The translations under genes were made by a program, and so were the position numbers. From positions 1,358,218 to 1,422,217 of the forward strand of contig CP075365.1 of the NCBI GenBank assembly GCA_019454125.1: a DNA stretch of 64,000 bases, read 5' to 3'. The notes under the pieces were generated by a model. That model saw nothing but the letters and a program-made list of their open reading frames with translations, did not search any database and was not told the DNA's origin. The stretch comes from Fimbriimonadaceae bacterium. Its GTDB lineage: Bacteria > Armatimonadota > Fimbriimonadia > Fimbriimonadales > Fimbriimonadaceae. Position 1 is the first letter of the stretch. Each line of letters opens with the position of its first letter. Positions 1 through 64,000 of the stretch are shown here, one piece after another.

Positions 1-654
1 GATTTCTTCATCGATATCGGCATGTCGGGCGACGCGGCGAAAGAGAGGGTGGAACTGGGCGACGCCGTGACGATGGACCGGACGTTCATCGAAATGGGCG
101 AGCTATGCACCTGCAAGGCGATGGACGACCGCGTCGCCGTCTTCGTGATGATCGAGGCCATGAAGGCGGCGAAGGCGCACGAGGTGGACGTGTACGGCGT
201 CGCGACCGTCCAGGAAGAAGTCGGGCTGCGAGGCGCGGTGGCCAGCGGCTGGGCGATCCACCCCGATGTCTGCGTGGCGCTCGACGTCACCTTGGCCAAT
301 GACATCCCGGGCTTGACGGACGAGTTCAGCGTCACCAAGCTGGGCGAAGGCACGGCGATTAAGATCCTGGACAGTTCGCTCATTTGCCACCCCAAGGTCG
401 TCCGCCACTTCCGCGACCTTGCCGAGAAGAACGAGATCAAGTACCAGCTTGAGGTCCTGCCTTTCGGTGGCACCGACGCGGGCGGGGTCCAGCGCCTTCA
501 TGGCGGCATCCCCTCGTTCACTCTCAGCGTCCCGTGCCGATATGTCCACACCGTGAACGAGACGGTGCATAAGGGCGACGTCCAAGCGTCCATCGACCTC
601 CTGGCGCGCTATATCGAGGACTGCCAAAACGGGGACTACGGCTACGGGGTGTAG
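1..654 (+). CDS. M42 family metallopeptidase, C-terminal part (5' end outside window)
   Basis: The reading frame is open from base 1, so the gene starts upstream of the window. The fragment resembles the M42 (glutamyl aminopeptidase/cellulase M) family of cytosolic dinuclear metal aminopeptidases. Visible motifs in order are AMDDR (metal-ligand Asp), TVQEEVGLRGA (catalytic and ligand Glu pair), ALDVT (metal-ligand Asp), PFGGTDAGG, and PCRYVHT with the terminal ligand His. All expected active-site residues of the C-terminal half are present, so the gene looks intact. The N-terminal ligand His cannot be seen. Substrate is not predictable beyond peptide N-termini. Confidence 0.9.
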   Translation, partial: DFFIDIGMSGDAAKERVELGDAVTMDRTFIEMGELCTCKAMDDRVAVFVMIEAMKAAKAHEVDVYGVATVQEEVGLRGAVASGWAIHPDVCVALDVTLANDIPGLTDEFSVTKLGEGTAIKILDSSLICHPKVVRHFRDLAEKNEIKYQLEVLPFGGTDAGGVQRLHGGIPSFTLSVPCRYVHTVNETVHKGDVQASIDLLARYIEDCQNGDYGYGV

Positions 655-808
655 CCCACGGGCTTCGTAGGGTAACTGCTTCCATCGCCAAGGGGCAGAG
701 CCATGGGCTCATGCGCCGTCGCGAAGGAAGGCGAGAGCCGGGCAGGCGCGGGGCCGCTGTTTCTCCGTGCAACGGCCTTGAGGCTTCAAGGCTCCTCCGA
801 AAACCCGG

Positions 809-814
809 TAACAT
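809..814 (+). promoter_or_regulatory. possible -10 box (TAACAT) of a leaderless gene
   Basis: A -10-like hexamer lies 9 nt before the ATG of the HMA lipoprotein, and no Shine-Dalgarno sequence is visible between them. The same arrangement recurs at several other genes in the window. No clear -35 is seen. Confidence 0.3.
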
Positions 815-823
815 CTTACTGCT

Positions 824-1225
824 ATGGTTCGAAGCACGACCATCACGGCCGCCTTGGCCGCGGTGCTTGGCCTGGCCATTTTTGGGTGTGCGCCGCAGGA
901 CTCGGAAATCTCCGAGTCCCCGGTCGCCCAGAAAGAGGCCGCCCAGCCGACCGCAACTGTCGCCGCTTCGGAAGCTGAGGCCAAGAGCTACAAAGCCGTC
1001 CTCAGCGTTCCGGGCATGACGTGAGCCTCCTGCCCCGCCACGGTGCGGTCCATCTTGGTCAAGATGGATGGAGTCAAAGACGTCAAGACCGACCAGCCGT
1101 CCCTCACGGCGACCGTCGTCTACGACGGAAAGGTCACGACCGCGGAGAAGATCGCCAAGGCGCTCGGTGACGAGCAGGCGCGTTACGCGGCCACGGTCAA
1201 GTCCAAGTCGGTCCAGCCCGGCTAA
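824..1225 (+). CDS. putative selenoprotein: HMA-domain lipoprotein with UGA (Sec) in the GMTCxxC motif
   Basis: Read through the in-frame UGA at 1022-1024, this is a 133-residue protein. Residues 1-22 form a lipoprotein signal peptide ending in a lipobox (IFGC, Cys22), followed by a Ser/Ala/Glu-rich linker. From about residue 58 there is one heavy-metal-associated (HMA) domain. The HMA signature GMTCxxC reads GMT-UGA-ASC, so the codon for the first metal/redox Cys is UGA (residue 67), while the second Cys (residue 70) is present. The domain continues with PATVRSILVKMDGVKDV and a typical HMA C-terminal half. A SECIS-like hairpin follows (see next entry). Family knowledge: HMA domains bind soft metals through CxxC. 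A Sec/Cys pair would suggest redox or mercury/copper chemistry at the membrane. The alternative is a TGC-to-TGA nonsense mutation or base error; the second SECIS-bearing UGA gene in the window weakens it. Confidence 0.75.
1049..1068 (+). promoter_or_regulatory. candidate bacterial SECIS hairpin (GGUC tetraloop)
   Basis: TCCATCTT (1049-1056) pairs perfectly with AAGATGGA (1061-1068) around a GGTC loop (1057-1060). The loop starts 33 nt after the UGA. Bacterial SECIS elements lie inside the coding region just after the UGA and carry a conserved G-U in the apical loop; the E. coli fdhF element has a similar GGUC loop. The hairpin also has to encode the HMA domain, so its perfection is notable. 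Confidence 0.65.
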
Positions 1226-1231
1226 ACCTCA

Positions 1232-1261
1232 GGGGCCTTCCGTCTTCGACCGGAGGGCCCC
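1232..1261 (+). terminator. hairpin after the HMA lipoprotein gene
   Basis: GGGGCCTTCCG pairs with CGGAGGGCCCC (one G-U pair) around an 8-nt loop, 6 nt past the stop codon. There is no U-tract, so termination is plausible but not certain. The hairpin sits between convergent genes. Confidence 0.4.
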
Positions 1262-1270
1262 GATTCACCC

Positions 1271-1651
1271 CTAAGGGTTCCAGCGCTCGTCGCGGAACTG
1301 CTGGACCTCGATCCGGTAGCCGTCCGGGTCGTCGGCATAGAAGTGGTAGATCTGGTACTTCTTGTTCAGCCTCGGCGGCCCGTCGGTCTCCACGCCGTGG
1401 GCACTCAGGTGCCGGTGCCACTCGTCGACCTCGTCGGTGACGATGGTCAAGACGATCGCAGAGGCCGGTTCGGCCATCGCCTTACCGTCGGCACAGAAGC
1501 CGAGGAACGCCGATGTGCCCGCCCAGCGGTAAATCCGGCACCCGCCCTGCCCCAGCACGAGTTCCAGCCCGAACAAGTCCCTGTAAAACCGCCCGTTAGC
1601 CTCCAGGTCGCGCGTCCGCAGGAACGTTACGGCTTGATCGATCCTTGGCAC
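1271..1651 (-). CDS. VOC (glyoxalase/bleomycin resistance) superfamily protein
   Basis: The 126-residue product has the size and pattern of a single-module VOC-fold protein: it opens with a beta strand and the FYRDLFGLEL helix typical of glyoxalase-like proteins, and ends with DPDGYRIEVQQF, where Glu is the usual metal ligand. The equivalent N-terminal His ligand is not evident, so I do not claim glyoxalase I activity. It lies 60 bp downstream of the exonuclease gene on the same strand and could be co-transcribed with it. Substrate is unknown. Confidence 0.8.
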   Translation of the reverse strand: MPRIDQAVTFLRTRDLEANGRFYRDLFGLELVLGQGGCRIYRWAGTSAFLGFCADGKAMAEPASAIVLTIVTDEVDEWHRHLSAHGVETDGPPRLNKKYQIYHFYADDPDGYRIEVQQFRDERWNP

Positions 1652-1711
1652 GAACCATTATCTCCCCAAGGCATCTGCGCAGGGACCGTGCCACTTTCGG
1701 ACAGCTTGCGC

Positions 1712-2578
1712 CTACGACTCCGATGTCCGGGGGAGGGGGGTGTCTTCGAGCGGAATGTCGGCAAGCCGATCGGCGAGGCCGTCGGCCCCGATCTTGCGCA
1801 GCGCCGCCGCCCCGGATTGCCAGTCGACGTTCTCAGTCGGCAGGTCCACGGGCAGATCGCACCGCATGCGCGCCACTTCGCGGAACATCAGGGCGAGCCG
1901 CGCGTTGGGCGTGTCTCCCCAGGCCTGGCAGACTCCATCCAGCGAGCCGTGCGTCTTCAGAAGGCCAGAAGCCGCCACTGGGCCGATGCCCTTGACGCCG
2001 GGGATACGGTCGGAAGAATCTCCGCTCAGGGCCTTGAAATCGGGCACAAGTTCCGGCGCCACCCCGAAGTAGTCCACCACCTGCTGCGGCCCGATCCGCG
2101 CCAGCTCGCGGGTCTTGCGCTGGGGCGAGAGCACCGTGACCCGTTCGTTCACAAGCTGGTAGGTGTCGCGGTCCGTCGTCAGGACCAGGGCCGTGCCCCC
2201 GCGGGCTTCCTCGGCCCGAGCCGCGCTCGCCATGTAGTCGTCCGCCTCGTGGCCTGGCCCCTGGCCGGTCGCTATCCTGAAGGCTTGGCACAGCTCGGGC
2301 AAGGCCGCCAGCTGTTCGACGATCTCGGGGTCGAACTCGCGGCCCCCTTGGTAGGCGGGCCAGAGCTCGTTCCGATAGGTGCCCACCCCCAGCGTGTCCC
2401 ACGCCACGAAGATCCCGCGCGGCTGCTCTTCCTGCCAAACCCGGGCCAGCATGCTGAAGAACCCGACGATGGCATTGATCGGTCGCCCGCCCTCGCCCCG
2501 TGTCTCCTTGGGATACGAATGGTAAGCGCGGTGCGCCAGGTTGTCCCCGTCCACGATCAGCAGCGGCCGTTCCGTCAC
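1712..2578 (-). CDS. stand-alone 5'-3' exonuclease (PolA N-terminal domain type)
   Basis: The 288-residue protein matches the 5' nuclease domain found at the N-terminus of DNA polymerase I, without a polymerase module. Motifs are LIVDGDNLAHRAYH (first metal Asp), GHEADDYMA (acidic cluster), LTTDRDTYQLV, and GDSSDRIPGVKGIGPVAA, which carries metal-ligand Asp residues leading into the helix-hairpin-helix DNA-binding region. The expected role is 5'-flap and RNA-primer removal. The start is the ATG preceding TERPLLIVDGDN, the usual family N-terminus. Stand-alone copies usually coexist with a full PolA elsewhere in the genome. Confidence 0.88.
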   Translation of the reverse strand: MTERPLLIVDGDNLAHRAYHSYPKETRGEGGRPINAIVGFFSMLARVWQEEQPRGIFVAWDTLGVGTYRNELWPAYQGGREFDPEIVEQLAALPELCQAFRIATGQGPGHEADDYMASAARAEEARGGTALVLTTDRDTYQLVNERVTVLSPQRKTRELARIGPQQVVDYFGVAPELVPDFKALSGDSSDRIPGVKGIGPVAASGLLKTHGSLDGVCQAWGDTPNARLALMFREVARMRCDLPVDLPTENVDWQSGAAALRKIGADGLADRLADIPLEDTPLPRTSES

Positions 2579-2666
2579 GTCCGCACTATGCCCGGTCTCC
2601 GCCGGACGCGGCTAGTGCCTGCGAGCGGGCGAATGCTGAAGGGGGGGCCGCTTTCGGGTTGAGAAG

Positions 2667-2742
2667 TGGCCCGGGCGGAGGGACTCGAACCCCCGACACC
2701 CAGTTCCGAAGACTGGTGCTCTATCCACTGAGCTACGCCCGG
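2667..2742 (-). tRNA. tRNA-Arg (anticodon UCG), CCA encoded
   Basis: The minus strand folds as a cloverleaf. The 7-bp acceptor stem is CCGGGCG with CGCCCGG, the D arm is GCTC/GAGC, the anticodon stem is CCAGT/ACTGG with loop CTTCGGA (anticodon TCG), and the T loop is TTCGAGT. Discriminator G and CCA follow directly in the DNA. A 5'-C start is uncommon but the stem is perfectly paired. Confidence 0.95.
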
Positions 2743-2764
2743 AGAAGCGCGATGGTACCTGCGA

Positions 2765-3271
2765 TCAAGCCCCGGTTTTAGGCTCGACCTGGCTCGCCTG
2801 CTTCTGGATCTCCTTACTCAACTTGGCGGCGCGGGCCGAGTCCAGAGTGGAGAGCAACTCCGACGCCTTTTCCGGGTCCATTTGCAGGATGACCCCGGCG
2901 AGTTCCGGATCCTTATACGCCTTTGCCAACTCGGCAAGCTTCTGCCCGTCCAGGTTGTTCCAAAGCTGGGCGATGCGCTTGGCCCCTTGCTTCGGGTCGT
3001 CAGTTTGGTCCTGCGTCGGCGGCCTCTTGGGGGCAGGTTCGGGCGGCTTCTCGGCTACCGGCTCCTGCTCCAACGGCGTATCCTTCGTCTCCGCATACTG
3101 CCCGGCCGCTTCGCCGTAAAGCCCGGCGGGCCCGCCCTTCTTGGGCGTGACCCCTGGGATTTTCAGAATCCCCGCGAGTGCGAGCCCGACCACCGCCGCG
3201 GCAAGAACGACCACCGCGATCCCGGCGATGATGAAGACTTTGCCCTTTCCCTTGCCCTTTTCCTTCGCCAT
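2765..3271 (-). CDS. MotE/MgtE-N-like membrane protein, last gene of the flagellar operon
   Basis: The 168-residue product has a Lys-rich start, one membrane segment (about residues 11-33), a Pro/Glu-rich linker (about 60-90) and a helical C-terminal region with the pattern YKDPELAGVILQMDPEKASELL. That pattern resembles the MotE/MgtE N-terminal fold used by flagellar motor chaperones. It starts 2 bp after the transglycosylase stop and closes the fli operon, consistent with a basal body or stator accessory role. I recognise the fold type rather than a specific ortholog. Confidence 0.6.
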   Translation of the reverse strand: MAKEKGKGKGKVFIIAGIAVVVLAAAVVGLALAGILKIPGVTPKKGGPAGLYGEAAGQYAETKDTPLEQEPVAEKPPEPAPKRPPTQDQTDDPKQGAKRIAQLWNNLDGQKLAELAKAYKDPELAGVILQMDPEKASELLSTLDSARAAKLSKEIQKQASQVEPKTGA

Positions 3272-3273
3272 GG

Positions 3274-3870
3274 TTATCGTCCCCGCAAGGCGTTAACCCG
3301 ACTCAAAACACGCTTCACGTATGCCTGGGTCTCGCCGAAGGGCGGTACGCCATTGTGACGCTTGACGTTGCCGGGCCCCGCGTTATAGGCAGCCAGGGCG
3401 AGTTCCTCGTCCCCACCGAATTGACGGAGCATTTGTGCAAGATAGGACGCTCCACCTTTAAGGTTTTGCCACGGGTCGAAGACGTCTTTGACTCCCATCA
3501 GTCGAGCTGTGCCCGGCATCAGCTGGGCTAAGCCGGACGCCCCTGTATGAGAGACCGACTTCGGGTCGTATGCGCTCTCCATCGCGACCAGCGAATCGAA
3601 CAGCATCGGATCGACCCCGGCTTCGCCGGCCGCCCGCTGGATCAATTCGGCGAGGTGGGGAGGCGCCCCGATGCCCCGCAACCGCACGGCCGAGCTCATC
3701 GGGTCGAGCGGCGCGAACGAATCGCCGATCTGACCGGCCATGGGAGCGGGGAAGGGAGAGGGCGCCGTCATTTCCGGTTCCGACGGACGGCCGCGGAACT
3801 CGTCGAGTTTGTCCTTAAGCTCCTCAAACCGCCGTTTGGTCGCTTCATAACCCTTCGGCTGGATCGTCAT
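3274..3870 (-). CDS. lytic transglycosylase (Slt/MltE fold), flagellum-associated
   Basis: The product of about 198 residues has a C-terminal lysozyme-like transglycosylase domain. Visible motifs are AMESAYDPKSVSHTGASG with the catalytic Glu, GLAQLMPGTARLMGV, and LAAYNAGPGNV, the standard family series. The N-terminal 70 residues are polar and Pro-rich, with no obvious signal peptide, so export might use the flagellar pathway as with FlgJ-type muramidases. The ATG chosen overlaps the fliJ stop (ATGA), which is preferable to the longer in-frame start 8 codons upstream. Its place in the fli operon suggests cutting peptidoglycan for rod passage. Confidence 0.85.
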   Translation of the reverse strand: MTIQPKGYEATKRRFEELKDKLDEFRGRPSEPEMTAPSPFPAPMAGQIGDSFAPLDPMSSAVRLRGIGAPPHLAELIQRAAGEAGVDPMLFDSLVAMESAYDPKSVSHTGASGLAQLMPGTARLMGVKDVFDPWQNLKGGASYLAQMLRQFGGDEELALAAYNAGPGNVKRHNGVPPFGETQAYVKRVLSRVNALRGR

Positions 3871-4286
3871 AGTTTCCTCTGCTGGACGGCCCATTCGTCC
3901 AGTTCTTTCTGTTCAAACCTATCAAATTCTATCTGCCAAGCTTCTTGGGCCCGTTCGCGGAGCTTTCTTATGGCTTCAGCTTCTTTCTCCGATTCCCGCC
4001 ATGCCGCCAGCGCGAGGGCCTCGTCTTCGAGCGCTGCCTGGACCACGCTCTCGGCGACCGCCCTTTCATCCTCCAAACGGTTCAAGAACGCCTCGTTTGA
4101 GAGTTTCTCGGGGAGGGTGCTGGGCACCTGACGCAAGGCATGCGCCAGCCGTTCCTTGGCCTCCTCGAGCGAGTGCTCCCGGCTGATCCTATCTGCCGCC
4201 GCCCCGAGGTAGGCGGCCTTGGCCTCGGAGGCGATAGCGTTTCTCCATTCAAGTAGCTTTTCGAGCCTAAACTTGAACTTACGCAC
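3867..4286 (-). CDS. fliJ: flagellar export protein FliJ
   Basis: This short, highly charged, almost entirely alpha-helical coiled-coil protein begins VRKFKFRLEKLLEWR, the characteristic FliJ N-terminus. FliJ is the central stalk of the type III export ATPase and binds FliI and FlhA. The GTG start is chosen because GGAGG sits 6 nt upstream; it overlaps the fliI stop by 8 nt. The position after fliI and the length near 140 residues match the family, although sequence conservation of FliJ is always weak. Confidence 0.85.
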   Translation of the reverse strand: MRKFKFRLEKLLEWRNAIASEAKAAYLGAAADRISREHSLEEAKERLAHALRQVPSTLPEKLSNEAFLNRLEDERAVAESVVQAALEDEALALAAWRESEKEAEAIRKLRERAQEAWQIEFDRFEQKELDEWAVQQRKL

Positions 4287-5589
4287 CAACAACCTCCGCA
4301 AGTTGTCGCTGGGTTTCCGCGAACGGTGTCCCGTCCTCTCGCCCCTGGCGCAAGAAAGCGTTCAGCGCGTCCCATCGCTCGATCGCAAAGTCTGCGTCCG
4401 GCCTCGTGCCCGGCTTATAGGCCCCGACCGACACAAGGTCCTCGACATCGCTATAGGCGGCGATGAGCTCGCGCAGCCGCGCCGCCTGCCGCACCTGTTG
4501 CTGGTCGACGACCATAGGCATCACGCGGCTCAGGCTCTGCCCGACATCGATCGGCGGATAGTGGCCGCGGCTCGTCAGGCGGCGGTTCAAAACGATGTGC
4601 CCGTCCAAGATCGAGCGTGTCGCGTCAGCTATCGGTTCGTTTGTATCGTCGCCGTCGACCAAGACCGTGTAGATCGCCGTGATCGCGCCCCGCTCGCCGC
4701 ACCCCGTGCGCTCCATCAGCTTCGGCAGAAGCGCGAACACGCTGGGCGTGTAGCCCTTTGCCGAGGGGGGCTCGCCGACCGCCAAGCCGACCTCGCGCTG
4801 GGCCATCGCGAAGCGCGTGACGGAGTCCATCATCAGGAGGACTTCGAGGCCTTGGTCTCGAAACGCCTCCGCTATTGCGGTAGCCGTCAAACTCGCTTTG
4901 ATGCGCACAAGCGCAGGTTCGTCGCTGGTCGCGCAGACCACCACGGTCCGGCGCATGCCCTCTTTGCCGAGGTCTCGCTCAATGAACTCTCGGACCTCAC
5001 GACCGCGCTCGCCGATGAGCGCGACGACGTTCACGTCTGCCTGCCCTTCACGCGCGATCATGCCGAGGAGGGTCGATTTGCCGACGCCCGACCCCGCGAA
5101 GATCCCCATGCGCTGGCCGACGCCGATCGTGAGGCAGCCGTCGATCGCGCGCACGCCGGTGGCAAAAGGCTGCGAAATCATCTGCCGGCTCAGTGCGTTC
5201 GGGGGAGGAGCCAAAATTGGGTACGTGTCGGCCGTGTTCAGCGGACCTTTTCCGTCGATCGGCTTGCCAAGGCCGTTGACGACGCGCCCCAACAGCGTAT
5301 GGCCGACCGGCACACGGAGGCAGGTGCCCGTGCCGCGGACCAGGTTTCCGGCCTGGACGCCCGCCATATCGCCGAGCGGCATGAGCAACACGTTCGAGCC
5401 TCGAAAGCCGACAACCTCGCAGGGAAGCGGTTCGGCTCCGTCTTCCGGCTCGACGATGCAAACCTCGCCAATTCTTGCGCCCGGCCCGTCCGACTCGAGC
5501 ACAAGCCCGACCACCTTTTCCACTCGACCAAGCGCCTCGAACCTACTTGTCGCGAGAATCGCCTCGCCGAGCCGCGATAACGCGCCCAT
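4279..5589 (-). CDS. fliI: flagellum-specific ATPase FliI
   Basis: This 436-residue F1-beta-like ATPase energises flagellar type III export. Walker A is AGSGVGKST (about residues 165-173), with LIGERGREVREF downstream and the Walker B region LEVLLMMDSVTRFAMAQREVGL. The flagellar-type GYTPSVFALLPKLMERTG segment is present. Length is normal for FliI. It overlaps fliH by one base upstream and fliJ downstream, so translation is probably coupled within the operon. Confidence 0.96.
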   Translation of the reverse strand: MGALSRLGEAILATSRFEALGRVEKVVGLVLESDGPGARIGEVCIVEPEDGAEPLPCEVVGFRGSNVLLMPLGDMAGVQAGNLVRGTGTCLRVPVGHTLLGRVVNGLGKPIDGKGPLNTADTYPILAPPPNALSRQMISQPFATGVRAIDGCLTIGVGQRMGIFAGSGVGKSTLLGMIAREGQADVNVVALIGERGREVREFIERDLGKEGMRRTVVVCATSDEPALVRIKASLTATAIAEAFRDQGLEVLLMMDSVTRFAMAQREVGLAVGEPPSAKGYTPSVFALLPKLMERTGCGERGAITAIYTVLVDGDDTNEPIADATRSILDGHIVLNRRLTSRGHYPPIDVGQSLSRVMPMVVDQQQVRQAARLRELIAAYSDVEDLVSVGAYKPGTRPDADFAIERWDALNAFLRQGREDGTPFAETQRQLAEVVGA

Positions 5590-6251
5590 TAAGCCGCCTC
5601 CTGCTCCAACCGAGCCAAATAGGTGTCTATTCGGGCGTCGACCACCCCGCCCTTCGAGACAACTTCGCAGCCGCTCCTGATGGAAGAATCTCCAACGACC
5701 TCGACCTTTCTTACGGAAGACACGGCCTTGAGAATGTCATCCCGATGGGCATGCAGAAGCCCGACATCTAACGGATTGACGCGAACGACAACCTCTTCGC
5801 CGTGACGAACTTCTGCGATTGCTTCTTGCGTAATCTTGAGGATCGCGTCTCGCGAAAGGCTTAGTTCCTGGCAAATCGCGCGGTTTGCGATTTGAATCGC
5901 GAGCGTCGCGAGCCGCTCTTCGGCCCGCAAATAGTACTCTTCGAGAGATCGCTCGATTTGCCGCACCAACTCTTCAAGCCCGGTCTTGAAATCGTCAAGA
6001 AGCTGCCGGTGCGTCTGCTCGAACTCTTCCTTACCCTGCCCTGCCCCAACCTCTAACCCTTCTTGATAGCCAAGCTCCTTACCAATTTGAAAACCCTCCT
6101 TTTCTGCCTGCTCCCTCATGATTGCCAAGCCCGACATCAGCCGGCTCGAACCCGACTTGCGCGACGCCTCGACCTCGGCCGTTGACACAGTCTCAAGGCT
6201 CTGGGACAAGGACACCGCATCCTTATCGATTGGTGGGCGCCATTTAGACAA
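5589..6251 (-). CDS. fliH: flagellar assembly protein FliH
   Basis: This is the regulator and tether of the FliI ATPase. The product is a long acidic coiled coil (EQAEKEGFQIGKELGYQEGLEVGAG has the GxxxG-like spacing typical of FliH) followed by the V/A-type ATPase subunit E-like C-terminal domain (VRVNPLDVGLLHAH). I chose the TTG start (LSKWRPP) because it is preceded by GAGGA at a suitable distance and overlaps the fliG stop by only 8 nt; a longer in-frame start would overlap fliG by 56 nt. Confidence 0.85.
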   Translation of the reverse strand: MSKWRPPIDKDAVSLSQSLETVSTAEVEASRKSGSSRLMSGLAIMREQAEKEGFQIGKELGYQEGLEVGAGQGKEEFEQTHRQLLDDFKTGLEELVRQIERSLEEYYLRAEERLATLAIQIANRAICQELSLSRDAILKITQEAIAEVRHGEEVVVRVNPLDVGLLHAHRDDILKAVSSVRKVEVVGDSSIRSGCEVVSKGGVVDARIDTYLARLEQEAA

Positions 6252-7254
6252 GGATATCGTCCTCTCCGCGACCGATGTTGATCTCGCCGGTTTCTTCAAG
6301 GCGCCGGATAGCCGCCACCACCTTTTGCTGTGATTCTTCGACGACCTTAAGCTTTACCGGGCCCATAAACTCCATGTCTTCCTTTAGCATATCGACGGCA
6401 CGCTCGGACATGTTGTGGAAGATCTTCTCTTGGACTTCTGCACTAGTTCCTTTCAGTGCAGTGGCCAAATCCTTGATGTCGATCTCCTTAAGGATCGACT
6501 GGATCGCGCGGTCGTCCAGGCCCACCAAATCTTCGAACACGAACATCATGTTCTTAACCTGGTCGGCCATCTCTGGGTTGTTTTCGGAAAGAGACTCGAT
6601 AATGAGCCGTTCGGTCTGGCGGTCGACGCGGTTCAGCAAATCCACAAGAGCTTTCGGGCCACCCGCCTTGCTGAGTTCTTGGCTCAGAATCGCGGACATC
6701 TTCTTTTCGAGTACAGCCTCGACCTTGCGGATGACTTCAGGCGGGGTCTGCTCCATAACGGCTATCCGTTCAGCAACATCGCCGCGTAGCTCAGGCGGCA
6801 ATTTTGTGAGGATCATCGCAGATTGGTTAAGCGGCATCCATGCCAGGATGAGAGCGATCGTCTGCGGGTGCTCATCCTGAATAAACGAAAGGAGCTGGGT
6901 CGGATCCGTCCGCTTAAGGAACTCGAACGGCACGACCTGCATGGCCGAAACGACCTTGCGCATAAGCGCGTCAGCCTGGTCATTGCCAAAAGCGAGTGCA
7001 AGCACCTTCTGGGCTTGATTAACGCCGCCCTCAGCAATATAGTCCTGAGCTTGCGCAAGCTCGTGGAACTCATGGACTACCTGCGTCCTAGTCTCGGAAG
7101 AAATCTTGTCTATGCGCGCCACTTCGAGCGAAAGAACCTCCACCTGTTCCTCGCTTAAGTGCTTCACAACCTCGGAAGCGATCTCCGGGCCAAGGATCGT
7201 TAGGATGATAGCCGCCTTCTTGCGGCTTGACAAGTCGTTTTGGATCTTTCTCAT
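6244..7254 (-). CDS. fliG: flagellar motor switch protein FliG
   Basis: The 336-residue protein has the three FliG domains: an N-terminal FliF-binding part (KAAIILTILGPEIASEVVKHL), a middle part with the EHPQT motif in DEHPQTIALILAWM, and a C-terminal torque domain with charged helices (VFEDLVGLDDRAIQSILKEI, then MKE-type charged segments). Length is the family standard. It forms the C-ring interface with stator units. The start overlaps the fliF stop as ATGA. Confidence 0.97.
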   Translation of the reverse strand: MRKIQNDLSSRKKAAIILTILGPEIASEVVKHLSEEQVEVLSLEVARIDKISSETRTQVVHEFHELAQAQDYIAEGGVNQAQKVLALAFGNDQADALMRKVVSAMQVVPFEFLKRTDPTQLLSFIQDEHPQTIALILAWMPLNQSAMILTKLPPELRGDVAERIAVMEQTPPEVIRKVEAVLEKKMSAILSQELSKAGGPKALVDLLNRVDRQTERLIIESLSENNPEMADQVKNMMFVFEDLVGLDDRAIQSILKEIDIKDLATALKGTSAEVQEKIFHNMSERAVDMLKEDMEFMGPVKLKVVEESQQKVVAAIRRLEETGEINIGRGEDDILV

Positions 7255-8912
7255 TTACGCTCTTCCATGAGCCAACCTTTGATCAAGAGTGCTATCGCTT
7301 GCGGTTTTTGGCGTGCCATCTTTTTAATCTGTTCCAGCGGAACGTCGATCCGGGCTCGGATTGCTTCGACGTCGACGGAATCGTCAATACTTTCAACTCC
7401 CATCTGCTGCAAAGCTTCTGCGATCTCCGGTTCGGTTCGAGCGAGTTCTGCGACCGTACGCGTATTTCCAGAATTGGGACTTCGCTCTAAGATGCCGCTG
7501 ATTTCGTCTTGTTGCGGGTTTCCAGACGGCACCTGCATAGTGCCGCCAGCAGGCAACGCCATCGTTAAGGTCTTTCCGGGGATTTTGCCGAGCGCCTTCG
7601 TTACCATGAAGCCGACAAAGACGAGGGCGGCGATGGGGAGAAGGCTTATAATCTGTTGCACCTGTGCCTTGGCCGCCGAGTCGGCAAGCGCCTTCTTCTC
7701 CAGGTCTTTCATGCTCGTGTCGAAAGACACTGCCTGGACGCTTCCTGCAAATCCCGGAGTCCCTTTTCGATCTCCAAGATAGCTGTCGACTATCGATTGG
7801 ACGGGAGCGACGTCCTTGATAGCGGTGTTGTTCGCGATGACGCTAACTGTCATCGCGATTAGCTTGCCTGGCGACTTCTTGAGTTCGCGACTGGTCTCGG
7901 TACTTGGGTATTGGTTAGAGACGACCTCGCTGGAGTATTTGGCAGACTTGGGAATATCGACTGCAGTGGGGGCGGAGGGAGTGTTGCTGTCGAGACCCGC
8001 AGCTCCGCCGACCGTGTTTCCGGAGCCGTCCGTCATCGTCTCTGTCGACTTTTGTGCGACCTTCTTGTCCCCAAACTCGAGGATCTTCTCGTGCTGGGAC
8101 ACAGAGTCCATGTCCAGTTCGACCTGCACCATGGCTACTGTATTGCCGGGCCCGAACGCCACGTCAAGTCGTCGCTGGAGGTCCCTTTCCCGTCGCTTCG
8201 ACTCTTCGACTTCTGCCTCGATCTTCCTCGAGGCAATAGACTCGGAGCTGCCCTGCTGGTCACCATCGTAAATCAATCGTCCAGAAGCGATAACATTTAC
8301 GCCACTAGACTTTAATCCGGTCACTTTGCTCTGCACCAGACGAGCGATGGCGATGGCCTGGTCTGAAGACACAGACCCCATGGATTGCTCGACAATGTTC
8401 ACGGAAGCGGTCGGTGGTACGACTTCGTCCTGAAAGGGTGAATCTTTGCCTAAGGCAATGTGGACCGTCGCCTGGGATACGCCCGCGAACTTCAGTATTG
8501 AGTTCTCGAGTTCTCCCTCGATGGCCGCGATAATTTTTTCGCGTTCCTGCGCCGGAGTGTTAAACGAATTGATCCCATCGAGCAGTTCGAGACCTTTGCT
8601 TCCAGAGTTCGGAGTCTTACCGGATGCGGCGAGCCGCATCTTAACTTCGTCGATGCGGTCGGACGGCACCAGGACCGTGCCCTGCGTGCCGATCTGGACT
8701 GGGACGCCTAAGGCGTTAAGTTCATCGACGACAGCTCCCTGGTCTTTGGCGGTTAAGCCGGAGTAGACAGGTTGAAACCGTGGAGCAGTGGCAAAGTGGA
8801 ATGTCAGGCCCATCAAGAGGGCCAGAATCGCCGCGCCAAAGATCGTGACCGTACGTTGAGTACGGTCCGCTCCCTCCCACCAATCTTTGATCCTTTGGAC
8901 TATTGCACCCAT
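7251..8912 (-). CDS. fliF: flagellar MS-ring protein FliF
   Basis: The 553-residue protein has an N-terminal membrane segment (about residues 23-43), the RBM ring-building region (PVYSGLTAKDQGAVVDELNALG, then DGINSFNTPAQEREKI), a long periplasmic part, and a second membrane segment near residues 425-445 (LLPIAALVFVGFMVTKAL). The cytoplasmic tail ends with a FliG-binding-like acidic helix. It is the base of the basal body and export gate housing. There is a 61-bp gap to fliE upstream. Confidence 0.96.
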   Translation of the reverse strand: MGAIVQRIKDWWEGADRTQRTVTIFGAAILALLMGLTFHFATAPRFQPVYSGLTAKDQGAVVDELNALGVPVQIGTQGTVLVPSDRIDEVKMRLAASGKTPNSGSKGLELLDGINSFNTPAQEREKIIAAIEGELENSILKFAGVSQATVHIALGKDSPFQDEVVPPTASVNIVEQSMGSVSSDQAIAIARLVQSKVTGLKSSGVNVIASGRLIYDGDQQGSSESIASRKIEAEVEESKRRERDLQRRLDVAFGPGNTVAMVQVELDMDSVSQHEKILEFGDKKVAQKSTETMTDGSGNTVGGAAGLDSNTPSAPTAVDIPKSAKYSSEVVSNQYPSTETSRELKKSPGKLIAMTVSVIANNTAIKDVAPVQSIVDSYLGDRKGTPGFAGSVQAVSFDTSMKDLEKKALADSAAKAQVQQIISLLPIAALVFVGFMVTKALGKIPGKTLTMALPAGGTMQVPSGNPQQDEISGILERSPNSGNTRTVAELARTEPEIAEALQQMGVESIDDSVDVEAIRARIDVPLEQIKKMARQKPQAIALLIKGWLMEERK

Positions 8913-8973
8913 TTATGAAAAATGCGAACGTCCACTTCCTGAAGATTCTGGTCGCTAGCGACCACGCGCAAAA

Positions 8974-9264
8974 TCAGACTTGCATGCGGCTGATTTCTTG
9001 GTAGGCTTCCAGGAGCTTGTTCCTTACCTGAATGGTTAAGGACATTGCCGTGCTGGCGCGTTCCATCGCGATCATCAGGTCGTGGTACTCGACCGGTCGA
9101 TTCGCCATGAGGTCGTTCTGGAGCTGCATAGCGTTCTGCTGCGACTCGTTCACGTCCTTCAGGGCGTCCATCAACAATTGGCCGAAATCTTGCGACTTGT
9201 CTGGAGTCGCAAGGCTCTTACCACTCTGAGCAAGATTGTTCGCGATCTGGGAGTTGATTCTCAC
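8974..9264 (-). CDS. fliE: flagellar hook-basal body complex protein FliE
   Basis: The 96-residue product is small and helical, with the family's FGQLLMDALKDVNESQQ and C-terminal MIAMERASTAMSLTIQVRNKLLEAYQEI segments. FliE joins the MS ring and export gate to the proximal rod. It lies 17 bp after flgC in the canonical flgB-flgC-fliE order. Confidence 0.95.
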   Translation of the reverse strand: MRINSQIANNLAQSGKSLATPDKSQDFGQLLMDALKDVNESQQNAMQLQNDLMANRPVEYHDLMIAMERASTAMSLTIQVRNKLLEAYQEISRMQV

Positions 9265-9281
9265 TGCCTAGTCCTCTAGCT

Positions 9282-9671
9282 TTAAGCCCGGCCAATTGAA
9301 AGGGCTGAACGCACCATATTGCGCGAACTGTTATAAGCAGCGACATTCGCCTCATAGGATCTTTGGGCGGTGATCATATCCACCATTTCACGCAAAGGTT
9401 CCACATTACTGTACTGCACGTTGCCCTGGGCGTCTGCCTGCGGATTGCCAGGTTCGAAGACGTTGCGGAAGCTCGCCCGGTCTTCTTCGACCCGGCCGAT
9501 CGAGACACCGTCTTCTCCACCCCTCAGGATAACGGCACGGCGACGATAAGGATCCTTTCCGTCGACACGCATGGAGTTGGCGTTAGCGATATTGGACGCG
9601 ATAACGTCCATCCGAAACCGCTCCGCACTCATGCCGCTTGCACTAATGCCCATCGCAGATCGAATGTTCAT
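9282..9671 (-). CDS. flgC: flagellar proximal rod protein FlgC
   Basis: The 129-residue protein shows the rod-type N-terminal signature (GISASGMSAERFRMDVIASN) and the C-terminal helix around VDMITAQRSYEANVAAYN that is shared by axial proteins. It polymerises in the proximal rod after type III export. Its start overlaps the flgB stop by one base. Confidence 0.96.
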   Translation of the reverse strand: MNIRSAMGISASGMSAERFRMDVIASNIANANSMRVDGKDPYRRRAVILRGGEDGVSIGRVEEDRASFRNVFEPGNPQADAQGNVQYSNVEPLREMVDMITAQRSYEANVAAYNSSRNMVRSALSIGRA

Positions 9672-10036
9672 TATCTACCTTCCCGGATAACTGTCTTCAG
9701 TCCGCTGAAGTAGCGGCTCGTTAATTCGATAAGCGTTTCGTACCGGACTTCCGATTCGCCGATAGCGACGACCTCCTTTTCCATATCGACGCTGTTTCCG
9801 TCGATGCGGTTGGAGCCGGACTTGGATTGGGGGTCACCTGTTCGGCGCAGGGATCCTGCCCGGCGTCCTTGCGCCCCTTCAAGCTCGATTCCAAAGTCGA
9901 TGTCCCGTCGCTTGTAGCCCGGTACGTTGACGTTCGCCAGGTTCGTGGTCAAGAGGCTGTGCCGTTCCGCGGTCCGATCCAGCGCGCGCTCCAGGTTCAG
10001 GGAGTGCGGCCCCATCAGCTTGTTGAGTTGAAACAT
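9671..10036 (-). CDS. flgB: flagellar proximal rod protein FlgB
   Basis: This is the first gene of the operon. The product of about 121 residues carries the motif LTTNLANVNVPGYKRRDIDFG and a C-terminal region (VRYETLIELTSRYFSGLKTVI) typical of FlgB. The ATG preceding FQLNKLMG is preferred over a start 17 codons upstream because it has AAGGTAAGG just before it and gives the standard N-terminus. The promoter is presumably in the 166-bp gap shared with the divergent aminotransferase gene. Confidence 0.94.
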   Translation of the reverse strand: MFQLNKLMGPHSLNLERALDRTAERHSLLTTNLANVNVPGYKRRDIDFGIELEGAQGRRAGSLRRTGDPQSKSGSNRIDGNSVDMEKEVVAIGESEVRYETLIELTSRYFSGLKTVIREGR

Positions 10037-10136
10037 CTGCCTTACCTCGCGCGATCCGTCGCGGTTCGCCCTTCCGTGGCGGCCCACTGCGGGCCCGTGT
10101 CATCTGTCGGTCGAAAGGCGCCGTGGGCTTAGGCCG

Positions 10137-10161
10137 GCGGGGCATCTTGGCCCGCTTTTTT
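10137..10161 (+). terminator. weak terminator-like hairpin with T6 tract
   Basis: GCGGG (10137-10141) and CCCGC (10151-10155) can pair, followed by TTTTTT. It lies in a divergent intergenic region with no plus-strand gene upstream, so it may be fortuitous or end an unseen short transcript. Confidence 0.25.
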
Positions 10162-10190
10162 CCTGGCCCGAGCCGCGGGGAAAAGGCCCG

Positions 10191-10196
10191 TAAAAT
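10191..10196 (+). promoter_or_regulatory. -10 box (TAAAAT) of a leaderless gene
   Basis: TAAAAT ends 6 nt before the GTG of the aminotransferase gene, with no room for a Shine-Dalgarno sequence. The transcript would start at or next to the start codon. Confidence 0.45.
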
Positions 10197-10202
10197 ACGA
10201 CC

Positions 10203-11456
10203 GTGAAGCCCGACGACTTTCTGGCGCAGGTTACGGACCAATATGCCCGGCACGTCAACCCCTACCAAGCGAGGCTGATGGCCTTCGCGGGTTTCGGGGT
10301 CGAGGTCGAGGCCGAGGGCTGCTACGTGACGGACCACGAGGGCCGCAAGTTCTTAGACTGCCTGGGCGGGTTCGGAGTTTTTGCCCTGGGGCACCGGCAT
10401 CCGAAAGTCGTCGAGGCGGTCAAGCGACAGCTCGAAGCCATGCCGATGAGCTGCAAAACCTTCTTCAATTCGCGCCAAGCCGAGTTGGCCGAGCGCCTTG
10501 CTCAGGTTGCGCCGAAGGGGCTGGAGTTCACGTTCTTCAGCAATAGCGGGGCAGAGGCGGTTGAGGCGGCCATGAAGATGGCGAAGATCGCGACCGGGCG
10601 CGCAGGGTTCGTCTCCACAACCGGTGGCTACCACGGCAAGACGCTCGGCGCGCTCAGCGTGACCGGGCGGGACAAATATCGCAGTCCGGCCCAACCCCTT
10701 CTTGCCGGGGTCGAGTTTGTGCCCTATGGAGACGCAGGCGCGGCTGAGGCGGCCATGGGCGAGGGTGTCGCCGCTTTCATCGTCGAACCCGTCCAGGGCG
10801 AGGGCGGGGTGCAGATCCCCCCGCCGGGCTACCTCGCCGAGCTGCGCAGGGTCTGTGACAAGGTCGGCGCCCTGCTCATCGTCGACGAGGTGCAAACTGG
10901 CGTCGGGAGGACGGGCCGAATGTTCGGCAGCGAGCACGATGGAGTGATGCCGGACTTGATGCCGTTGGCCAAAGCCTTGGGCGGCGGGGTCATGCCGATC
11001 GGGGCGACGATGGGAACGGAGGCGGTTTGGCAAGGCGTCTTCGGCCAAAACCCGCTGATGCACACGTCCACCTTCGGCGGCAACCAGTTGGCTTGCGCCG
11101 CCGCGATCGCCACGCTCGACATCGTGCGGGAGGAAGGGTTGGTGGAGCGTTCCGCCCATGTGGGCGCCTTGTTCTTGGCGGCGCTGAAGGAGGCGCTGGC
11201 GGGACAGGAACTGGTCGCAGAGGTCCGCGGCAAGGGCCTCCTCATCGGGATCGAGTTCGCGGTCGACGAGATCGGAGAGCTGATCGTCGCCCTCGCGCTT
11301 AAGCGGGGGCTGATCGTGGCCTACACGCTCAACAACCCGCGGGTCATCCGGATCGAGCCGCCGTTGGTCATCACTGAGGAGCAGGCGCGTTGGGCGGTGC
11401 AGACCGTCGCGGAAGCCGTGACGGAAACGACCGAGATGGTGGCAAGCCTCACCTAA
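10203..11456 (+). CDS. class III PLP aminotransferase (acetylornithine/putrescine type)
   Basis: This 417-residue fold-type I enzyme has the class III hallmarks FFSNSGAEAVEAAMKMA (phosphate-binding Ser-Gly-Ala), TTGGYHGKTLGALS, LLIVDEVQTGVGRTG with the PLP-pyridine Asp, and PLAKALGGG with the Schiff-base Lys (residue 257). The long N-terminal segment and sequence style resemble putrescine/4-aminobutyrate-type enzymes (PatA/YgjG) as much as ArgD, so the omega-amino donor is uncertain. No arginine or polyamine genes adjoin it. The GTG start follows a -10 box by 6 nt. Confidence 0.88.
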   Translation: MKPDDFLAQVTDQYARHVNPYQARLMAFAGFGVEVEAEGCYVTDHEGRKFLDCLGGFGVFALGHRHPKVVEAVKRQLEAMPMSCKTFFNSRQAELAERLAQVAPKGLEFTFFSNSGAEAVEAAMKMAKIATGRAGFVSTTGGYHGKTLGALSVTGRDKYRSPAQPLLAGVEFVPYGDAGAAEAAMGEGVAAFIVEPVQGEGGVQIPPPGYLAELRRVCDKVGALLIVDEVQTGVGRTGRMFGSEHDGVMPDLMPLAKALGGGVMPIGATMGTEAVWQGVFGQNPLMHTSTFGGNQLACAAAIATLDIVREEGLVERSAHVGALFLAALKEALAGQELVAEVRGKGLLIGIEFAVDEIGELIVALALKRGLIVAYTLNNPRVIRIEPPLVITEEQARWAVQTVAEAVTETTEMVASLT

Positions 11457-12057
11457 GGCTCACCTTCGGACCCCTCAGCGCCTTTGCTTCGAACGCCATC
11501 GCCATGGCCGTATCGCCACGGCTCCGCGCGTCGTCGCAGAGGATGTTCGCCGCTTCCTGGTAGAGCTTGTCCGCTTGCTCCCGCAAGGGGGCCAGCCAGG
11601 CGGCGTCAGTATCGGTCGCCAGCGGCCCGCCATAGAGCTCGACCGCCGATCGGAACAGCGCAAGCCGCCCCGCGTCCGGAGTCGAGTCACAATCCGCCAA
11701 AGCCCGGAAAAAGTGCTGCGCGTCGACGAAGACTTCCTCTGGGTCGAGGCGCACGTTGTGGCGGTCCACCTGCAAGGCGTCGCCCAATCCCGTGCCCGCC
11801 TCGGCGGCGGAGCGCCGCAGGTTATAGAGTGTGACGCTGAGCCGGTTGCGCGCCTCACGCGGCTCCACCATTGGCCACAGGATTCGGTTCAGCCAGAGCC
11901 GCGGCACGGGCTCCGATCCATGAAGACCAAGGTAGACGAGGAGCTCTCGAGCCTTTGCCGTGGGGAAGCGGTCGAGACGGCAATCCCCTTTGCGCAGGCA
12001 CACCGTCCCAAAGAGGACCAGTTCGAGACGCCCGCGGGAAGCAGTTGCTGGAGACAT
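11449..12057 (-). CDS. BTAD/SARP-like transcriptional regulator (short)
   Basis: The 202-residue protein has an N-terminal OmpR-type winged helix (about residues 10-95; FPTAKARELLVYLGLHG then RNRLSVTLYNLRRS) followed by a bacterial transcriptional activation domain (about 100-200; DAQHFFRALADCD, AVELYGGPLATDTDAAWLAPLREQ). It has no NB-ARC or TPR extension, so it is a minimal SARP-like regulator. Its stop overlaps the convergent aminotransferase end by 8 nt. A TATAAC box lies about 14 nt upstream of its ATG. Targets are unknown. Confidence 0.8.
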   Translation of the reverse strand: MSPATASRGRLELVLFGTVCLRKGDCRLDRFPTAKARELLVYLGLHGSEPVPRLWLNRILWPMVEPREARNRLSVTLYNLRRSAAEAGTGLGDALQVDRHNVRLDPEEVFVDAQHFFRALADCDSTPDAGRLALFRSAVELYGGPLATDTDAAWLAPLREQADKLYQEAANILCDDARSRGDTAMAMAFEAKALRGPKVSLR

Positions 12058-12200
12058 AGACTTAAGACGCAGTTATAGCACGAAACTACTCGTCATGCGT
12101 ACACCTGTTCGCCCTTTTAATGGCGACGCCGGACGACGTTCGAAGTCATTCGGGCCTCAGACGAAACGAGTCGTGCAGAAAATCGGTATCTTTTCATGAG

Positions 12201-13058
12201 ATGCGAGCTTTTCGTCCGCTCCTGACCGTTTGCGCCCTGCTTGTCGCGGCTGGGTCTTTGGCCCAAAGCCAGCCCACTAAGCTGCGGTTTCAGCCTGGGG
12301 CCGGCCTTTACAAAATGACCATGTCCACGGACATGAAGATGTCCTTCAGCGGCATGATGGACCGGGAGATGAAGATGAAGACCGACACCTCCCAGAACAT
12401 CGACTTTGGCGCCGATGCCGATGGGTGGAGCAAGTTCACCATCACGACCACAGACATCAAGATGGCGGGCGACGACCCGGGCCAAGGGATGGGCGGCGAT
12501 CCGCAAGACATGGTGGACGGGCTCAAGAAGGTCAAGATCGTGGGCGAGGTGAATCAGCGGGGCGGGACGCGCAACGTGCAACTGGCCGACGCGGATAGTC
12601 TTGACCCGATGTCGCAGGGCGCCATGGTCCGGTCGGTCGAGCAGTTCACCCAGCTCGGCTTCTTCGGATTGGAGTTCCCCGAGGACGACGTCTCCGTCGG
12701 CACCAAGTGGTCGAAAGAGATGGACATGAAGAAGCTCCTGGAAGCGAGCATGATGGGCATGGCCCAGGACATCCAGGGCAAGTTGCCGACCACCTTCGAG
12801 GTCGAAGGGTTCGAGGACGTAGACGGCCAGCCTCACGCGAAAGTGAAGTTCTTCTCGGACGGAAAGGCGACCTTCAACATCAACGTCGGCAGCGGGGACA
12901 CTGCGGGCAGCATGAGCATCACCGTCCTGGGCCACTCGTGGATCAGCCTCGGCACCGGCATGCCGACGAAGAGCGTCAGCGAGACCGCGCTCATGATCGA
13001 TATGGGCATGCTTCAGATCCAGCAGGAAATGAAGTCCGAAGCCAAGATCTCCAAGTAA
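12201..13058 (+). CDS. exported protein of unknown function (DUF6263-like)
   Basis: The product of about 285 residues has a signal peptide (MRAFRPLLTVCALLVAAGSLAQ) and a Met/Lys/Asp-rich beta-structured mature part with repeated short motifs (YKMTMSTDMKMSF, DREMKMKTD). The segment FPEDDVSVGTKWSKEMDM resembles the family sometimes labelled DUF6263, but I am not certain of the name. The ATG is chosen over an upstream in-frame ATG because it immediately precedes the signal peptide; a TATCTT box lies 8 nt before it. A shared terminator separates it from the next gene. Confidence 0.7.
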   Translation: MRAFRPLLTVCALLVAAGSLAQSQPTKLRFQPGAGLYKMTMSTDMKMSFSGMMDREMKMKTDTSQNIDFGADADGWSKFTITTTDIKMAGDDPGQGMGGDPQDMVDGLKKVKIVGEVNQRGGTRNVQLADADSLDPMSQGAMVRSVEQFTQLGFFGLEFPEDDVSVGTKWSKEMDMKKLLEASMMGMAQDIQGKLPTTFEVEGFEDVDGQPHAKVKFFSDGKATFNINVGSGDTAGSMSITVLGHSWISLGTGMPTKSVSETALMIDMGMLQIQQEMKSEAKISK

Positions 13059-13077
13059 CCGCCCCGACAACGAAAAG

Positions 13078-13107
13078 AAGCCCCGCTCGTTACGAAGAGC
13101 GGGGCTT
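13078..13107. terminator. bidirectional terminator between convergent genes
   Basis: The 11-bp stem AAGCCCCGCTC/GAGCGGGGCTT encloses an 8-nt loop, with A-rich sequence on the left and T-rich on the right. It can serve both the 12201-13058 gene and the DUF4139 gene. Confidence 0.85.
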
Positions 13108-13129
13108 TCCCTTTGGTTTTGCCCTTGCC

Positions 13130-14569
13130 TTACCAGGTCGTCTCGACCGTGTACTGGACGGTCTTGACCTCGTCCGCCTTCAGGTCGACCTTGAAGACGA
13201 TCGTGTTCGAGTCTTCCTGGACGAACGGCAGGCTGTTCCCCGAGATCTTGTACTCGCCCCAGTGGCGCTCGTAGACGTGGACCGTCGTGGGCTCCTGCTT
13301 GCGGTTTCGAACCTCGATCTGATAGGTCTCGCGGGCGCCGGTGATGGAAGAACCAAACCGGATCCAGTTGAAGCTCGTCCGCTTTCGCGACGCGACGACG
13401 TCGAAGGAACGGCCGACCGGCAGTGAGATCCGCTCCTTGCGCGGCGTGTGGTCGATCGAGGCTTCCCCGATCATCTGCGACCCACCCGACGAGTCCCGCT
13501 GGTAGACCTTGACCGTCCCCTCGGGCAGCGGGATGCCGAGTTGGTTCGCTTCGGTGTTCTCGAATTCGACCAGGAAGAGGGGCGTGATCGGGCCTGTGCC
13601 GACCTCGCCCTCGCTGGGCCGCCACCCTGAATAGGTCCGCATGGCGTCCACGACCAGCTTCTTATCGACCTTCATGCCCTGGGCCTCGAGGAGCGAGATC
13701 TGCTTGATCTCTTTGTTCTTGAGGGTCGCCGGGCGCTGGAGCGTGTAAAGGTGGTACTCGGCGAAGGACTCCTCCTGGAATCCGCCTCTTCCGGCGTCGG
13801 CATCGAACCGCATGGCCTCGTTCTTGGCCGCCATCCGCATCCGCGGCACCACGCGGTAGACGTCGCCGGCCAGGAGCTTGAGCTTTGCGCCCTCGAAAGT
13901 CGCGCCGCTGTTGTTCGTCATCGTGACCCAACCGTTCAGGTCGCCTGCCGTGCCCTTCGCATCAAGGCTCAAGACGTAGTCCGCGCTCCAGTTCATTCCC
14001 TGGGTCAGGTAGCTCATCTCCACCTTGCTCTCGCCCGCGCGCGCCGAATCGACCATCCAGACGAGCGTCGGCTTGCTGATAAGCCCGTTCGGCAGGCTCG
14101 AGACCTCGATCTCGCCCGTGGGGTTGAGCAGGATCCGCCCGTCCTCGGTGCGGATCACCATGCCGTTCCAACTGCCGCTCTGGTTGCCGTATTGGTCGCT
14201 CACCGTGGCGTAGGGCGCGCTTAGGAGCGTGCCCCGCACGACTTCGCGCTGCCCGTTCGGAAGAACCCGGTTGAAGACGATGACCTGCCCGACCGCCTTG
14301 TTCAAGATGGCGCTGGGGCTGATGAGGTCGTACTGGTAGTTCTGCTCCAGGACGCGGAACCCCTTAGGATCAGTGAGGTTGCGGACGCCCACGGAGTTCG
14401 CCTCGATCATCGCGGCCACGTCTTCGACGCTGACCTCCTGCATCCCGCTCCGCAGGTTGAAGACCCTGCTCTCGCGGACGAGCGCGAAGCCCTTGTTGTA
14501 GACCGTCAGCTGGACGTCTTCGGGCTGCCCCTGCGCGATTGCCATACCTAGTGCCATTGAACCCAACAT
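13130..14569 (-). CDS. DUF4139-type exported protein
   Basis: The 479-residue protein has a short hydrophobic signal-like start and the DUF4139/DUF4140 pattern: TVYNKGFALVRESRVFNL at the N-terminus, a central MNWSADYVLSLD segment followed by GWVTMTNNSGATFEGAKLKLLAGDV, and C-terminal beta-rich repeats (RDSSGGSQMIGEASIDHTP, YQIEVRNRKQEPTTVHVYE). Family members are periplasmic or surface beta proteins of unknown biochemical role. The N-terminal Met chosen gives MLGSMALGMAIAQG; a slightly different start would not alter the assignment. The gene is intact and monocistronic. Confidence 0.8.
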   Translation of the reverse strand: MLGSMALGMAIAQGQPEDVQLTVYNKGFALVRESRVFNLRSGMQEVSVEDVAAMIEANSVGVRNLTDPKGFRVLEQNYQYDLISPSAILNKAVGQVIVFNRVLPNGQREVVRGTLLSAPYATVSDQYGNQSGSWNGMVIRTEDGRILLNPTGEIEVSSLPNGLISKPTLVWMVDSARAGESKVEMSYLTQGMNWSADYVLSLDAKGTAGDLNGWVTMTNNSGATFEGAKLKLLAGDVYRVVPRMRMAAKNEAMRFDADAGRGGFQEESFAEYHLYTLQRPATLKNKEIKQISLLEAQGMKVDKKLVVDAMRTYSGWRPSEGEVGTGPITPLFLVEFENTEANQLGIPLPEGTVKVYQRDSSGGSQMIGEASIDHTPRKERISLPVGRSFDVVASRKRTSFNWIRFGSSITGARETYQIEVRNRKQEPTTVHVYERHWGEYKISGNSLPFVQEDSNTIVFKVDLKADEVKTVQYTVETTW

Positions 14570-14691
14570 AGTGTTTCCCGGCTTTGAGACGCCTGACCGC
14601 GCCCTTCGATTCGTCGGCGGGAACTTTCGATGGGCCCCGGGCGGTACGCGCCTCGCCCAGCCTGCCTCAGACCAGGGTCGTCCAGCTCACC

Positions 14692-14755
14692 AAAAACCCT
14701 CTCCCTTGCGAGGGAGAGGGTCGGTGAGCGAAGCGAACCGGGGAGAGGGGTCTCG
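14692..14755. repeat. interspersed CT-rich palindromic element (copy 1)
   Basis: CCCTCTCCCT and AGGGAGAGGG form a stem around TGCG, followed by a G-rich tail (CGGGGAGAGGGG). Related elements occur near 18537, 56396, 59772 and 60030. It lies in the 310-bp gap between the DUF4139 gene and the truncated paralog; the rest of the gap is the heptad repeat plus about 120 bp with nothing recognisable. Confidence 0.6.
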
Positions 14756-14765
14756 AGTTGGAAGG

Positions 14766-14879
14766 CGCCAACCGCCAACCGCCAACCGCCAACTGCCAAC
14801 TGCCAACCGCCAACCGCCAACCGCCAACCGCCAACCGCGAACCGCTAACCGCCAACCGCTAACCGCCAACCGCCAACCG
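14766..14879. repeat. 7-bp tandem repeat (CCAACCG), about 16 units
   Basis: Heptamers of the form CCAACCG, with CCAACTG, CGAACCG and CTAACCG variants, run without interruption for about 114 bp up to the stop codon of the truncated paralog. Because 7 is not a multiple of 3, all frames rotate through it and no coding role is likely. Similar heptads occur inside the intact paralog near 18720-18740. Confidence 0.9.
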
Positions 14880-15254
14880 TCAGGCCGCCTTCTTCTTGCC
14901 GCCCGTGCGGGAAACGCCGTCCTCGAGCGCCAGCGTGACTTGCGAGACGCCGATCTGCCGCAGCTCGGTGGCCTCGCCCGTGGCTAGCTTAACGAACCGG
15001 TACGCCGCCGCATAGTAGCCCGGCGGCACCGTCACGTCCGTGCTCAACCCGCCAATGATGAATCGGAAGAACGCCTTCGAGCGGTAACCGCCCTTCTGCG
15101 GGTTGCGCAACTGGCTGGCGAGCGGCTGAAGCAGCAGTTCGGTGGTCACGCCGGATGCGTTCGGCTGGTTGCCGGTGAAGGTCACCTTGCCCACCCCCGC
15201 CGTGGCCGTCACCACCACGGCGTCACCTGTGAAAGGCGTGGTCGGCGGGGCCGT
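14880..15254 (-). pseudogene. C-terminal remnant of a DUF6266-like paralog, cut off at a REP element
   Basis: About 125 codons are alignable with the C-terminal half of the intact protein at 18281-18979: GDAVVVTA versus GDALVVTA, then SGVTTELLLQPL versus PGVVTELLLQPL, STDVTVPPGYYAAAYRFV versus SRDVTAPQGWHAPAYRFV. Homology runs up to TAPP and then stops at TAA within 5 bp of REP copy 1. The N-terminal half is missing and no plausible start or promoter remains. The internal GTG at 15218 could start a shorter protein, but it would be a domain fragment. Confidence 0.75.
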
Positions 15255-15258
15255 TTAT

Positions 15259-15283
15259 GCCTCGGCACGCCCCGTGCCGAGGC
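15259..15283 (+). repeat. REP palindrome 1 (ccc-loop orientation)
   Basis: The 25-bp element has perfect 11-bp arms GCCTCGGCACG/CGTGCCGAGGC and a CCC loop. It abuts the truncated paralog. Confidence 0.95.
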
Positions 15284-15363
15284 TAAATGCTGAAGCACGA
15301 GAGCAAAAAGGTCGGCTGGTCCAAGTCGAATGCATCGCGTAGGAGGATGGACTAGACTGAGGC

Positions 15364-15622
15364 ATGGCGCTCGCGGTGTTCAGCGTGGCCGAGCAGGATC
15401 TGTCGGTCGAGAATAGCCTCGGCACGGGGCGTGCCGAGGCATGAAAAAGGAACCACCGTCCGCGTGTACCATGCCGCGAGTGCGACGAATACGGTCGCCG
15501 TCCGTTTCGGCACCACCGGACTACCCGCGGCGACGATCGCGAGCGGCAAGTCGTCGGAGTTCGTGTTCGTCGGCGGGAAGTGGCGCTCCACCTACCACGA
15601 CGTCGCGTACGTCCAGCAGTGA
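15364..15622 (+). pseudogene. small unrecognised gene interrupted by REP 2 (copy 1)
   Basis: The 5' part begins ATG, encodes MALAVFSVAEQDLSVENS, and has a TAGACT -10 box 5 nt upstream, the leaderless pattern seen elsewhere. The frame then enters REP 2 (coding SLGTGRAEA) and ends at 15444. Immediately beyond the REP, in another frame, comes a well-formed C-terminal segment (GTTVRVYHAASATNTV, then FVFVGGKWRSTYHDVAYVQQ, stop at 15622). I infer one original gene of about 80 codons split and frameshifted by REP insertion. The C-terminal part resembles small phage-like structural proteins, with low certainty. Confidence 0.55.
15416..15440 (-). repeat. REP palindrome 2 (ggg-loop orientation)
   Basis: Same palindrome as REP 1 in inverse orientation (GGG loop), 132 bp from it, forming a BIME-like pair. 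Confidence 0.95.
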
Positions 15623-15626
15623 AAGC

Positions 15627-16301
15627 CTAGCGAGTCCAGGCCCTCTTCCTAGCCAGCAGGAGGGCTCCGGTGCTTGCCCCGAGGAAGCCAGCAGGCTCTG
15701 GCACGGCTCGAAACTCTGTAACGTAATGCACAAGCGGAATGTTGCGGGTGCCACTGAATGACTGCCGGAACATGAGGGTTCGGATGTCCGACCAGTCCAC
15801 TTCCCCGACGAAGTTTTTCTGCTGAAACCTGATGCCGGTATCCGTCAGCCCAGGTTGAAAGTTCGTCGCAAGACGACCTGTGCGGTCACCGACCAAGATC
15901 ATCCATGTTTGGGCAAAGAAGAACTGCGGCTCCATGTCGATGTCGAGCTCGAAGGTCGGGAGTTCGGTAAGGTTCATGCTAAACGAGCCGCCGAACCCTT
16001 GACCGTACGCCAAGATCTCCTCGTTGCTGACGGATTCAGGCCCGGGTGTTACGACCCGAGCTTCGCCGAGCCCAACCTCGAACGTTGTCGTGTACCCATA
16101 AATGTTTCCGCCGACCGTTTAGGCAGTGTAACGGTGGCCCGCGTACACCTGGTTGCGGTCGAGGTCGCGGGCGAAGTTGTCCTTGCTCCCGTTGCCGGTG
16201 ATGGTGGCCTTGAAGTATCCGCCGTCAAGGCTGTCGATGAGGATTGCCGCCGGGCCCAGCGACGGAATGGCGAGGAGGGCGAGGCTGAGCAAACGACCCA
16301 T
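15627..16301 (-). pseudogene. PEP-CTERM-type exported protein with in-frame TAA (copy 1)
   Basis: One reading frame runs from a signal peptide (MGRLLSLALLAIPSLGPAAI) for 60 codons, meets TAA at 16119-16121, then continues open in the same frame (TVGGNIYGYTTTFEVGLGEA) to a PEP-CTERM-like sorting tail: VPEPAGFLGASTG, a short hydrophobic stretch, then ARKRAWTR. Without the TAA it would be a 224-residue surface protein processed by an exosortase-type system. Downstream initiation near 16013 would lack the signal peptide. The identical copy 1107 bp away has the same stop. Confidence 0.75.
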
Positions 16302-16365
16302 GGCATCAGTATAACGGTCTCGAAGGGAAGTGCGATACCAGATTTGCTAACTGGCGAGTGTTCAT

Positions 16366-16390
16366 GCCTCGGCACGCCCCGTGCCGAGGC
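16366..16390 (+). repeat. REP palindrome 3
   Basis: Same orientation as REP 1, at the junction between duplication units 1 and 2. Confidence 0.95.
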
Positions 16391-16470
16391 TAAATGCTGA
16401 AGCGCGAGAGCAAAAAGGTCGGCTGGTCCAAGTCGAATGCATCGCGTAGGAGGATGGACTAGACTGAGGC

Positions 16471-16729
16471 ATGGCGCTCGCGGTGTTCAGCGTGGCCGAG
16501 CAGGATCTGTCGGTCGAGAATAGCCTCGGCACGGGGCGTGCCGAGGCATGAAAAAGGAACCACCGTCCGCGTGTACCATGCCGCGAGTGCGACGAATACG
16601 GTCGCCGTCCGTTTCGGCACCACCGGACTACCCGCGGCGACGATCGCGAGCGGCAAGTCGTCGGAGTTCGTGTTCGTCGGCGGGAAGTGGCGCTCCACCT
16701 ACCACGACGTCGCGTACGTCCAGCAGTGA
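16471..16729 (+). pseudogene. small gene interrupted by REP 4 (copy 2)
   Basis: Duplicate of the feature at 15364, with identical 5' part, REP interruption and C-terminal part. The TAGACT box is also retained 5 nt upstream of the ATG. Confidence 0.55.
16523..16547 (-). repeat. REP palindrome 4
   Basis: Inverse orientation, paired with REP 3 at the same 132-bp spacing as REP 1/2. Confidence 0.95.
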
Positions 16730-16733
16730 AAGC

Positions 16734-17408
16734 CTAGCGAGTCCAGGCCCTCTTCCTAGCCAGCAGGAGGGCTCCGGTGCTTGCCCCGAGGAAGCCAGCA
16801 GGCTCTGGCACGGCTCGAAACTCTGTAACGTAATGCACAAGCGGAATGTTGCGGGTGCCACTGAATGACTGCCGGAACATGAGGGTTCGGATGTCCGACC
16901 AGTCCACTTCCCCGACGAAGTTTTTCTGCTGAAACCTGATGCCGGTATCCGTCAGCCCAGGTTGAAAGTTCGTCGCAAGACGACCTGTGCGGTCACCGAC
17001 CAAGATCATCCATGTTTGGGCAAAGAAGAACTGCGGCTCCATGTCGATGTCGAGCTCGAAGGTCGGGAGTTCGGTAAGGTTCATGCTAAACGAGCCGCCG
17101 AACCCTTGACCGTACGCCAAGATCTCCTCGTTGCTGACGGATTCAGGCCCGGGTGTTACGACCCGAGCTTCGCCGAGCCCAACCTCGAACGTTGTCGTGT
17201 ACCCATAAATGTTTCCGCCGACCGTTTAGGCAGTGTAACGGTGGCCCGCGTACACCTGGTTGCGGTCGAGGTCGCGGGCGAAGTTGTCCTTGCTCCCGTT
17301 GCCGGTGATGGTGGCCTTGAAGTATCCGCCGTCAAGGCTGTCGATGAGGATTGCCGCCGGGCCCAGCGACGGAATGGCGAGGAGGGCGAGGCTGAGCAAA
17401 CGACCCAT
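16734..17408 (-). pseudogene. PEP-CTERM-type exported protein with in-frame TAA (copy 2)
   Basis: This is the duplicate of the pseudogene at 15627-16301, with the same in-frame TAA (17226-17228), the same signal peptide and the same VPEP tail. The shared stop shows that the nonsense change preceded the duplication, or that both copies tolerate it. Confidence 0.75.
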
Positions 17409-17472
17409 GGCATCAGTATAACGGTCTCGAAGGGAAGTGCGATACCAGATTTGCTAACTGGCGAGTGTTCAT

Positions 17473-17497
17473 GCCTCGGCACGCCCCGTGCCGAGGC
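17473..17497 (+). repeat. REP palindrome 5
   Basis: Same orientation as REP 1 and 3; it starts the partial third unit. Confidence 0.95.
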
Positions 17498-17565
17498 TAA
17501 ATGCTGAAGCGCGAGAGCAAAAAGGTCGGCTGGTCCAAGTCGAATGCATCGCGTAGGAGGATGGA

Positions 17566-18228
17566 CTAGACTGAGGCATGGCGCTCGCGGTGTTCAGCGT
17601 GGCCGAGCAGGATCTGTCGGTCGAGAATAGCCTCGGCACGGGGCGTGCCGAGGCTAGTCGCGACAGAGAGCTCAGTCTCTTCAATTCCGAATTCCTTCAG
17701 TGCCATGCTTAAGTCTAGCCCGTCCTCGCGGGCGATGCCCTCGACGAGGTAGAGCCGGGCTGACGACCATCGGTAGTCCTCCTCGCGTTCGCAGAGGCCC
17801 GCCCGGACAGGGTTTTGGTGGACGTAGCGGACTTTCTGGTCGAAGGTGGCGGTGTCCGCCACGGTCACCGACCGGAAGCCCGCCTGCCACATCGAGCGCC
17901 GGTTGAGCCCCGTCTGCTGGGCGAGGGCCGCGCGCTCCGCCTCGTCCAGGAGTGGCAGCACCAGCTTCGCCAGGTTGGACTTCAGCCGTTGCACCAACCA
18001 CGACACCGTCTGGCCTGCAGGGCACTGCACAAGGAGGTGCAGGTGGTTGGACATCACGACGAAGGCGTGCAGCGGCGCCCGGTAGCGCTGGCAGTCGGCG
18101 AGCAACGCGGCTGCGACGAGGTCATGGGTCTCGGCCCTGCCGAACACTGGGGCGAAGTCAAGCGCCGTCGTTGTGACAAAGGCCACCTGCCCGCCTTCCG
18201 TCCAGTTGCGCCAGTGCCGTTGCCGCAC
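17566..18228 (-). CDS. REP-associated tyrosine transposase (RAYT, Y1/HUH type)
   Basis: The 220-residue frame matches RAYT/TnpA-REP proteins, single-strand-specific HUH endonucleases related to IS200/IS605 transposases that are thought to mobilise REP sequences. Visible are the HUH motif in FVVMSNHLHLLVQ, the conserved RSMWQAGFRSVTV region, and the Tyr-bearing YVHQNPVRAGL followed by DYRWSSA. REP copies flank the gene on both sides (17630-17654 and 18241-18265). The frame runs through REP 6, which encodes SLGTPRAEA, and ends in the neighbouring unit, so the native C-terminus may have been altered. It is probably the source of the seven REPs here. Confidence 0.9.
   Translation of the reverse strand: MRQRHWRNWTEGGQVAFVTTTALDFAPVFGRAETHDLVAAALLADCQRYRAPLHAFVVMSNHLHLLVQCPAGQTVSWLVQRLKSNLAKLVLPLLDEAERAALAQQTGLNRRSMWQAGFRSVTVADTATFDQKVRYVHQNPVRAGLCEREEDYRWSSARLYLVEGIAREDGLDLSMALKEFGIEETELSVATSLGTPRAEAILDRQILLGHAEHRERHASV
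17578..17712 (+). pseudogene. third 5' fragment of the small gene, running into REP 6
   Basis: The same start (MALAVFSVAEQDLSVENS) and TAGACT box are followed by REP 6, after which the frame continues antisense to the RAYT end and stops at 17712. The C-terminal segment found in the other copies is absent. It overlaps the RAYT 3' end on the other strand. Confidence 0.45.
17630..17654 (-). repeat. REP palindrome 6
   Basis: The GGG-loop orientation lies inside the 3' part of the RAYT reading frame, where identity with the other units ends. Confidence 0.95.
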
Positions 18229-18240
18229 GTTTGGAGTTTA

Positions 18241-18275
18241 GCCTCGGCACGGGGCGTGCCGAGGCATGCCGAGGC
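18241..18275 (-). repeat. REP palindrome 7 plus an extra half-site
   Basis: A full 25-bp palindrome (18241-18265) is followed directly by ATGCCGAGGC, an additional arm. It sits 12 bp upstream of the RAYT start and 5 bp from the stop of the DUF6266-like gene. Confidence 0.9.
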
Positions 18276-18280
18276 TATTC

Positions 18281-18979
18281 TCACCCGACCCAGACGGGGG
18301 GCAGGGGGACGAGGGAGGAGGCTTGGCCGGTGGCGGGGAAGACGAAGCGGTAGGCGGGGGCGTGCCAGCCCTGGGGCGCGGTGACGTCGCGGGACAGGAC
18401 GCCTTGGGTGAACGTGGCGAAGGTTTGGGTGCGGTACTTTCCGGGGTCGGGGCGGGAGAGACTGGTGCGGAGCGGTTGGAGCAGGAGCTCGGTGACCACG
18501 CCAGGGGCATTGGGGGCTGAGGCCGTGAAGCGGACCCCCTCACCCCCCTGCCCCCTCTCCCCCAGAGGGGCGAGGGGGAGCGGTGCTGCCGTCACGACCA
18601 GTGCGTCGCCGAGAAAGCTCGCGGCCGGTGGGGTGCGCGGCGGCGTCGCCTCCGGGTCGACCTGCAGGATCTTGGTCGCCAGGCGGACGAAGGCGGACTG
18701 GGCGCGGGGGTCTGCGGGTTGGCCGTTAGCGGTTAGCTGCTCTGCTTCACGGCGGGCGTAGGCATGCCAGGAGAGGGCTTCCTCAGGGTTGAGCGTCCGG
18801 AAGAGCCGGGCGGCCCGGGTCAGCCGCTCTCGCGCTGCTTCTTGCAGGGGCGTCCTCGGGTTGCGGGGCGTGACCTTCTGGCGCACCTGCACCCGTCCGT
18901 CGCCGAACCGCACGACCACTGCGTTGCCGAGCGTGCCGCTCAGCCCCTCGACCAGTGCCCCAGGCCGCATCTTCGCCAT
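18281..18979 (-). CDS. DUF6266-like protein with an embedded palindromic-repeat peptide
   Basis: The 232-residue product begins MRPGALVEGLSGTLGNAVVVRF, then TPRNPRTPLQEAARERL, a pattern like DUF6266 proteins (function unknown; assignment tentative). The C-terminal half is beta-rich and paralogous to the remnant at 14880-15254. Relative to that paralog it carries about 12-14 extra residues (PLPLAPLGERGQGGEG) encoded by a CT-rich palindrome of the dispersed family seen elsewhere in this window, so a repeat has become part of the coding sequence. No signal peptide is visible. The intact frame suggests that the insertion is tolerated. Confidence 0.65.
   Translation of the reverse strand: MAKMRPGALVEGLSGTLGNAVVVRFGDGRVQVRQKVTPRNPRTPLQEAARERLTRAARLFRTLNPEEALSWHAYARREAEQLTANGQPADPRAQSAFVRLATKILQVDPEATPPRTPPAASFLGDALVVTAAPLPLAPLGERGQGGEGVRFTASAPNAPGVVTELLLQPLRTSLSRPDPGKYRTQTFATFTQGVLSRDVTAPQGWHAPAYRFVFPATGQASSLVPLPPVWVG
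18537..18575. repeat. CT-rich palindromic element inside a coding sequence (copy 2)
   Basis: CCCCCTCTCCCCC and GAGGGGCGAGGGGG form an imperfect stem within the DUF6266-like gene. The intact frame continues through it. Confidence 0.6.
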
Positions 18980-19020
18980 ACCCTTGTTATCGGCGCATAG
19001 GTGCCGTCACCCCAGGGCTG

Positions 19021-19088
19021 CCCCCGGGTTCCCCGAGCATTCCCCACGGCACCGGTGCCGTGGGGAACCCTCGGGGAGCGCGGGGGGA
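19021..19088. repeat. extended inverted repeat with a perfect 28-bp palindromic core
   Basis: The core TTCCCCACGGCACC followed by its exact reverse complement occupies 19040-19067. Outer arms CCCCGA/TCGGGG and CCCCC/GGGGG lengthen it with small internal loops. It lies 42 bp upstream of the DUF6266-like gene start, in the 495-bp geneless stretch 18980-19474; about 110 bp (19090-19200) of that stretch hold nothing I recognise. Confidence 0.8.
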
Positions 19089-19200
19089 GTTGGCGGGGCT
19101 GTGGTCGAGGACGCGTTTTGTCTCGACGGGTGGCACGGCCCTCCGAGTGGGTGGCATGGTTATGGCCCTCACCAGTCGCTCCTGCCAACTCTCTGCCCAC

Positions 19201-19463
19201 ATGCGGGCCAGAGGCCCGCTAGCCGGGTTGCGGACGGGACGTCCGCGCTCCGGCGGAGCCTCTTGCCACATGCGGGCCAGGGGTCCGCTAGCCGGGTTGC
19301 GGACGGGGACGCCCGCTCTCTGGCGAAGCCTCCTGTCACATGCGGGCCAGAGGCCCGCTAGCCGGGTTGCGGACGGGGACGTCCGCGCTCCGGTGAAGCC
19401 TCCTGTCACATGCGGGCCAGAGGCCCGCTAGCCGGGTTGCGGACGGGGACGTCCGCGCTCCGG
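19201..19463. repeat. 69-70 bp tandem repeat, about 3.8 copies
   Basis: Units start at 19201, 19270, 19340 and 19410. Each contains two hairpins: GCGGGCC-AGA-GGCCCGC and GCGGAC-loop-GTCCGC. Copies differ by a few substitutions. Open frames across it are repeat translations rather than genes. It ends 12 bp from the dapA stop and could act as transcript-end structure. Confidence 0.9.
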
Positions 19464-19474
19464 TGTTACGAACG

Positions 19475-20389
19475 TCAGGCCGTGGTCAAGGCAGGCAGCG
19501 CCCGTTCGAATGCGATCCGCAGCGTCGCCTTCTGGGCGGCTTCCAGTTCGACGAGCGGCAGGCGCACCGACTCGCAATCGAAGCCGGCCAGGCTGAGGCC
19601 GAACTTGACCGGCACCGGGCTCGGGGCGCTGAAGACCGCCTTGATCGCGGGTTGGAGCTCGCGGGCGATCCTTGCACTGGCCGCCGGATCAGTCCAGAAG
19701 GCCTCGATCATCGGCTTCATCCGGTGCCCGATAACGTGGGCGGCGACGCTCACCAGGCCGTGGCCGCCAAGAGAAAGGACGGGCAAGGTCAGGGCGTCGT
19801 CGCCGCTGTAGACCCGGAAGCCGGCCGGCGCCTGCGCGCAGACCTCGCCGATCTGCCCGACGTTGCCGCTCGCTTCCTTCACCGCCACGATGTTCGGCAC
19901 GTCCTCGATCAGGCGCATCAGGGTCGGCGTTTCAAGGTTGATCGCGCTGCGCGGCTGGATGTTGTAGAGCATCACGGGGAGGCTCGTCGCCTCGGCCACC
20001 GCGCGAAAGTGCGCATAGAGGCCTTCCTGTCCGGGGCGGCTGTAGTAGGGGTTGACGACCATGATGCCGTGCGCACCGAGCCTTTCGCCCTCGCGGGCCA
20101 TTTCGACCGATTCCGCCGTGTCGTAGGTGCCCGCGCCGAAGACGACCGCGGCCCGGTCGCCGACTTCTTCCAGGGTGGCCTCCAGCAGGGCGAGCTTCTC
20201 CTCGGCGCGAAGGGTGGGGGATTCGCCCGTCGTCCCGCTCACCACCAGCCCATCGTTCCGCTGCACGTCGACCAGGTAGCTGGCGATGCGCCTCGCCTCC
20301 GCTATGTTCACGCTGCCGTCTTGGGCAAAGGGCGTCAGCATCGCCGTCAGCAGCCGGCCCCAATCCCGCGAGCCCCTGAAGTCGCTCAT
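19475..20389 (-). CDS. dapA: 4-hydroxy-tetrahydrodipicolinate synthase
   Basis: This 304-residue class I aldolase-fold enzyme condenses pyruvate and aspartate semialdehyde in lysine/diaminopimelate synthesis. Motifs are LLTAMLTPF, VSGTTGESPTL, VMLYNIQPRSA with the catalytic Tyr142 and substrate-binding Arg147, and IVAVKEASGN with the Schiff-base Lys171. YNIQPRSA departs from the usual YNVPxRT but retains the key residues. The start overlaps the cmk stop (ATGA), so the two genes are probably translationally coupled. Confidence 0.88.
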   Translation of the reverse strand: MSDFRGSRDWGRLLTAMLTPFAQDGSVNIAEARRIASYLVDVQRNDGLVVSGTTGESPTLRAEEKLALLEATLEEVGDRAAVVFGAGTYDTAESVEMAREGERLGAHGIMVVNPYYSRPGQEGLYAHFRAVAEATSLPVMLYNIQPRSAINLETPTLMRLIEDVPNIVAVKEASGNVGQIGEVCAQAPAGFRVYSGDDALTLPVLSLGGHGLVSVAAHVIGHRMKPMIEAFWTDPAASARIARELQPAIKAVFSAPSPVPVKFGLSLAGFDCESVRLPLVELEAAQKATLRIAFERALPALTTA

Positions 20390-21066
20390 GCAGGCAATTT
20401 ACCAGTGTCCGCAAGGAGCCTGACGATTTTCTTCGTCACTTCTTCTGGGTCCAGCCCGAAGGTCTCCAGGATGACGGCGTCTTCGGCCAGGGTCAGCGGG
20501 CTGTCCGCCCGCGTGTAGTCTCGGTGGTCGCGTTGGACGACCTCTCGGACGACGTCCTGCAGGCTTGGCCCGCCGGGCCCCCTAAGCTGAAGCCAGCGCC
20601 GTCGCGCCCGCTCCTCGATGCTTGCCGTGAGGAAAATCTTAAGGTCGGCGTCCGGTGCGACGACGGTCGTGGTGTCGCGGCCTTCCAGAATGGCGGAGCG
20701 CCCCTGGATGTATTCCTGCTGCCTCGGCACCAGGCTCTTCCGGACGGCGGTGTGGGCGCTGAGGATGCTGGCCGCTTGGCCGACTTCCAAGCTCCTGATC
20801 TGGTCCCCGACGGGTCGCCCGTCCAGCAGGATCTCGGGAGGGAGGTCCGCAGAAAAGCTGATCTGCGTCTCCGCCGCGAGGTTGGCGACTGCGATCGGGT
20901 CGGCGGGGTCGATTCCTTGCCGCATCGCGGCGAGCGCCACTGCCCGGTACATCGCGCCGGTGTCCATCACCTGGATGCCGACGCTGAGCGAGAGCAGGGA
21001 AGCGACGGTCGACTTGCCCGAACCGGCGGGTCCGTCGATGGCGATGACAAGGCGTCTTTGGATCAA
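20386..21066 (-). CDS. cmk: cytidylate kinase
   Basis: The 226-residue CMP/dCMP kinase has Walker A IAIDGPAGSGKST at residues about 9-21, VMDTGAMYRAVALAA, an inserted CMP-binding domain, and the LILEGRDTTTVV region (seen as AILEGRDTTTVVAPDADLK) followed by the LID-like RARRRWLQL. The start is TTG (MIQRRLVIAIDG). It is the first gene of a two-gene unit with dapA. Confidence 0.92.
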   Translation of the reverse strand: MIQRRLVIAIDGPAGSGKSTVASLLSLSVGIQVMDTGAMYRAVALAAMRQGIDPADPIAVANLAAETQISFSADLPPEILLDGRPVGDQIRSLEVGQAASILSAHTAVRKSLVPRQQEYIQGRSAILEGRDTTTVVAPDADLKIFLTASIEERARRRWLQLRGPGGPSLQDVVREVVQRDHRDYTRADSPLTLAEDAVILETFGLDPEEVTKKIVRLLADTGKLPA

Positions 21067-21117
21067 GTTGGCATTAAGATACCGGGGCGCGGACCCTTGC
21101 CCGCGCCCCGCCCGGGC

Positions 21118-21678
21118 TCACTTCTTCTTGTAGGTCCCTTCCATCAACGTGAACCACGTGTCGTCTGGCATCTTCATTTCGAGCTTCATGCCCATCTCGT
21201 CCGTGCCTTTGTGCGACAGGGTGTAGCGCATCACAGTCGGCTCCTCCATGCCGGGCATGGGGGTGGGGTCGCTCGTCATCTCGAGTGACTCTCCCTCTTT
21301 CTGCGCCGTTTCCACCATGCGCATCCCGGTCGCGCTGGTCTGGTCGAACCACCAACTGACCCACTTTTCCATGGTCTCGTCGTAGGTCAGCAGGAGCATC
21401 CCCGCCATCTTCACGCCCATGAAGTCATAGGTGTGCATCTCCTGGGCGAAGCGGCCGCCCAGCACCATGCCAGCCGTGAAGTTCGCCTTCACCTTCATCT
21501 TGGAGCCGTCCATCTCGGACATCGTGAGCTCGCCCTCCCAGGTGCCAGGCAGGTGCTTGGCGATCTCCTTCATCTGGGCGGGTGGCTCCATCATCTGGGC
21601 CATGTCCGTGCTGTCTTGCGCAATCGCGAACATCGGCACGAAGAAGCCGACGATGATCATTAGTTTTCGCATTTCCAT
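21118..21678 (-). CDS. DUF1579-type exported protein
   Basis: The 186-residue protein has an N-terminal signal peptide (KLMIIVGFFVPMFAIAQ) and the DUF1579 pattern: LPGTWEGELTMSEMDGSK, GMVLGGRFAQEMHTYDFMGVKM, LTYDETMEKWVSWWFDQTSATG. These are small beta-barrel, lipocalin-like proteins of unknown ligand. It is Met-rich, like the exported protein at 12201. GGGAG lies just upstream of the ATG. Confidence 0.8.
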   Translation of the reverse strand: MEMRKLMIIVGFFVPMFAIAQDSTDMAQMMEPPAQMKEIAKHLPGTWEGELTMSEMDGSKMKVKANFTAGMVLGGRFAQEMHTYDFMGVKMAGMLLLTYDETMEKWVSWWFDQTSATGMRMVETAQKEGESLEMTSDPTPMPGMEEPTVMRYTLSHKGTDEMGMKLEMKMPDDTWFTLMEGTYKKK

Positions 21679-21741
21679 CTCCCGGCGGCGTGCCGCCTGG
21701 ATGCGAATGCTAGCACAAGTTATAGGGATGCGGAACCAGGC

Positions 21742-23253
21742 TTACGCTACATTTTTCGCCAGGCGGGCAAACGTTTCCTTGTCCACCGCTCGCATGAGGC
21801 ACTCCTCGTAGGAGACTTGCCCTGTGCGGAAGAGCTCCGCCAAGTGGCTGTCCATGGTCTGCATCCCGATCTGACGGTTGGTCTCGATGACCGAGTACAT
21901 CTGGTGCGTCTTGGCTTCGCGGATCAGGTTGCGGATGGCGGGAATGCCGATCATGATCTCCAGCGCCGCGCAGCGGCCGCCGCCAAGCTTCGGCAGAAGC
22001 TGCTGGGCGATGACTCCCTCGATCGTGTTCGCGAGAAGGACGCGGATCTGGTCCTGCTGGTCCGAAGGGAAGACGTCGACCACGCGGTCGATGGTCGAAG
22101 GCGCGTTCCTGGTGTGGAGCGTGCCGAAAACAAGGTGCCCGGTTTCCGCAAGGGTGAGCGCCGCCTCGATCGTCTCCAAGTCGCGAAGCTCGCCGACGAG
22201 GATAATGTCCGGGTCTTCGCGGAGGACGGCCCTTAAGGCATTGTGGAACGAATACGTGTCCGCGTGCATCTCGCGTTGGTTCACCATGCACTTCTTGTGG
22301 CGGTGCAAGTATTCGATCGGGTCTTCGATCGTCATGATGTGGCCCTGGAGTTGCGCGTTAATGTCATCCAACATCGCCGCGATGGTAGTGGACTTACCAG
22401 AACCCGTCGGCCCAGTGACCAAGATAAGGCCGCTGGTACGTTTTGCAATGTCACGGATAATCGAAGGAAGTTTGAGGTCGTCGTACGAAGGGATCCTGTT
22501 CGGGATCATTCTGAGCGCCGCCGCGACCGATCCGCGTTGCATGTAAACGTTCACACGGAAGCGGGCCACCGCCTTGGCCGTGTAGGCGAAGTCAAGCTCG
22601 CGCGTCTGCTCGAACTTTTGCAGGTGCTCGTCTGTAAGGACCTCGTAAATAAGTCGCTTGGCCGTTTCGGGGTTGACGACTTCGTAGGGCAGGGGAATGA
22701 TCTCGCCGTCCACGCGAACCATGGGAGGAAGGCCCGTCGTGATGTGGATGTCGCTCGCCTTTCGTTCGACGCCGGCCTTAAGGATCTCGTCCAGGTGGAC
22801 TTCCTTAAGCGGCAGCATATCGTCGGTCGTCTTATGATATGTCGGTTGTTGGATAAGCGAATCGACGTGGTACTTACCGTTGTTCGACTTGTTCGGCTCG
22901 CGTTCATGACCCGGCGGCGGGGCGCCAAATTCGTCTTCGTCACTCGCATGTGTCGGAATATGGGTTGCGACCGGTTCGACAAGGTCGCGGGGGATCGCGG
23001 CCGGCACGTAGTGTTCGCCGGTCGGGTTCTCAATGGACTTGGCGATGCGAGCATCGTGGCTCGCTAAGGTATCAGCCTGCTCGATCGTGAGTCCGGGCGT
23101 CGTCTCCTCTTCACCTGGTTCGTCACTACGACCGGTCAGCTTGCCGATCTGGCTCAGAATCTTCTCAAGTTCCGCTTCGCTGTCGACCGGCGGCGGAACT
23201 TCCCCAGATCCCCCTTCACCAAGCACTTTGTCCCAACTGAATTCGTTCGCCAT
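21742..23253 (-). CDS. pilT: type IV pilus retraction ATPase PilT, long N-terminal extension
   Basis: This 503-residue secretion/twitching ATPase has a PilT core from about residue 150 (ASDIHITTGLPPMVRVDGEI), Walker A GPTGSGKST, the Asp box MTIEDPIEYLH, Walker B DPDIILVGELRDLETIEAALT, and the His box TGHLVFGTLHTRNA. The C-terminal AIRNLIREAKTHQMYSVIE is the PilT-type AIRNLIRE motif that separates it from PilB. The first 150 residues are acidic, low-complexity and apparently disordered, longer than usual. It is followed 11 bp upstream by the HDOD gene and then pilB, forming one pilus unit. Confidence 0.93.
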   Translation of the reverse strand: MANEFSWDKVLGEGGSGEVPPPVDSEAELEKILSQIGKLTGRSDEPGEEETTPGLTIEQADTLASHDARIAKSIENPTGEHYVPAAIPRDLVEPVATHIPTHASDEDEFGAPPPGHEREPNKSNNGKYHVDSLIQQPTYHKTTDDMLPLKEVHLDEILKAGVERKASDIHITTGLPPMVRVDGEIIPLPYEVVNPETAKRLIYEVLTDEHLQKFEQTRELDFAYTAKAVARFRVNVYMQRGSVAAALRMIPNRIPSYDDLKLPSIIRDIAKRTSGLILVTGPTGSGKSTTIAAMLDDINAQLQGHIMTIEDPIEYLHRHKKCMVNQREMHADTYSFHNALRAVLREDPDIILVGELRDLETIEAALTLAETGHLVFGTLHTRNAPSTIDRVVDVFPSDQQDQIRVLLANTIEGVIAQQLLPKLGGGRCAALEIMIGIPAIRNLIREAKTHQMYSVIETNRQIGMQTMDSHLAELFRTGQVSYEECLMRAVDKETFARLAKNVA

Positions 23254-23264
23254 TTTCGTCTCCC

Positions 23265-24194
23265 TTACGTGACCATCACGTGTTCCGCTTTCTCGATCGA
23301 TTCGAAGGCCGCTTCCATTAACTTATCGGCATCCTCTTCTTGCAACATCAGGACTTCCATTGTCCAGGCTGGCAATTGGTTCGAGCTTAGCTCCCTTGTC
23401 GGCTTTCCAGTCGTCGTCAACTTCGCGATTCTGGAGGCTACGGCGGTCGTCGCCCTCAAGAGGTTCTCAGGCGTCCGATCGGTCACGGGCGAAAAGTAGT
23501 TGAGCCCTGCCACCAAGGATTCCGGGAAGCTCCATTTTTTAGCGGCGGCAAGGCCCACTCCGATATGGTCACAGTCAAAGACCGCACGTTCTGCCAAAAC
23601 ATCGGGAGCGCCCTGTTCCACAACTCCTTGAACCCTTTCATATTTCGCGGGATCATACCGACATAAAAGTGTCTTTCCGATTAAGTGCAAAAGCCCGCAG
23701 GTATAAGCCTCGTCAGCGTTAATCCCCCTCACCCGTTCGGCCACGACGCGGGCGGCGACGGCAGCGTCGAGCGAGGTGCGCCACCAGGTCCGGCGGCGCA
23801 ACGACTCTTTGTCGGTTCGGCCGACGAAGAGGTCAAAGACCCCCACCGTCATCGCCAGCTGACGGACCGATTTGAACCCGAGAAAAAGCACGGCCTCGCG
23901 AATGGAGGTCACTTTCCGGGGCAACGCATAATAGGCCGAGTTCGCCTGAGCGATAAGCCGCGCCGAGAAACCAGGGTCGACGAGGATCGCCCGCTCTAGA
24001 CTTTGGGTCGAGGCGTCGTCACTGCCCGTCATGTCCACAATTTGACAAATAACTTGGGGAAGAACCGCGATTTCACCGACCTTGTCCAATACAAGTTCCA
24101 CCGGATCGACCGTCCGGCTCTCCACCTCTCCAGTTTCGCATAATCGTAGCTTTATGCGATCACTGCCGAATTGAGTACTGTGCTCTGTAGACAT
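23265..24194 (-). CDS. HDOD domain protein
   Basis: The 309-residue product has an HDOD module (about residues 35-235): LPQVICQIVDMTGSDD, LVDPGFSARLIAQANSAYY, SIREAVLFLGFKSVRQLAMT, CGLLHLIGKTLL. HDOD proteins lack the HD catalytic pair and act in signalling that often touches motility. Its location between pilT and pilB, 4 bp from pilB, suggests a link to pilus control. Confidence 0.85.
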   Translation of the reverse strand: MSTEHSTQFGSDRIKLRLCETGEVESRTVDPVELVLDKVGEIAVLPQVICQIVDMTGSDDASTQSLERAILVDPGFSARLIAQANSAYYALPRKVTSIREAVLFLGFKSVRQLAMTVGVFDLFVGRTDKESLRRRTWWRTSLDAAVAARVVAERVRGINADEAYTCGLLHLIGKTLLCRYDPAKYERVQGVVEQGAPDVLAERAVFDCDHIGVGLAAAKKWSFPESLVAGLNYFSPVTDRTPENLLRATTAVASRIAKLTTTGKPTRELSSNQLPAWTMEVLMLQEEDADKLMEAAFESIEKAEHVMVT

Positions 24195-24198
24195 GATC

Positions 24199-25914
24199 TT
24201 ATGCGTAAATAACCCTGAGAACTTCTTCGACGGACGTGACTCCAGATATGATCTTTTGAGCGGCGTCCATCTGCAACGTCCTCATTCCGGCGTCGATGGC
24301 AAGGTTTCGCAGAATGTGGGACGGAGACCTGCGCAGCACTTCGTCGCGGATCTGGTCGGTCATAACCATAAGTTCATGGACACCGGTGCGGCCCTTGTGG
24401 CCCGATCCCTTACAGAGGTCGCAACCACGCCCTTTAAAGATCGTCACGTTGTCGTTTTCGTCCACCGCAGTGTCCTCTGGAATCGGGAGGCCAAAGCGTT
24501 GAAGCGTTGCGATGGGCTCTTTGTAAGAGTCCTTGCAGTTCGGACATATTTGGCGCACGAGCCTTTGGGCGAGAACGCCGTTTATCGACGAAGAGATCAG
24601 GAAGGGCTCGACGTCCATGTCGATCAGCCGGGTCGGGGCAGATGGAGCGTCGTTCGTGTGCAGAGTGCTGAAGACCAAGTGGCCCGTCAAGGCGGCTTCC
24701 ATCGCAATGGTCGCCGTCTCGGTATCGCGCATCTCACCGACCATGATTACGTCAGGGTCTTGGCGGAGCATAGCCCTCAGACCGGCCGCGAAAGTCATGC
24801 CCGCCTTCACGTTGACGTTACACTGGTTGATCCCGCTTAACTCATACTCGACGGGATCTTCAATAGTGATGATGTTTTTTTGACCGTCGTTGGTTTGATT
24901 CAACAACGAGTACAGCGTCGTCGACTTACCGGAACCGGTCGGTCCCGTGACCAGGCAGATACCGTAACTCTTTGCGGCCAAGTCCTCCAAAATCCGTAGG
25001 TTGTGGTCTAGGAAACCGAGTTTTGCTAAGCCGATGCTGATCCCGCCTTTGTCCAAGACGCGCATGACGATCTTTTCGCCATAGACAACGGGCAAGGTCG
25101 AGACGCGGAAGTCGAACTCCTTGCCACCAATGACCGCACTGATGCGGTTGTCTTGGGGCGCCCGCTTTTCCGCAATGTCCATGTTCGCGACGATCTTAAA
25201 GCGGCTTGTCAACGGCGCGACGACCTTCTTTGGAAGGCGCATGGCTTCGTTCATGACGCCGTCGATACGAAGCCGCACAACCATGCCGTCTTTGCGAGGC
25301 TCAAGGTGGATGTCGCTTGCCCGATCCGCGACCGCCTGGTTGATGATAAGGTTTGCCAAGCGGATGATGGGCGCGTCTTCGCCCATCCTCTTCAATTCTT
25401 CGGCGCTGACCTCGGGGTCTTCTTCTCGAATCGCGAGGTCGCCCTCGACGTCTGCCATGACGCCCGCGAGCATCTCGGTCATGCCCGTGTCGTCTTGGTA
25501 GACATCGTTGATGAGCTGGACGAGGTCGTCCTCAATGGTTATGAGCGGTTCTATCTCATAACCGGTCGCCATTCGTATTTCGTCGATGACGAAGACGTCC
25601 AGCGGGTTGGCCATCGCGACCAAGAGGCGCTTGCCCTGAAGGTCTAGGGGGAGCGCCTTGAACTTGCGGGCTTGCGGGCCCCGCATGAGCTGGGCGACCT
25701 CTTCCCGCACGGGAAGGCCCTTGACGTCAATGAACGGGATGCCCCAAACCTTGCCGAGGCAGCGCACGCGGTCGCGTTCCGCGATGAGGCCCATCTCGAC
25801 CATGACCTTGGCGATTGGGTCGGTCCCGCCCAATTCCAGCTGCCGGAACACGGCTTGCTGGAGTTGGTCCTGCGTGACCAGCCCCTCATCGACAAAGATT
25901 TCGCCCGTCAGCAT
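24199..25914 (-). CDS. pilB: type IV pilus assembly/type II secretion ATPase PilB/GspE
   Basis: The 571-residue protein has a GspE/MshE N-terminal domain (LGKVWGIPFIDVKGL), then the ATPase core: ASDIHLEPRKDGMVVRLRIDG, Walker A GPTGSGKSTTLYS, ITIEDPVEYEL, Walker B DPDVIMVGEMRDTETA, TGHLVFSTLHTNDA. A four-Cys zinc motif follows (CPNCKDSY and CDLCKGSGHKGRTGVHELM), typical of assembly ATPases. It powers pilus extension opposite PilT. Confidence 0.94.
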   Translation of the reverse strand: MLTGEIFVDEGLVTQDQLQQAVFRQLELGGTDPIAKVMVEMGLIAERDRVRCLGKVWGIPFIDVKGLPVREEVAQLMRGPQARKFKALPLDLQGKRLLVAMANPLDVFVIDEIRMATGYEIEPLITIEDDLVQLINDVYQDDTGMTEMLAGVMADVEGDLAIREEDPEVSAEELKRMGEDAPIIRLANLIINQAVADRASDIHLEPRKDGMVVRLRIDGVMNEAMRLPKKVVAPLTSRFKIVANMDIAEKRAPQDNRISAVIGGKEFDFRVSTLPVVYGEKIVMRVLDKGGISIGLAKLGFLDHNLRILEDLAAKSYGICLVTGPTGSGKSTTLYSLLNQTNDGQKNIITIEDPVEYELSGINQCNVNVKAGMTFAAGLRAMLRQDPDVIMVGEMRDTETATIAMEAALTGHLVFSTLHTNDAPSAPTRLIDMDVEPFLISSSINGVLAQRLVRQICPNCKDSYKEPIATLQRFGLPIPEDTAVDENDNVTIFKGRGCDLCKGSGHKGRTGVHELMVMTDQIRDEVLRRSPSHILRNLAIDAGMRTLQMDAAQKIISGVTSVEEVLRVIYA

Positions 25915-26047
25915 GAGCCCTTCAGGTTATGGTCGGCTTCCCGAGCAGCCGGCTTCACCTTAAGGCGACCCAAATCAGCAGGTGAGTGGGGCCTGCCCGG
26001 CCCCGCCGCCCAGGGTCGCAAAGGTATCATTCCACCCTTGCCGCTGT

Positions 26048-26134
26048 GCCCAGGTGGCGGAATTGGTAGACGCGCTAGTTTCAGGTACTAGTGCCAGCAA
26101 TGGCGTGAAGGTTCGAGTCCTTTCCTGGGCACCA
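26048..26134 (+). tRNA. tRNA-Leu (anticodon CAG), CCA encoded
   Basis: This class II cloverleaf has acceptor GCCCAGG/CCTGGGC, anticodon stem CTAGT/ACTAG with loop TTCAGGT (anticodon CAG), a long variable arm, T loop GTTCGAGTC, discriminator A and encoded CCA. Confidence 0.96.
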
Positions 26135-26156
26135 TTTCCCGCGTAGTCGGCGGGGG

Positions 26157-26663
26157 CTAGCCCCAATGCCAGGCATCTTCGCCCAGCAGCGTTTGGATGA
26201 AGTTCAACTGGCCGCTGTGGTACCACATGTGCAAGACCATGAAACGGCAGCGCTCCTGGCGCGTGGTTTCGCCGTGCTCGGTGGTCACCGGAGCCATCAA
26301 GTCCTCTTCGCTGTAGGCTCCGACCTGGCTCAGAATCTTGGCTGACGACGCCCCCAAAGCGTCCAGGACGCTCTGCTTCGATTTCAAGCCGTCCGGAGCC
26401 CTCTGCCATCCTTCCGGCCAATCGGAAGACGGCTCCCCGCGCATCGAGGCGGCGACGTCGTCGTTCACCAAGTTCACCTCGTAGGCGATGTCGGCGACCG
26501 TCCGGGCCTTTCCACCAAGGTGCCTGTCGAACACATCCTCGGGCAGAGCCTCCAAGTCTTGTCGGAAGACTTGAAAGGCTCTGCTCAACGACCGAAGCGT
26601 CTGCTGGCTTTGCTCCACGGGCCAGAGGCTACCCTTGGTCAGTCGATGCTGTTGTTGATCCAA
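26157..26663 (-). CDS. DinB family protein
   Basis: The product of about 160 residues forms the four-helix DinB/YfiT fold. SLSRAFQVFRQDLEALPED opens it and LHMWYHSGQLNFIQTLLGED provides the C-terminal metal-binding HxxxH-like pattern (His in LHMWYHSGQ). These are metal-dependent, often thiol-linked proteins of mostly unknown substrate. The longest start overlaps the upstream gene by 25 bp; an internal start near VEQSQQT may be the true one. It is one of three DinB genes in the window. Confidence 0.8.
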   Translation of the reverse strand: MDQQQHRLTKGSLWPVEQSQQTLRSLSRAFQVFRQDLEALPEDVFDRHLGGKARTVADIAYEVNLVNDDVAASMRGEPSSDWPEGWQRAPDGLKSKQSVLDALGASSAKILSQVGAYSEEDLMAPVTTEHGETTRQERCRFMVLHMWYHSGQLNFIQTLLGEDAWHWG

Positions 26664-27997
26664 CCCGGCGAAATCGCGAGGACGAAGGCTCGGACCTGAA
26701 TCACGCGGGTCGGCTGATCCGGATCGTCGGACTGGATCGTTACGGTGCCTGTCTGCAGGCCCGGCTCGGTCGGGACGAAGAAGAGGGTGTGGTCGTTGGC
26801 TTGGCCAGGGGCCGCTTGGAACTGGCCGCCGTTTACGAAGAACGGAGAAGAGGCCTGCATCGTGTACTTGAGGCGAGCGATGCCGTCAAGGCCCCAAAGG
26901 TTGGTGTTCCCATTGTTCCTGACATTGAACGTTCTGCCCACCGGCCGGTTCAGCATTACCGTCCCAAAGTCAATGGCCGTCGTGCTATCGACCTTTGCCG
27001 GGACTCTAAGGTCTAGAAGTACCGGAATATGGCCTGCACCGTTGGCGGCGTTTCTGATCGCTGTCGCGATGTCCGGCCCCACCATCGTATTGTTGGTCAC
27101 TGTCAAGGTGGTATTGAAACTTGTGCCGTCGTTCCCCCAGGCTCGGTAGGAATGGTTGGGGTCGTTCCACGTCGTCGTACTGTATGGCTTTGTGGGATCC
27201 CCTAAATAGTCGAACCCGTCACCATCGACAAGATCAGAAGAAAGAAGGATCTGGTCAAAGCGGTCGTCCATGCCCCCGGCTCCAATCGGGTCTTGGGTGT
27301 GGACGAACCGAAAAGCGCCGTTGTTGTTCCAGGTGCCAGGGGTCTTGATCGGGTCGAAGAATTGCCCGTTGTTATTGACTTGCGACCCCGTGAGTTCAAC
27401 ATAGGCCGGCTCTGTACTTCGGTAAACGTTGAAGTCTCCGGCAACCAGGAACGGTCGCCCGAGGACCTTGGCGTCGTTGCGAACGATCACGGCCTCGAGG
27501 CGCCTGCGCTCCGCGTCCGCCGGTGTGTCCGCCGCTTTCATGTGGCAGTTGTACATCGCGATCTTTGTCGCCTGGCTCGTGTAGCCAGTCAGGGTGAAGT
27601 CATAGCGCATAACGTTTCGCGGGTTTGCGCTCGAGTTCCCCGTCGCGACCACGGTCGCGGTCACCGAACTCACTTTGGAAGTGCGGTAAAAACAGGCTGC
27701 GTCCGAGTCCGGGCCGTTCACAAAGGTCGCGAAAGCCCAGTCTCCAGGGCTCCCGGGGGCGCTATTCAATAAGCTGCGGAACTCTGTGACGGCTGTAAGG
27801 CTCGCAAACTCTTGGCAAAGGACAACGTCTGGCCGCATGCTACGGCCTTGAAACGTCCCGTAAACAACGGTCTGTAGGTCCGCAACTCTGCCTCCAGAGT
27901 AGAAGGAGATGTTGTAAGTCACAACCCGGAGTTGTGCAGATGCAATGTTGGCGCTTATTGCCGCTAAGGCAAGCAAAAGGGTCGTGCTTCGGGTCAC
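26639..27997 (-). CDS. secreted endonuclease/exonuclease/phosphatase-fold protein with Ig-like C-terminus
   Basis: The 452-residue product has a signal peptide (LLLALAAISANIASAQ), then an EEP domain: LRVVTYNISF, PDVVLCQEF (metal Glu), MYNCHMKA, FLVAGDFNVYRS (GDFN, catalytic Asp/Asn), DDRFDQILLSSDL and a final GHIPVLLDLRV with the catalytic His. All core EEP residues are present, so it may be an extracellular nuclease or phosphatase. The last 110 residues form a choice-of-anchor-like domain (VMLNRPVGRTFNVRNNGNTN, TVTIQSDDPDQPTRVI). It could scavenge extracellular DNA. Confidence 0.85.
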   Translation of the reverse strand: MTRSTTLLLALAAISANIASAQLRVVTYNISFYSGGRVADLQTVVYGTFQGRSMRPDVVLCQEFASLTAVTEFRSLLNSAPGSPGDWAFATFVNGPDSDAACFYRTSKVSSVTATVVATGNSSANPRNVMRYDFTLTGYTSQATKIAMYNCHMKAADTPADAERRRLEAVIVRNDAKVLGRPFLVAGDFNVYRSTEPAYVELTGSQVNNNGQFFDPIKTPGTWNNNGAFRFVHTQDPIGAGGMDDRFDQILLSSDLVDGDGFDYLGDPTKPYSTTTWNDPNHSYRAWGNDGTSFNTTLTVTNNTMVGPDIATAIRNAANGAGHIPVLLDLRVPAKVDSTTAIDFGTVMLNRPVGRTFNVRNNGNTNLWGLDGIARLKYTMQASSPFFVNGGQFQAAPGQANDHTLFFVPTEPGLQTGTVTIQSDDPDQPTRVIQVRAFVLAISPGWINNSID

Positions 27998-28254
27998 GTC
28001 GGCGGATTCTACCGTTGCGGAAGCAGGCGGCTAAGACTTAAGGTTACAGAGAAGAAAAGTTAGGCTGGGTGATCCTCTGCACTTCTCACGAGAGATCCAG
28101 CGTGAACAGCAAGGTTAGGAATAAATTCTTACCTCGTAAACCTGCCAAAGTCGGTTCGGTCGCCTAACCTGTCCTAGACATCGCCCACGTTCGTTCCGTA
28201 AACTGTCCTCCGGCATTTGGCGGACCCGCGAATTGCCTTGAAGGTCGACCTCTA

Positions 28255-30108
28255 ATGAGAATTTCCTCGACATTACGCCTTGGAGCCCTCTCTGGCCTCG
28301 CGCTGGTCTCGGTTCTCTCCCACGCCCAAAAGTACTCACCGGCCGAGCTTCGCGAGATGGAGCTCGAGCGTGAGGATATGCCCTACATGCCGATGCCCTT
28401 CAAGGTCACGACTCCGCCCAGGATCGTGTCGGCCGGCGGCTTCACCAGCATCCAGGTCAACGTCGACAACAACGGCATGAACATCGTCAACGACGCGGCC
28501 AACGAGCCCTCGATGGCGATCAATCCGCTGAACCCGAGCCAGATCACGGTCGGCTGGCGCCAGTTCGACAACATCCAATCGAACTTCCGCCAAGGCGGCT
28601 ACGGTTGGAGCAGCGACGGGGGCGCGACTTGGCGCTCGAGCAAGATCGAACCAGGGATCTTCCGTAGCGACCCCGTCCTGGACGACACTCCGAGCGGAGA
28701 CTTCCAGTACAACAGCCTTCTCACCACGTTCTTCACGGACCAGTTCGGCTCCACCAACGGGGGCGCCACGTGGACCAAGCTTGGCCCCGCCACCGGCGGC
28801 GACAAGAACTGGATGATCGTCGACAGCGTCCCGGGGAGCCCCGGCAACGGGTTTGCCTACCAGATCTGGTCCACGGCGGGCAACAACTATGGCGGCCGCC
28901 AGTTCAGCCGGTCCACCAACGGGGGCAGCGTCTGGAACAACCCGATCAACTTGCCGAACCAGCCTGTCTGGGGAACGCTCGACGTCGCCAGCAACGGCGA
29001 CCTCTATATCTGCGGTTGCGACTTCGGCTCGACGTTCTACTTCTTGAAGTCCACGAACGCCAAGAACAGCGCCGTCACCCCGACCTTCACCTCGACGACC
29101 GTCAACATGGGCGGTTCGATCCAATACGGCATCCCGATCAACCCGGACGGCCTCGGCGGCCAGGTGTGGATCGCGGTCGACCGCTCCGGCGGCCCGACCA
29201 ACGGCTATATCTACATGCTCGCCTCGGTCCGGCGCAACACCAGCAACCCGCTTGACGTGATGTTCACGCGGAGCACGAACGGGGGCACGACATGGTCCGC
29301 CCCGGTCAAGGTCAACGACGACGCGGCCAACGGCGGCAAGTACCACTGGTTCGGAACCCTGGCGGTCGCCCCGAACGGCCGCATCGATATCATCTGGTAC
29401 GACACTCGCAACAGCCCGAACAACACCCAGAGCGAAGTCCGCTATACGTCATCGACCGACGGCGGCCTCACCTTCGCGCCGAGCACCGTGGTCAGCCCGA
29501 TGTTCACCCAAGGACTCGGTTATCCGCAGCAGAACAAGCTTGGCGACTACATCGCCATGGTCAGCGACAACACGGGTGCGAGCATCGCTTACGCCGCCAC
29601 CTTCAACGGGGAGCAGGACGTTTACTACCTTCGCGTCCCGACGGCGGTGCCGACCGAGGTCTTGCCGCGGTCGTTCAGCCTCTTCCGCGGCGCGCTCGTC
29701 AGCGGCACGCTGCCTGACCTTTTCCAGGCCGACTCGAACTATGTGGTCGTGAGGCCGGGCATCGTGGTCAATCCGGCCGAGCGCCCCGTCCAGGTCGTCA
29801 TCGAAGGCGCCTCGCCCTCGAACACCCCGTCCGCGCTCCAGTTCAAGTTGGTGGCGAAGACGACCACCTCGAGCGTCCGGCAAGACATCGAGCTCTTCAA
29901 CTTCCAGACCAACGCCTACGAGATGCTCGACCAGCGACAGAGCACCACGAGCGACCAGACGGTGACCGTGACGGCCGCAGGCAACCTGGGTCGGTTCGTC
30001 GCCGGCGACGGCACGCTCCGGGCCAAGGTTGGCTATGTGGCCAACGCTCCGACCCCGGCGCTTTGGCAAGCCTCGCTGAACCAGACGGTCTGGACCGTCA
30101 CCCCGTAA
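28255..30108 (+). CDS. secreted sialidase-like (Asp-box beta-propeller) protein
   Basis: The 617-residue product has a signal peptide (RLGALSGLALVSVLSHAQ) and a propeller with at least five Asp-box-like motifs (SSDGGATW, STNGGATW, STNGGSVW, STNGGTTW, STDGGLTF). The catalytic Arg triad of true sialidases cannot be established, so a binding or structural role is possible. From about residue 470 a C-terminal domain appears (FSLFRGALVSG, IELFNFQTNAYEMLDQRQ, GRFVAGDGTLRAKV, final Trp-rich strand) that is shared with the two exported proteins at 56-60 kb. The 257-bp upstream gap holds no recognised gene. Confidence 0.8.
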   Translation: MRISSTLRLGALSGLALVSVLSHAQKYSPAELREMELEREDMPYMPMPFKVTTPPRIVSAGGFTSIQVNVDNNGMNIVNDAANEPSMAINPLNPSQITVGWRQFDNIQSNFRQGGYGWSSDGGATWRSSKIEPGIFRSDPVLDDTPSGDFQYNSLLTTFFTDQFGSTNGGATWTKLGPATGGDKNWMIVDSVPGSPGNGFAYQIWSTAGNNYGGRQFSRSTNGGSVWNNPINLPNQPVWGTLDVASNGDLYICGCDFGSTFYFLKSTNAKNSAVTPTFTSTTVNMGGSIQYGIPINPDGLGGQVWIAVDRSGGPTNGYIYMLASVRRNTSNPLDVMFTRSTNGGTTWSAPVKVNDDAANGGKYHWFGTLAVAPNGRIDIIWYDTRNSPNNTQSEVRYTSSTDGGLTFAPSTVVSPMFTQGLGYPQQNKLGDYIAMVSDNTGASIAYAATFNGEQDVYYLRVPTAVPTEVLPRSFSLFRGALVSGTLPDLFQADSNYVVVRPGIVVNPAERPVQVVIEGASPSNTPSALQFKLVAKTTTSSVRQDIELFNFQTNAYEMLDQRQSTTSDQTVTVTAAGNLGRFVAGDGTLRAKVGYVANAPTPALWQASLNQTVWTVTP

Positions 30109-30141
30109 CCCCTGTTCCCTAATAGAGACAGAGGACGCAAG

Positions 30142-30170
30142 GCGGCCCGCTCAGGACTTGAGCGGGCCGC
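30142..30170. terminator. bidirectional terminator hairpin
   Basis: The perfect 11-bp stem GCGGCCCGCTC/GAGCGGGCCGC with a 7-nt loop lies between two convergent genes. The T-tract is weak. Confidence 0.7.
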
Positions 30171-30195
30171 TTCGCTTCGCCGGTCCCTGGCGCGC

Positions 30196-30651
30196 CTACC
30201 AAACGTAGCGGCGTCGGGGCGAGGCTGCGGGAACCGGCGAAGGAACGGTGGCGACCACCGGCTCGCTCCCGGCTAGGGAAGGATGTCCGTCGGCCAAGGG
30301 CGGAGCCTGGCCCTCGCCGATCACCCACTTGTCCTTTGAGAGCCCGATCACGATCGGCCCGAGGAGGCCGAGGATCCCAGTAGCGGCCAACCAGGGGGAA
30401 AGCGCCTTGCTCTTCGCCCAGGCGGCCAAGCCGGAAAACCACATGACGAGGCTCGCGACCGCCCCGAGCAGTCCGAGGCTCAGCATCACGAGGGCGCCCG
30501 TCCCTCCGTTCTGCGGCAAGAATAGGGTCAGGCCGTTCAAACCAACGTTAAGCACGATCGCCCCGACGATCAACTTGACCGCCTTCTGGCTCAGGGCTTT
30601 CTTTTCTGCGTAGCTGCCCATACGCAGGATGTGTTCCATCCTGGCCGACAT
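30196..30651 (-). CDS. small membrane protein of unknown function
   Basis: The product of about 151 residues has roughly four hydrophobic segments (VKLIVGAIVLNVGLNGLTLF, ALVMLSLGLLGAVASLVMWF, WLAATGILGLLGPIVIGL) and a Pro-rich cytoplasmic or periplasmic tail ending RRRYVW. The start may be MSARMEHI or MGSYAEKK 10 codons later; longer in-frame starts would overlap the divergent PH gene. I do not recognise a family. Confidence 0.6.
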   Translation of the reverse strand: MSARMEHILRMGSYAEKKALSQKAVKLIVGAIVLNVGLNGLTLFLPQNGGTGALVMLSLGLLGAVASLVMWFSGLAAWAKSKALSPWLAATGILGLLGPIVIGLSKDKWVIGEGQAPPLADGHPSLAGSEPVVATVPSPVPAASPRRRYVW

Positions 30652-30722
30652 TTGTTTACGGCATCTGCACGGGCTTAACGGAAGGTCTCTATGGCAGAAC
30701 TTCCGGCTTTTCCTTCTGCGGC

Positions 30723-30728
30723 TAGAAT
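30723..30728 (+). promoter_or_regulatory. -10 box (TAGAAT) of a leaderless gene
   Basis: TAGAAT ends 5 nt before the GTG of the first PH-domain gene, with no Shine-Dalgarno sequence. Confidence 0.45.
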
Positions 30729-30733
30729 CGGGC

Positions 30734-31243
30734 GTGCTTGGTGAGACTGAAGGTTGGAAGCCCCTCGACCCGCGGGTGAAACAGCTTTGGATCGTCCAGT
30801 CCATGATCTCGGCCGTTATCCTGCCCCTCGTCGCGTTCGTCTTGGACACGTTCCTGCGCAAGGAGGTCGAGGGCTATCGGGTGCCGTTCGGGGTCTTGCC
30901 CTTGGCCGTGCTGCTGGTCTCCGTTCCGCTGGGCATCTGGCTCGTCTCCGCGGGCTACAACAATTGGCGCTACGTTCTCCGTGACCACGACCTCGTGGTC
31001 GCCCACGGCATTTTCTGGAAGACCAGGCGCTACATTTCCCGGCCCCGGATCCAACACCTCGACGTGACGGCGGGGCCGATCGCCCGGGGGCTTGGCATTG
31101 AGCACGTGAACGTCTATGTCGGGGGGCACACGGGTCCGGTGGCCAGTATCCCCGGACTCGGCCCCCGCGAGGTCGAAGAGCTTCGGAGGACGCTGGTGAG
31201 GGTGGAGACCCCGCCGCCCCCTGTCGTGGGCGACCGTCTATGA
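30734..31243 (+). CDS. bacterial PH (bPH2) membrane protein, YdbS-like
   Basis: The product of about 169 residues has two membrane segments near the N-terminus (MISAVILPLVAFVLDTFL, LAVLLVSVPLGIWLVSAGY) followed by a bPH2 domain (NNWRYVLRDHDLVVAHGIFW, YISRPRIQHLDVTAGPIARG). This is the YdbS arrangement. The GTG chosen follows the -10 box and gives a normal length; the longer upstream frame would start inside the divergent promoter. It overlaps the next PH gene by 4 nt. Confidence 0.85.
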   Translation: MLGETEGWKPLDPRVKQLWIVQSMISAVILPLVAFVLDTFLRKEVEGYRVPFGVLPLAVLLVSVPLGIWLVSAGYNNWRYVLRDHDLVVAHGIFWKTRRYISRPRIQHLDVTAGPIARGLGIEHVNVYVGGHTGPVASIPGLGPREVEELRRTLVRVETPPPPVVGDRL

Positions 31244-32721
31244 GGCCGCCCGAGTTCCGACGCCTGCACCCGGGCACCATCGCCGTTGGCGTCGTCAACG
31301 TCCTCGCCCGCTTCATCTATGCGATCGCGATCTTCGTGGTGGTCTCCCTCACCGGGGGAAGAGGGGACAGCCTCGACATGTTTGTCAGCCTCGCGGGCGG
31401 CTTCGCCGTGGTCGTCTCGATCGTCCGCTACCTGACCTTCCAGTTCGCGGTCTACGAGGGGAAGCTCGTCATCAGGGAAGGGCTCATCGTCCGGACCGAA
31501 CGGACCATCCCCATCGACCGCATCCAAAACATCAACCTCACCCGGAACGTCGTGCACCGCATGCTCGGCCTCGTAGACTTCCAGATCCAGACCGCGGCGG
31601 GCACCGGTGTCGAGGCCAGCCTCAATGCCCTGGGCGAGGAAGAAGCGGGGCGCCTTCAGGAAGAGCTCGGCGGGGCCAAGCCCAGCCACGCCAGCCTCAA
31701 GCCGGTCTGGCTCCGCGAAGACCAGCCGCTCTACGCCGCCCATGCCCGCGAGCTGTTCCTGCTCGGCGCGACCTCGAACCGCGCCATGGCGATCATCGGG
31801 ACGGCGCTGGGCCTCACCTATATCCCCTCCGTGCGCGACCGCCTCTTCAGCGGCCGGCTCATCGAGAACGTGGTGGGGTCGCCTCTCCAGGGATGGGTCT
31901 TGCTCTCGGCGGTGCTGTTGCTCGCCGGTTGGCTGCTCTCCATCGGCACTGCTTTCGTGAACTACTGGGACTTCCACTTGGCCCTCGAAGACGGCCGGTT
32001 GCGACGTACTTACGGTCTCTTCAAGCAGATCGAGAACGTCATTCCCCTGCGACGCGTGCAGATCGTCCGCATTGTCGAAGGGCCGATCCAGAGGCTGCTG
32101 AAGCTGGCTAGGGCCTACGTCGAGACCGCGGGCGGCATGGGGATCGAGAACAAAGAGCACGGTCGCGAGCACGACTCGCACGCCCCGCTCGTGCCGCTGC
32201 TCGGGCTAGACGCATTGGAAGGCTTGGTGCCTCGGTTCGTGCCCTCGGCCGCGTTCCCCGTGGTCCAATGGCACCGCATCGCGACCGCGACCGTCTGGCG
32301 TTCTGTACGATTTTGGGTGGTTCCCGCCCTTGCTTTCACGGCCCTCGCCTATTGGCGGCTCGGTGTTTCGGGCCTCGCCGTGTTCCCCGCGCTGCTGATG
32401 TGGGGCTGGGTGCTGGGCCGCGTTCGGCTACGCACGTGCAGCTTTTCCGACCTTGAGACCGTCTTCGTCGCCCGGGACGGGGTCTTCACCCGTACGACCA
32501 GCTACGTCCCCGTGCAGAAGATCCAGAGCGTCCGCCTGACCCAGTCGTTGAGCCAGCGCGCCTTCAAACTCGCCACCGTGACGGTCTCGACGGCGGGCGG
32601 CTCGGTCCATGGTGCCCAGGCCGCCGTGGTCGATCTTCCCGTGGAAACGGCGGTCACCTTGGCCGAGTCTCTGCATGGCCGGAGCTTGGCCTCGGCGCAC
32701 GAGAACCCCGATGGATTCTGA
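31240..32721 (+). CDS. bacterial PH (bPH2) membrane protein, YdbT-like
   Basis: The 493-residue partner of the preceding gene has three bPH2 repeats separated by paired membrane segments. Each repeat contains the family phrase of the type IPIDRIQNINL, IPLRRVQIVRI, VPVQKIQSVRL followed by AGGxxxxxE/H. YdbS-YdbT pairs are common in bacteria; their role is not well defined (YdbST is linked to envelope stress or antimicrobial tolerance in Bacillus). The gene overlap implies translational coupling. Confidence 0.88.
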   Translation: MRPPEFRRLHPGTIAVGVVNVLARFIYAIAIFVVVSLTGGRGDSLDMFVSLAGGFAVVVSIVRYLTFQFAVYEGKLVIREGLIVRTERTIPIDRIQNINLTRNVVHRMLGLVDFQIQTAAGTGVEASLNALGEEEAGRLQEELGGAKPSHASLKPVWLREDQPLYAAHARELFLLGATSNRAMAIIGTALGLTYIPSVRDRLFSGRLIENVVGSPLQGWVLLSAVLLLAGWLLSIGTAFVNYWDFHLALEDGRLRRTYGLFKQIENVIPLRRVQIVRIVEGPIQRLLKLARAYVETAGGMGIENKEHGREHDSHAPLVPLLGLDALEGLVPRFVPSAAFPVVQWHRIATATVWRSVRFWVVPALAFTALAYWRLGVSGLAVFPALLMWGWVLGRVRLRTCSFSDLETVFVARDGVFTRTTSYVPVQKIQSVRLTQSLSQRAFKLATVTVSTAGGSVHGAQAAVVDLPVETAVTLAESLHGRSLASAHENPDGF

Positions 32722-32879
32722 CGACTGCCAAGAAAATTACGGGAAGTTTGAACAGGAGGGGCGTGGACTCTCGTCTTTGTCTTGGGCTACACTCCAGGGA
32801 ATCGCCTGTCGGCGCATCTCTGGCAGGCCCGGGGCGCGCGCCCAAGGAAGGTCGGCGCGGGTCGGGAGTCATAAGGTTC

Positions 32880-35800
32880 ATGAACTGGCATCATCGTCGC
32901 GTCCTCGCTGCGTTCGGTCTCGCAACCGCGCTCGTGGGCCCATTTGCACACGCGCAATCGCCCGACGTTAACAAAGCGGTCGCCGAGTCGAAAGTCTCCT
33001 TCCGCGAAAACCGCGGGCAATGGGACACTAAGGCTCTATTCGTTTCGCAACTTCCCGGGCTGGACTACTGGGTCACGCGCAAAGGTCTCGTCTTGGACTT
33101 CCACCAGACCGTGCAGGTGCCAGGCAAGACCGGCGCCCGCGAGGCTCACCGGCAAGGCCAAGTCGTCAGCTTTGAGCTGCGCGGCGCCGCCGAAGGCGCC
33201 CCGAAAGGCTTTAAGCCCACGTCCGACGTGGCCTCCTACTTCGTCGGCGGCCCCTCGCGGCATGCCGCCGAGGCCAAGGCCTACGCCCAAGCCCAGGTCT
33301 CGAACATCCGGCCGAACGTCGACCTGATGCACTACCATGACAAGGGCCGGCTCCGCTACGACGTCGTCGTGCGGCCCGGCGGCAACCCGTTGGACGTCGT
33401 CTTCGACGTCAAGGGCGCCAACGGCATCGAGATCGGCAAGGACGGCGACCTTTATCTGAAGACCTCGGTCGGCACGCAGAAAGTCGGCGACCTCTACACC
33501 TACCAGGTGGTCAACGGCAAGCGCCGAGAGGTCTCCTCCGAGTTCTACCTTCAGTCCAACGCCAGCTTCGGAGTGCGCGTCGGCGACTACGACCGGAACC
33601 TCCCGCTGGTCATCGACCCTCTCATCTATGGCACGTACCTGGGCTCTACCGGCGGCGACAACAACGACCGCGGGGTGGCCAGCGCCGTCGACAGCCGCGG
33701 CAACATCTATGTCGCGGGCACGACCACCTCGCTGGAGTTCCCGATCAACGTCGGCCTCTATAACCGCGTGGTCGCCGAAGGTGCGGACGCGTTCCTTATC
33801 AGGATCAACCAGCTCTCGATGAAAGTCGAGTTCTCCGGCGTGCTCGGCGGTAGCGGCGACGAGTCGGTCGCAGGTCTCCAGATCGATCGCACGACAGGCT
33901 CGCTCTGGCTCGCAGGCACCTCGACCTCGGCCAACTTCCCGGGGGTGGTCGGCGACCCGAAGGGCAACAACGAGCGCGTGTTCGTCACGAAGTTCGACGT
34001 CAACCTTGGCGTCGTGCCGCAATTCACCCGGTTCGTGAACGATATCGGCGCGATCTCGGTCCGCCGGATGTACGACGTGTTCGGCACCAGCTTGCGCGCG
34101 TTGCGCGTCTCGCGGGCCGGCACCGTCTACCTCTGCGGCAACCAGACCACGGCGAGCCTTGTTGGCTTCGATAACTACTTGCCGAACACCGTCACCGGTA
34201 ACCAGTCCGGTTTCCTCGTCGCCCTCGATACCAACGGCGTCGTAAAGTACAAGCGGCAGATCGGTGGTGGCGTGGGCATTCGCGTCTACGGCATGGACGT
34301 CAACGCCAACGACGAGCCGGTCGTTATCGCGACCATCGCTTTCGACGGCGTCGAGGACACGTCCATCGCGAACCCGCCGACCTTCCGGACCACGGCCGGT
34401 GTCTACGACCTCGGACCGCAGTTCCAAAGCGGACGCTTCATGCAGGGCGTCACGGCCGGCATCGTTAAGTTCGGGAGCAACGGCTCCTGTCTCTGGGCGG
34501 CCACCCTCGGCGGCACCCTTGTCGACTACGGCATGAAGGTCGCCTACGGTCCGAGCGGCGACGTCTTCGCGGTCTGCTACTCGAACTCCTTCAACTACCC
34601 GATCACGAACGGTGCCTTCGGCAACGTCGGCATCGGATTTGGCGCAGGCCGCCAGCTCTGCGTCACGAAGCTCGCCCCAGACGCCAGCACCATCCGCTAC
34701 TCGACCGGCCTGAACGTCACCAACTTTGTTTGGCGCGACGACGAAAACCCGATCCTGCAGTCACTCCGAGTCAACGACGCCATCGTCGACGGGCGCGACC
34801 AGGTCGTGATCGTCGGCGAAGCCGGCTTCATTCTCACGACTGGTCCGAACCCGGCACCGAGCGTTCCTGTCAGGCTGCCGATCACGCCCGACGCCATCGA
34901 TGCGGACTATACCGACGGCGCCGAGACGGTGGACGCCAGCAACACCCCGCCTGACCCGACCGGTTTCCCCTCGTCCACCGACGGCTTCTATATGTACGTG
35001 GCCCCGGGCGGCGACCGGGTGACCTACTGCAGCTATGTCGGCGCGAGCTCGAACGATACGGTCAACAGCGCCCACCTCGACCCGGCCGGCCTCGTCTGGT
35101 TCACAGGCACCTCGAGCGCGACTCAGAGCTTCGCCGGCTTCCGCACGCCGTTCGGCATCGCGCCGCACGTGACGACGAACGCGGACCGGAACTTCATGAC
35201 CGCCGGTGGCGGAACTGCCTGGGCGTTCAAGTTCAAACCGACGGGCCTGCCCGTCCTCCGATCCATCGCGCTTGGGCCGGCGACGGTCGCCGGCGGCAAC
35301 GGGTCTACTTCGGTGGCAAGGGTCACCCTCTCCGACCCGGCGCCCATCGGCGGCGTCCGAGTCGACTTGCGCCTTACCAACGCCTCGAAGACATCCTTCA
35401 GCCAGACACCTGGCGTCACGACGAGCCAGATCACGATTCCTGAGGGCGAGACCTTCGGGGACGCCACCATCTACACGTCCAGCGTCACCACGCTGACGAC
35501 TTCTGACATTATCGCGACCCTCGACCTGGACTCCATCCAGGCCCGGCTCACGCTACTGCCATGGCTCTCCGAGTTCAACGTGTCGCCGCCGGTCGTCTCG
35601 GGTGGCAACCCGATCACGGCCACGGTCATCTTGAACCAGGCTGCGCCCCCAGGCGGCGTTCGCATCACGGTCGCGACCGACCAGCCGGAAGCCATCACGC
35701 TTCCTTCGCCGGCGGTCATCACCGTCCCCGAGGGCGCCACCTTCGCCTCGGTGCAGATGGCGACCAGAGGCGTCGCCCAGGACACAGTGGCGACCATCAA

Positions 35801-37307
35801 CGCCACGTATCTTGGAGTCGGCAAGACGAAGCAGGTCACGATCCTGAGGAGCTTCATCCAGTCGCTGGTCTTCGACCCCGTCCGTGTGAACGGCGGTGAG
35901 ACCTCGACGGGCACCGTCACCCTTAGCGGGGCGGCCTCCACGGCTCGGACGATCACGATCAGCCGCATCTCTGGCGTCAACAACGTTAAGGTCAACGGCG
36001 TCGCCCTGCCCGTCAACGTGACCGTCCCGGCGAACCAGAAGTCGGTCGACTTCACCGTGACCACGGCACGCGTCACCCAGGAAACCTCGATCACGATGCG
36101 AGCCAGCGACGGCAACAGCCAGGCCAACGGCACGCTGTTGATCGACGACATCGACATCGCCGATGTCGTGGTGAGCGGGACCGACGTGGTGGGCGGTACA
36201 GACGTCCGCTGCCAGATCCTCCTGACCAGGCCCGCCGGGCCGAGCGGGTTCACCGTCCAGGTCTCGAACTCGAACTCGGTGGCGGGACGCCTCAACCGAT
36301 CTTCGGTGACGATCCGCCCCGGCGAGATCGTCAGCCCGGAGTTCCTCCTGCTGACCAATGTGGTCAAGACCGACCAGAACACGAACGTCAACGCAACCCG
36401 CGCGGGCTTCTCGACTAAGTTCAAGTCCGTCAAGGTGCGGGCGATCACGCTCACGCTTGAACCGGAGAAGACTCGGGTCACGGGCGGGCTCGAGAACATC
36501 CGGTGCGTGGCTCGGATCAGCCGGGCAGCCGCCGCGGGAGGCGTGGACATTGACCTGAGTTCGACAGACTCGTCGATCAAGGTGCCGACGTCCGTGAACA
36601 TCGGCCAGGGCAAGTCCGCGGTCGCCTTCACGATGCAAACGTCGAAGGTTCCGGTCCAGCGACAGGTCCGCGTGCGGGCCTCCATCGCGGGATCTATCAC
36701 GGCAGATGTGACGATCACCCTTGACCCGGTCGCCCTGCAACGCCTAACCTTCGACCCGGACATCGTGGTCGCAGGGACGCAAACGCGCGGCACGCTGACC
36801 TTCGAGAGCGGCGTGGCGGCGGGAACCACCGTGACCCTGAGCGCGTCGCCCGATTCTGCGGTGACGATGCCGTCCTCGGTCACAGTCACCTCCGGCGCCC
36901 GCCAGTTCTCGTTCGTGGTGCGAACGCGTTCCGTAGCGCAGGACACCGTCGTGACGGTCACCGCGAACCGGGACGGCGATATCGTCACCGGTCAGTTCAC
37001 CGTCCAGCGGCCCTCCGTGTTCTCCGTCACCTTTAACCCGACACGGGTGCGTGGCGGCGCGACCAGCGTCGGCACGGTGACACTGGAGCAAGCGGCTGGC
37101 GCCGGCGGCGTCCAGGTGAAGATCACGAGCAACAACACGGCCGTGGCCCGCGTGGTGGGTTCGGACACGATCACCATTCCGCAGGGCCAGAAGTCAGGCA
37201 CGTTCAACGTCCAAACCCTCGCTGTGTCGCGGTCGCAGGCCGTGAACTTCACAGTCCAGTTCGGTAACGGGCAGAACGCGTCTGGTTCGCTCTTCGTCGA
37301 CCCGTAA
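32880..37307 (+). CDS. giant secreted SBBP beta-propeller protein with seven Ig-like repeats
   Basis: The product of about 1475 residues starts with MNWHHRRVLAAFG and a signal peptide ending AHAQ. Residues about 30-240 form a DUF7948-like module (FRENRGQWDTKALFV, SYFVGG, IRPNVDLMHYHDKG, VIDPLIYGTYLG). Then comes an SBBP/NHL-like propeller (GNIYVAGTTTSLEFP, GSLWLAGTSTSANFP). From about residue 785 seven related domains of 85-95 residues follow, each with GGx(S/T)xxGTVTLxxAA, PxGGVxVxxxS, VTVPxGxxSxxFxV and VxQxTxVT elements, ending in VDP. The long upstream in-frame start (32748) is rejected because it would bury the signal peptide. It is likely surface-displayed or an adhesin. Confidence 0.85.
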   Translation: MNWHHRRVLAAFGLATALVGPFAHAQSPDVNKAVAESKVSFRENRGQWDTKALFVSQLPGLDYWVTRKGLVLDFHQTVQVPGKTGAREAHRQGQVVSFELRGAAEGAPKGFKPTSDVASYFVGGPSRHAAEAKAYAQAQVSNIRPNVDLMHYHDKGRLRYDVVVRPGGNPLDVVFDVKGANGIEIGKDGDLYLKTSVGTQKVGDLYTYQVVNGKRREVSSEFYLQSNASFGVRVGDYDRNLPLVIDPLIYGTYLGSTGGDNNDRGVASAVDSRGNIYVAGTTTSLEFPINVGLYNRVVAEGADAFLIRINQLSMKVEFSGVLGGSGDESVAGLQIDRTTGSLWLAGTSTSANFPGVVGDPKGNNERVFVTKFDVNLGVVPQFTRFVNDIGAISVRRMYDVFGTSLRALRVSRAGTVYLCGNQTTASLVGFDNYLPNTVTGNQSGFLVALDTNGVVKYKRQIGGGVGIRVYGMDVNANDEPVVIATIAFDGVEDTSIANPPTFRTTAGVYDLGPQFQSGRFMQGVTAGIVKFGSNGSCLWAATLGGTLVDYGMKVAYGPSGDVFAVCYSNSFNYPITNGAFGNVGIGFGAGRQLCVTKLAPDASTIRYSTGLNVTNFVWRDDENPILQSLRVNDAIVDGRDQVVIVGEAGFILTTGPNPAPSVPVRLPITPDAIDADYTDGAETVDASNTPPDPTGFPSSTDGFYMYVAPGGDRVTYCSYVGASSNDTVNSAHLDPAGLVWFTGTSSATQSFAGFRTPFGIAPHVTTNADRNFMTAGGGTAWAFKFKPTGLPVLRSIALGPATVAGGNGSTSVARVTLSDPAPIGGVRVDLRLTNASKTSFSQTPGVTTSQITIPEGETFGDATIYTSSVTTLTTSDIIATLDLDSIQARLTLLPWLSEFNVSPPVVSGGNPITATVILNQAAPPGGVRITVATDQPEAITLPSPAVITVPEGATFASVQMATRGVAQDTVATINATYLGVGKTKQVTILRSFIQSLVFDPVRVNGGETSTGTVTLSGAASTARTITISRISGVNNVKVNGVALPVNVTVPANQKSVDFTVTTARVTQETSITMRASDGNSQANGTLLIDDIDIADVVVSGTDVVGGTDVRCQILLTRPAGPSGFTVQVSNSNSVAGRLNRSSVTIRPGEIVSPEFLLLTNVVKTDQNTNVNATRAGFSTKFKSVKVRAITLTLEPEKTRVTGGLENIRCVARISRAAAAGGVDIDLSSTDSSIKVPTSVNIGQGKSAVAFTMQTSKVPVQRQVRVRASIAGSITADVTITLDPVALQRLTFDPDIVVAGTQTRGTLTFESGVAAGTTVTLSASPDSAVTMPSSVTVTSGARQFSFVVRTRSVAQDTVVTVTANRDGDIVTGQFTVQRPSVFSVTFNPTRVRGGATSVGTVTLEQAAGAGGVQVKITSNNTAVARVVGSDTITIPQGQKSGTFNVQTLAVSRSQAVNFTVQFGNGQNASGSLFVDP

Positions 37308-37330
37308 GGGCGCGAAGAGACCGACCGAAA

Positions 37331-37364
37331 GAAGGCGGATTCCGCACCAGCGGCGTCCGCCTTC
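37331..37364 (+). terminator. terminator after the giant secreted protein
   Basis: GAAGGCGGA and TCCGCCTTC form a 9-bp stem around a 16-nt loop, 24 bp past the stop, followed by CTTATGGCTTTC. Confidence 0.6.
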
Positions 37365-37388
37365 CTTATGGCTTTCTCGAACCTAGAC

Positions 37389-37394
37389 TAAAAT
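37389..37394 (+). promoter_or_regulatory. -10 box (TAAAAT) of a leaderless gene
   Basis: TAAAAT ends 6 nt before the GTG of the small membrane protein gene. Confidence 0.45.
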
Positions 37395-37400
37395 AGGCGC

Positions 37401-37598
37401 GTGTCGAAGACAATGGCATCGCTCGGGTTCGGAGTTTTGACCGGAGTGGCCCTCGCGTTGCTCCTTATGCGCTTGCGCGAAAGGTCGGGAGACGACCTGG
37501 AAGGCCTGGCGGACAGCATCTCGGAACGCCTGGACATCCTTGAGGAACAGTTTCGCGCCACCGGAAGGTTTCAAGATTCGTCTAGAATTGGCGCATGA
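37401..37598 (+). CDS. small single-pass membrane protein
   Basis: The 65-residue product has one N-terminal membrane segment (LGFGVLTGVALALLLMRLRE) followed by a charged helix (GLADSISERLDILEEQFR). The leaderless promoter pattern upstream and the 4-nt overlap with the cyclophilin gene support a real gene. No family is recognised; the shape resembles YtxH-like proteins. Confidence 0.6.
   Translation: MSKTMASLGFGVLTGVALALLLMRLRERSGDDLEGLADSISERLDILEEQFRATGRFQDSSRIGA
37583..37588 (+). promoter_or_regulatory. possible internal -10 box (TAGAAT) before the cyclophilin gene
   Basis: TAGAAT ends 6 nt before the ATG of the cyclophilin gene, inside the 3' end of the preceding gene. It may give a second leaderless start. 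Confidence 0.35.
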
Positions 37599-38131
37599 TC
37601 GGTGGCCTGGTCGCCCTCACCGTCCTCTCGCCCCTCGCCCTGCCGCAAGTGACCTTCGTGGTGGAGGGCCGCGGCTCCTTCACGATGGAGGTGCGGATCG
37701 ACCAGGCGCCGAAGATCGGCGGCCACTTCCTGGATCTGGTCGACCGCAAGTTCTACGACCGCATCCTCTTCCACCGGCTTGTGCCTGGCTTCGTCGTCCA
37801 AAGCGGCGACCCCGAGTCAAAGAAGGTGACGCCCGCCTGGGCGCGGAACCACCCAGGCGAAAGCGGCGGCACAGAGAACCTTGGGGAAGGCGGCAGCGGC
37901 AAATCGGTCCCCTTCGAGATCAACGACCTCAAGCACACGAAGTACTCGGTCGGCATGGCCCTCGAATCGCCCATGGACGATTCCGGCGACAGCCAGTTCT
38001 TCATCAACCTTGCCGATAACCACCGGCTCGACGGCTCTTACGTCGTCTTCGCGAGGGTGACAAAAGGGAAGGGCGTCGTCGACAAGATTCGCCGCGGCGA
38101 CCGCATCAAGACGGCGCACCGAAGTGGTTAG
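37595..38131 (+). CDS. cyclophilin-type peptidyl-prolyl isomerase, exported
   Basis: The 178-residue protein has a short signal-like N-terminus (LVALTVLSPLALPQ) and the cyclophilin core: FYDRILFHRLVPGFVVQSGDP with catalytic Arg, GESGGTENLGEGG insertion, GMALESPMDDSGDSQFFINL, and LDGSYVVFARVTKGKGVVDKI. It catalyses proline isomerisation, likely outside the cytoplasm. Its stop overlaps the convergent gpmA stop by 4 nt. Confidence 0.9.
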   Translation: MIGGLVALTVLSPLALPQVTFVVEGRGSFTMEVRIDQAPKIGGHFLDLVDRKFYDRILFHRLVPGFVVQSGDPESKKVTPAWARNHPGESGGTENLGEGGSGKSVPFEINDLKHTKYSVGMALESPMDDSGDSQFFINLADNHRLDGSYVVFARVTKGKGVVDKIRRGDRIKTAHRSG

Positions 38132-38736
38132 TGGTCGAGCACCGAGACGCTTTGCACTGCGCCTTCGGGTGTGAGTTCGTAGACGCGGGCCACACCCGTG
38201 GGGAGCTCCAGGGCGAGGATCTCGTCCGGGGAGAGCCGCTCCAGCTCCATGACGATCGAGCGGTTCGAGTTCCCGTGGGCGACGACCAGCACGTTCTTGC
38301 CCTGGCGGATGTCACCTAGGATCGCGCGCTCGTAGAACGGGATCGTCCGCTCCTTAGTGTCCTTCAGGGCCTCGCCCCCCGGCGGGCGCACGTCGAAGCT
38401 GCGCCGCCAAATGTGGACCTGTTCGGCCCCATATTTCTCACGCATGGCGTCCTTGTTCAGGCCGGCAAGGTCGCCGTAGTCGCGCTCGTTCAGGGCCTTG
38501 TCGCTTATGACCGGTAACTCCATGGGAATAGTCTGGAGAATGATGTCCAGCGTCCGGGCGGCCCGCTTCAGCGCGCTGCTGTAGGCCACGTCAAGAGGCA
38601 CGCCGCGGAGAAGCTCGCCCGTCCGCCGCGCCTCTTGCTCGCCCTGTTCTGTGAGGGGGACGTCGACCCACCCGGTAAACCGGTTCTCCAGGTTCCAGAG
38701 CGACTGGCCGTGGCGGACTAGGACGAGCTTGGGCAT
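38128..38736 (-). CDS. gpmA: 2,3-bisphosphoglycerate-dependent phosphoglycerate mutase
   Basis: The 202-residue enzyme shows LVLVRHGQSLWNLENRFTGW with the phosphohistidine (His9), VAYSSALKRAARTLDIIL, LNERDYGDLAGLNKDAMREKYG, and VLVVAHGNSNRSIVMEL with the second catalytic His. These features identify GpmA of glycolysis rather than a generic phosphatase. It is shorter than typical GpmA (about 230-250) because the C-terminal tail is reduced. Confidence 0.9.
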   Translation of the reverse strand: MPKLVLVRHGQSLWNLENRFTGWVDVPLTEQGEQEARRTGELLRGVPLDVAYSSALKRAARTLDIILQTIPMELPVISDKALNERDYGDLAGLNKDAMREKYGAEQVHIWRRSFDVRPPGGEALKDTKERTIPFYERAILGDIRQGKNVLVVAHGNSNRSIVMELERLSPDEILALELPTGVARVYELTPEGAVQSVSVLDH

Positions 38737-38742
38737 CAGGCT

Positions 38743-39621
38743 CTAGCCTACCCCTGTCGAGCCCGGCCAGAGGACGAAGTCCGTGTCAGGGAACTCATCG
38801 ACCTGGTGCCGCTGACAAAGCCCGCGCAGCTGTCCCCGATGATAGGTCCCATGGTTGAAAACGTGCCAAGAAAGCACCCAGACCGGCCACGAGAGGGCGG
38901 GCTTGGCCACCCGCCGCCACGTGTAAGAAGCATCGTGGGGAAGCGACTGGACGACCTCGACCCAAGTCCGCGAGGAAAGTTCAGCCCACTCCGGCGGCAT
39001 CTCGCGGGGAAGGCGCTGCGGCCGCCGGGATTGGACGGCGATCCCTGCAAGCCAACCCTGGAAGGCCCCGTAATCGTGGGCTTGGACGCGGGCCAGTTCC
39101 TTCAGCGGCACTCCCGCCCAGGCGTCGCTCGCCCAGCAATGGTAGTCGGCCATTCGCGTCCACCAACCGGGCTCCGGCGCTTTGCCGTCCCCCTTCGGCC
39201 ACCAGATTGAAACGTCCGTCTCGGGGAAGGCGTCGCCGCGCTTGGCCAGGCCGCGCAGGTGGCCCCGATGGTAGGTGCCGTGGTTCGCGACGTGGAAGAG
39301 GGCCGCCCCCACGGAGTGGCGGTGTCGGGAACCGTCGCGCATGCGCGTCCACTCGAAGACGCGGTCAAGGTCTTCTGAGGCGGCCAGGGCTGAAAGCTCG
39401 GCCGTCCCTCGGTCGATCGCCGCCGCGATCTCCCCCTCCGGGATCTGGGTCAGGGTCGGCGTCTCGCCCCGGATCCGGCGGGCCCATCCCAGCATGGCCT
39501 GTGCCATATGCCCTAGGATCGGGACGGCTTCTTCACGATAGCGCAGATCGGGGAGCGCCTCAAGCCAACGCGCCGACGCCCAGTTGTCGTACTCAAGGGC
39601 CATATTGACAAACTCGCGCAC
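38743..39621 (-). CDS. tandem-domain DinB protein
   Basis: The 292-residue product contains two DinB domains in series. Each ends with almost the same phrase: HVANHGTYHRGHLRGLAKRG then ETDVSIWWP, and HVFNHGTYHRGQLRGLCQRH then DTDFVLWP. The NHGTYHRG motif carries the metal His pair. The first helix NMALEYDNWASARWLEAL is repeated as MADYHCWASDAWAGVPL. DinB proteins are usually single-domain dimers, so this is probably a fused intramolecular dimer. It begins 6 bp upstream of gpmA on the same strand. Confidence 0.88.
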   Translation of the reverse strand: MREFVNMALEYDNWASARWLEALPDLRYREEAVPILGHMAQAMLGWARRIRGETPTLTQIPEGEIAAAIDRGTAELSALAASEDLDRVFEWTRMRDGSRHRHSVGAALFHVANHGTYHRGHLRGLAKRGDAFPETDVSIWWPKGDGKAPEPGWWTRMADYHCWASDAWAGVPLKELARVQAHDYGAFQGWLAGIAVQSRRPQRLPREMPPEWAELSSRTWVEVVQSLPHDASYTWRRVAKPALSWPVWVLSWHVFNHGTYHRGQLRGLCQRHQVDEFPDTDFVLWPGSTGVG

Positions 39622-39741
39622 CCCTCCAGTCTAGCCGCCCCGAGCGTAGGGTCGGAGAACTCAGGTGGAAAGAGACTCCGGTATCCTGCGACCTAACGAC
39701 AATGAAGTCGGTCCGGATTCGTAAAGCATAGGCAGACCGCG

Positions 39742-40992
39742 ATGACCGAAGTGATCATGCCCAAGATGGGCGACGGGATGGAGGAGGGCACACTCATTGA
39801 GTGGCTCAAGAAGGACGGCGAGGACGTTAGGTCGGGCGAGATAATCGGCACGATCCAGACCGACAAGGCGACTTTGGAGCTGGAGTCTCCGGGGTCGGGC
39901 AAATTGACCGGGTTCTTGATCGGCGCTGGCGACACCGTCCCCGTGGGCCGGCCCATCGCGGCGATCCTCGCTGGCGAGGAGAGGCTCCCCTCCGGTTGGG
40001 GCTCGGGCGAATCGAAAGCCCCGGCCCCGGCCGAAGCCCCTGCCAGTCTGCCGAAGGCCGAGCGGCCCTCCAACGGCGCCACCGAGCACCAACCTGCGCC
40101 CTCCGCCGAGAGGCAAGGCTCCGATAGGATCAAGGCGAGCCCGCTCGCCAAGCGAATCGCCAGTGAGGCAGGCATCGATCTCGGCACTGTCACCGGCACC
40201 GGGCCGGGTGGGCGAATCGTCGAAGCGGACGTCCGCGCGGCCCAGGCCGCGGGCCCGGCTACGTCCTCCGCGCCAGTCCGGGCAAAGTCCGCTGGACCTG
40301 CGCCCGCCGACCGAAAGGTCTCGCTCAACAAGATCCGGGCGTTGACGGCCAAGCGCACGGTGGAATCGAAGCGCGAGGCGCCCCACTTCTATGTCACCGT
40401 GGAGGTCGACGTAGACCGCTTGATGGCCCTGCGGGAGTTCTTCAAGGCGGAGGAAAGCGGCGCCGTCTCGGTCAACGACTTTGTGGTCGCGGCCTGTGCC
40501 CGCGCCCTTCGCGATATGCCGGAGGTCAACGCGAGCTTCGGCGGCGACCACGTCCTTGAGCACGGCCATGTGAACATCGGGCTCGCGGTGGCGCTCGACG
40601 ACGGGCTGACCCTGCCCGTCCTGCGCGATGCGGACCAAATGACGCTCCGAGAGATCGCGGTCGCGTCCAAGGACCTCTCCAAGCGTGCTCGCGAGAACAA
40701 GCTTTCGCTCGAGGAACTCAGCGGGGCGACCTTCAGCATCTCGAACATGGGCATGCTGAACGTCGACTCCTTCTCGGCCATCATCGTCGGCCCGAACGCG
40801 GCCATCCTCGCCATCTCGACTGCCCGCAAGAAGCCGGTCGTCGTGGACGAAGAGGACGATGAGATCGAGGTGCGCTGGCGCATGAACGTCACCTGCTCCT
40901 TCGACCACCGTGTGGTCGACGGCGCCGTCGGGGCGAAGTTCGTGAACACCGTGCGACGCTATCTGGAGAGTCCGACCCGCTTGCTACAGTAG
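39742..40992 (+). CDS. 2-oxoacid dehydrogenase E2 component (dihydrolipoamide acyltransferase)
   Basis: The 416-residue product has one lipoyl domain (residues about 1-78; lipoyl Lys in QTDKATLELESPG), an Ala/Pro-rich linker, a peripheral subunit-binding domain (SPLAKRIASEAGIDLGTVTGTG), a second linker and a C-terminal catalytic domain ending with SFDHRVVDGAVGAKFV, whose His and Asp are catalytic. The E1 and E3 genes are not adjacent, so whether it serves pyruvate, 2-oxoglutarate or branched-chain dehydrogenase is not resolved. Confidence 0.92.
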   Translation: MTEVIMPKMGDGMEEGTLIEWLKKDGEDVRSGEIIGTIQTDKATLELESPGSGKLTGFLIGAGDTVPVGRPIAAILAGEERLPSGWGSGESKAPAPAEAPASLPKAERPSNGATEHQPAPSAERQGSDRIKASPLAKRIASEAGIDLGTVTGTGPGGRIVEADVRAAQAAGPATSSAPVRAKSAGPAPADRKVSLNKIRALTAKRTVESKREAPHFYVTVEVDVDRLMALREFFKAEESGAVSVNDFVVAACARALRDMPEVNASFGGDHVLEHGHVNIGLAVALDDGLTLPVLRDADQMTLREIAVASKDLSKRARENKLSLEELSGATFSISNMGMLNVDSFSAIIVGPNAAILAISTARKKPVVVDEEDDEIEVRWRMNVTCSFDHRVVDGAVGAKFVNTVRRYLESPTRLLQ

Positions 40993-41124
40993 CTTACGCG
41001 GCAGTCCTTTCGGCCTGTGCCATCCCGGATGAACTCAGCGTATATCTTAGTGCGTCCTGACCATTGGAACGCGCCGGGTGTTTATAGCCTTGTCTTAAGG
41101 TAAGAGTTCGGCCAGGGGAAAAAC

Positions 41125-42072
41125 TTGACAGCTTCAGAAGTAGCCCGCGTAGCGCAGACAGTCGTCGCAGAGGTCGAGAAGGCCATCATCGGGAAGAGGG
41201 AAACGGTGGAAACGGCCGTGCTCACGCTCCTTTGCGAAGGGCACCTCCTCATCGAAGACGTTCCCGGGGTCGGCAAGACGACGCTCGCAAAAGCGCTCAG
41301 CCGGGCAATCGGCGGCGAGTTCCGGCGCATCCAGTTCACGCCGGACCTTCTGCCGAGCGACATCACGGGCACGAGCATTTTCAACCAGGAGGCGCGCGAC
41401 TTCGAGTTTCGCCCTGGCCCGCTCTTTTCGAACGTCGTGCTTGTCGACGAGGTGAACCGCGCAACCCCGAAGACGCAGTCCGCGTTGCTGGAAGCGATGG
41501 AGGAGCGCCAGATCTCGGTCGACGGCGTCACCCACGTCCTTGAACGGCCCTTTTTTGTCTTGGCCACCCAGAACAACGTCGAGATGACGGGCACTTTCCC
41601 GTTGCCAGAGGCGCAGTTGGACCGCTTCTTCGCCCGCGTGATCCTTGGCTACCCGAGCCGCGAAAGCGAGGCGGAGATGATCCGGGCCCAACAGACAGCG
41701 CACCCGATCGACGACGTCGTGGCCGCCGTGACGACCGAGGAAATGATCCGGGCCCAGGCCGCCGTCCGCGAAGTTTTCGTCCACGACTCTGTGCGTGAAT
41801 ATATTGTGGACGTCGTCCGGGCGACGCGCTCTTCGTCCCTGGTCTACTTGGGAAGCTCGCCGCGCGGTTCGCTCTACTTGATGCACGCTGCCCAGGCGCG
41901 GGCCGCGATGCAGGGATCCGACTACGTCCGTCCCGACGACGTCAAGTTCTGTGCGCCGTTCGTGCTCGGTCACCGGCTCATGGTCCGCGGCGAGGTCCGC
42001 GCCCGGGGCACCACCGGCGAGGACATCGTGCTCCAGCACCTGGACGGCGTGCCCGTGCCCATTCCTGCATAG
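41125..42072 (+). CDS. MoxR family AAA+ ATPase
   Basis: The 315-residue AAA+ protein has Walker A IEDVPGVGKTTLAKAL, VLVDEVNRATPKTQSALLEAMEERQ (Walker B and sensor region) and FFVLATQNNVEMTGTFPLPEAQLDRF. The TTG start is supported by AGGGGA 7 nt upstream. MoxR proteins assist maturation of partner proteins, and the downstream DUF58 and transglutaminase genes form the standard MoxR-DUF58-TgpA cluster. Confidence 0.93.
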   Translation: MTASEVARVAQTVVAEVEKAIIGKRETVETAVLTLLCEGHLLIEDVPGVGKTTLAKALSRAIGGEFRRIQFTPDLLPSDITGTSIFNQEARDFEFRPGPLFSNVVLVDEVNRATPKTQSALLEAMEERQISVDGVTHVLERPFFVLATQNNVEMTGTFPLPEAQLDRFFARVILGYPSRESEAEMIRAQQTAHPIDDVVAAVTTEEMIRAQAAVREVFVHDSVREYIVDVVRATRSSSLVYLGSSPRGSLYLMHAAQARAAMQGSDYVRPDDVKFCAPFVLGHRLMVRGEVRARGTTGEDIVLQHLDGVPVPIPA

Positions 42073-42078
42073 GAGCCC

Positions 42079-43275
42079 ATGAACCGTTTTGTCGCCATCG
42101 CTCTCAGCATCGCCGGACTCTTCCTGGTGGTGATGGCGGTGTTGGTGAACTCGCCGCCGCTCTTTTACATGACTACCGCAGTGATCGCGCTCCTCTTGGC
42201 CTCGCGGTTGCAGGCGTACCTTGCCGTGCGCGGCCTGCGGTTCGAACGGAGCCTGCCTCCGGCCGTGCGGGTCGGCGAAGAGGTCGTGGTCGATGTGACG
42301 GTCTGGAGCGAGCGACGCCTCCGCCGGCCCCTGGTGACGGTCATAGATGGGCTACCCAAGCGGATGCGCCTGCAGGACGTCACCCTCTCCTTGCCGATCG
42401 CCCCCTCCTTCGACCAGCCCGTCCGCTCGCGCTATACGTTCCGCCCCATGCGCCGTGGCCATTACACGTGGAACCGCCTGACGGTGCGGGGGAGCGACGC
42501 CCTCGGCATCGTGACTCTGGACAAGACTTACACGACCGATTCGGTCGAGCTCAAAGTCTATCCCGTCCCGCTCCCCGTCCCCATCGAGATCCGCCCGCAA
42601 GCGGGCTGGGGCCTCACCGATGTCGAGGCGGGGCGGGTGCGCGGCTCGGGCCTGGAGCCGCAGGGCGTGCGGGAATACGTCTCCGGTGATCCGATGCGCC
42701 ACATCCACTGGAAATCAACCGCCAGAACAGGGCAGCTTATGGTCAAGGAGTTCGAATCAGGCTCCGGTGTCACCCTGGCGTTCCTGCTCCAACGCAGCCA
42801 GGGCACCGACGTCGGGACTCAAGCCCTCTCCACCTTCGAGTGCATGTGCGGCCATGCGCTCTGGCTCGCGAACGAGTTCCTCCAGAAGGGAGCGACCGTC
42901 AGCTTGCCCGGGCTCGAGGATCCGACCGCGGGGCTCCAGCACGCGGACGCCCGAATGCGCGCCATCCGGGAAGCCTTGACCTTGGTGACCCCCGAAGCGA
43001 CCACAACGCTAGCTGAACAGGTCGCCAGCGCAAACCTGCCCAGCGGCGCCACGCTCGTCGTTTTTGCCGCCGTTCGAGACGTCCGGTTGCCGGACACCTT
43101 GGTGGCGAGGGGTGACCTCCGGCGTGTCGTCCTCGTCTATGACCTTGCCGACTATGTTCCGAACCGAGCGGTGCCCAGCAACCTCGTGAACGCCGCTGAC
43201 CCTGCGTACCTCGCCCGGCTAGAGGCGGCCGGTGCCGAAGTCCACGTCCTGCCTCCCGTAGCCCCCTGGATATGA
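42079..43275 (+). CDS. DUF58 domain membrane protein
   Basis: The 398-residue protein has two N-terminal membrane segments (AIALSIAGLFLVVMAVLVN, FYMTTAVIALLLASRL), an Ig-like segment and the DUF58 core YVSGDPMRHIHWKSTARTG, whose DPxRxIxWK signature is diagnostic. It is followed 4 nt into the transglutaminase gene. It is the middle member of the MoxR-DUF58-TgpA cluster; biochemical role undetermined. Confidence 0.92.
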   Translation: MNRFVAIALSIAGLFLVVMAVLVNSPPLFYMTTAVIALLLASRLQAYLAVRGLRFERSLPPAVRVGEEVVVDVTVWSERRLRRPLVTVIDGLPKRMRLQDVTLSLPIAPSFDQPVRSRYTFRPMRRGHYTWNRLTVRGSDALGIVTLDKTYTTDSVELKVYPVPLPVPIEIRPQAGWGLTDVEAGRVRGSGLEPQGVREYVSGDPMRHIHWKSTARTGQLMVKEFESGSGVTLAFLLQRSQGTDVGTQALSTFECMCGHALWLANEFLQKGATVSLPGLEDPTAGLQHADARMRAIREALTLVTPEATTTLAEQVASANLPSGATLVVFAAVRDVRLPDTLVARGDLRRVVLVYDLADYVPNRAVPSNLVNAADPAYLARLEAAGAEVHVLPPVAPWI

Positions 43276-45362
43276 CCGAAAGAACTCTCCGCCGCGGTTT
43301 GCTCGACCACCTCCTCGTGCTCTTTGGGTGCGGGATGGCCGTCTACGCCGTCGGCATGAGCCTCTCCAAGCCCGTGCTTGCCTCATTGCTGGCGCTCTCC
43401 GTCATGGTGTCGCTCACGACCGGTTATGTGATCGGGAAGGTTGCGGAAGGGAAGCGGTGGCAAGAGTTCGACGGCATCCTGTGGACGGTCCTTGCGTTCG
43501 CCTCGGCCTTTCTCGTTTGGCCCCTGAACTACGTTCTGCCGGAAGAGGGGTTCCCCTTTAACCTGATCGCGGGGGCATGGCTCTCGTGGATGATCATCCT
43601 TTGCGGCTTTGTCTCCTGGCGCGACCAGACCCTCTTGTTCCTCAATTTGCCGTGTCTTGCCCTCTTCGGCCTGGTCGGCACGTTCGACACGTACAAGCCC
43701 GCGACGCTGATGTTCTTCGCGTTCCTTGTCAGTTCCGCCTTGCTCTATGCGCGGATCCACCAGCGCGGCATGCTGGAGCGCGCGAAAATGGCCGGGGTCG
43801 GGGACCCTGCCATCCTCCGCCGGGACTCCTGGCGTTGGGTCGCAGGGCCGGAATGGGGCCTCGCCTCGGCCGCTGCCGTCGTCATCATCAGCTTGGTGGG
43901 CGCCCCCATCTTGCAGCTCTCCCTGCAGGAAGTGAGCGGCACCGTCCGCGTCCAGCTACCAAACCCGCCCACCAGCCAGAACCGCCAGACGCAGACCATG
44001 GCGACCAGCGAGCAGTTCGTCGGCCGTGGCCCCGTGAACCCCTCAAACGACCCCGTCTTCCAGGTCGACCTGCGCCAGATCGGCTACCTCCGCCGCGTGA
44101 ACTACGCGATCTACAACGGTCGCGGCTGGAGCCGGGTGAACATGGACTTCGCCGGACACGAGAACTTTGGCGAGAACCTGCCCTCTAAGCGGAACAAGTT
44201 CGTGACCGAGAGGGGCGGGGTCGTCGCCTTCCCGAACGGCGTGCCGTTCGAGCCGCTCGACGACGCTCGGCTGAAGGAGATCCGGTACCGGCCTGCCGGG
44301 AACGTCCCCTTGGACGTGGTGGTCGGGCCGGGGCCGATCCGGGAGGTCTTGGGCTATCCGCGCGAGAACTTGACGTTCACCTATTCGGGCCAGGCCGAGC
44401 TCCGTCCGAACCTGATGGAGAACAAGCCCATCACGGCGACCTATTGGGACTCGACGGTCGACCCCGCTGAGAGGAAGGCCACCCTGCCGAAGTCCTTCGA
44501 GCGGATTCGCGAGTCGTACTTTAGCTCGGCTTCGATCGATGAGCGCATCCAAAGCTTCGCGAACGATGCCGTGCGCAAAGCCAACGCGAACACGGACTAC
44601 GAAAAGGCCCGCGCCGTCCAGCTGGCGATCTCGGCGGCCGCGCGGTACAACCTAAACGCGGCTGCCGCGCCCCCGAACCAGGATCCCGTCGCCTTCTTCC
44701 TCTTCGAGTCGAAGGAAGGCTATTGCGACCTCTTCGCTTCCGCTATGGTGCTCGGTGCGCGCTCGGTCGGTTTGCCCGCCCGCTACGCCATCGGCTACAT
44801 CGTGAACGATCCCAGCCGGGACAAAGACGGCTTCATGACCGTTCGCCGCCGAGACGCCCACGCCTGGGCCGAGATCTATTTCGAAGGGGCCGGATGGGTG
44901 GTCTTCGACCCCACCGAAGGCGCCCTTCCCGTGCCTGGCGGCGAGCGCGGCTCCGCGATCGAGTTGAAGCGCCCCTGGCTCAACGTCGATCTTCTCGGGC
45001 AGGGTTTCGGCCAGTTCGCTTTGGTCGGGTTCGGCACCGCGATCCTCGGGTTGATCCTCTTCCGAGGGCGTGAGTCGCTCGGCATCATGCCCCCGCGCCA
45101 GAGCGCGCTGGCCCGCGCCCATAGCAGCTTCGTCCGCACGATCGAGCGCCGGACGGGCTCCCCAAGGAAGTTCAGTCAGACCACGACCGAATACGTGGAG
45201 CAGTACGGCTTTGCCCTGGACGAGACCCTGCGCGAAGCCCGCCGACTTGCCAAGACCTTTGAGGACGCCCTCTATTCCCCGAACGGCGACACGGTCGCGC
45301 CCGAGGTGGCCAAGGAAGTCGCCGCGTTCCGAACGGCCGTCTCGCGCTTGCCAAAGGGATAA
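43272..45362 (+). CDS. transglutaminase-like (TgpA-type) membrane protein
   Basis: The 696-residue product has about six membrane segments in its first 220 residues, a large extracytoplasmic part containing a transglutaminase-like Cys-His-Asp triad (KEGYCDLFASAMVLGARSVG; RRRDAHAWAEIYF; VVFDPTEGA), one further membrane segment (FALVGFGTAILGLILF) and a DUF4129-like C-terminal helix region. This is the usual third member of the MoxR/DUF58 cluster. The triad looks complete. Confidence 0.9.
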   Translation: MTERTLRRGLLDHLLVLFGCGMAVYAVGMSLSKPVLASLLALSVMVSLTTGYVIGKVAEGKRWQEFDGILWTVLAFASAFLVWPLNYVLPEEGFPFNLIAGAWLSWMIILCGFVSWRDQTLLFLNLPCLALFGLVGTFDTYKPATLMFFAFLVSSALLYARIHQRGMLERAKMAGVGDPAILRRDSWRWVAGPEWGLASAAAVVIISLVGAPILQLSLQEVSGTVRVQLPNPPTSQNRQTQTMATSEQFVGRGPVNPSNDPVFQVDLRQIGYLRRVNYAIYNGRGWSRVNMDFAGHENFGENLPSKRNKFVTERGGVVAFPNGVPFEPLDDARLKEIRYRPAGNVPLDVVVGPGPIREVLGYPRENLTFTYSGQAELRPNLMENKPITATYWDSTVDPAERKATLPKSFERIRESYFSSASIDERIQSFANDAVRKANANTDYEKARAVQLAISAAARYNLNAAAAPPNQDPVAFFLFESKEGYCDLFASAMVLGARSVGLPARYAIGYIVNDPSRDKDGFMTVRRRDAHAWAEIYFEGAGWVVFDPTEGALPVPGGERGSAIELKRPWLNVDLLGQGFGQFALVGFGTAILGLILFRGRESLGIMPPRQSALARAHSSFVRTIERRTGSPRKFSQTTTEYVEQYGFALDETLREARRLAKTFEDALYSPNGDTVAPEVAKEVAAFRTAVSRLPKG

Positions 45363-45365
45363 GCT

Positions 45366-46490
45366 TTGGCCGTGCGTGTCGACCCGGGCAAAGCCGCCGC
45401 TTCCACCGTCGTCCTCCTCACTGGGCAGGACGCGGTCCTGCGTCACCGCTTCTTGGGCGAACTCCTCACCGCGAGCCAAGCGGACGAGCTGGACACCGAG
45501 TCGATTGTCGCCGACGCCCGTCCGCCCGGCGACTGGGTCGGGTCCGCCTCGACGGCGCCGTTCCTTAGCGAACGTCGCGTGACCGTCGTGCGCAACGTCG
45601 CCCGGATCGAACCCAAGAAAATGTGGGGACAGGACAAGTTCACCAAGACCCACCCATTTGCCAAGCAACTTGCTTCGCTGCCTTCAAGCACCCTTCTTAT
45701 CCTCGTGGCCGACGACGAGACGGGCGACCCCAACCGCCAGGCGCGCCTCTCCGCGAACGTCGCCCAGTGGACGACCCTGGTTAAGGCGGCCGAGGGGGCC
45801 GTCGTCAAACTCGAAATGGACGCCGAAGGCGTCCCCGAGGCGGCCCGGGAAGAGGCTAAGCGCCTCGGCAAGAAGCTCGGTGCGGCGGCGGCTCGCAGAC
45901 TTTCGGAGATGGTCGGTGGCCATGCCGGCCGCGCGATCGCCGAAGTCGAGAAGCTTTCGCTCTACATCGGCGACGCGTCCGAGATCGACGACCGCATCGT
46001 GGCCGAGCTCGTGATCGCGGAGCCCTCGTACAACGTGTTCAAGATGGCCGAGGCGATCACCAGTGGCAACTCGGTCGCCGCGATCCGGTCTCTTCGAGAG
46101 TTCATGCGGAGCGCTGGCAAACTGGAGGACCAGGTTTACAGCCAGCTCTTCCCAAACCTAGGCAGGCAGATCCGGTTGGTCTGGCAGGGAAGGTTCCTGG
46201 TGGAAGAGCGCGTCGCGCCGCAGCGCCCGAGCGAACACGTGCTCGCTTGGCTGCCCGAGAAGAACGTGACGAGCCTGAAGCCTTGGCAACAATCGAGTCT
46301 CCTCGACCCCGCGCGCCGGCTGGGCTACGACCGCCTGCTGGAATGCCTGGCCGAGCTGGTCGATTGCGAGGCGCGGATGAAGGGTCGGCGTCCTTCGTTC
46401 TCCGGCCAAGACTCCTTGGAACAGGCGGTCCTTCGTATGTGCGCGATCTGCCGGGGTGAGACCTTTGAGCCCAAACTTTCGTATCTCTAG
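45366..46490 (+). CDS. holA: DNA polymerase III delta subunit
   Basis: The 374-residue clamp-loader subunit has the HolA pattern: VVLLTGQDAVLRHRFLGELL near the N-terminus, ERRVTVVRNVARIEPKK, LLILVADDETGDPNRQ, GHAGRAIAEVEKLSLYIGD, and the C-terminal collar helices (VFKMAEAITSGN, QVYSQLFPNLGRQIRLVWQ). It opens the beta clamp for loading. The start is TTG, or GTG two codons later. It lies 3 bp past the transglutaminase stop. Confidence 0.82.
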   Translation: MAVRVDPGKAAASTVVLLTGQDAVLRHRFLGELLTASQADELDTESIVADARPPGDWVGSASTAPFLSERRVTVVRNVARIEPKKMWGQDKFTKTHPFAKQLASLPSSTLLILVADDETGDPNRQARLSANVAQWTTLVKAAEGAVVKLEMDAEGVPEAAREEAKRLGKKLGAAAARRLSEMVGGHAGRAIAEVEKLSLYIGDASEIDDRIVAELVIAEPSYNVFKMAEAITSGNSVAAIRSLREFMRSAGKLEDQVYSQLFPNLGRQIRLVWQGRFLVEERVAPQRPSEHVLAWLPEKNVTSLKPWQQSSLLDPARRLGYDRLLECLAELVDCEARMKGRRPSFSGQDSLEQAVLRMCAICRGETFEPKLSYL

Positions 46491-46492
46491 GC

Positions 46493-47014
46493 GTGGTTCC
46501 GTCCTTGCTCGCGCTCGCCCTTGTCGCAGGTACAACGATCTACGACTTCAAAGTCCCCGATATTGACGGGAGCGAGGTCTCACTCTCCCGCTACAAAGGC
46601 AAGGTTCTTCTCGTGGTTAACGTGGCCAGTCGTTGTGGACTAACACCACAATACGAAGCGCTTGAGGCGCTTTATCGAGACAAGAAGTCTCAGGGTTTCG
46701 AAATCCTCGCATTTCCAGCCAACGACTTTAAGGGTCAGGAGCCAGGCTCCAACGAACAGATTAAGGAGTTTTGCTCCTCGACCTATAACGTGACCTTTCC
46801 TCTTTTCGAAAAGTCCGTTGTCCTGGGAGAAAAGAAGTCTGCACTCTATAAGTGGCTTATCGCCTCGGCAGACCGCCACGACGAGATCGAATGGAACTTC
46901 GCTAAGTTTGTCATCGACCGTCGTGGGAACGTCGTCGCAAGGTTTGAACCACAGACCGTTCCGAACGATCCCAAGATTTTGGGAGTTATCGAGCACGAAC
47001 TTGCAAAGGACTGA
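46493..47014 (+). CDS. glutathione peroxidase-family protein, Cys type, exported
   Basis: The 173-residue thioredoxin-fold peroxidase has a signal-like N-terminus (LLALALVAGTT) and the family motifs VNVASRCGLTPQYEAL with the peroxidatic Cys (a normal TGT codon, not UGA), LAFPANDFKGQEPG with the conserved Gln, and IEWNFAKFVIDRRGNV with Trp/Asn. The resolving Cys is in EFCSSTYN, as in thioredoxin-dependent enzymes. The GTG start is 2 nt after holA. Base composition is visibly less GC-rich than its neighbours, which may indicate recent acquisition. Confidence 0.9.
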   Translation: MVPSLLALALVAGTTIYDFKVPDIDGSEVSLSRYKGKVLLVVNVASRCGLTPQYEALEALYRDKKSQGFEILAFPANDFKGQEPGSNEQIKEFCSSTYNVTFPLFEKSVVLGEKKSALYKWLIASADRHDEIEWNFAKFVIDRRGNVVARFEPQTVPNDPKILGVIEHELAKD

Positions 47015-47016
47015 GG

Positions 47017-48447
47017 CTACTCGTCGGAGTTTTGGCTGCGTAAACGCCGCATGTACTCCGACTTCGAAGAGTCGTCCAAGAGCGTAAACCTTGTATAGGC
47101 CGGCTGGAATCCGAGCAACACGGTCCCGGTCGGCCCGTTCCGGTGTTTACCGATGATCAACTCGGCGACTTCGGCCGCGTCCGGGTTCCAACCCGCCTCT
47201 GGCGGGGCCTCCTTGCGCCGATAGTATTCGTCGCGATAGATGAACATCACCATGTCCGCCTCGGCTTCGATCGAGCCTGACTCGCGGATGTCGCTCAGCA
47301 TCGGGCGCTTGTCCGGCCGGTTCTCGACGCCGCGGTTCAGCTGCGCGAGCGCGATCACCGGCACATTGAGGTCTTTAGCCATCCCTTTCAACCCCCGGGC
47401 GATCTCGCTTATCTCTTGTGTGCGGTTTTCGATGCGCCTGTTGCTTCCGCGCATCAGCTGCAAATAGTCCACCACGATAAGCGCCAAGCCACCGTCCGCC
47501 TTGAGCCTTCGGCACTTAAGCCGCATCTCTACCGGCGTACACTCGCTCGAGTCGTCGATCATGATCGGAAGGTCGTAAAGCTCCTCGCAACCATCGGTCA
47601 GGCGATGGAAGTTTTCGGACGTAAGGTTCGCTTTTTTGAGCGTGGCCATCGAGACGCGAGAAATGGTGGAAACGATACGGCGTACGAGCTGCGCGCCGGT
47701 CATTTCAAGAGAGAACACGGCGACGTTGCCCTTGCGCTCGCGCGCGACATTAAGCGCCATGTTGAGCGCCAAAGACGACTTTCCCATGGCAGGGCGCGCG
47801 GCGATGATGACCAGGTCTCCCGGATAGAATCCCGTCGTTAAATTGTCCAGGTCGGTGAAGCCTGTCTGTGTCCCAAGAATCGGCTCTTGGGTTTCAAAGA
47901 GGTGGTCGACGTCCGTAAAAAAGTCTTTGGCCAGGGACTTTACACTTGAGAAATACTTGCTGACCCGCCGCTCGCCGACTCGGAAGACCATGTCCTCGGC
48001 CGTGTCGACCTTTTCTTCCGCGTCCAGTTCGGGGTCGTGGACGAGGGACTGGATCTCGCGGCCGGCCGTTTCTAAGCGTCGCAAGGTCGCCAGGTCTTGG
48101 ACGATCGAGGCGTAGTACTCGGCGTTTGTCGCGCTGGGAACGGCCTCGCCGATCTCCAACAGGTATGCCACGCCGCCCACTTCCTCTAGGGTCCCGCGCT
48201 GCTCCAGCTCGATCCGGAGCGTGACGAGATCGACCGGCTTGCCGCTCCGCTGAAGTTGCAGGATCGCGCGGTAGATCTCCGTGTGCGAGGGGTAGTAAAA
48301 GTCGTCCTCGCGCAGGATCTGCGTGGCCTCGACCGCGCCGCGCTCGCTCAAGAGCATCGCCCCAAGGGCCGACATCTCGGCTTCTGGACTGTTCGGCGGG
48401 ACCTTTTCGTCCAGGGCAGGGGCTAAGGCAAATCGACTCGCGGACAT
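47017..48447 (-). CDS. dnaB: replicative DNA helicase DnaB
   Basis: The 476-residue hexameric helicase has the N-terminal DnaB domain (PPNSPEAEMSALGAMLLSERG), Walker A ARPAMGKSSLALNMA, FSLEMTGAQLVRRIVSTIS, VVDYLQLMRGSNRR (Walker B) and LAQLNRGVENRPDKRPMLSDIRESG. Length and domain order are standard. No intein is present. A GATAAT box lies 11 nt upstream of the ATG on the minus strand. Confidence 0.97.
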   Translation of the reverse strand: MSASRFALAPALDEKVPPNSPEAEMSALGAMLLSERGAVEATQILREDDFYYPSHTEIYRAILQLQRSGKPVDLVTLRIELEQRGTLEEVGGVAYLLEIGEAVPSATNAEYYASIVQDLATLRRLETAGREIQSLVHDPELDAEEKVDTAEDMVFRVGERRVSKYFSSVKSLAKDFFTDVDHLFETQEPILGTQTGFTDLDNLTTGFYPGDLVIIAARPAMGKSSLALNMALNVARERKGNVAVFSLEMTGAQLVRRIVSTISRVSMATLKKANLTSENFHRLTDGCEELYDLPIMIDDSSECTPVEMRLKCRRLKADGGLALIVVDYLQLMRGSNRRIENRTQEISEIARGLKGMAKDLNVPVIALAQLNRGVENRPDKRPMLSDIRESGSIEAEADMVMFIYRDEYYRRKEAPPEAGWNPDAAEVAELIIGKHRNGPTGTVLLGFQPAYTRFTLLDDSSKSEYMRRLRSQNSDE

Positions 48448-48675
48448 AGAAGGAGACCATTATCAACGACGGGGGAGACCGGAAAGAAGCCGCCCTAGGA
48501 GGGTCGGCGTCTACTGCCGCGCGACCCGTGGGGAAAAGCGGACAGCAGCCTGGCCAAGGCAGGTTATCCCCCGCTTGTCCCCTCGCTTTCCACGTAGACG
48601 AGAAGGTCGGCCCGCGACCCTAAATTCGAAGCATTTTTCCCACAAGGTATCCCAGGGTGCCCTCGACCCGAAAGG

Positions 48676-48681
48676 TACAAT
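48676..48681 (+). promoter_or_regulatory. -10 box (TACAAT)
   Basis: TACAAT sits 34 nt upstream of the TTG chosen for the next gene, giving a leader of about 28 nt that contains GAGG 8 nt before the start. The 268-bp dnaB divergent gap holds nothing else recognised. Confidence 0.45.
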
Positions 48682-48715
48682 AACCAATCGCGGCAAACTG
48701 CCCGAGGTTTACCCT

Positions 48716-49270
48716 TTGGTCACGATCAACCTTACCAAGCCGGAACTGACGTTCGACCTTATCCGCAAGCTCTATCCCGATCTCAAGCCGACCGACGTGG
48801 CCCTGGTCACGACTGCGCTCATCGAGACCGGTCGCTTTGCCATGGCCTCCCACGACGGCGTGGACTACGAGTGGGACGCGGAGTCCTACCAGGACATGAC
48901 CAAATCGCTCTTCGCCGAAGTCGCCCAGGTCCAGGAGACCGTCGAAGACAAGAAGAAGGTCACCAAGACGGGCGAGGAAGAGCCCGTCACGTTAAGCGTC
49001 CTGCTCAAGCCGAGCCAGAGCTCGGGCGAGGCCGTCCTCGGCGATCGGGAAGACCTCAAGACGCTCGTCTCGGACATTCTTGCCGGCGACGTGGAGTTCC
49101 TCTTTTCCCCGACCGACATCGGCTGGCACTGGACCCTGGAGCGGGTGAACTGGTCGACCTTGAGCAGTGGCGATCTCAAGCGCCGCGTTAAGTTCAAGCC
49201 GACTTTCGAAGGCTCCGCCACCGCCGTCGAGCTTGGCCCGGGCGGCAAGCGCAAAGCCACCAAGAAGTAA
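48716..49270 (+). CDS. protein of unknown function
   Basis: The product of about 184 residues begins VTINLTKPELTFDLIRKLYPD after the TTG start. It is rich in charged residues, with an acidic Lys/Glu central segment (VEDKKKVTKTGEEEP) and Trp-rich ending (FSPTDIGWHWTLERVNWSTL). No family is recognised and no signal peptide is present. The start is placed by the TACAAT box and GAGG; the longer frame back to 48323 runs antisense into dnaB and is unlikely. It is convergent with the zinc peptidase gene, 3 bp away. Confidence 0.6.
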   Translation: MVTINLTKPELTFDLIRKLYPDLKPTDVALVTTALIETGRFAMASHDGVDYEWDAESYQDMTKSLFAEVAQVQETVEDKKKVTKTGEEEPVTLSVLLKPSQSSGEAVLGDREDLKTLVSDILAGDVEFLFSPTDIGWHWTLERVNWSTLSSGDLKRRVKFKPTFEGSATAVELGPGGKRKATKK

Positions 49271-49273
49271 CCT

Positions 49274-50119
49274 TTACAGGTTGCGAACCGAGAACGTGTC
49301 GCCCCCACGCGGGTCGCCGCTCTCGAACCCTTTCATGAACCAGCGGACTCTTTGTTCGCTGGTTCCGTGGGTGAAGGCGTCCGGCACTACGTAGCCCTGG
49401 GCCTGCTTCTGGAGCGTATCGTCTCCAATGGCGTTAGCGGCTGTGATCGCCTCCTGGATGTCCGTGCGGTCCAGCTCCGCCATAGAGCGGGCGTGGTGCG
49501 CCCAAACCCCCGCGTAGTAGTCGGCCTGCAGTTCGAGCCGGACCGAAAGCGCGTTCGCGTCGCGCTCGTTCATCCTGCTACGGCGCTGGTTCACCTTGTC
49601 CATTGTGCCGAGAAGGTTCTGAACGTGGTGGCCGACCTCATGGGCCACGACATACGCCATCGCGAAATCGCCGCCCGCGCCGAACTGGTCGCGCATGGTC
49701 TCATAGAACGAGAGGTCGAGGTACACGTCTTGATCCGGCGCGCAATAGAACGGACCTGCCGCGGCGGAAGCCATGCCGCATGCAGAATCGACGCGACCGG
49801 AGAAAAGCACAAGCTTGGGGCTCTCATAGCGCCGCCCCATGCTTTGGAAAAGCTTGTCCCAGACGACTTCGGTGTCGCGCAGGGTGACGCCGACGAACTC
49901 GCGGAGCTCCTGCTCGTGCGCGCTGGGCGGGGCCGCAGGCACAGCGGCGCCGGGCGCGCCCCCGGCTGCCGCGCCGAAGAGCGCGGAGGGGTCGCCCGTG
50001 AGAAGGAACACGACGAGGGCGACCACGATGCCGAAGCCGCCAAGCCCCGCGGCTCTGCCCGCCGGCATCCCGCGACGGTCCTCTACGTTCTCGCTTTGCT
50101 CACGACCCTTCCAACGCAT
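49274..50119 (-). CDS. neutral zinc metallopeptidase (YpfJ/KPN_02809 family)
   Basis: The 281-residue product has an N-terminal cytoplasmic Arg-rich segment, one membrane anchor (FGIVVALVVFLLTG) and an extracytoplasmic peptidase domain with AYVVAHEVGHHVQNLLG (HExxH zinc motif), RLELQADYYAGVWAHHA (downstream Glu ligand) and VVPDAFTHGTSEQRVRWFMKG. This is the standard putative neutral zinc metallopeptidase family; substrates unknown. It closes a long minus-strand gene run, 6 bp after selW. Confidence 0.9.
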   Translation of the reverse strand: MRWKGREQSENVEDRRGMPAGRAAGLGGFGIVVALVVFLLTGDPSALFGAAAGGAPGAAVPAAPPSAHEQELREFVGVTLRDTEVVWDKLFQSMGRRYESPKLVLFSGRVDSACGMASAAAGPFYCAPDQDVYLDLSFYETMRDQFGAGGDFAMAYVVAHEVGHHVQNLLGTMDKVNQRRSRMNERDANALSVRLELQADYYAGVWAHHARSMAELDRTDIQEAITAANAIGDDTLQKQAQGYVVPDAFTHGTSEQRVRWFMKGFESGDPRGGDTFSVRNL

Positions 50120-50125
50120 GACGGA

Positions 50126-50392
50126 TTATAGGCTCCCGGGGCCCGAACGCTTCCGGACTTGATCTGAGATTTCAGACGCTTCCGGAAAGCGCCCCACCTG
50201 TCTTTTCGAGAAGACAAGCTCCCCATCTATGACAACGTCAAAGACTCCCCCGCCGGAGGGAACGAGGACAAGCTCACTGATCGGATGCCCCTTACCGACT
50301 ATGCCGCGGAAATCCTCTACAAGTTTAGCCGCCAAACTGGCGGCCCGAGGAATGTAGTTTCACTCGACGCAGAACGTGATCTCGATACGCAT
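50126..50392 (-). CDS. SelW/Rdx-family selenoprotein with CxxU motif (in-frame UGA)
   Basis: Read through the in-frame UGA (50360-50362), this is an 88-residue thioredoxin-like Rdx protein. It begins MRIEITFCVE, then UGA as residue 11, then NYIPRAASLAAKLVEDF, and continues VPSGGGVFDVVIDGELVFSKRQ and VGRFPEASEI. That is the complete SelW/SelT/SelH family pattern (CxxU/C, PRAASLA, GGVFDV, DGELVFSK, GRFPE), with Sec at the position that is U or C in relatives; Cys8 is intact. Without readthrough the family's redox motif would be lost. A SECIS-like hairpin follows the UGA. It starts 6 bp after the preceding stop. SelW proteins are small redox proteins linked to oxidative stress; the gene lies one gene downstream of msrA. 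Confidence 0.85.
50328..50344 (-). promoter_or_regulatory. candidate bacterial SECIS hairpin in selW
   Basis: On the minus strand, GCCGCCA pairs perfectly with TGGCGGC around a GTT loop. The loop G is 23 nt after the UGA, within the range usual for bacterial SECIS elements, and the loop has the required G-U. Confidence 0.65.
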
Positions 50393-50398
50393 CTCTTC

Positions 50399-50713
50399 TT
50401 ACTTAACGTCGATATTGACGTCGCGGATGTTGCCGTTAGAGGACTTGATTTTCACGCTGAAGGTGAAGCGCCTGGACTTCTTGTCGATGATCAGACGGCC
50501 GTCCCCGGTCAAGCGGCGTTCGGCTATTGATAGGACTTTTGTCGAAATCTGGTCGACATTGATGTCCACGTTCTCGCCGTAGCGGTAGTGGAGCACCGCC
50601 GTGATGACCCGTCGGGCCAGCTCTTGTTCCTTGTCGGCAAAGGTCGGCGCGAAGGAAAGCGAGGCCAGGGCCAGGAGTGCTGCGGGAAGAACTGTCCGGG
50701 TGAACAACTTCAT
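50399..50713 (-). CDS. small exported protein of unknown function
   Basis: The 104-residue product has a signal peptide (LPAALLALASLSFAPTFA) and a mature beta-type domain (VITAVLHYRYGENVDINVD, GDGRLIIDKKSRRFTFSVKI). I do not recognise a family; it vaguely resembles BON-type periplasmic domains. It lies between msrA and selW in the same run with 6-31 bp spacing. Confidence 0.65.
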   Translation of the reverse strand: MKLFTRTVLPAALLALASLSFAPTFADKEQELARRVITAVLHYRYGENVDINVDQISTKVLSIAERRLTGDGRLIIDKKSRRFTFSVKIKSSNGNIRDVNIDVK

Positions 50714-50744
50714 GGCCCCCTATTGTGTCCCAGCCCCGGTACCT

Positions 50745-51461
50745 TTAACCGTTCTTGCGGAGTTTCTCCGCGTACTTCTGTCGGAACTTCCGCACTTTGG
50801 GCTCGATGACGGCGCGGCAATAGCCGACGTTCATCCCCGCGACCTCCGCCGGAGAGCCGTTCTCGAACTTATCGTAGTAGTCCTGGTGGTAGTCTTCAGC
50901 AGGATAAAACGCCCTCAGGGGCTCTAAGGTGGTGACGATCGGGTCGTCCCAGATCTTCTCGTCCCCAACCTCATTGATCACCCGCTGTGCCCGCTCCTTT
51001 TCCTCTTCGGTCGAATAAAAGATGACCGAACGGTATTGCGTGCCGACGTCGCCGCCCTGGCGGTTCAGGGTCGTCGGGTCGTGGGTGGTGAAGAAGATGC
51101 GGAGCAGGTCGTCCGCGGAGATCTCTTTCGGGTCGAAGACGATGCGGACCACCTCGGCGTGGCCGGTCGTGCCTGTGCAGACGTCACGGTAGGTCGGGTT
51201 CTCCGATTCGCCCCCCGAATAGCCGGAAGAGGCGCTGTAAACCCCTTTCAGTTCCTCGAAGACAGCCTCGACGCACCAGAAGCACCCGCCCCCGACGACG
51301 ATCGCGGCGGAACCGTCAGGGTCGGGCGGAAGAGCGGCTTTCGCCTTTGTTTCTTGCATATCGTTTTCAGCTTGGTTGGCCCGAGCCGGGTCCGCGGCGT
51401 AGAAGAGCCCGCCTCCCAGAACGACGGCGGCCAAAGCGACGACGGCTTTTATCGGGTTCAC
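50745..51461 (-). CDS. msrA: peptide methionine sulfoxide reductase MsrA, exported/anchored
   Basis: The product of about 238 residues has an N-terminal membrane anchor or signal (AVVALAAVVLGGGLFYA) and the MsrA core: IVVGGGCFWCVEAVFEEL (GCFW catalytic Cys, a normal Cys codon), SGYSGGESENPTYRDVCTGTTGHAEVV and FFTTHDPTTLNRQGGDVGTQYRS. The GTG start has GGAGG immediately upstream; the longer frame would run inside crcB. It repairs oxidised Met, here probably outside the cytoplasm. Confidence 0.92.
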   Translation of the reverse strand: MNPIKAVVALAAVVLGGGLFYAADPARANQAENDMQETKAKAALPPDPDGSAAIVVGGGCFWCVEAVFEELKGVYSASSGYSGGESENPTYRDVCTGTTGHAEVVRIVFDPKEISADDLLRIFFTTHDPTTLNRQGGDVGTQYRSVIFYSTEEEKERAQRVINEVGDEKIWDDPIVTTLEPLRAFYPAEDYHQDYYDKFENGSPAEVAGMNVGYCRAVIEPKVRKFRQKYAEKLRKNG

Positions 51462-51513
51462 AACCCTCCAAAACGCGATAACGCCCGGACAGTTCCCGAG
51501 GCAAGCCTTCAGA

Positions 51514-51897
51514 CTAAGGACCGGGGGCGACCGCATAACCCGCTGCGGCCGCCGCGAGGCCGAGCACGACCGATGCGGCCACGTATCCGATCGCAACGGG
51601 CAAGTTGCCCTCCCGCACCAGTTCCACCGTCTCAAATGCGAAAGCGGAGAAGGTGGTGAACCCACCGAGGAGCCCGGCGACCAGCCCGATCCGGGGTAGG
51701 GAACCGAGCACGCCGCGAGAAGCCAGCGCCATGGCGACCCCGATCAGGGCGCAACCCACGATGTTCGCGATCAGAGTGGGGAAGGGCAGGGTGGAACCAG
51801 GCCAGGCCGCGCGCATCCCGAGCGCCAGGAGCCAGCGGAGCAACGAGCCGATCCCCCCGAAGACGAACACGGCGAGGCCCTGGGCGAAGGTTGGCAT
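51514..51897 (-). CDS. crcB: fluoride channel CrcB/Fluc
   Basis: The 127-residue protein has four membrane segments with Fluc signatures: VFVFGGIGSLLRWLLAL, FPTLIANIVGCALIG (with the conserved Asn), and VAGLLGGFTTFSAFAFETV with the TTFS pore motif. It exports fluoride as a dual-topology dimer. No fluoride riboswitch is visible upstream, since it abuts the DinB gene. Confidence 0.92.
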   Translation of the reverse strand: MPTFAQGLAVFVFGGIGSLLRWLLALGMRAAWPGSTLPFPTLIANIVGCALIGVAMALASRGVLGSLPRIGLVAGLLGGFTTFSAFAFETVELVREGNLPVAIGYVAASVVLGLAAAAAGYAVAPGP

Positions 51898-52388
51898 CAG
51901 CCCTTCGGAAAGCCCGGCGACGACTTCACGATATGCGCCTGTCCTTGGTGGTACCCGGGATGGTAGGCGAGCCGCGCCAGGGCCCCCGTGCCATCGACAA
52001 TTGGACCGAGCGCGCTCTTGATCTGGCGGGCGCGGATCTCTTCGGTGGGGTTCTTGGCGACTGGGGCGACCAGCGACCGCGCGAGCTCCAGGCTCTCTTT
52101 CACCAGGGCCGGCGTGATCTCGTCAACCGCGAACGGGAACGAGCCGTCGTTCACCACGCCGTCTGTCGCGGCGGACTTCAGGCGGGCGAGCAGCCCTTCT
52201 GGCTCTTGCCGCTGCAGCTGGGTGATGAAGGAAGCCTCCACCCCGGCGACGTGAAGCGCCATCTCGCCCAAGGTGAGCACGCCGGGCTGGAGCCGCCAGT
52301 TCAACTGCTCTTGCGTAAGGCCTTCGAACACTTGGTCGAAGCGGCCGCGCACTAGGGTCCACGTGGCCTCAAAGTCGTTCACGGCCAA
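51897..52388 (-). CDS. DinB family protein
   Basis: The 163-residue four-helix protein has DinB features: FEATWTLVRGRFDQVFEGLTQEQLNW, LTLGEMALHVAGVEASFI with metal His, and ARLAYHPGYHQGQAHIV with the C-terminal HxxxH-type pair. Its substrate is unknown. It overlaps crcB by one base and follows accA by 19 bp. Confidence 0.85.
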   Translation of the reverse strand: MAVNDFEATWTLVRGRFDQVFEGLTQEQLNWRLQPGVLTLGEMALHVAGVEASFITQLQRQEPEGLLARLKSAATDGVVNDGSFPFAVDEITPALVKESLELARSLVAPVAKNPTEEIRARQIKSALGPIVDGTGALARLAYHPGYHQGQAHIVKSSPGFPKG

Positions 52389-52407
52389 GATCGTAGCACG
52401 GCCCGCC

Positions 52408-53385
52408 CTAGGCGGTCTCGTACATACCCATGCGTCGGAACCGCGAGTACCGCTGCTCGCGCAGCTCGCTCGGGGTGAACTTGGAGAGGGCTTCGAACTC
52501 CTCGACGATCGCTTTCTTTACGGTCTCGCCGACTGAGGCCGGGTCGCGATGGGCGCCCCCAAAGGGCTCTTCAAGCAGCCTGTCCACCAGCATGAACTCG
52601 TGCGCGCCCTTCGCTGTGAGCCGGAGCGCCGCGGCCGCCTCGGGCCCTTTCTTCGCGTCCCGCCAAAGAATCGCGGCGCAGCCTTCTGGCGGGATCACGC
52701 TATAGATCGCGTGCTCCAGCATAAGGACTTTGTTCGCGACGGCAATGCCGATCGCGCCGCCGCTCCCCCCTTCGCCGATCACGACCGAGACGACCGGGAC
52801 GGTGAGCGAGAACATGACGCGCATGCTCTCCGCGATCGCCTCGCTGATGCCGCGAGACTCGCTTTCGACCCCCGGGTCGGCGGCGGGCGTGTCGACGAAG
52901 GTCACCACCGGCAAGCGGAACTGCTCGGCCATGCGGAAAAGCCGCATCGCCTTACGGTAACCCTCGGGCTTGGCCATCCCAAAGTTGCGGAAAGTCCGCT
53001 CTTGCAGGTTGCGGCCCTTCTGGTGCCCGACCACCACCACCGCCTGGCCGTCCAAGAACGCCGTCCCGCCGACGATCGCCTTGTCGTCGCCATAGCGCCG
53101 GTCGCCGGAAAGCTCGATGAAATCGGTGAGGCAGAGCTCGATATAGTCGAGCGTATAGGGCCGGGGCTCGGCTCGGGCCATGAGCACCTCTTCCCAGGGG
53201 CCCATGCGGGTCGTGATGACTTCCAGGACGACGTCGCGGCGGCGCTCGAACTCCTTAAGGCGCGCCTCGATGCGCTGGTGCTCGCTGGGCTCGGATTCCC
53301 GATCCAGGGCCTGGCGCAACTTCTCGATCAGCTCTTCGAGCTCGATCAGCCCCTGCATCCATTCCTTCCAAGTGTTCGCGGCCAT
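52408..53385 (-). CDS. accA: acetyl-CoA carboxylase carboxyltransferase subunit alpha
   Basis: The 325-residue subunit of the biotin-dependent carboxylase makes malonyl-CoA for fatty acid synthesis. Visible signatures are YIELCLTDFIELSGDRRYGDD, AVVVVGHQKGRNLQERTFRNFGM, FVDTPAADPGVESESRGIS, GEGGSGGAIGIAVANKVLMLE and YSVIPPEGCAAILWRD. Length is standard. It is 3 bp after accD. Confidence 0.96.
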   Translation of the reverse strand: MAANTWKEWMQGLIELEELIEKLRQALDRESEPSEHQRIEARLKEFERRRDVVLEVITTRMGPWEEVLMARAEPRPYTLDYIELCLTDFIELSGDRRYGDDKAIVGGTAFLDGQAVVVVGHQKGRNLQERTFRNFGMAKPEGYRKAMRLFRMAEQFRLPVVTFVDTPAADPGVESESRGISEAIAESMRVMFSLTVPVVSVVIGEGGSGGAIGIAVANKVLMLEHAIYSVIPPEGCAAILWRDAKKGPEAAAALRLTAKGAHEFMLVDRLLEEPFGGAHRDPASVGETVKKAIVEEFEALSKFTPSELREQRYSRFRRMGMYETA

Positions 53386-53388
53386 GGC

Positions 53389-54213
53389 TTAGGCGACCAC
53401 CTTTTCGGACACGGGCAGGGCCGCACCAAGGGCGCGGACCAAGGTCGCAAGCGTCGAGCGAAGTTCTCGGCGCGGCACGATCCGATCGACCATGCCGCTT
53501 CGGTGTGCGAATTCTGCAGTCTGAAAATCGTCAGGAGCTTTTATGACCTGGGCTTGTTTGCTGACGCGCGACCCGGCGAAGCCCACCAGGGCCCTCGGCT
53601 CGGCGAGGATGACGTCCGCGACGCTCGCATAGCTCGCGAGGACGCCCGCCATCGTCGGGTCGGTGAAGACGGCGATGAAAGGTACGCCCGACTCGCGGCA
53701 CCGCTCCACCGCTCCGACGGTCTTCCCCATCTGCATGAGGCTCCAAAGCCCTTCCTGCATCCGGGCGCCGCCGCTCGCGCAGAAGATGACCGAAGGCATG
53801 CGCCTCTCCAGGCCAAGCTCCAGGGTGCGGGTGATCTTCTCGCCCGCGACCGAACCCATAGAACCCCCCATGAAGGCGAAGTCGGCGATAGCCACGCTCA
53901 GCCGGTGCCCTTCGAGGGTGGCCGTTCCGGAGACCACGCTGTCGCGCAGCCCCGTCTTGGCCTCCGACGCGCTGAGCTTCTCGCGGTACTCGGGGAAGGA
54001 AAGGGGATCGACGCTGACCAAGTTAACGTCGGTCTCCTCGAAGGAGCCCGGGTCAAACGTCCAGTCGACCCGCTCTTGCCAAGTGAGGCGATGGTGGTGC
54101 CCGCAATAGGAACACACCTTTTGCGCCGCGAGGAAATCTTTGGCGAAGAGTGTTTTGCGACAGTGCAGGCACTGGACAAAGCGCCCGGGTGCCGCGGTGG
54201 GGCCCGCCGACAT
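53389..54213 (-). CDS. accD: acetyl-CoA carboxylase carboxyltransferase subunit beta
   Basis: The 274-residue product has an N-terminal four-Cys zinc ribbon (QCLHCRKTLFAKDF and VCSYCGHHHRL) and the crotonase-like core (FMGGSMGSVAGEKITRTLE, FCASGGARMQEGLWSLMQM). It partners AccA directly upstream in the operon. flhA precedes it by 24 bp, an unusual neighbour. Confidence 0.96.
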   Translation of the reverse strand: MSAGPTAAPGRFVQCLHCRKTLFAKDFLAAQKVCSYCGHHHRLTWQERVDWTFDPGSFEETDVNLVSVDPLSFPEYREKLSASEAKTGLRDSVVSGTATLEGHRLSVAIADFAFMGGSMGSVAGEKITRTLELGLERRMPSVIFCASGGARMQEGLWSLMQMGKTVGAVERCRESGVPFIAVFTDPTMAGVLASYASVADVILAEPRALVGFAGSRVSKQAQVIKAPDDFQTAEFAHRSGMVDRIVPRRELRSTLATLVRALGAALPVSEKVVA

Positions 54214-54237
54214 GAAGGGAGAGATTACCAGGCCCGA

Positions 54238-56319
54238 CTACGCCGCCAATGCCGGAGAACTAATCTGGCCCACGAACTCCACCTCTGCGCTGGCCGCGAC
54301 CTCGTTGTACGCGACCACGGCAAGTTGGGGCAGGTGCCGCTCCATCAGCTTGCGAAGGGCCAGCCGCACCGTGGCCGAGGTAAGCAGGATGGGCGTGCTG
54401 CCGCCCATCGCCAGTCGCTCGAAGTTAGAGCGGAGGTCTTCCAAGAGCGACTGCTGCAGTCCCAAGTCGAGCGCAAGGTTGACCCCGCCCGCCGTTTGCT
54501 GCAGCGCGTCTTGAACCTGGCGCTCCAGCATCGGCTCGAGCGTGATGCAGTTCAGCCGGCCCGAGTCGTCCGAATACTGCCGCGTGATGGTGCGGGCGAG
54601 CGCGGAGCGGACGAGTTCGCCGAGCTGCTCGTTGTCCTTGACGCGGCTGCCATAGTCCGCCATCGTCTCCAGGATCGTGACGAGGTCGCGGATCGGCACC
54701 CGTTCGCGGAGCAGGTGCTGCAGCACCTTTTGGACGTCGCCCACCTGGACCACGTTCGGGATGAGCTCGCCCACCACCGTCTCGTTCTGCTGCTTGGCGT
54801 TCTCGATCAGGGTGTTCACGTCCTGGCGGCTCAACAATTCTGGGGCGTTCGTCTTGACGATCTCGCCAAGGTGGGTCGCGATCATCGCGCCCGGCTCGAC
54901 CACGGTGTACCCGTTCGCCTCGGCATGGGCGCGCAGGCCAGGGTCGATCCAAACCGCGTCGAGGTTGAAGACCGGCTCCTTGGCCGGGATCCCATGAAGC
55001 GGGGAGCCGGCCGACTCACCGCCGATCGCCAGCAGCATGTCCGGCTCGGCGACCGACCGCGCGATCTCTTCCCCGCGAATCTTGATCGCGTACTCCTTTG
55101 GCGCCAGCAGGGCGTTGTCGCGGATGCGGACCGAGGGCATCACGAAGCCCAGTTCGGTGGCCATTTGACGCCGGGTCGCGGCGATCCGGTCGGGCAAGTC
55201 TCCGCCTAGCCGGCTGTCCGCCAGGCGGGTCAGGGCGTACCCCACTTCGATCTCCAGCGCTTCGACCGAGACAAGGGGCAGCACGGTTTCCGGACCGGTC
55301 GGGGCGGCCGGCTCCGCCTTCGGCGCCTGGGCCGGTTCTGGCGGCCGCGCGAGGTTCCTGCCCAGTTCGGGGTTTCGCTGGGCGAAGCGACTGGCGCCGA
55401 ACGCCGCAGCGGCGACGCCCAGAAAAATCGCGCTCGGGAAGCCCGGGATGAAGGCGAACGCGGTGAGCGCCCCCGCCGTCGAGAGCAGCACCTTAGGCTG
55501 GTCGAGGAGCTGGCCCACCAGGGTGCCGCCCATGCCAGATTCCTGGCCGTTGCGGGTGACGAGCAAGCCGCTCGCGGTCGAGATGAGCAGGGCAGGGATC
55601 TGCGAGACCAGACCCTCGCCGACGCTCAGCATCGCATAGGTGCCGAGGATCGTCATGGGGTCGCCCTCGCCGCGCATGAACCCGACAACAAAGCCGCCAA
55701 TGATGTTGACGATGATGATGAGGGTCGAGGCGATCGCATCGCCTTTCACAAACTTCGAGGCGCCGTCCATCGAGCCGTAGAAGTCGGCCTCTGCCTTGAC
55801 CGCACGCCGACGTTCGCGCGCCTGCGCTTCGTCGATCGTGCCACTGGCGAGGTCGGCGTCGATCGCCATCTGCTTGCCCGGCATGGCGTCCAAGGTGAAG
55901 CGGGCGACGACTTCAGAAACGCGGGTCGCACCCTGCGTGATCACGATGAACTGCACGATCATCAGGATAACGAACGATACGAACCCCACGACGAAGTTGC
56001 CGCCCAGGACGAACTCGCCGAACGTTTGGATGACGTGGCCCGCATGCCCGGTACCGAGGATGAGCTTGGTCGCCGCGATGCTGAGCGCCAGGCGATAGAG
56101 CGTCGTGACGAGGAGCAGCGAAGGGAAGACGCTGAACTGGAGCGGCTCCTTGACGTTGACGGACGTGAGAAGGATGACGACCGAACTGGCGATCGCCACG
56201 ACGAGGCCCAAGTCGAGCGCCCATTCCGGCAGGGGCAGGATGAGCATGGAGACGATGACCAAAAGGCCAGCGCCGACAAGCAAGTCTGTGTGCCGGAGTA
56301 TCCGCGCGAGGAAGCTCAT
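54238..56319 (-). CDS. flhA: flagellar biosynthesis protein FlhA
   Basis: The 693-residue export-gate protein has seven to eight membrane segments in residues 1-320 (FLARILRHTDLLVGAGLLV, VVIVLL region, VGFMRGEGDPMTILGTYAML) and the FHIPEP-type loop signatures FVSFVILMIVQFIVITQGATR and DADLASGTIDEAQARERR. The cytoplasmic domain (about 350-693) is intact. It lies 44 kb away from the fli operon, adjoining lipid synthesis genes. Confidence 0.95.
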   Translation of the reverse strand: MSFLARILRHTDLLVGAGLLVIVSMLILPLPEWALDLGLVVAIASSVVILLTSVNVKEPLQFSVFPSLLLVTTLYRLALSIAATKLILGTGHAGHVIQTFGEFVLGGNFVVGFVSFVILMIVQFIVITQGATRVSEVVARFTLDAMPGKQMAIDADLASGTIDEAQARERRRAVKAEADFYGSMDGASKFVKGDAIASTLIIIVNIIGGFVVGFMRGEGDPMTILGTYAMLSVGEGLVSQIPALLISTASGLLVTRNGQESGMGGTLVGQLLDQPKVLLSTAGALTAFAFIPGFPSAIFLGVAAAAFGASRFAQRNPELGRNLARPPEPAQAPKAEPAAPTGPETVLPLVSVEALEIEVGYALTRLADSRLGGDLPDRIAATRRQMATELGFVMPSVRIRDNALLAPKEYAIKIRGEEIARSVAEPDMLLAIGGESAGSPLHGIPAKEPVFNLDAVWIDPGLRAHAEANGYTVVEPGAMIATHLGEIVKTNAPELLSRQDVNTLIENAKQQNETVVGELIPNVVQVGDVQKVLQHLLRERVPIRDLVTILETMADYGSRVKDNEQLGELVRSALARTITRQYSDDSGRLNCITLEPMLERQVQDALQQTAGGVNLALDLGLQQSLLEDLRSNFERLAMGGSTPILLTSATVRLALRKLMERHLPQLAVVAYNEVAASAEVEFVGQISSPALAA

Positions 56320-56395
56320 CTCAGGGGCGCAATCCTCCCCGTTGGAATTGTCGGTGCGAAATCTCCCGTCCTCAGGCGGCTCCGGGCCAACGCCC

Positions 56396-56450
56396 TTCCG
56401 GAGCCCCCCTCTCCTCCTGCGAAGGAGAGGGGGTTGGGGGGTGAGGTCTC
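56396..56450. repeat. CT-rich palindromic element (copy 3)
   Basis: CCCCCCTCTCCT and AGGAGAGGGGG pair around CCTGCGA, followed by GGGGGGTGAGGT. Nearly the same 55-bp sequence recurs at 59772-59826, differing at a few positions. Confidence 0.8.
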
Positions 56451-56528
56451 CGGACGGTCGCCGGGGCGGCCGCCAAAACCTGGGAAAGGATAATGTTGAT
56501 TACTTCAAGAAAACTGTGACAAATGTGT

Positions 56529-56534
56529 TATCAT
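56529..56534 (+). promoter_or_regulatory. possible -10 box (TATCAT) in an AT-rich island
   Basis: About 100 bp of locally AT-rich DNA (56490-56600) precede the exported-protein gene, with TATCAT 39 nt before the ATG at 56574. No firm -35 was found. Confidence 0.35.
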
Positions 56535-56616
56535 CTAAAGTGGCGCTGGGGTTACGGCTGCCTTGACCTGAACATGAAAACTATCAAATCCAAAACAATT
56601 GGCCACCAAACTAGAC

Positions 56617-56625
56617 GGGGGGGGG
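56617..56625 (+). repeat. G9 homopolymer tract at the 5' end of an exported-protein gene
   Basis: Nine consecutive G are followed by TCTCTCTC. The ATG at 56574 reads through the tract in a frame that ends at TAA before the signal peptide. One extra G would join it to the downstream frame. This is the layout of a slipped-strand contingency tract. Confidence 0.7.
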
Positions 56626-56698
56626 TCTCTCTCTGTCGGGACTCAGTAGGGCCGCCGTACGGCTCGGGTTCCTAAGAGGGCCGATCCTTACGACGATC

Positions 56699-58234
56699 GT
56701 GCTGGCAAGTACCGTCGCGACTGCCATTGCACAGGAACTGCCGACACCCACCTTTGGAAGGCTCTACGAAGTCCACAAGCACGACCTGACCGGCACCTAC
56801 AACACCTACCGAATGGGAACCTATGACCGCCTCGGCCTCGGCCTGGGCAGCCAGGGCGGCTACCTCACGACACAGCTCGTGAGCGGGAAAAAGCAGGTTC
56901 TTTTCGTGAACGGCTTCAACGGCCTGAGCGGGGCGACCACCGTCGCCGTCATCTACGCCGCCACCGAGTTCGCCGGGTTCTCCGACAAGGCAGGTTCGGG
57001 AATCCCGCTCCCTGTGCGGTGGACCGGCCCAGGCACCGCCAACGAGATCAACGTCAACTGGCTGGGCGGGCAGGCCCTCCGCGTCACCGACGACCTGGTC
57101 GTCGGGTACGGCGTGGACTCCTTTAGCGGCGATAGAATCTCATTCTACAACGTGGGATCGACTTGGACGAACCTAAACCGTGGGGGTTACGCCAACGGCA
57201 TCGCCCAGGCGGTCTCCAACAGCAAGACGGCCATCGCGGGATCGCTCACGGACGGCTCCGGGAACGGCCTGATCGCCCTCTGGACCCGGTCGACCGTCGG
57301 CGGAAGCTTCGGCTCTCCGACGGTCGTCTCCGGGAGCCGGAAAGGCTACGTCACGAGCGTGGTGGGCGGGGAACTTGACGCCAAGGTCTACGGCTGGCTG
57401 GAAGCGTCCGGTTCGGACGGGGCCCAGCCGTTCGTCTATTCGGTCTTTAGCGAGACCCTGACCCTCCTGGGCAAGCCGAGCGACCTCGGCCCGATCGAGC
57501 AGAGCCAATCGGTCGGAACGACCGGCATCGCGGTGGGCAACCGGAGCGGCGAGCCGTTCCTCTTCTTCTGGTCGGACGAGGACGCGGGCTCGGGCATCGC
57601 CAACGACCTTGCCTCGGTCCTGCTTCCCGAGACCCCGTCCACGCTCTTGCCCCGTAACGGCACGTTCGTCAGCGGCGTCGCGTTCGGGGACGGCGCCTTC
57701 GGCGGCAAGGACATCGGCGCGAGCAGCGGCAACAACGCCTGGGTCGCGGTCACCCCGCAGACGGACGAGTACGACTTCAGCGAGCTCGACAGCAACGGCG
57801 TCGAAGGGGGACAAGTCACCGGGGGCGACTGGAACGGGAGCCGCGTGCCCGACGGGACCCGCATCCAGTTCGAAAAGTTCATCAACCCCGTTCCCAACGT
57901 CTACGTGCGGGCCCGCTGGGAGCACACGTTCGACTTCGAGCCCAAGAAGAGGGCCTGGTTCCGCCTGACCGCCCGGTGCAACACGACGGGCTTCAAGGCC
58001 TACGTGCTCCTGTACAACTACTCGACTTCTTCGTACGTCGAACTTGGCGAGCTCGCCGTCGGTCAACACATGAAGACCGTGGACGTGGAGCTGCCCGACG
58101 TCGCCGACTACGTCGGCGGGAGCGGCGTCCTGAACGGGGTCAAGGCCAAGGTCGAGCTGCGCCGCGTGACGCCGAGTTCCAACGACAACCCGGTGCTCGA
58201 GGTGGAGCAAGCCCGCTGGATCGCGGAGAAGTGA
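56699..58234 (+). CDS. exported protein of unknown function, possibly phase-variable
   Basis: The frame from the GTG encodes 511 residues, but in the same frame upstream (from 56615) lies a better signal peptide (LGFLRGPILTTIVLASTVATA then IAQ cleavage) with no ATG, GTG or TTG at a good place; the ATG at 56574 reaches it only if the G9 tract has ten G. The mature protein is Gly/Ser/Thr-rich beta structure with repeated short strands, then a C-terminal domain (YDFSELDSNGVEGGQVTGG, VLLYNYSTSSYVELGEL, final EQARW) shared with the proteins at 28255 and 58239. Function unknown. Confidence 0.7.
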   Translation: MLASTVATAIAQELPTPTFGRLYEVHKHDLTGTYNTYRMGTYDRLGLGLGSQGGYLTTQLVSGKKQVLFVNGFNGLSGATTVAVIYAATEFAGFSDKAGSGIPLPVRWTGPGTANEINVNWLGGQALRVTDDLVVGYGVDSFSGDRISFYNVGSTWTNLNRGGYANGIAQAVSNSKTAIAGSLTDGSGNGLIALWTRSTVGGSFGSPTVVSGSRKGYVTSVVGGELDAKVYGWLEASGSDGAQPFVYSVFSETLTLLGKPSDLGPIEQSQSVGTTGIAVGNRSGEPFLFFWSDEDAGSGIANDLASVLLPETPSTLLPRNGTFVSGVAFGDGAFGGKDIGASSGNNAWVAVTPQTDEYDFSELDSNGVEGGQVTGGDWNGSRVPDGTRIQFEKFINPVPNVYVRARWEHTFDFEPKKRAWFRLTARCNTTGFKAYVLLYNYSTSSYVELGELAVGQHMKTVDVELPDVADYVGGSGVLNGVKAKVELRRVTPSSNDNPVLEVEQARWIAEK

Positions 58235-58238
58235 GGAC

Positions 58239-59759
58239 ATGAAACGTGCGGCGAGCCCCTTGAAGGGCCATCATCAGCTCATCGGGCGGCTCGCCGCCGC
58301 CCTTGCCCTAGCCGGGGCGCTCGCGCCGGCGGCTTCGGCTCAGAGGTACATCGTGGAACGGCTCGGCTTCCCCCCCGGACAGCGGTACGCCAGCGTCGCC
58401 CGGTTGAACAACCAGGGGGTGTGCCTTGTGCAAGGGGTTGGAGGTCGGTGCTTCTATTGGTCGGCCCTCCTCGGATTCATTCCCCTCCCCGGGCAGTCAG
58501 AGCCCCGCGAGCAGTTTCTTTCAGAGATCACCCAGGACGGGACTGCCTACTATTCGGACTTCGATACTGCCGGCACCCTTTCTGCGGCCGTATGGAGACC
58601 CGGAGGAACCGCGATCTTTCGAAAGTTTCCCGCTTTGCCGACAACGGAAGTTTACGGCGCCAACGAGCAAGGTCAGTTCGTTGGAAGAGGCACGAACTCC
58701 AACGACCGGGACTGGCCCTACCTCTTCACCCCCGGACAAGGGTTCCGGCGCATCGAGGCCCTGCCCACCTATCCTGGAGGCCACGCCCACGACATCAACG
58801 ACCGGGGCGAGGTCAGCGTAGACAACCGGAGCCTGACCGACACCCAACCCGGCCTCTGGACGGCCCAGGGGGGCATGCGGGACCTCGGCCAGCCCCCAGG
58901 GACGGACCAGGCAACTGGCGTCCGCATTAACTCCCAGGGCCAAATCGGCGGGCCTGCCAAGCTCTTTCTCACCGTGTTCGGGTGGCGATGGGACCCGGTC
59001 GATGGGCACCGGGTCGTCTACTCCGAAGAGCCTAGGGGGGAGTGGAGGCCGTTAGGCTTGAACGACCAGGGGCACCTGGTAGGGCCCTATCCCATCAGTC
59101 TCGAACCGTTCGTGGTCGAGCCCTACCTTTGGCGCCCGGAATGGGAACGCGCCCGGCGCCTGAACCAAATGCTCGCACCCGGCCAAGGCCCCATCCGGGT
59201 CAACAGCATCGGCTGCATCAACGAGAAGGGCTGGATCGGCGGGAACGCCCGCTACGACGGCGGCGAGATGGAGCCCGTCATCGTGAAGCCTGAGACCTCG
59301 CCTGTTGCTGTGGACGCCTTCCAGGTCGCGACGGGCCGCCTCCTCGGGGGCGGTCTAGAGAGCCTCGCCTCGGTCGACGGCGACTCGTTGCGCGTGGCCC
59401 GCTTCATCGTGCCGAACGCCAAGGCGCCCGCCGTCTCCCTCGTGCTCGAAGGCTCCGCCCCCCGAGAGCTCCTTTACAGCTGGGTCAAGGTGCGCGCCCG
59501 GATCCTGGGCCTCCCCGACGCGTCGCTGCGCATCGAGCTCTACAATTGGACGACCGGCGGCTGGGACGCCGAGTTCGGGACGGTCACGCCGCTCGACGGC
59601 TGGACGGACGCCGAGTGCGTGGCGCGGCGGCCGAACAAGCACTTCCGCGGCCCGGACGGCACCGTCCGCGCCCGGGTCTCCGCGACCGGCCCCCTCGCCG
59701 GCCCCGCTTGGAGCCTGGAAGTGGACTACGCCGAGTGGGAAGCGACCTTTAGCGACTAG
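58239..59759 (+). CDS. exported HAF-repeat-like protein with shared C-terminal domain
   Basis: The 506-residue product has a signal peptide (LAAALALAGALAPAASAQ) and repeated units like ATGVRINSQGQIGG, ANEQGQFVG, LNDQGHLVG and INEKGWIGG, which are HAF/probable extracellular repeat motifs forming a beta-propeller. The last 150 residues (AVSLVLEGSAPRE, RIELYNWTTGGWD, GTVRARVSATG, VDYAEW) match the C-terminal domain of the preceding gene and of 28255-30108. It starts 4 bp after the preceding stop, so the two probably form one unit. Confidence 0.8.
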   Translation: MKRAASPLKGHHQLIGRLAAALALAGALAPAASAQRYIVERLGFPPGQRYASVARLNNQGVCLVQGVGGRCFYWSALLGFIPLPGQSEPREQFLSEITQDGTAYYSDFDTAGTLSAAVWRPGGTAIFRKFPALPTTEVYGANEQGQFVGRGTNSNDRDWPYLFTPGQGFRRIEALPTYPGGHAHDINDRGEVSVDNRSLTDTQPGLWTAQGGMRDLGQPPGTDQATGVRINSQGQIGGPAKLFLTVFGWRWDPVDGHRVVYSEEPRGEWRPLGLNDQGHLVGPYPISLEPFVVEPYLWRPEWERARRLNQMLAPGQGPIRVNSIGCINEKGWIGGNARYDGGEMEPVIVKPETSPVAVDAFQVATGRLLGGGLESLASVDGDSLRVARFIVPNAKAPAVSLVLEGSAPRELLYSWVKVRARILGLPDASLRIELYNWTTGGWDAEFGTVTPLDGWTDAECVARRPNKHFRGPDGTVRARVSATGPLAGPAWSLEVDYAEWEATFSD

Positions 59760-59771
59760 CCCAGGACGGCT

Positions 59772-59826
59772 CCGGAAGCCCCCTCTCCTCCTGCGAAGGA
59801 GAGGCGGTTGGGGGGTGAGGTTTCCC
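59772..59826. repeat. CT-rich palindromic element (copy 4)
   Basis: It has the same stem and G-rich tail as the element at 56396. It begins 12 bp after the HAF-repeat gene stop, at the head of the 405-bp geneless stretch 59760-60164. Confidence 0.8.
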
Positions 59827-59936
59827 CGGCGTGCCGGCAGCGTTTGTCCCGGCAATCCGCCCGAGCCTCGACCGGGTAGACGGGGCGGGTGGGAGATGGG
59901 CGTGACCCCTCCAGAAACCGCCCTCCAACCGCCTTC

Positions 59937-59969
59937 AAACCGCCCAGAAGCGGTGTTTCTGGGCGGTTT
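59937..59969 (+). terminator. strong hairpin (13-bp stem) followed by 11-bp triplicate
   Basis: AAACCGCCCAGAA pairs perfectly with TTCTGGGCGGTTT around a 7-nt loop. It is followed by three near-copies of TTTCTGGGGAG (59967-60000). It can terminate the exported-protein transcript although the T-tract is short. Confidence 0.5.
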
Positions 59970-60029
59970 CTGGGGAGTTTCCGGGGAGTTTCTGGGCAGA
60001 TCGAAGAGAGGCAAGCGGACGCTCAATCC

Positions 60030-60065
60030 GAAGCCCCTCCCCTCCAGCGAAGGTGAGGGGGCCCG
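60030..60065. repeat. CT-rich palindromic element (copy 5, divergent)
   Basis: CCCCTCCCCTCC and GGTGAGGGG form an imperfect stem around AGCGAA. It resembles the other CT-rich elements. The remaining 100 bp before the protease gene contain nothing recognised. Confidence 0.5.
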
Positions 60066-60164
60066 GCGGGGTCAAAAGCTCGGCCAAGCCACGCGACTTT
60101 GGCACGAAATACCCCCCGGGGGAGAGTCGGCCCCGGGGGAGTGCGTCGGAAAGGAGCCTGCGCC

Positions 60165-61208
60165 TTAGTTAGCCCAGCCCTTGATCGTATTGAACTTGGC
60201 GCTGGTGATCTTGGTGCCCCGGTTGTACTCCTCGAAGACCGGAGTGATGCCGACGAAGGACACGAAGTTCCAGCCGCTGTGCGCCGCCATCACGTACCGG
60301 TCGCTGCCGTTGATGCGGTAGACGCCGCTGCCGCTTTGGCCGCCGAAGGTGTCGATCTTGTAGTACAGGCGCTCGCCCGTGTCGTACTTCACCGTGTCGG
60401 CCATGTAGTACAGGCAGTTGCCGCCGTCGCGGTCGGTCGGGTAGCCGGCGATGTTGCCCATCACGCCCGCCACGTTGCTCCAGTAGCCGTAGCCAAGCCA
60501 GCCGGTCGTGTTGCCGATGTTGCTGGAGAGCCGGATGACGCCCATATCATGGTCGCTGCTGCCGTTGCCGGTCCAACCGGTCCAGCTGAGCAGGTTGCTC
60601 GCGTTGATGCGGCCGTAGGGCTCGCTGGCGCCGTTCTTGCCGGGAGCGACCTGGATCGTCGTGGCCCAGCCACCCTCGCCCTTGTCGTAGACGCAGTGGC
60701 CTGCGGTGATCGCGTGGTTGTTCTCGATCATGGTCGCGCTGCCGACGTACCAGTTGCCGCTCGGGAACTTGATGTAGATCTTGCACTGGGCGCGCCAGGG
60801 ATAGGTCGTGGTGGCGGTGATCTTGGTGCGGCCGTCGCCCCCGAAGACCTTGTTGGTCTGCAGGAACTCCTGGTCGCCCGAGGGCTCGTGGAAGCCGGCC
60901 GTTCGGGAAATGCCGGCGCTGCCGAGCGCATACTCGCCGAAGGCGGTGCGGCGGACGTTCTTATCGCCGGCCATGACCGTCGAGTCCAAGCGCTGGGCGC
61001 TGCGGGTCACCATGTCGAAGCTGACGCCCTGGCCCTCGGACTGGGCCTGCTCGGCATTGTCCTTGACGGCCGGGCTCTTGACCGGAGGGATCGGGCCCAG
61101 CGGCGGCTGCTCGTTGTTGTTCGCGGCGCTCTGGCCGAAGGAGGTCGTGGCCAGCACGGCGGTGATGGCGAGGACGAAGAGGTTCTTGTTGTTGTTCAGC
61201 GATTTCAT
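60165..61208 (-). CDS. exported trypsin-like (S1B glutamyl endopeptidase type) serine protease
   Basis: The product of about 347 residues starts MKSLNNNKNLF with a signal peptide ending ATTSFGQ, then an Asn/Pro/Gln-rich pro-region (about residues 25-80). The catalytic domain shows HAITAGHCVYD (His), SSDHDMGVIRL (Asp) and FGGQSGSGVYRI (Ser), the V8-like triad. The ATG chosen, 8 codons downstream of the longest start, has AAAGGATC at the right distance. It is probably secreted as a zymogen that digests extracellular protein. Confidence 0.9.
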   Translation of the reverse strand: MKSLNNNKNLFVLAITAVLATTSFGQSAANNNEQPPLGPIPPVKSPAVKDNAEQAQSEGQGVSFDMVTRSAQRLDSTVMAGDKNVRRTAFGEYALGSAGISRTAGFHEPSGDQEFLQTNKVFGGDGRTKITATTTYPWRAQCKIYIKFPSGNWYVGSATMIENNHAITAGHCVYDKGEGGWATTIQVAPGKNGASEPYGRINASNLLSWTGWTGNGSSDHDMGVIRLSSNIGNTTGWLGYGYWSNVAGVMGNIAGYPTDRDGGNCLYYMADTVKYDTGERLYYKIDTFGGQSGSGVYRINGSDRYVMAAHSGWNFVSFVGITPVFEEYNRGTKITSAKFNTIKGWAN

Positions 61209-61352
61209 TGTTCTGATCCTTTGATGTCCCACCCATCCGGCGGGTACATCGGCATAGTACGGGGCGGGGTGTCACGGATCCGTTACACGGCCGGACCGGC
61301 CCTCCGTGACAAGCCGTAACGCCCCTGTCACGCTCGCGGCGCTCGTTGCGCG

Positions 61353-61358
61353 TACAAT
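61353..61358 (+). promoter_or_regulatory. -10 box (TACAAT) of a leaderless gene
   Basis: TACAAT ends 7 nt before the livF ATG, with no clear Shine-Dalgarno sequence. Confidence 0.45.
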
Positions 61359-61365
61359 CGGGGCC

Positions 61366-62067
61366 ATGCTGACGATTGAGAACCTGGACGTCTATTACGG
61401 GGCGATCCAGGCTCTGAACGGGGTGAGCCTCCACGTGGAACGCGGGGAGATCGTGGCGATCATCGGCTCCAACGGGGCGGGGAAGAGCACCCTGTTGCGC
61501 ACGATCAGCGGCTTGAACCGCCCGCGGAACGGCCGCATCGTCTTCGAGGGCCAAGAGATCCAGGGCACGCCTCCGGACCAGATCGTCGTCAAAGGGATCA
61601 GCCAGTCGCCGGAAGGCCGCCGCATCTTCACGAACATGACCGTCCACGAGAACTTGCAGCTCGGCGCCTACACCCGCAAGGACGGAGAGGTCGAGGCGGA
61701 CATGGAGAAGGTCATGAACAAGTTCCCTCGGGTCCGCGAACGGCTGCGCCAAAGCGCAGGCACCATGAGCGGCGGCGAACAGCAGATGCTCGCAATCTGC
61801 CGCGCCCTGATGTCCCGGCCCCACCTGCTGCTGCTGGACGAACCCAGCATGGGGCTCGCCCCCAACCTTGTCACCGAGATCTTCAACATCATCGGCGAGC
61901 TGAACCGCGACGGCACCACCATCCTGCTGGTCGAGCAGAACGCCCACCGCGCGCTGGAGATCGCCCACCGCGCCTATGTCCTGGAGACGGGGGAACTCGT
62001 CCTTGAAGGCAAGGGCAAGGAACTGCTAGAGGATCCGCGCGTGCGAGAGGCCTACTTGGGCGGATGA
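61366..62067 (+). CDS. livF: branched-chain amino acid type ABC transporter ATPase LivF
   Basis: The 233-residue ABC ATPase has Walker A IIGSNGAGKSTLL, Q-loop region, signature TMSGGEQQMLAICRALM, Walker B LLLLDEPSMGLAPNLV and the switch His in LVEQNAHRALEI. GLAPNLV and the short C-terminal tail ending EAYLGG are typical of LivF. The other liv genes are not in the window. The start at MLTIENLDVYYG follows a -10 box; it overlaps rimI by 4 nt. Confidence 0.92.
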   Translation: MLTIENLDVYYGAIQALNGVSLHVERGEIVAIIGSNGAGKSTLLRTISGLNRPRNGRIVFEGQEIQGTPPDQIVVKGISQSPEGRRIFTNMTVHENLQLGAYTRKDGEVEADMEKVMNKFPRVRERLRQSAGTMSGGEQQMLAICRALMSRPHLLLLDEPSMGLAPNLVTEIFNIIGELNRDGTTILLVEQNAHRALEIAHRAYVLETGELVLEGKGKELLEDPRVREAYLGG

Positions 62068-62519
62068 AGGGCCTGCGCTTCGAAGCGCTCAAGGAAAGCC
62101 ACCTCAACGCCATCTTGGAGATCGAGCGGGCTTCGCAGGGGGTGCCGTGGTCCGAACAGGCCTTTCGCAACGAACTCGGCCACGATCACGGCATCTTCCT
62201 TGTCGCGATCGTCGATGGCAAGGTCGTCGGCTTCGCGGGCGCGTGGGTCTTGATCGACGAGGCCCACGTGACGACCGTCGCCATCCACCCCACGATGCGC
62301 CGCAAGGGGTTGGGGGAGAAGCTGGTCTTGGAGCTCCTTTCGCGCAGCCAAGAGAAAGGCGCCACCTGTGCCACCCTGGAAGTTCGCGCGAGCAATGAAG
62401 CCGCCATCCACCTCTACCGGAAGCTCGGCTTTGTGGACGCGGCGGTCCGTAAGAACTACTATCCCGACAACCGCGAGGACGCCCTCGTCATGTGGCGCTA
62501 CGAACTGGGTGCCGCGTGA
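62064..62519 (+). CDS. rimI: ribosomal-protein-alanine N-acetyltransferase RimI
   Basis: The 151-residue GNAT protein has the RimI pattern: AILEIERASQGVPWSEQAFRNEL, VAIHPTMRRKGLGEKLVLELL (acetyl-CoA loop RxxGxG), ATLEVRASNEAAIHLYRKLGF and a C-terminal NYYPDNREDALVMWR. It acetylates the N-terminus of ribosomal protein S18. The rimI-tsaD pairing is widespread and the GTGA overlap couples translation. Confidence 0.92.
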   Translation: MKGLRFEALKESHLNAILEIERASQGVPWSEQAFRNELGHDHGIFLVAIVDGKVVGFAGAWVLIDEAHVTTVAIHPTMRRKGLGEKLVLELLSRSQEKGATCATLEVRASNEAAIHLYRKLGFVDAAVRKNYYPDNREDALVMWRYELGAA

Positions 62520-63517
62520 CGTTCTTCCCAGGCGCCGTCCTTGGGTTGGAATCGAGCTGTGACGAGACGAGCGCGGCGCTCTTCGAAAGCGGCCGCGTCG
62601 TCACGAACGTCGTTTCCAGCCAGGCCGCCCTCCACGAAAAGTGGGGCGGGGTCGTGCCGGAAGCGGCCGCCCGCGCCCACGTCGAAGCCATCGTCCCCGT
62701 GCTCCAGGAAGCGCTCCAGGGCCGCCGGCCAGACGCGGTCGCCGTGACGAACCGGCCCGGGCTGGTGGGGGCGCTCAGCGTCGGGGTCTCGGCCGCAAAG
62801 GCCCTGGCGATGCTCTGGGAGCTGCCTTTGATCGCGGTGCACCATATAGAAGGGCACATCTTAAGCGTGCTGGCGGAGGCGCCGGACGTCGCTTTCCCCC
62901 ACCTCTGCCTCGTGGTCTCGGGCGGGCACACGGAGATCGTGGAAGTCTTGGAGCCCGGGCGCTACCGGCTCTTGGGCCAGACCGTCGACGACGCCGCAGG
63001 CGAAGCCTTCGACAAAGGGGCGCGCCTGTTCGGATTGGGCTATCCCGGCGGGAAGGCGATCCAAGACGCCGCCGCCCAAGGGAACCCCGCCCGGTACCGG
63101 CTTCCCCGCGCCACGACGAGCGACCCGCTCGACCTCAGCTTCAGCGGCCTGAAGACGGCGGTGCTCAGGCTGGTGGAAAAGGAAGGCCCTGCCCTGAGCG
63201 TGCCGGACGCGGCCGCCTCGCTCCAGGCCGCGATCGTCGACGCCCTCGCCCAGCGCGTCCTTCACGCCCTCGACCGCCACCCCTACGCGGGCCTTTCGCT
63301 GGTTGGCGGGGTCGCCGCCAACCAAGCCCTCCGGACGCGCCTCGCCAAAGAGGCAGAGCGCCGGGGCCTTCCGTTCTGGGTGCCGTCACCCGGCCTCTGC
63401 ACGGACAACGCCGCGATGGTTGCGGTGGCGGGGAGCGTGCGGCTGGCACGGGGGGAGAGGAGCGGTTTCGACTTCGATTGTGAGGCGGCGAGCCCCCTCC
63501 CCGGTCAGATTACGTAA
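62516..63517 (+). CDS. tsaD: tRNA N6-adenosine threonylcarbamoyltransferase TsaD
   Basis: The 333-residue ASKHA-fold enzyme forms t6A37 in ANN-decoding tRNAs together with TsaB/E. Motifs are VLGLESSCDETSAAL, LIAVHHIEGHILS with metal His residues, VVSGGHTEIVEV, DDAAGEAFDKGARLFGLGYPGG and VGGVAANQALRTRL. The GTG start overlaps the rimI stop, preferable to the ORF's earlier Met inside rimI. Confidence 0.94.
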   Translation: MTFFPGAVLGLESSCDETSAALFESGRVVTNVVSSQAALHEKWGGVVPEAAARAHVEAIVPVLQEALQGRRPDAVAVTNRPGLVGALSVGVSAAKALAMLWELPLIAVHHIEGHILSVLAEAPDVAFPHLCLVVSGGHTEIVEVLEPGRYRLLGQTVDDAAGEAFDKGARLFGLGYPGGKAIQDAAAQGNPARYRLPRATTSDPLDLSFSGLKTAVLRLVEKEGPALSVPDAAASLQAAIVDALAQRVLHALDRHPYAGLSLVGGVAANQALRTRLAKEAERRGLPFWVPSPGLCTDNAAMVAVAGSVRLARGERSGFDFDCEAASPLPGQIT

Positions 63518-63520
63518 ACT
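63515..63520 (+). promoter_or_regulatory. possible -10 box (TAAACT) of a leaderless gene
   Basis: TAAACT overlaps the end of tsaD and ends 7 nt before the next ATG. Confidence 0.3.
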
Positions 63521-63527
63521 AAGCGGG

Positions 63528-64000
63528 ATGAGCGAGACCTCCGGAATCGAACCCACGGTAGAAAGTCCGAGCCAGGTGGAAAGGAAGAAGCACGAGCTTT
63601 CGCCCCAGATGCGCGGCCTCGCCCTGACCGGGATCGTGCTGCTCGCCCTCGGAGGCGTCTCCTGGGCGCTGGGCATCCGCGCAGATTCGATCCGGCGCGA
63701 GACGTTTGGCCGGGGGGTGGACGCGCTCGCCGCCTCGATGACCTATTCGGTCATCGAGCTTCAATCGCAGAGGTTCGAGAACCGCGGGGAACGGTTGCAG
63801 CTGATCGTGGACGAGGTCGCCCGGGCAGGCAGATATGAGAAGGTCGTCGTGGCCGACCCCCAAGGGGCGGTCCTCGCCACCACCGACTCACAGCTGCGCG
63901 GTCAAGTGCTAGAGTCCGTCAAGGATCTGAAGGCGCCCGCGAAGGTCGAGACGCGGGACGGTCGCGACAAGGCCTCGACCCCGATCCAGGCCAAGGGCGG
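63528..64000 (+). CDS. membrane-anchored sensor-like protein, N-terminal part (3' end outside window)
   Basis: The open frame runs to the window end (157 codons). Residues 1-28 are polar and cytoplasmic, followed by one membrane segment (LALTGIVLLALGGVSWALGI) and an extracytoplasmic helical domain (RETFGRGVDALAASMTYSVIELQSQ, GRYEKVVVADPQGAVLAT). That arrangement is typical of the sensor part of histidine kinases or chemoreceptors, with a PAS/sCache-like VVVADPQGAVLATTD strand. Output domain is not visible. Confidence 0.75.
   Translation, partial: MSETSGIEPTVESPSQVERKKHELSPQMRGLALTGIVLLALGGVSWALGIRADSIRRETFGRGVDALAASMTYSVIELQSQRFENRGERLQLIVDEVARAGRYEKVVVADPQGAVLATTDSQLRGQVLESVKDLKAPAKVETRDGRDKASTPIQAKG

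Follow-up and report, generated by a model that had tools for sequence, protein, structure and literature searches.

The gene at positions 50126 to 50392 (minus strand) of the window, that is, the whole 64,000-nucleotide stretch of Fimbriimonadaceae DNA analyzed here, encodes, with a probability that we put at about 0.96, a SelW-like (Rdx) selenoprotein in which UGA codon 11 is read as selenocysteine (Sec) via an in-frame SECIS element. Computation establishes the gene, the conservation of its UGA, the Sec machinery of the genome, the conservation of the SECIS and the fold. The relevant features are as follows.

50126..50392, minus strand: selW-like gene, Rdx family, 88 residues, stop codon TAA, a single in-frame TGA read (on our interpretation) as Sec

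50360..50362, minus strand: the in-frame TGA, corresponding to Sec11 of the CxxU motif (C8-V-E-U11) and kept in homologues

50327..50345, minus strand: predicted SECIS hairpin, with a stem of 8 pairs (7 Watson-Crick and a basal G.U) and G 50337 and U 50336 in the apical loop

50399..50713, minus strand: preceding open reading frame (ORF) of 104 aa with a signal-like N-terminus and no family, its TAA being in frame with the selW ATG and ending 6 bp before it

49274..50119, minus strand: YpfJ-like neutral zinc metallopeptidase downstream of selW, its ATG 6 bp past the selW stop; not a conserved partner

The start codon of selW is unambiguous: the ATG (50392-50390) lies exactly 6 bp beyond the TAA of the 104-aa ORF (50401-50399), and because that TAA is in the same frame, translation cannot start further upstream. 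The frame opens with ATG-CGT-ATC-GAG-ATC-ACG-TTC-TGC-GTC-GAG-TGA-AAC-TAC and ends at the TAA at 50126, so that the N-terminus of the product reads MRIEITFC-VE-U-NYIPRAASLA, with the TGA as residue 11. A conventional ORF listing contains only a 69-aa frame with a TTG start (50335-50126), which begins past the redox motif. An earlier sequence-only reading of this DNA had proposed a normal start codon 6 bp after the preceding gene, an upstream extension of the listed frame through the UGA that restores the N-terminus, and membership in the SelW/Rdx family with a CVEU (CxxU) motif, and all three proposals hold. The read-through product matches the Pfam Rdx profile (PF10262) over its full length (positions 1-74 of 74; 68.6 bits against a cut-off of 22.6, E 5e-19), whereas for the 69-aa ORF by itself the match starts no earlier than profile position 30 (41.6 bits). 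Searched with a profile of the 39 remaining homologues, the 657 TGA-read-through frames in the window gave a single match, the selW frame (E 3e-34), confirming a genuine gene beyond chance. Ordinary gene calling would plausibly miss or truncate it.

That the shorter ORF exists and is recognized as Rdx unaided fits a different account, namely, that the UGA either is a genuine stop or results from a sequencing error and that the locus yields a truncated Rdx protein of 69 aa from the TTG at 50335 or is a pseudogene. Such a product would be devoid of the first strand and of the redox motif, and the conservation of the UGA speaks against it. The 61 related genomes compared, drawn from the same genus, family and order, contain 19 Rdx genes, and each of these has TGA at the position of residue 11, with exactly one TGA per match; of the 39 Rdx genes detected across 291 genomes in the phylum, 38 likewise have TGA there, the remaining one having Cys, and U also occupies this position in 7 of 7 relatives taken from other records, including Actinomycetota, Gemmatimonadota and Planctomycetota. 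Recurrence of the same TGA in independent genomes, in 38 of the 39 phylum homologues, excludes an independent read error, which the earlier reading had named as a way in which its claim could fail; furthermore, the sequence is conserved on either side of the UGA, which argues against a stop or a pseudogene, as does, for a true stop, the complete Sec machinery described below. Truncation or read error thus appears, on the comparison of sequences, to be refuted in practice, and we consider it highly improbable. The sole Cys version in the phylum, with the motif YCVPC (G122:C22:51752-51976), lacks a SECIS-like hairpin.

The distribution of Rdx among the 61 relatives follows that of selA: 18 of the 34 selA-positive genomes carry Rdx compared to 1 of the 27 selA-negative ones (Fisher p = 2e-5, shared ancestry ignored). 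SelA is thus found in 18 of the 19 Rdx genomes, the exception being only 73% complete, and when genomes at least 90% complete and with low contamination are counted, Rdx is present in 16 of 30 SelA-positive and 0 of 20 SelA-negative genomes (p = 3e-5, shared ancestry ignored). Rdx is missing from the other 16 of the 34 selA-positive relatives, in which Sec is presumably used in other proteins.

The genome from which the window derives (2.65 Mb, one contig, 97% complete) encodes the full apparatus for Sec, the presence of which the earlier reading had left to be checked. SelA scores 456 bits and SelB 360 bits, the latter with its GTPase, barrel and C-terminal winged-helix domains; tRNA-Sec with the anticodon UCA (78 bits) was also identified by ARAGORN; and SelD, above the cut-off, has an in-frame TGA of its own at the catalytic site (CAGUASK). 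The SelD locus, at about 887229-888210 on the minus strand of the genome contig, is itself a probable selenoprotein gene (CAG-U-ASK), and downstream of its UGA lies the hairpin GGCCGAG-GUC-CUCGGCC, with the loop G about 33 nt past the UGA. A search for formate dehydrogenase as a further selenoprotein in this genome turned up nothing but a molybdoenzyme that scored below threshold and had no in-frame stop. Within the window, the neighboring MsrA has Cys (GCFWC) and no Sec codon, and the same holds for the motif of GPx at 46493-47014, which likewise contains Cys and no Sec codon.

Decoding of the UGA as some residue other than Sec, through reassignment (for example, to Trp) or near-cognate read-through, would also leave the frame open, and nothing beyond that open frame favors it. 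Other genes in the window, for example, the GPx and DinB-like genes, end normally at UGA, indicating that the genetic code is not reassigned; homologues have UGA or Cys at this site, never Trp; tRNA-Sec (UCA) and SelB are both present; and the hairpin is under selection in the UGA copies. Taken with these observations, non-Sec decoding is the least probable of the alternatives that we considered, and we infer that Sec is inserted at this codon in the cell.

The hairpin begins at the 16th nt past the UGA (15 nt between) and consists of Watson-Crick pairs between 50344-50338 and 50334-50328 around the loop GUU, as the sequence-only reading had described it, with a basal G.U pair in addition. Its folding energy is -14.7 kcal/mol (z -2.8), with 2 of 200 shuffles equally good. 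The bacterial SECIS consensus calls for a distance of 16-37 nt from the UGA (PMC10778597) and for a small apical loop containing G (PMC1088965); here, the loop contains the G, and the UGA-to-loop distance of 22 nt is inside that range. The resemblance to SECIS first seen in the letters is accordingly borne out by the loop G, the distance, the pairing excess and the covariation. A search of Rfam returned no SECIS family match. An RNA model trained on SelW elements had the selW hairpin as its sole match in the genome, leaving the SelD hairpin undetected; the model is therefore not a general SECIS finder, and the missing SelD hairpin is as expected of a family-specific RNA model.

Conceivably, a hairpin could arise at this place simply because the coding sequence (RAASLAA) is conserved and GC-rich: by chance, GC-rich Ala codons alone yield about 5 of the 8 pairs, and the pairing excess is modest for most single sequences. 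We therefore assessed pairing against a null in which the codons after the UGA were recoded synonymously with local codon usage in the 39 UGA homologues (300 shuffles). The eight stem positions form 261 pairs in the homologues compared to 193 +/- 6 expected and a maximum of 209, so that the pairing exceeds 300 of 300 recodings (shared ancestry uncorrected), and their folding energies sum to -489 kcal/mol versus -377 +/- 19 kcal/mol under the null. All 39 UGA-containing homologues have the loop G, and rare codons are retained at the loop: the loop Ser codon is AGT in 18 of 19 cases, although AGT makes up 8% of usage, and the loop Gly codon is GGT in 12 of 13, although GGT makes up 20%. The one Cys homologue compared retains 2 of the 8 stem pairs and is without the hairpin. 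Covariation scores are higher than in any of the 500 shuffles or the slid controls, shared ancestry uncorrected. Finally, the codon for a conserved Leu follows the first base of the preceding codon, being TTG in 18 and CTG in 4 homologues after A, and CTG in 12 of 12 after G (p = 3e-6); because the Leu itself stays the same, an explanation at the RNA level fits this switch best. The pairing excess, the retained rare AGT/GGT codons, the Leu switch and the lack of a hairpin in the Cys homologue all argue against a coding by-product, which we regard as very unlikely, and for a SECIS.

When the loop is closed by column 28 instead of 29, the pair 25:28 is A-U in 15 homologues, G-C in 12 and C-G in 2. 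This suggests, tentatively and at somewhat worse than even odds, a combined picture in which SelW is almost exclusively a selenoprotein in this phylum and its SECIS has a defined tip, in which a closing pair that covaries (A-U, G-C or C-G) encloses the two bases G-U (sometimes G-G), with an invariant U coming next. If this is true, such a tip would define SelB recognition more precisely than the requirement for a small loop containing G. The synonymous TTG/CTG switching at the loop is in itself a sign of SelB recognition.

Apart from Rdx, the selW product matches TIGR02174 (CXXU_selWTH) with 56.4 bits against a cut-off of 34.2. The best-scoring NCBIfam model is NF041051 (SelTWH of Campylobacterota), at 78.7 bits; this is below the equivalog cut-off of 88 bits for SelTWH_Campy, and therefore the product is not filed in that family. 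C8 and residue 11 are invariant across 40 homologues. An AlphaFold run on the 40-sequence alignment produced a thioredoxin-like SelW fold (pLDDT 94.7) in which CxxU sits between strand E2-8 and helix H14-27. Location between strand 1 and helix 1 is the placement of the redox motif in thioredoxin-like redox proteins. The top PDB matches of the model are the SelW-related structures 2FA8, 2OBK, 3DEX, 2OKA, 2OJL and 2P0G, followed by MIEN1 and mouse SelW, with E 1e-8 and TM 0.8 for 2FA8, 2OBK and others (TM-score up to 0.83); a profile search against PDB SelW-like chains agrees (sequence E 4e-20 to 5e-8). The fold is thus shared with mouse SelW (2NPB) and with all six of these bacterial proteins, at 22% identity to the former and 30-40% to the bacterial chains, whereas eukaryotic SECIS elements sit in the 3' UTR (PMC1088965) and the hairpin here is in-frame, just downstream of the UGA.

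In the mechanism that we propose, translation would begin at the ATG at 50392, and the hairpin just past UGA codon 11, with its apical loop G and U, would recruit SelB carrying Sec-tRNA-Sec, itself made by SelA from seryl-tRNA-Sec and selenophosphate supplied by SelD. Sec would then be inserted at UGA11 in place of termination, giving an 88-residue thioredoxin-like protein in which Cys8-x-x-Sec11, between strand 1 and helix 1, may serve as the thiol/selenol redox center. The SelW family is characterized by CxxU and by interaction with glutathione (PMC1088965), and a Cys-x-x-Sec redox role can be presumed from family membership; by analogy with animal SelW, the reaction partner is probably glutathione or a protein thiol.

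We also sought a functional operon in approximately 7 kb around selW in 18 relatives and detected no MsrA, 104-aa ORF or zinc peptidase shared beside it. The 104-aa ORF has no Pfam or NCBIfam match and is absent near selW in the relatives examined. A functional partner deduced from neighboring genes was accordingly rejected: since the neighbors are not conserved, position implies no partner, and the adjoining MsrA and zinc peptidase are no evidence of function. Linkage of selA to selW was seen, unlike in the genome of the window, in only two of the relatives examined, G008, where selA is about 0.6 kb from selW with accA/accD near, and G003, where it is about 6 kb away.

Selenoproteins of the bacterial SelW-like CxxU type were already known by 2005, if not before. 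With 48 genes, SelW-like outnumbered every other selenoprotein family in the Sargasso Sea data (PMC1088965), and reviews list SelW-like as PF10262 with CxxU (PMC13188914, PMC9312934). The surprise implied by the sequence-only reading was therefore overstated, such proteins being both known and common (PMC1088965, PMC1794560). The gene described here shares with them (PF10262; PMC1088965, PMC1794560, PMC13188914) the full-length Rdx domain, CxxU, the in-frame UGA, a SECIS with a loop G right after the UGA and the near lack of Cys homologues in Sec-decoding relatives; nothing essential differs, the redox motif here being CVEU. Few or no Cys homologues of SelW have been reported in Sec-decoding organisms, and Sec is likely the original form (PMC1794560), and our TGA-versus-Cys counts repeat that scarcity. 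SelW genes were also "completely missed" in genome annotations of Epsilonproteobacteria (PMC4607533). Hence, this selW is an ordinary, well-supported and easily mis-annotated member of a well-known family, and the understanding of the family is unchanged; what the finding contributes is a corrected gene model, where ordinary gene calling would truncate ahead of the active site, and one more bacterial lineage with SelW as a selenoprotein.
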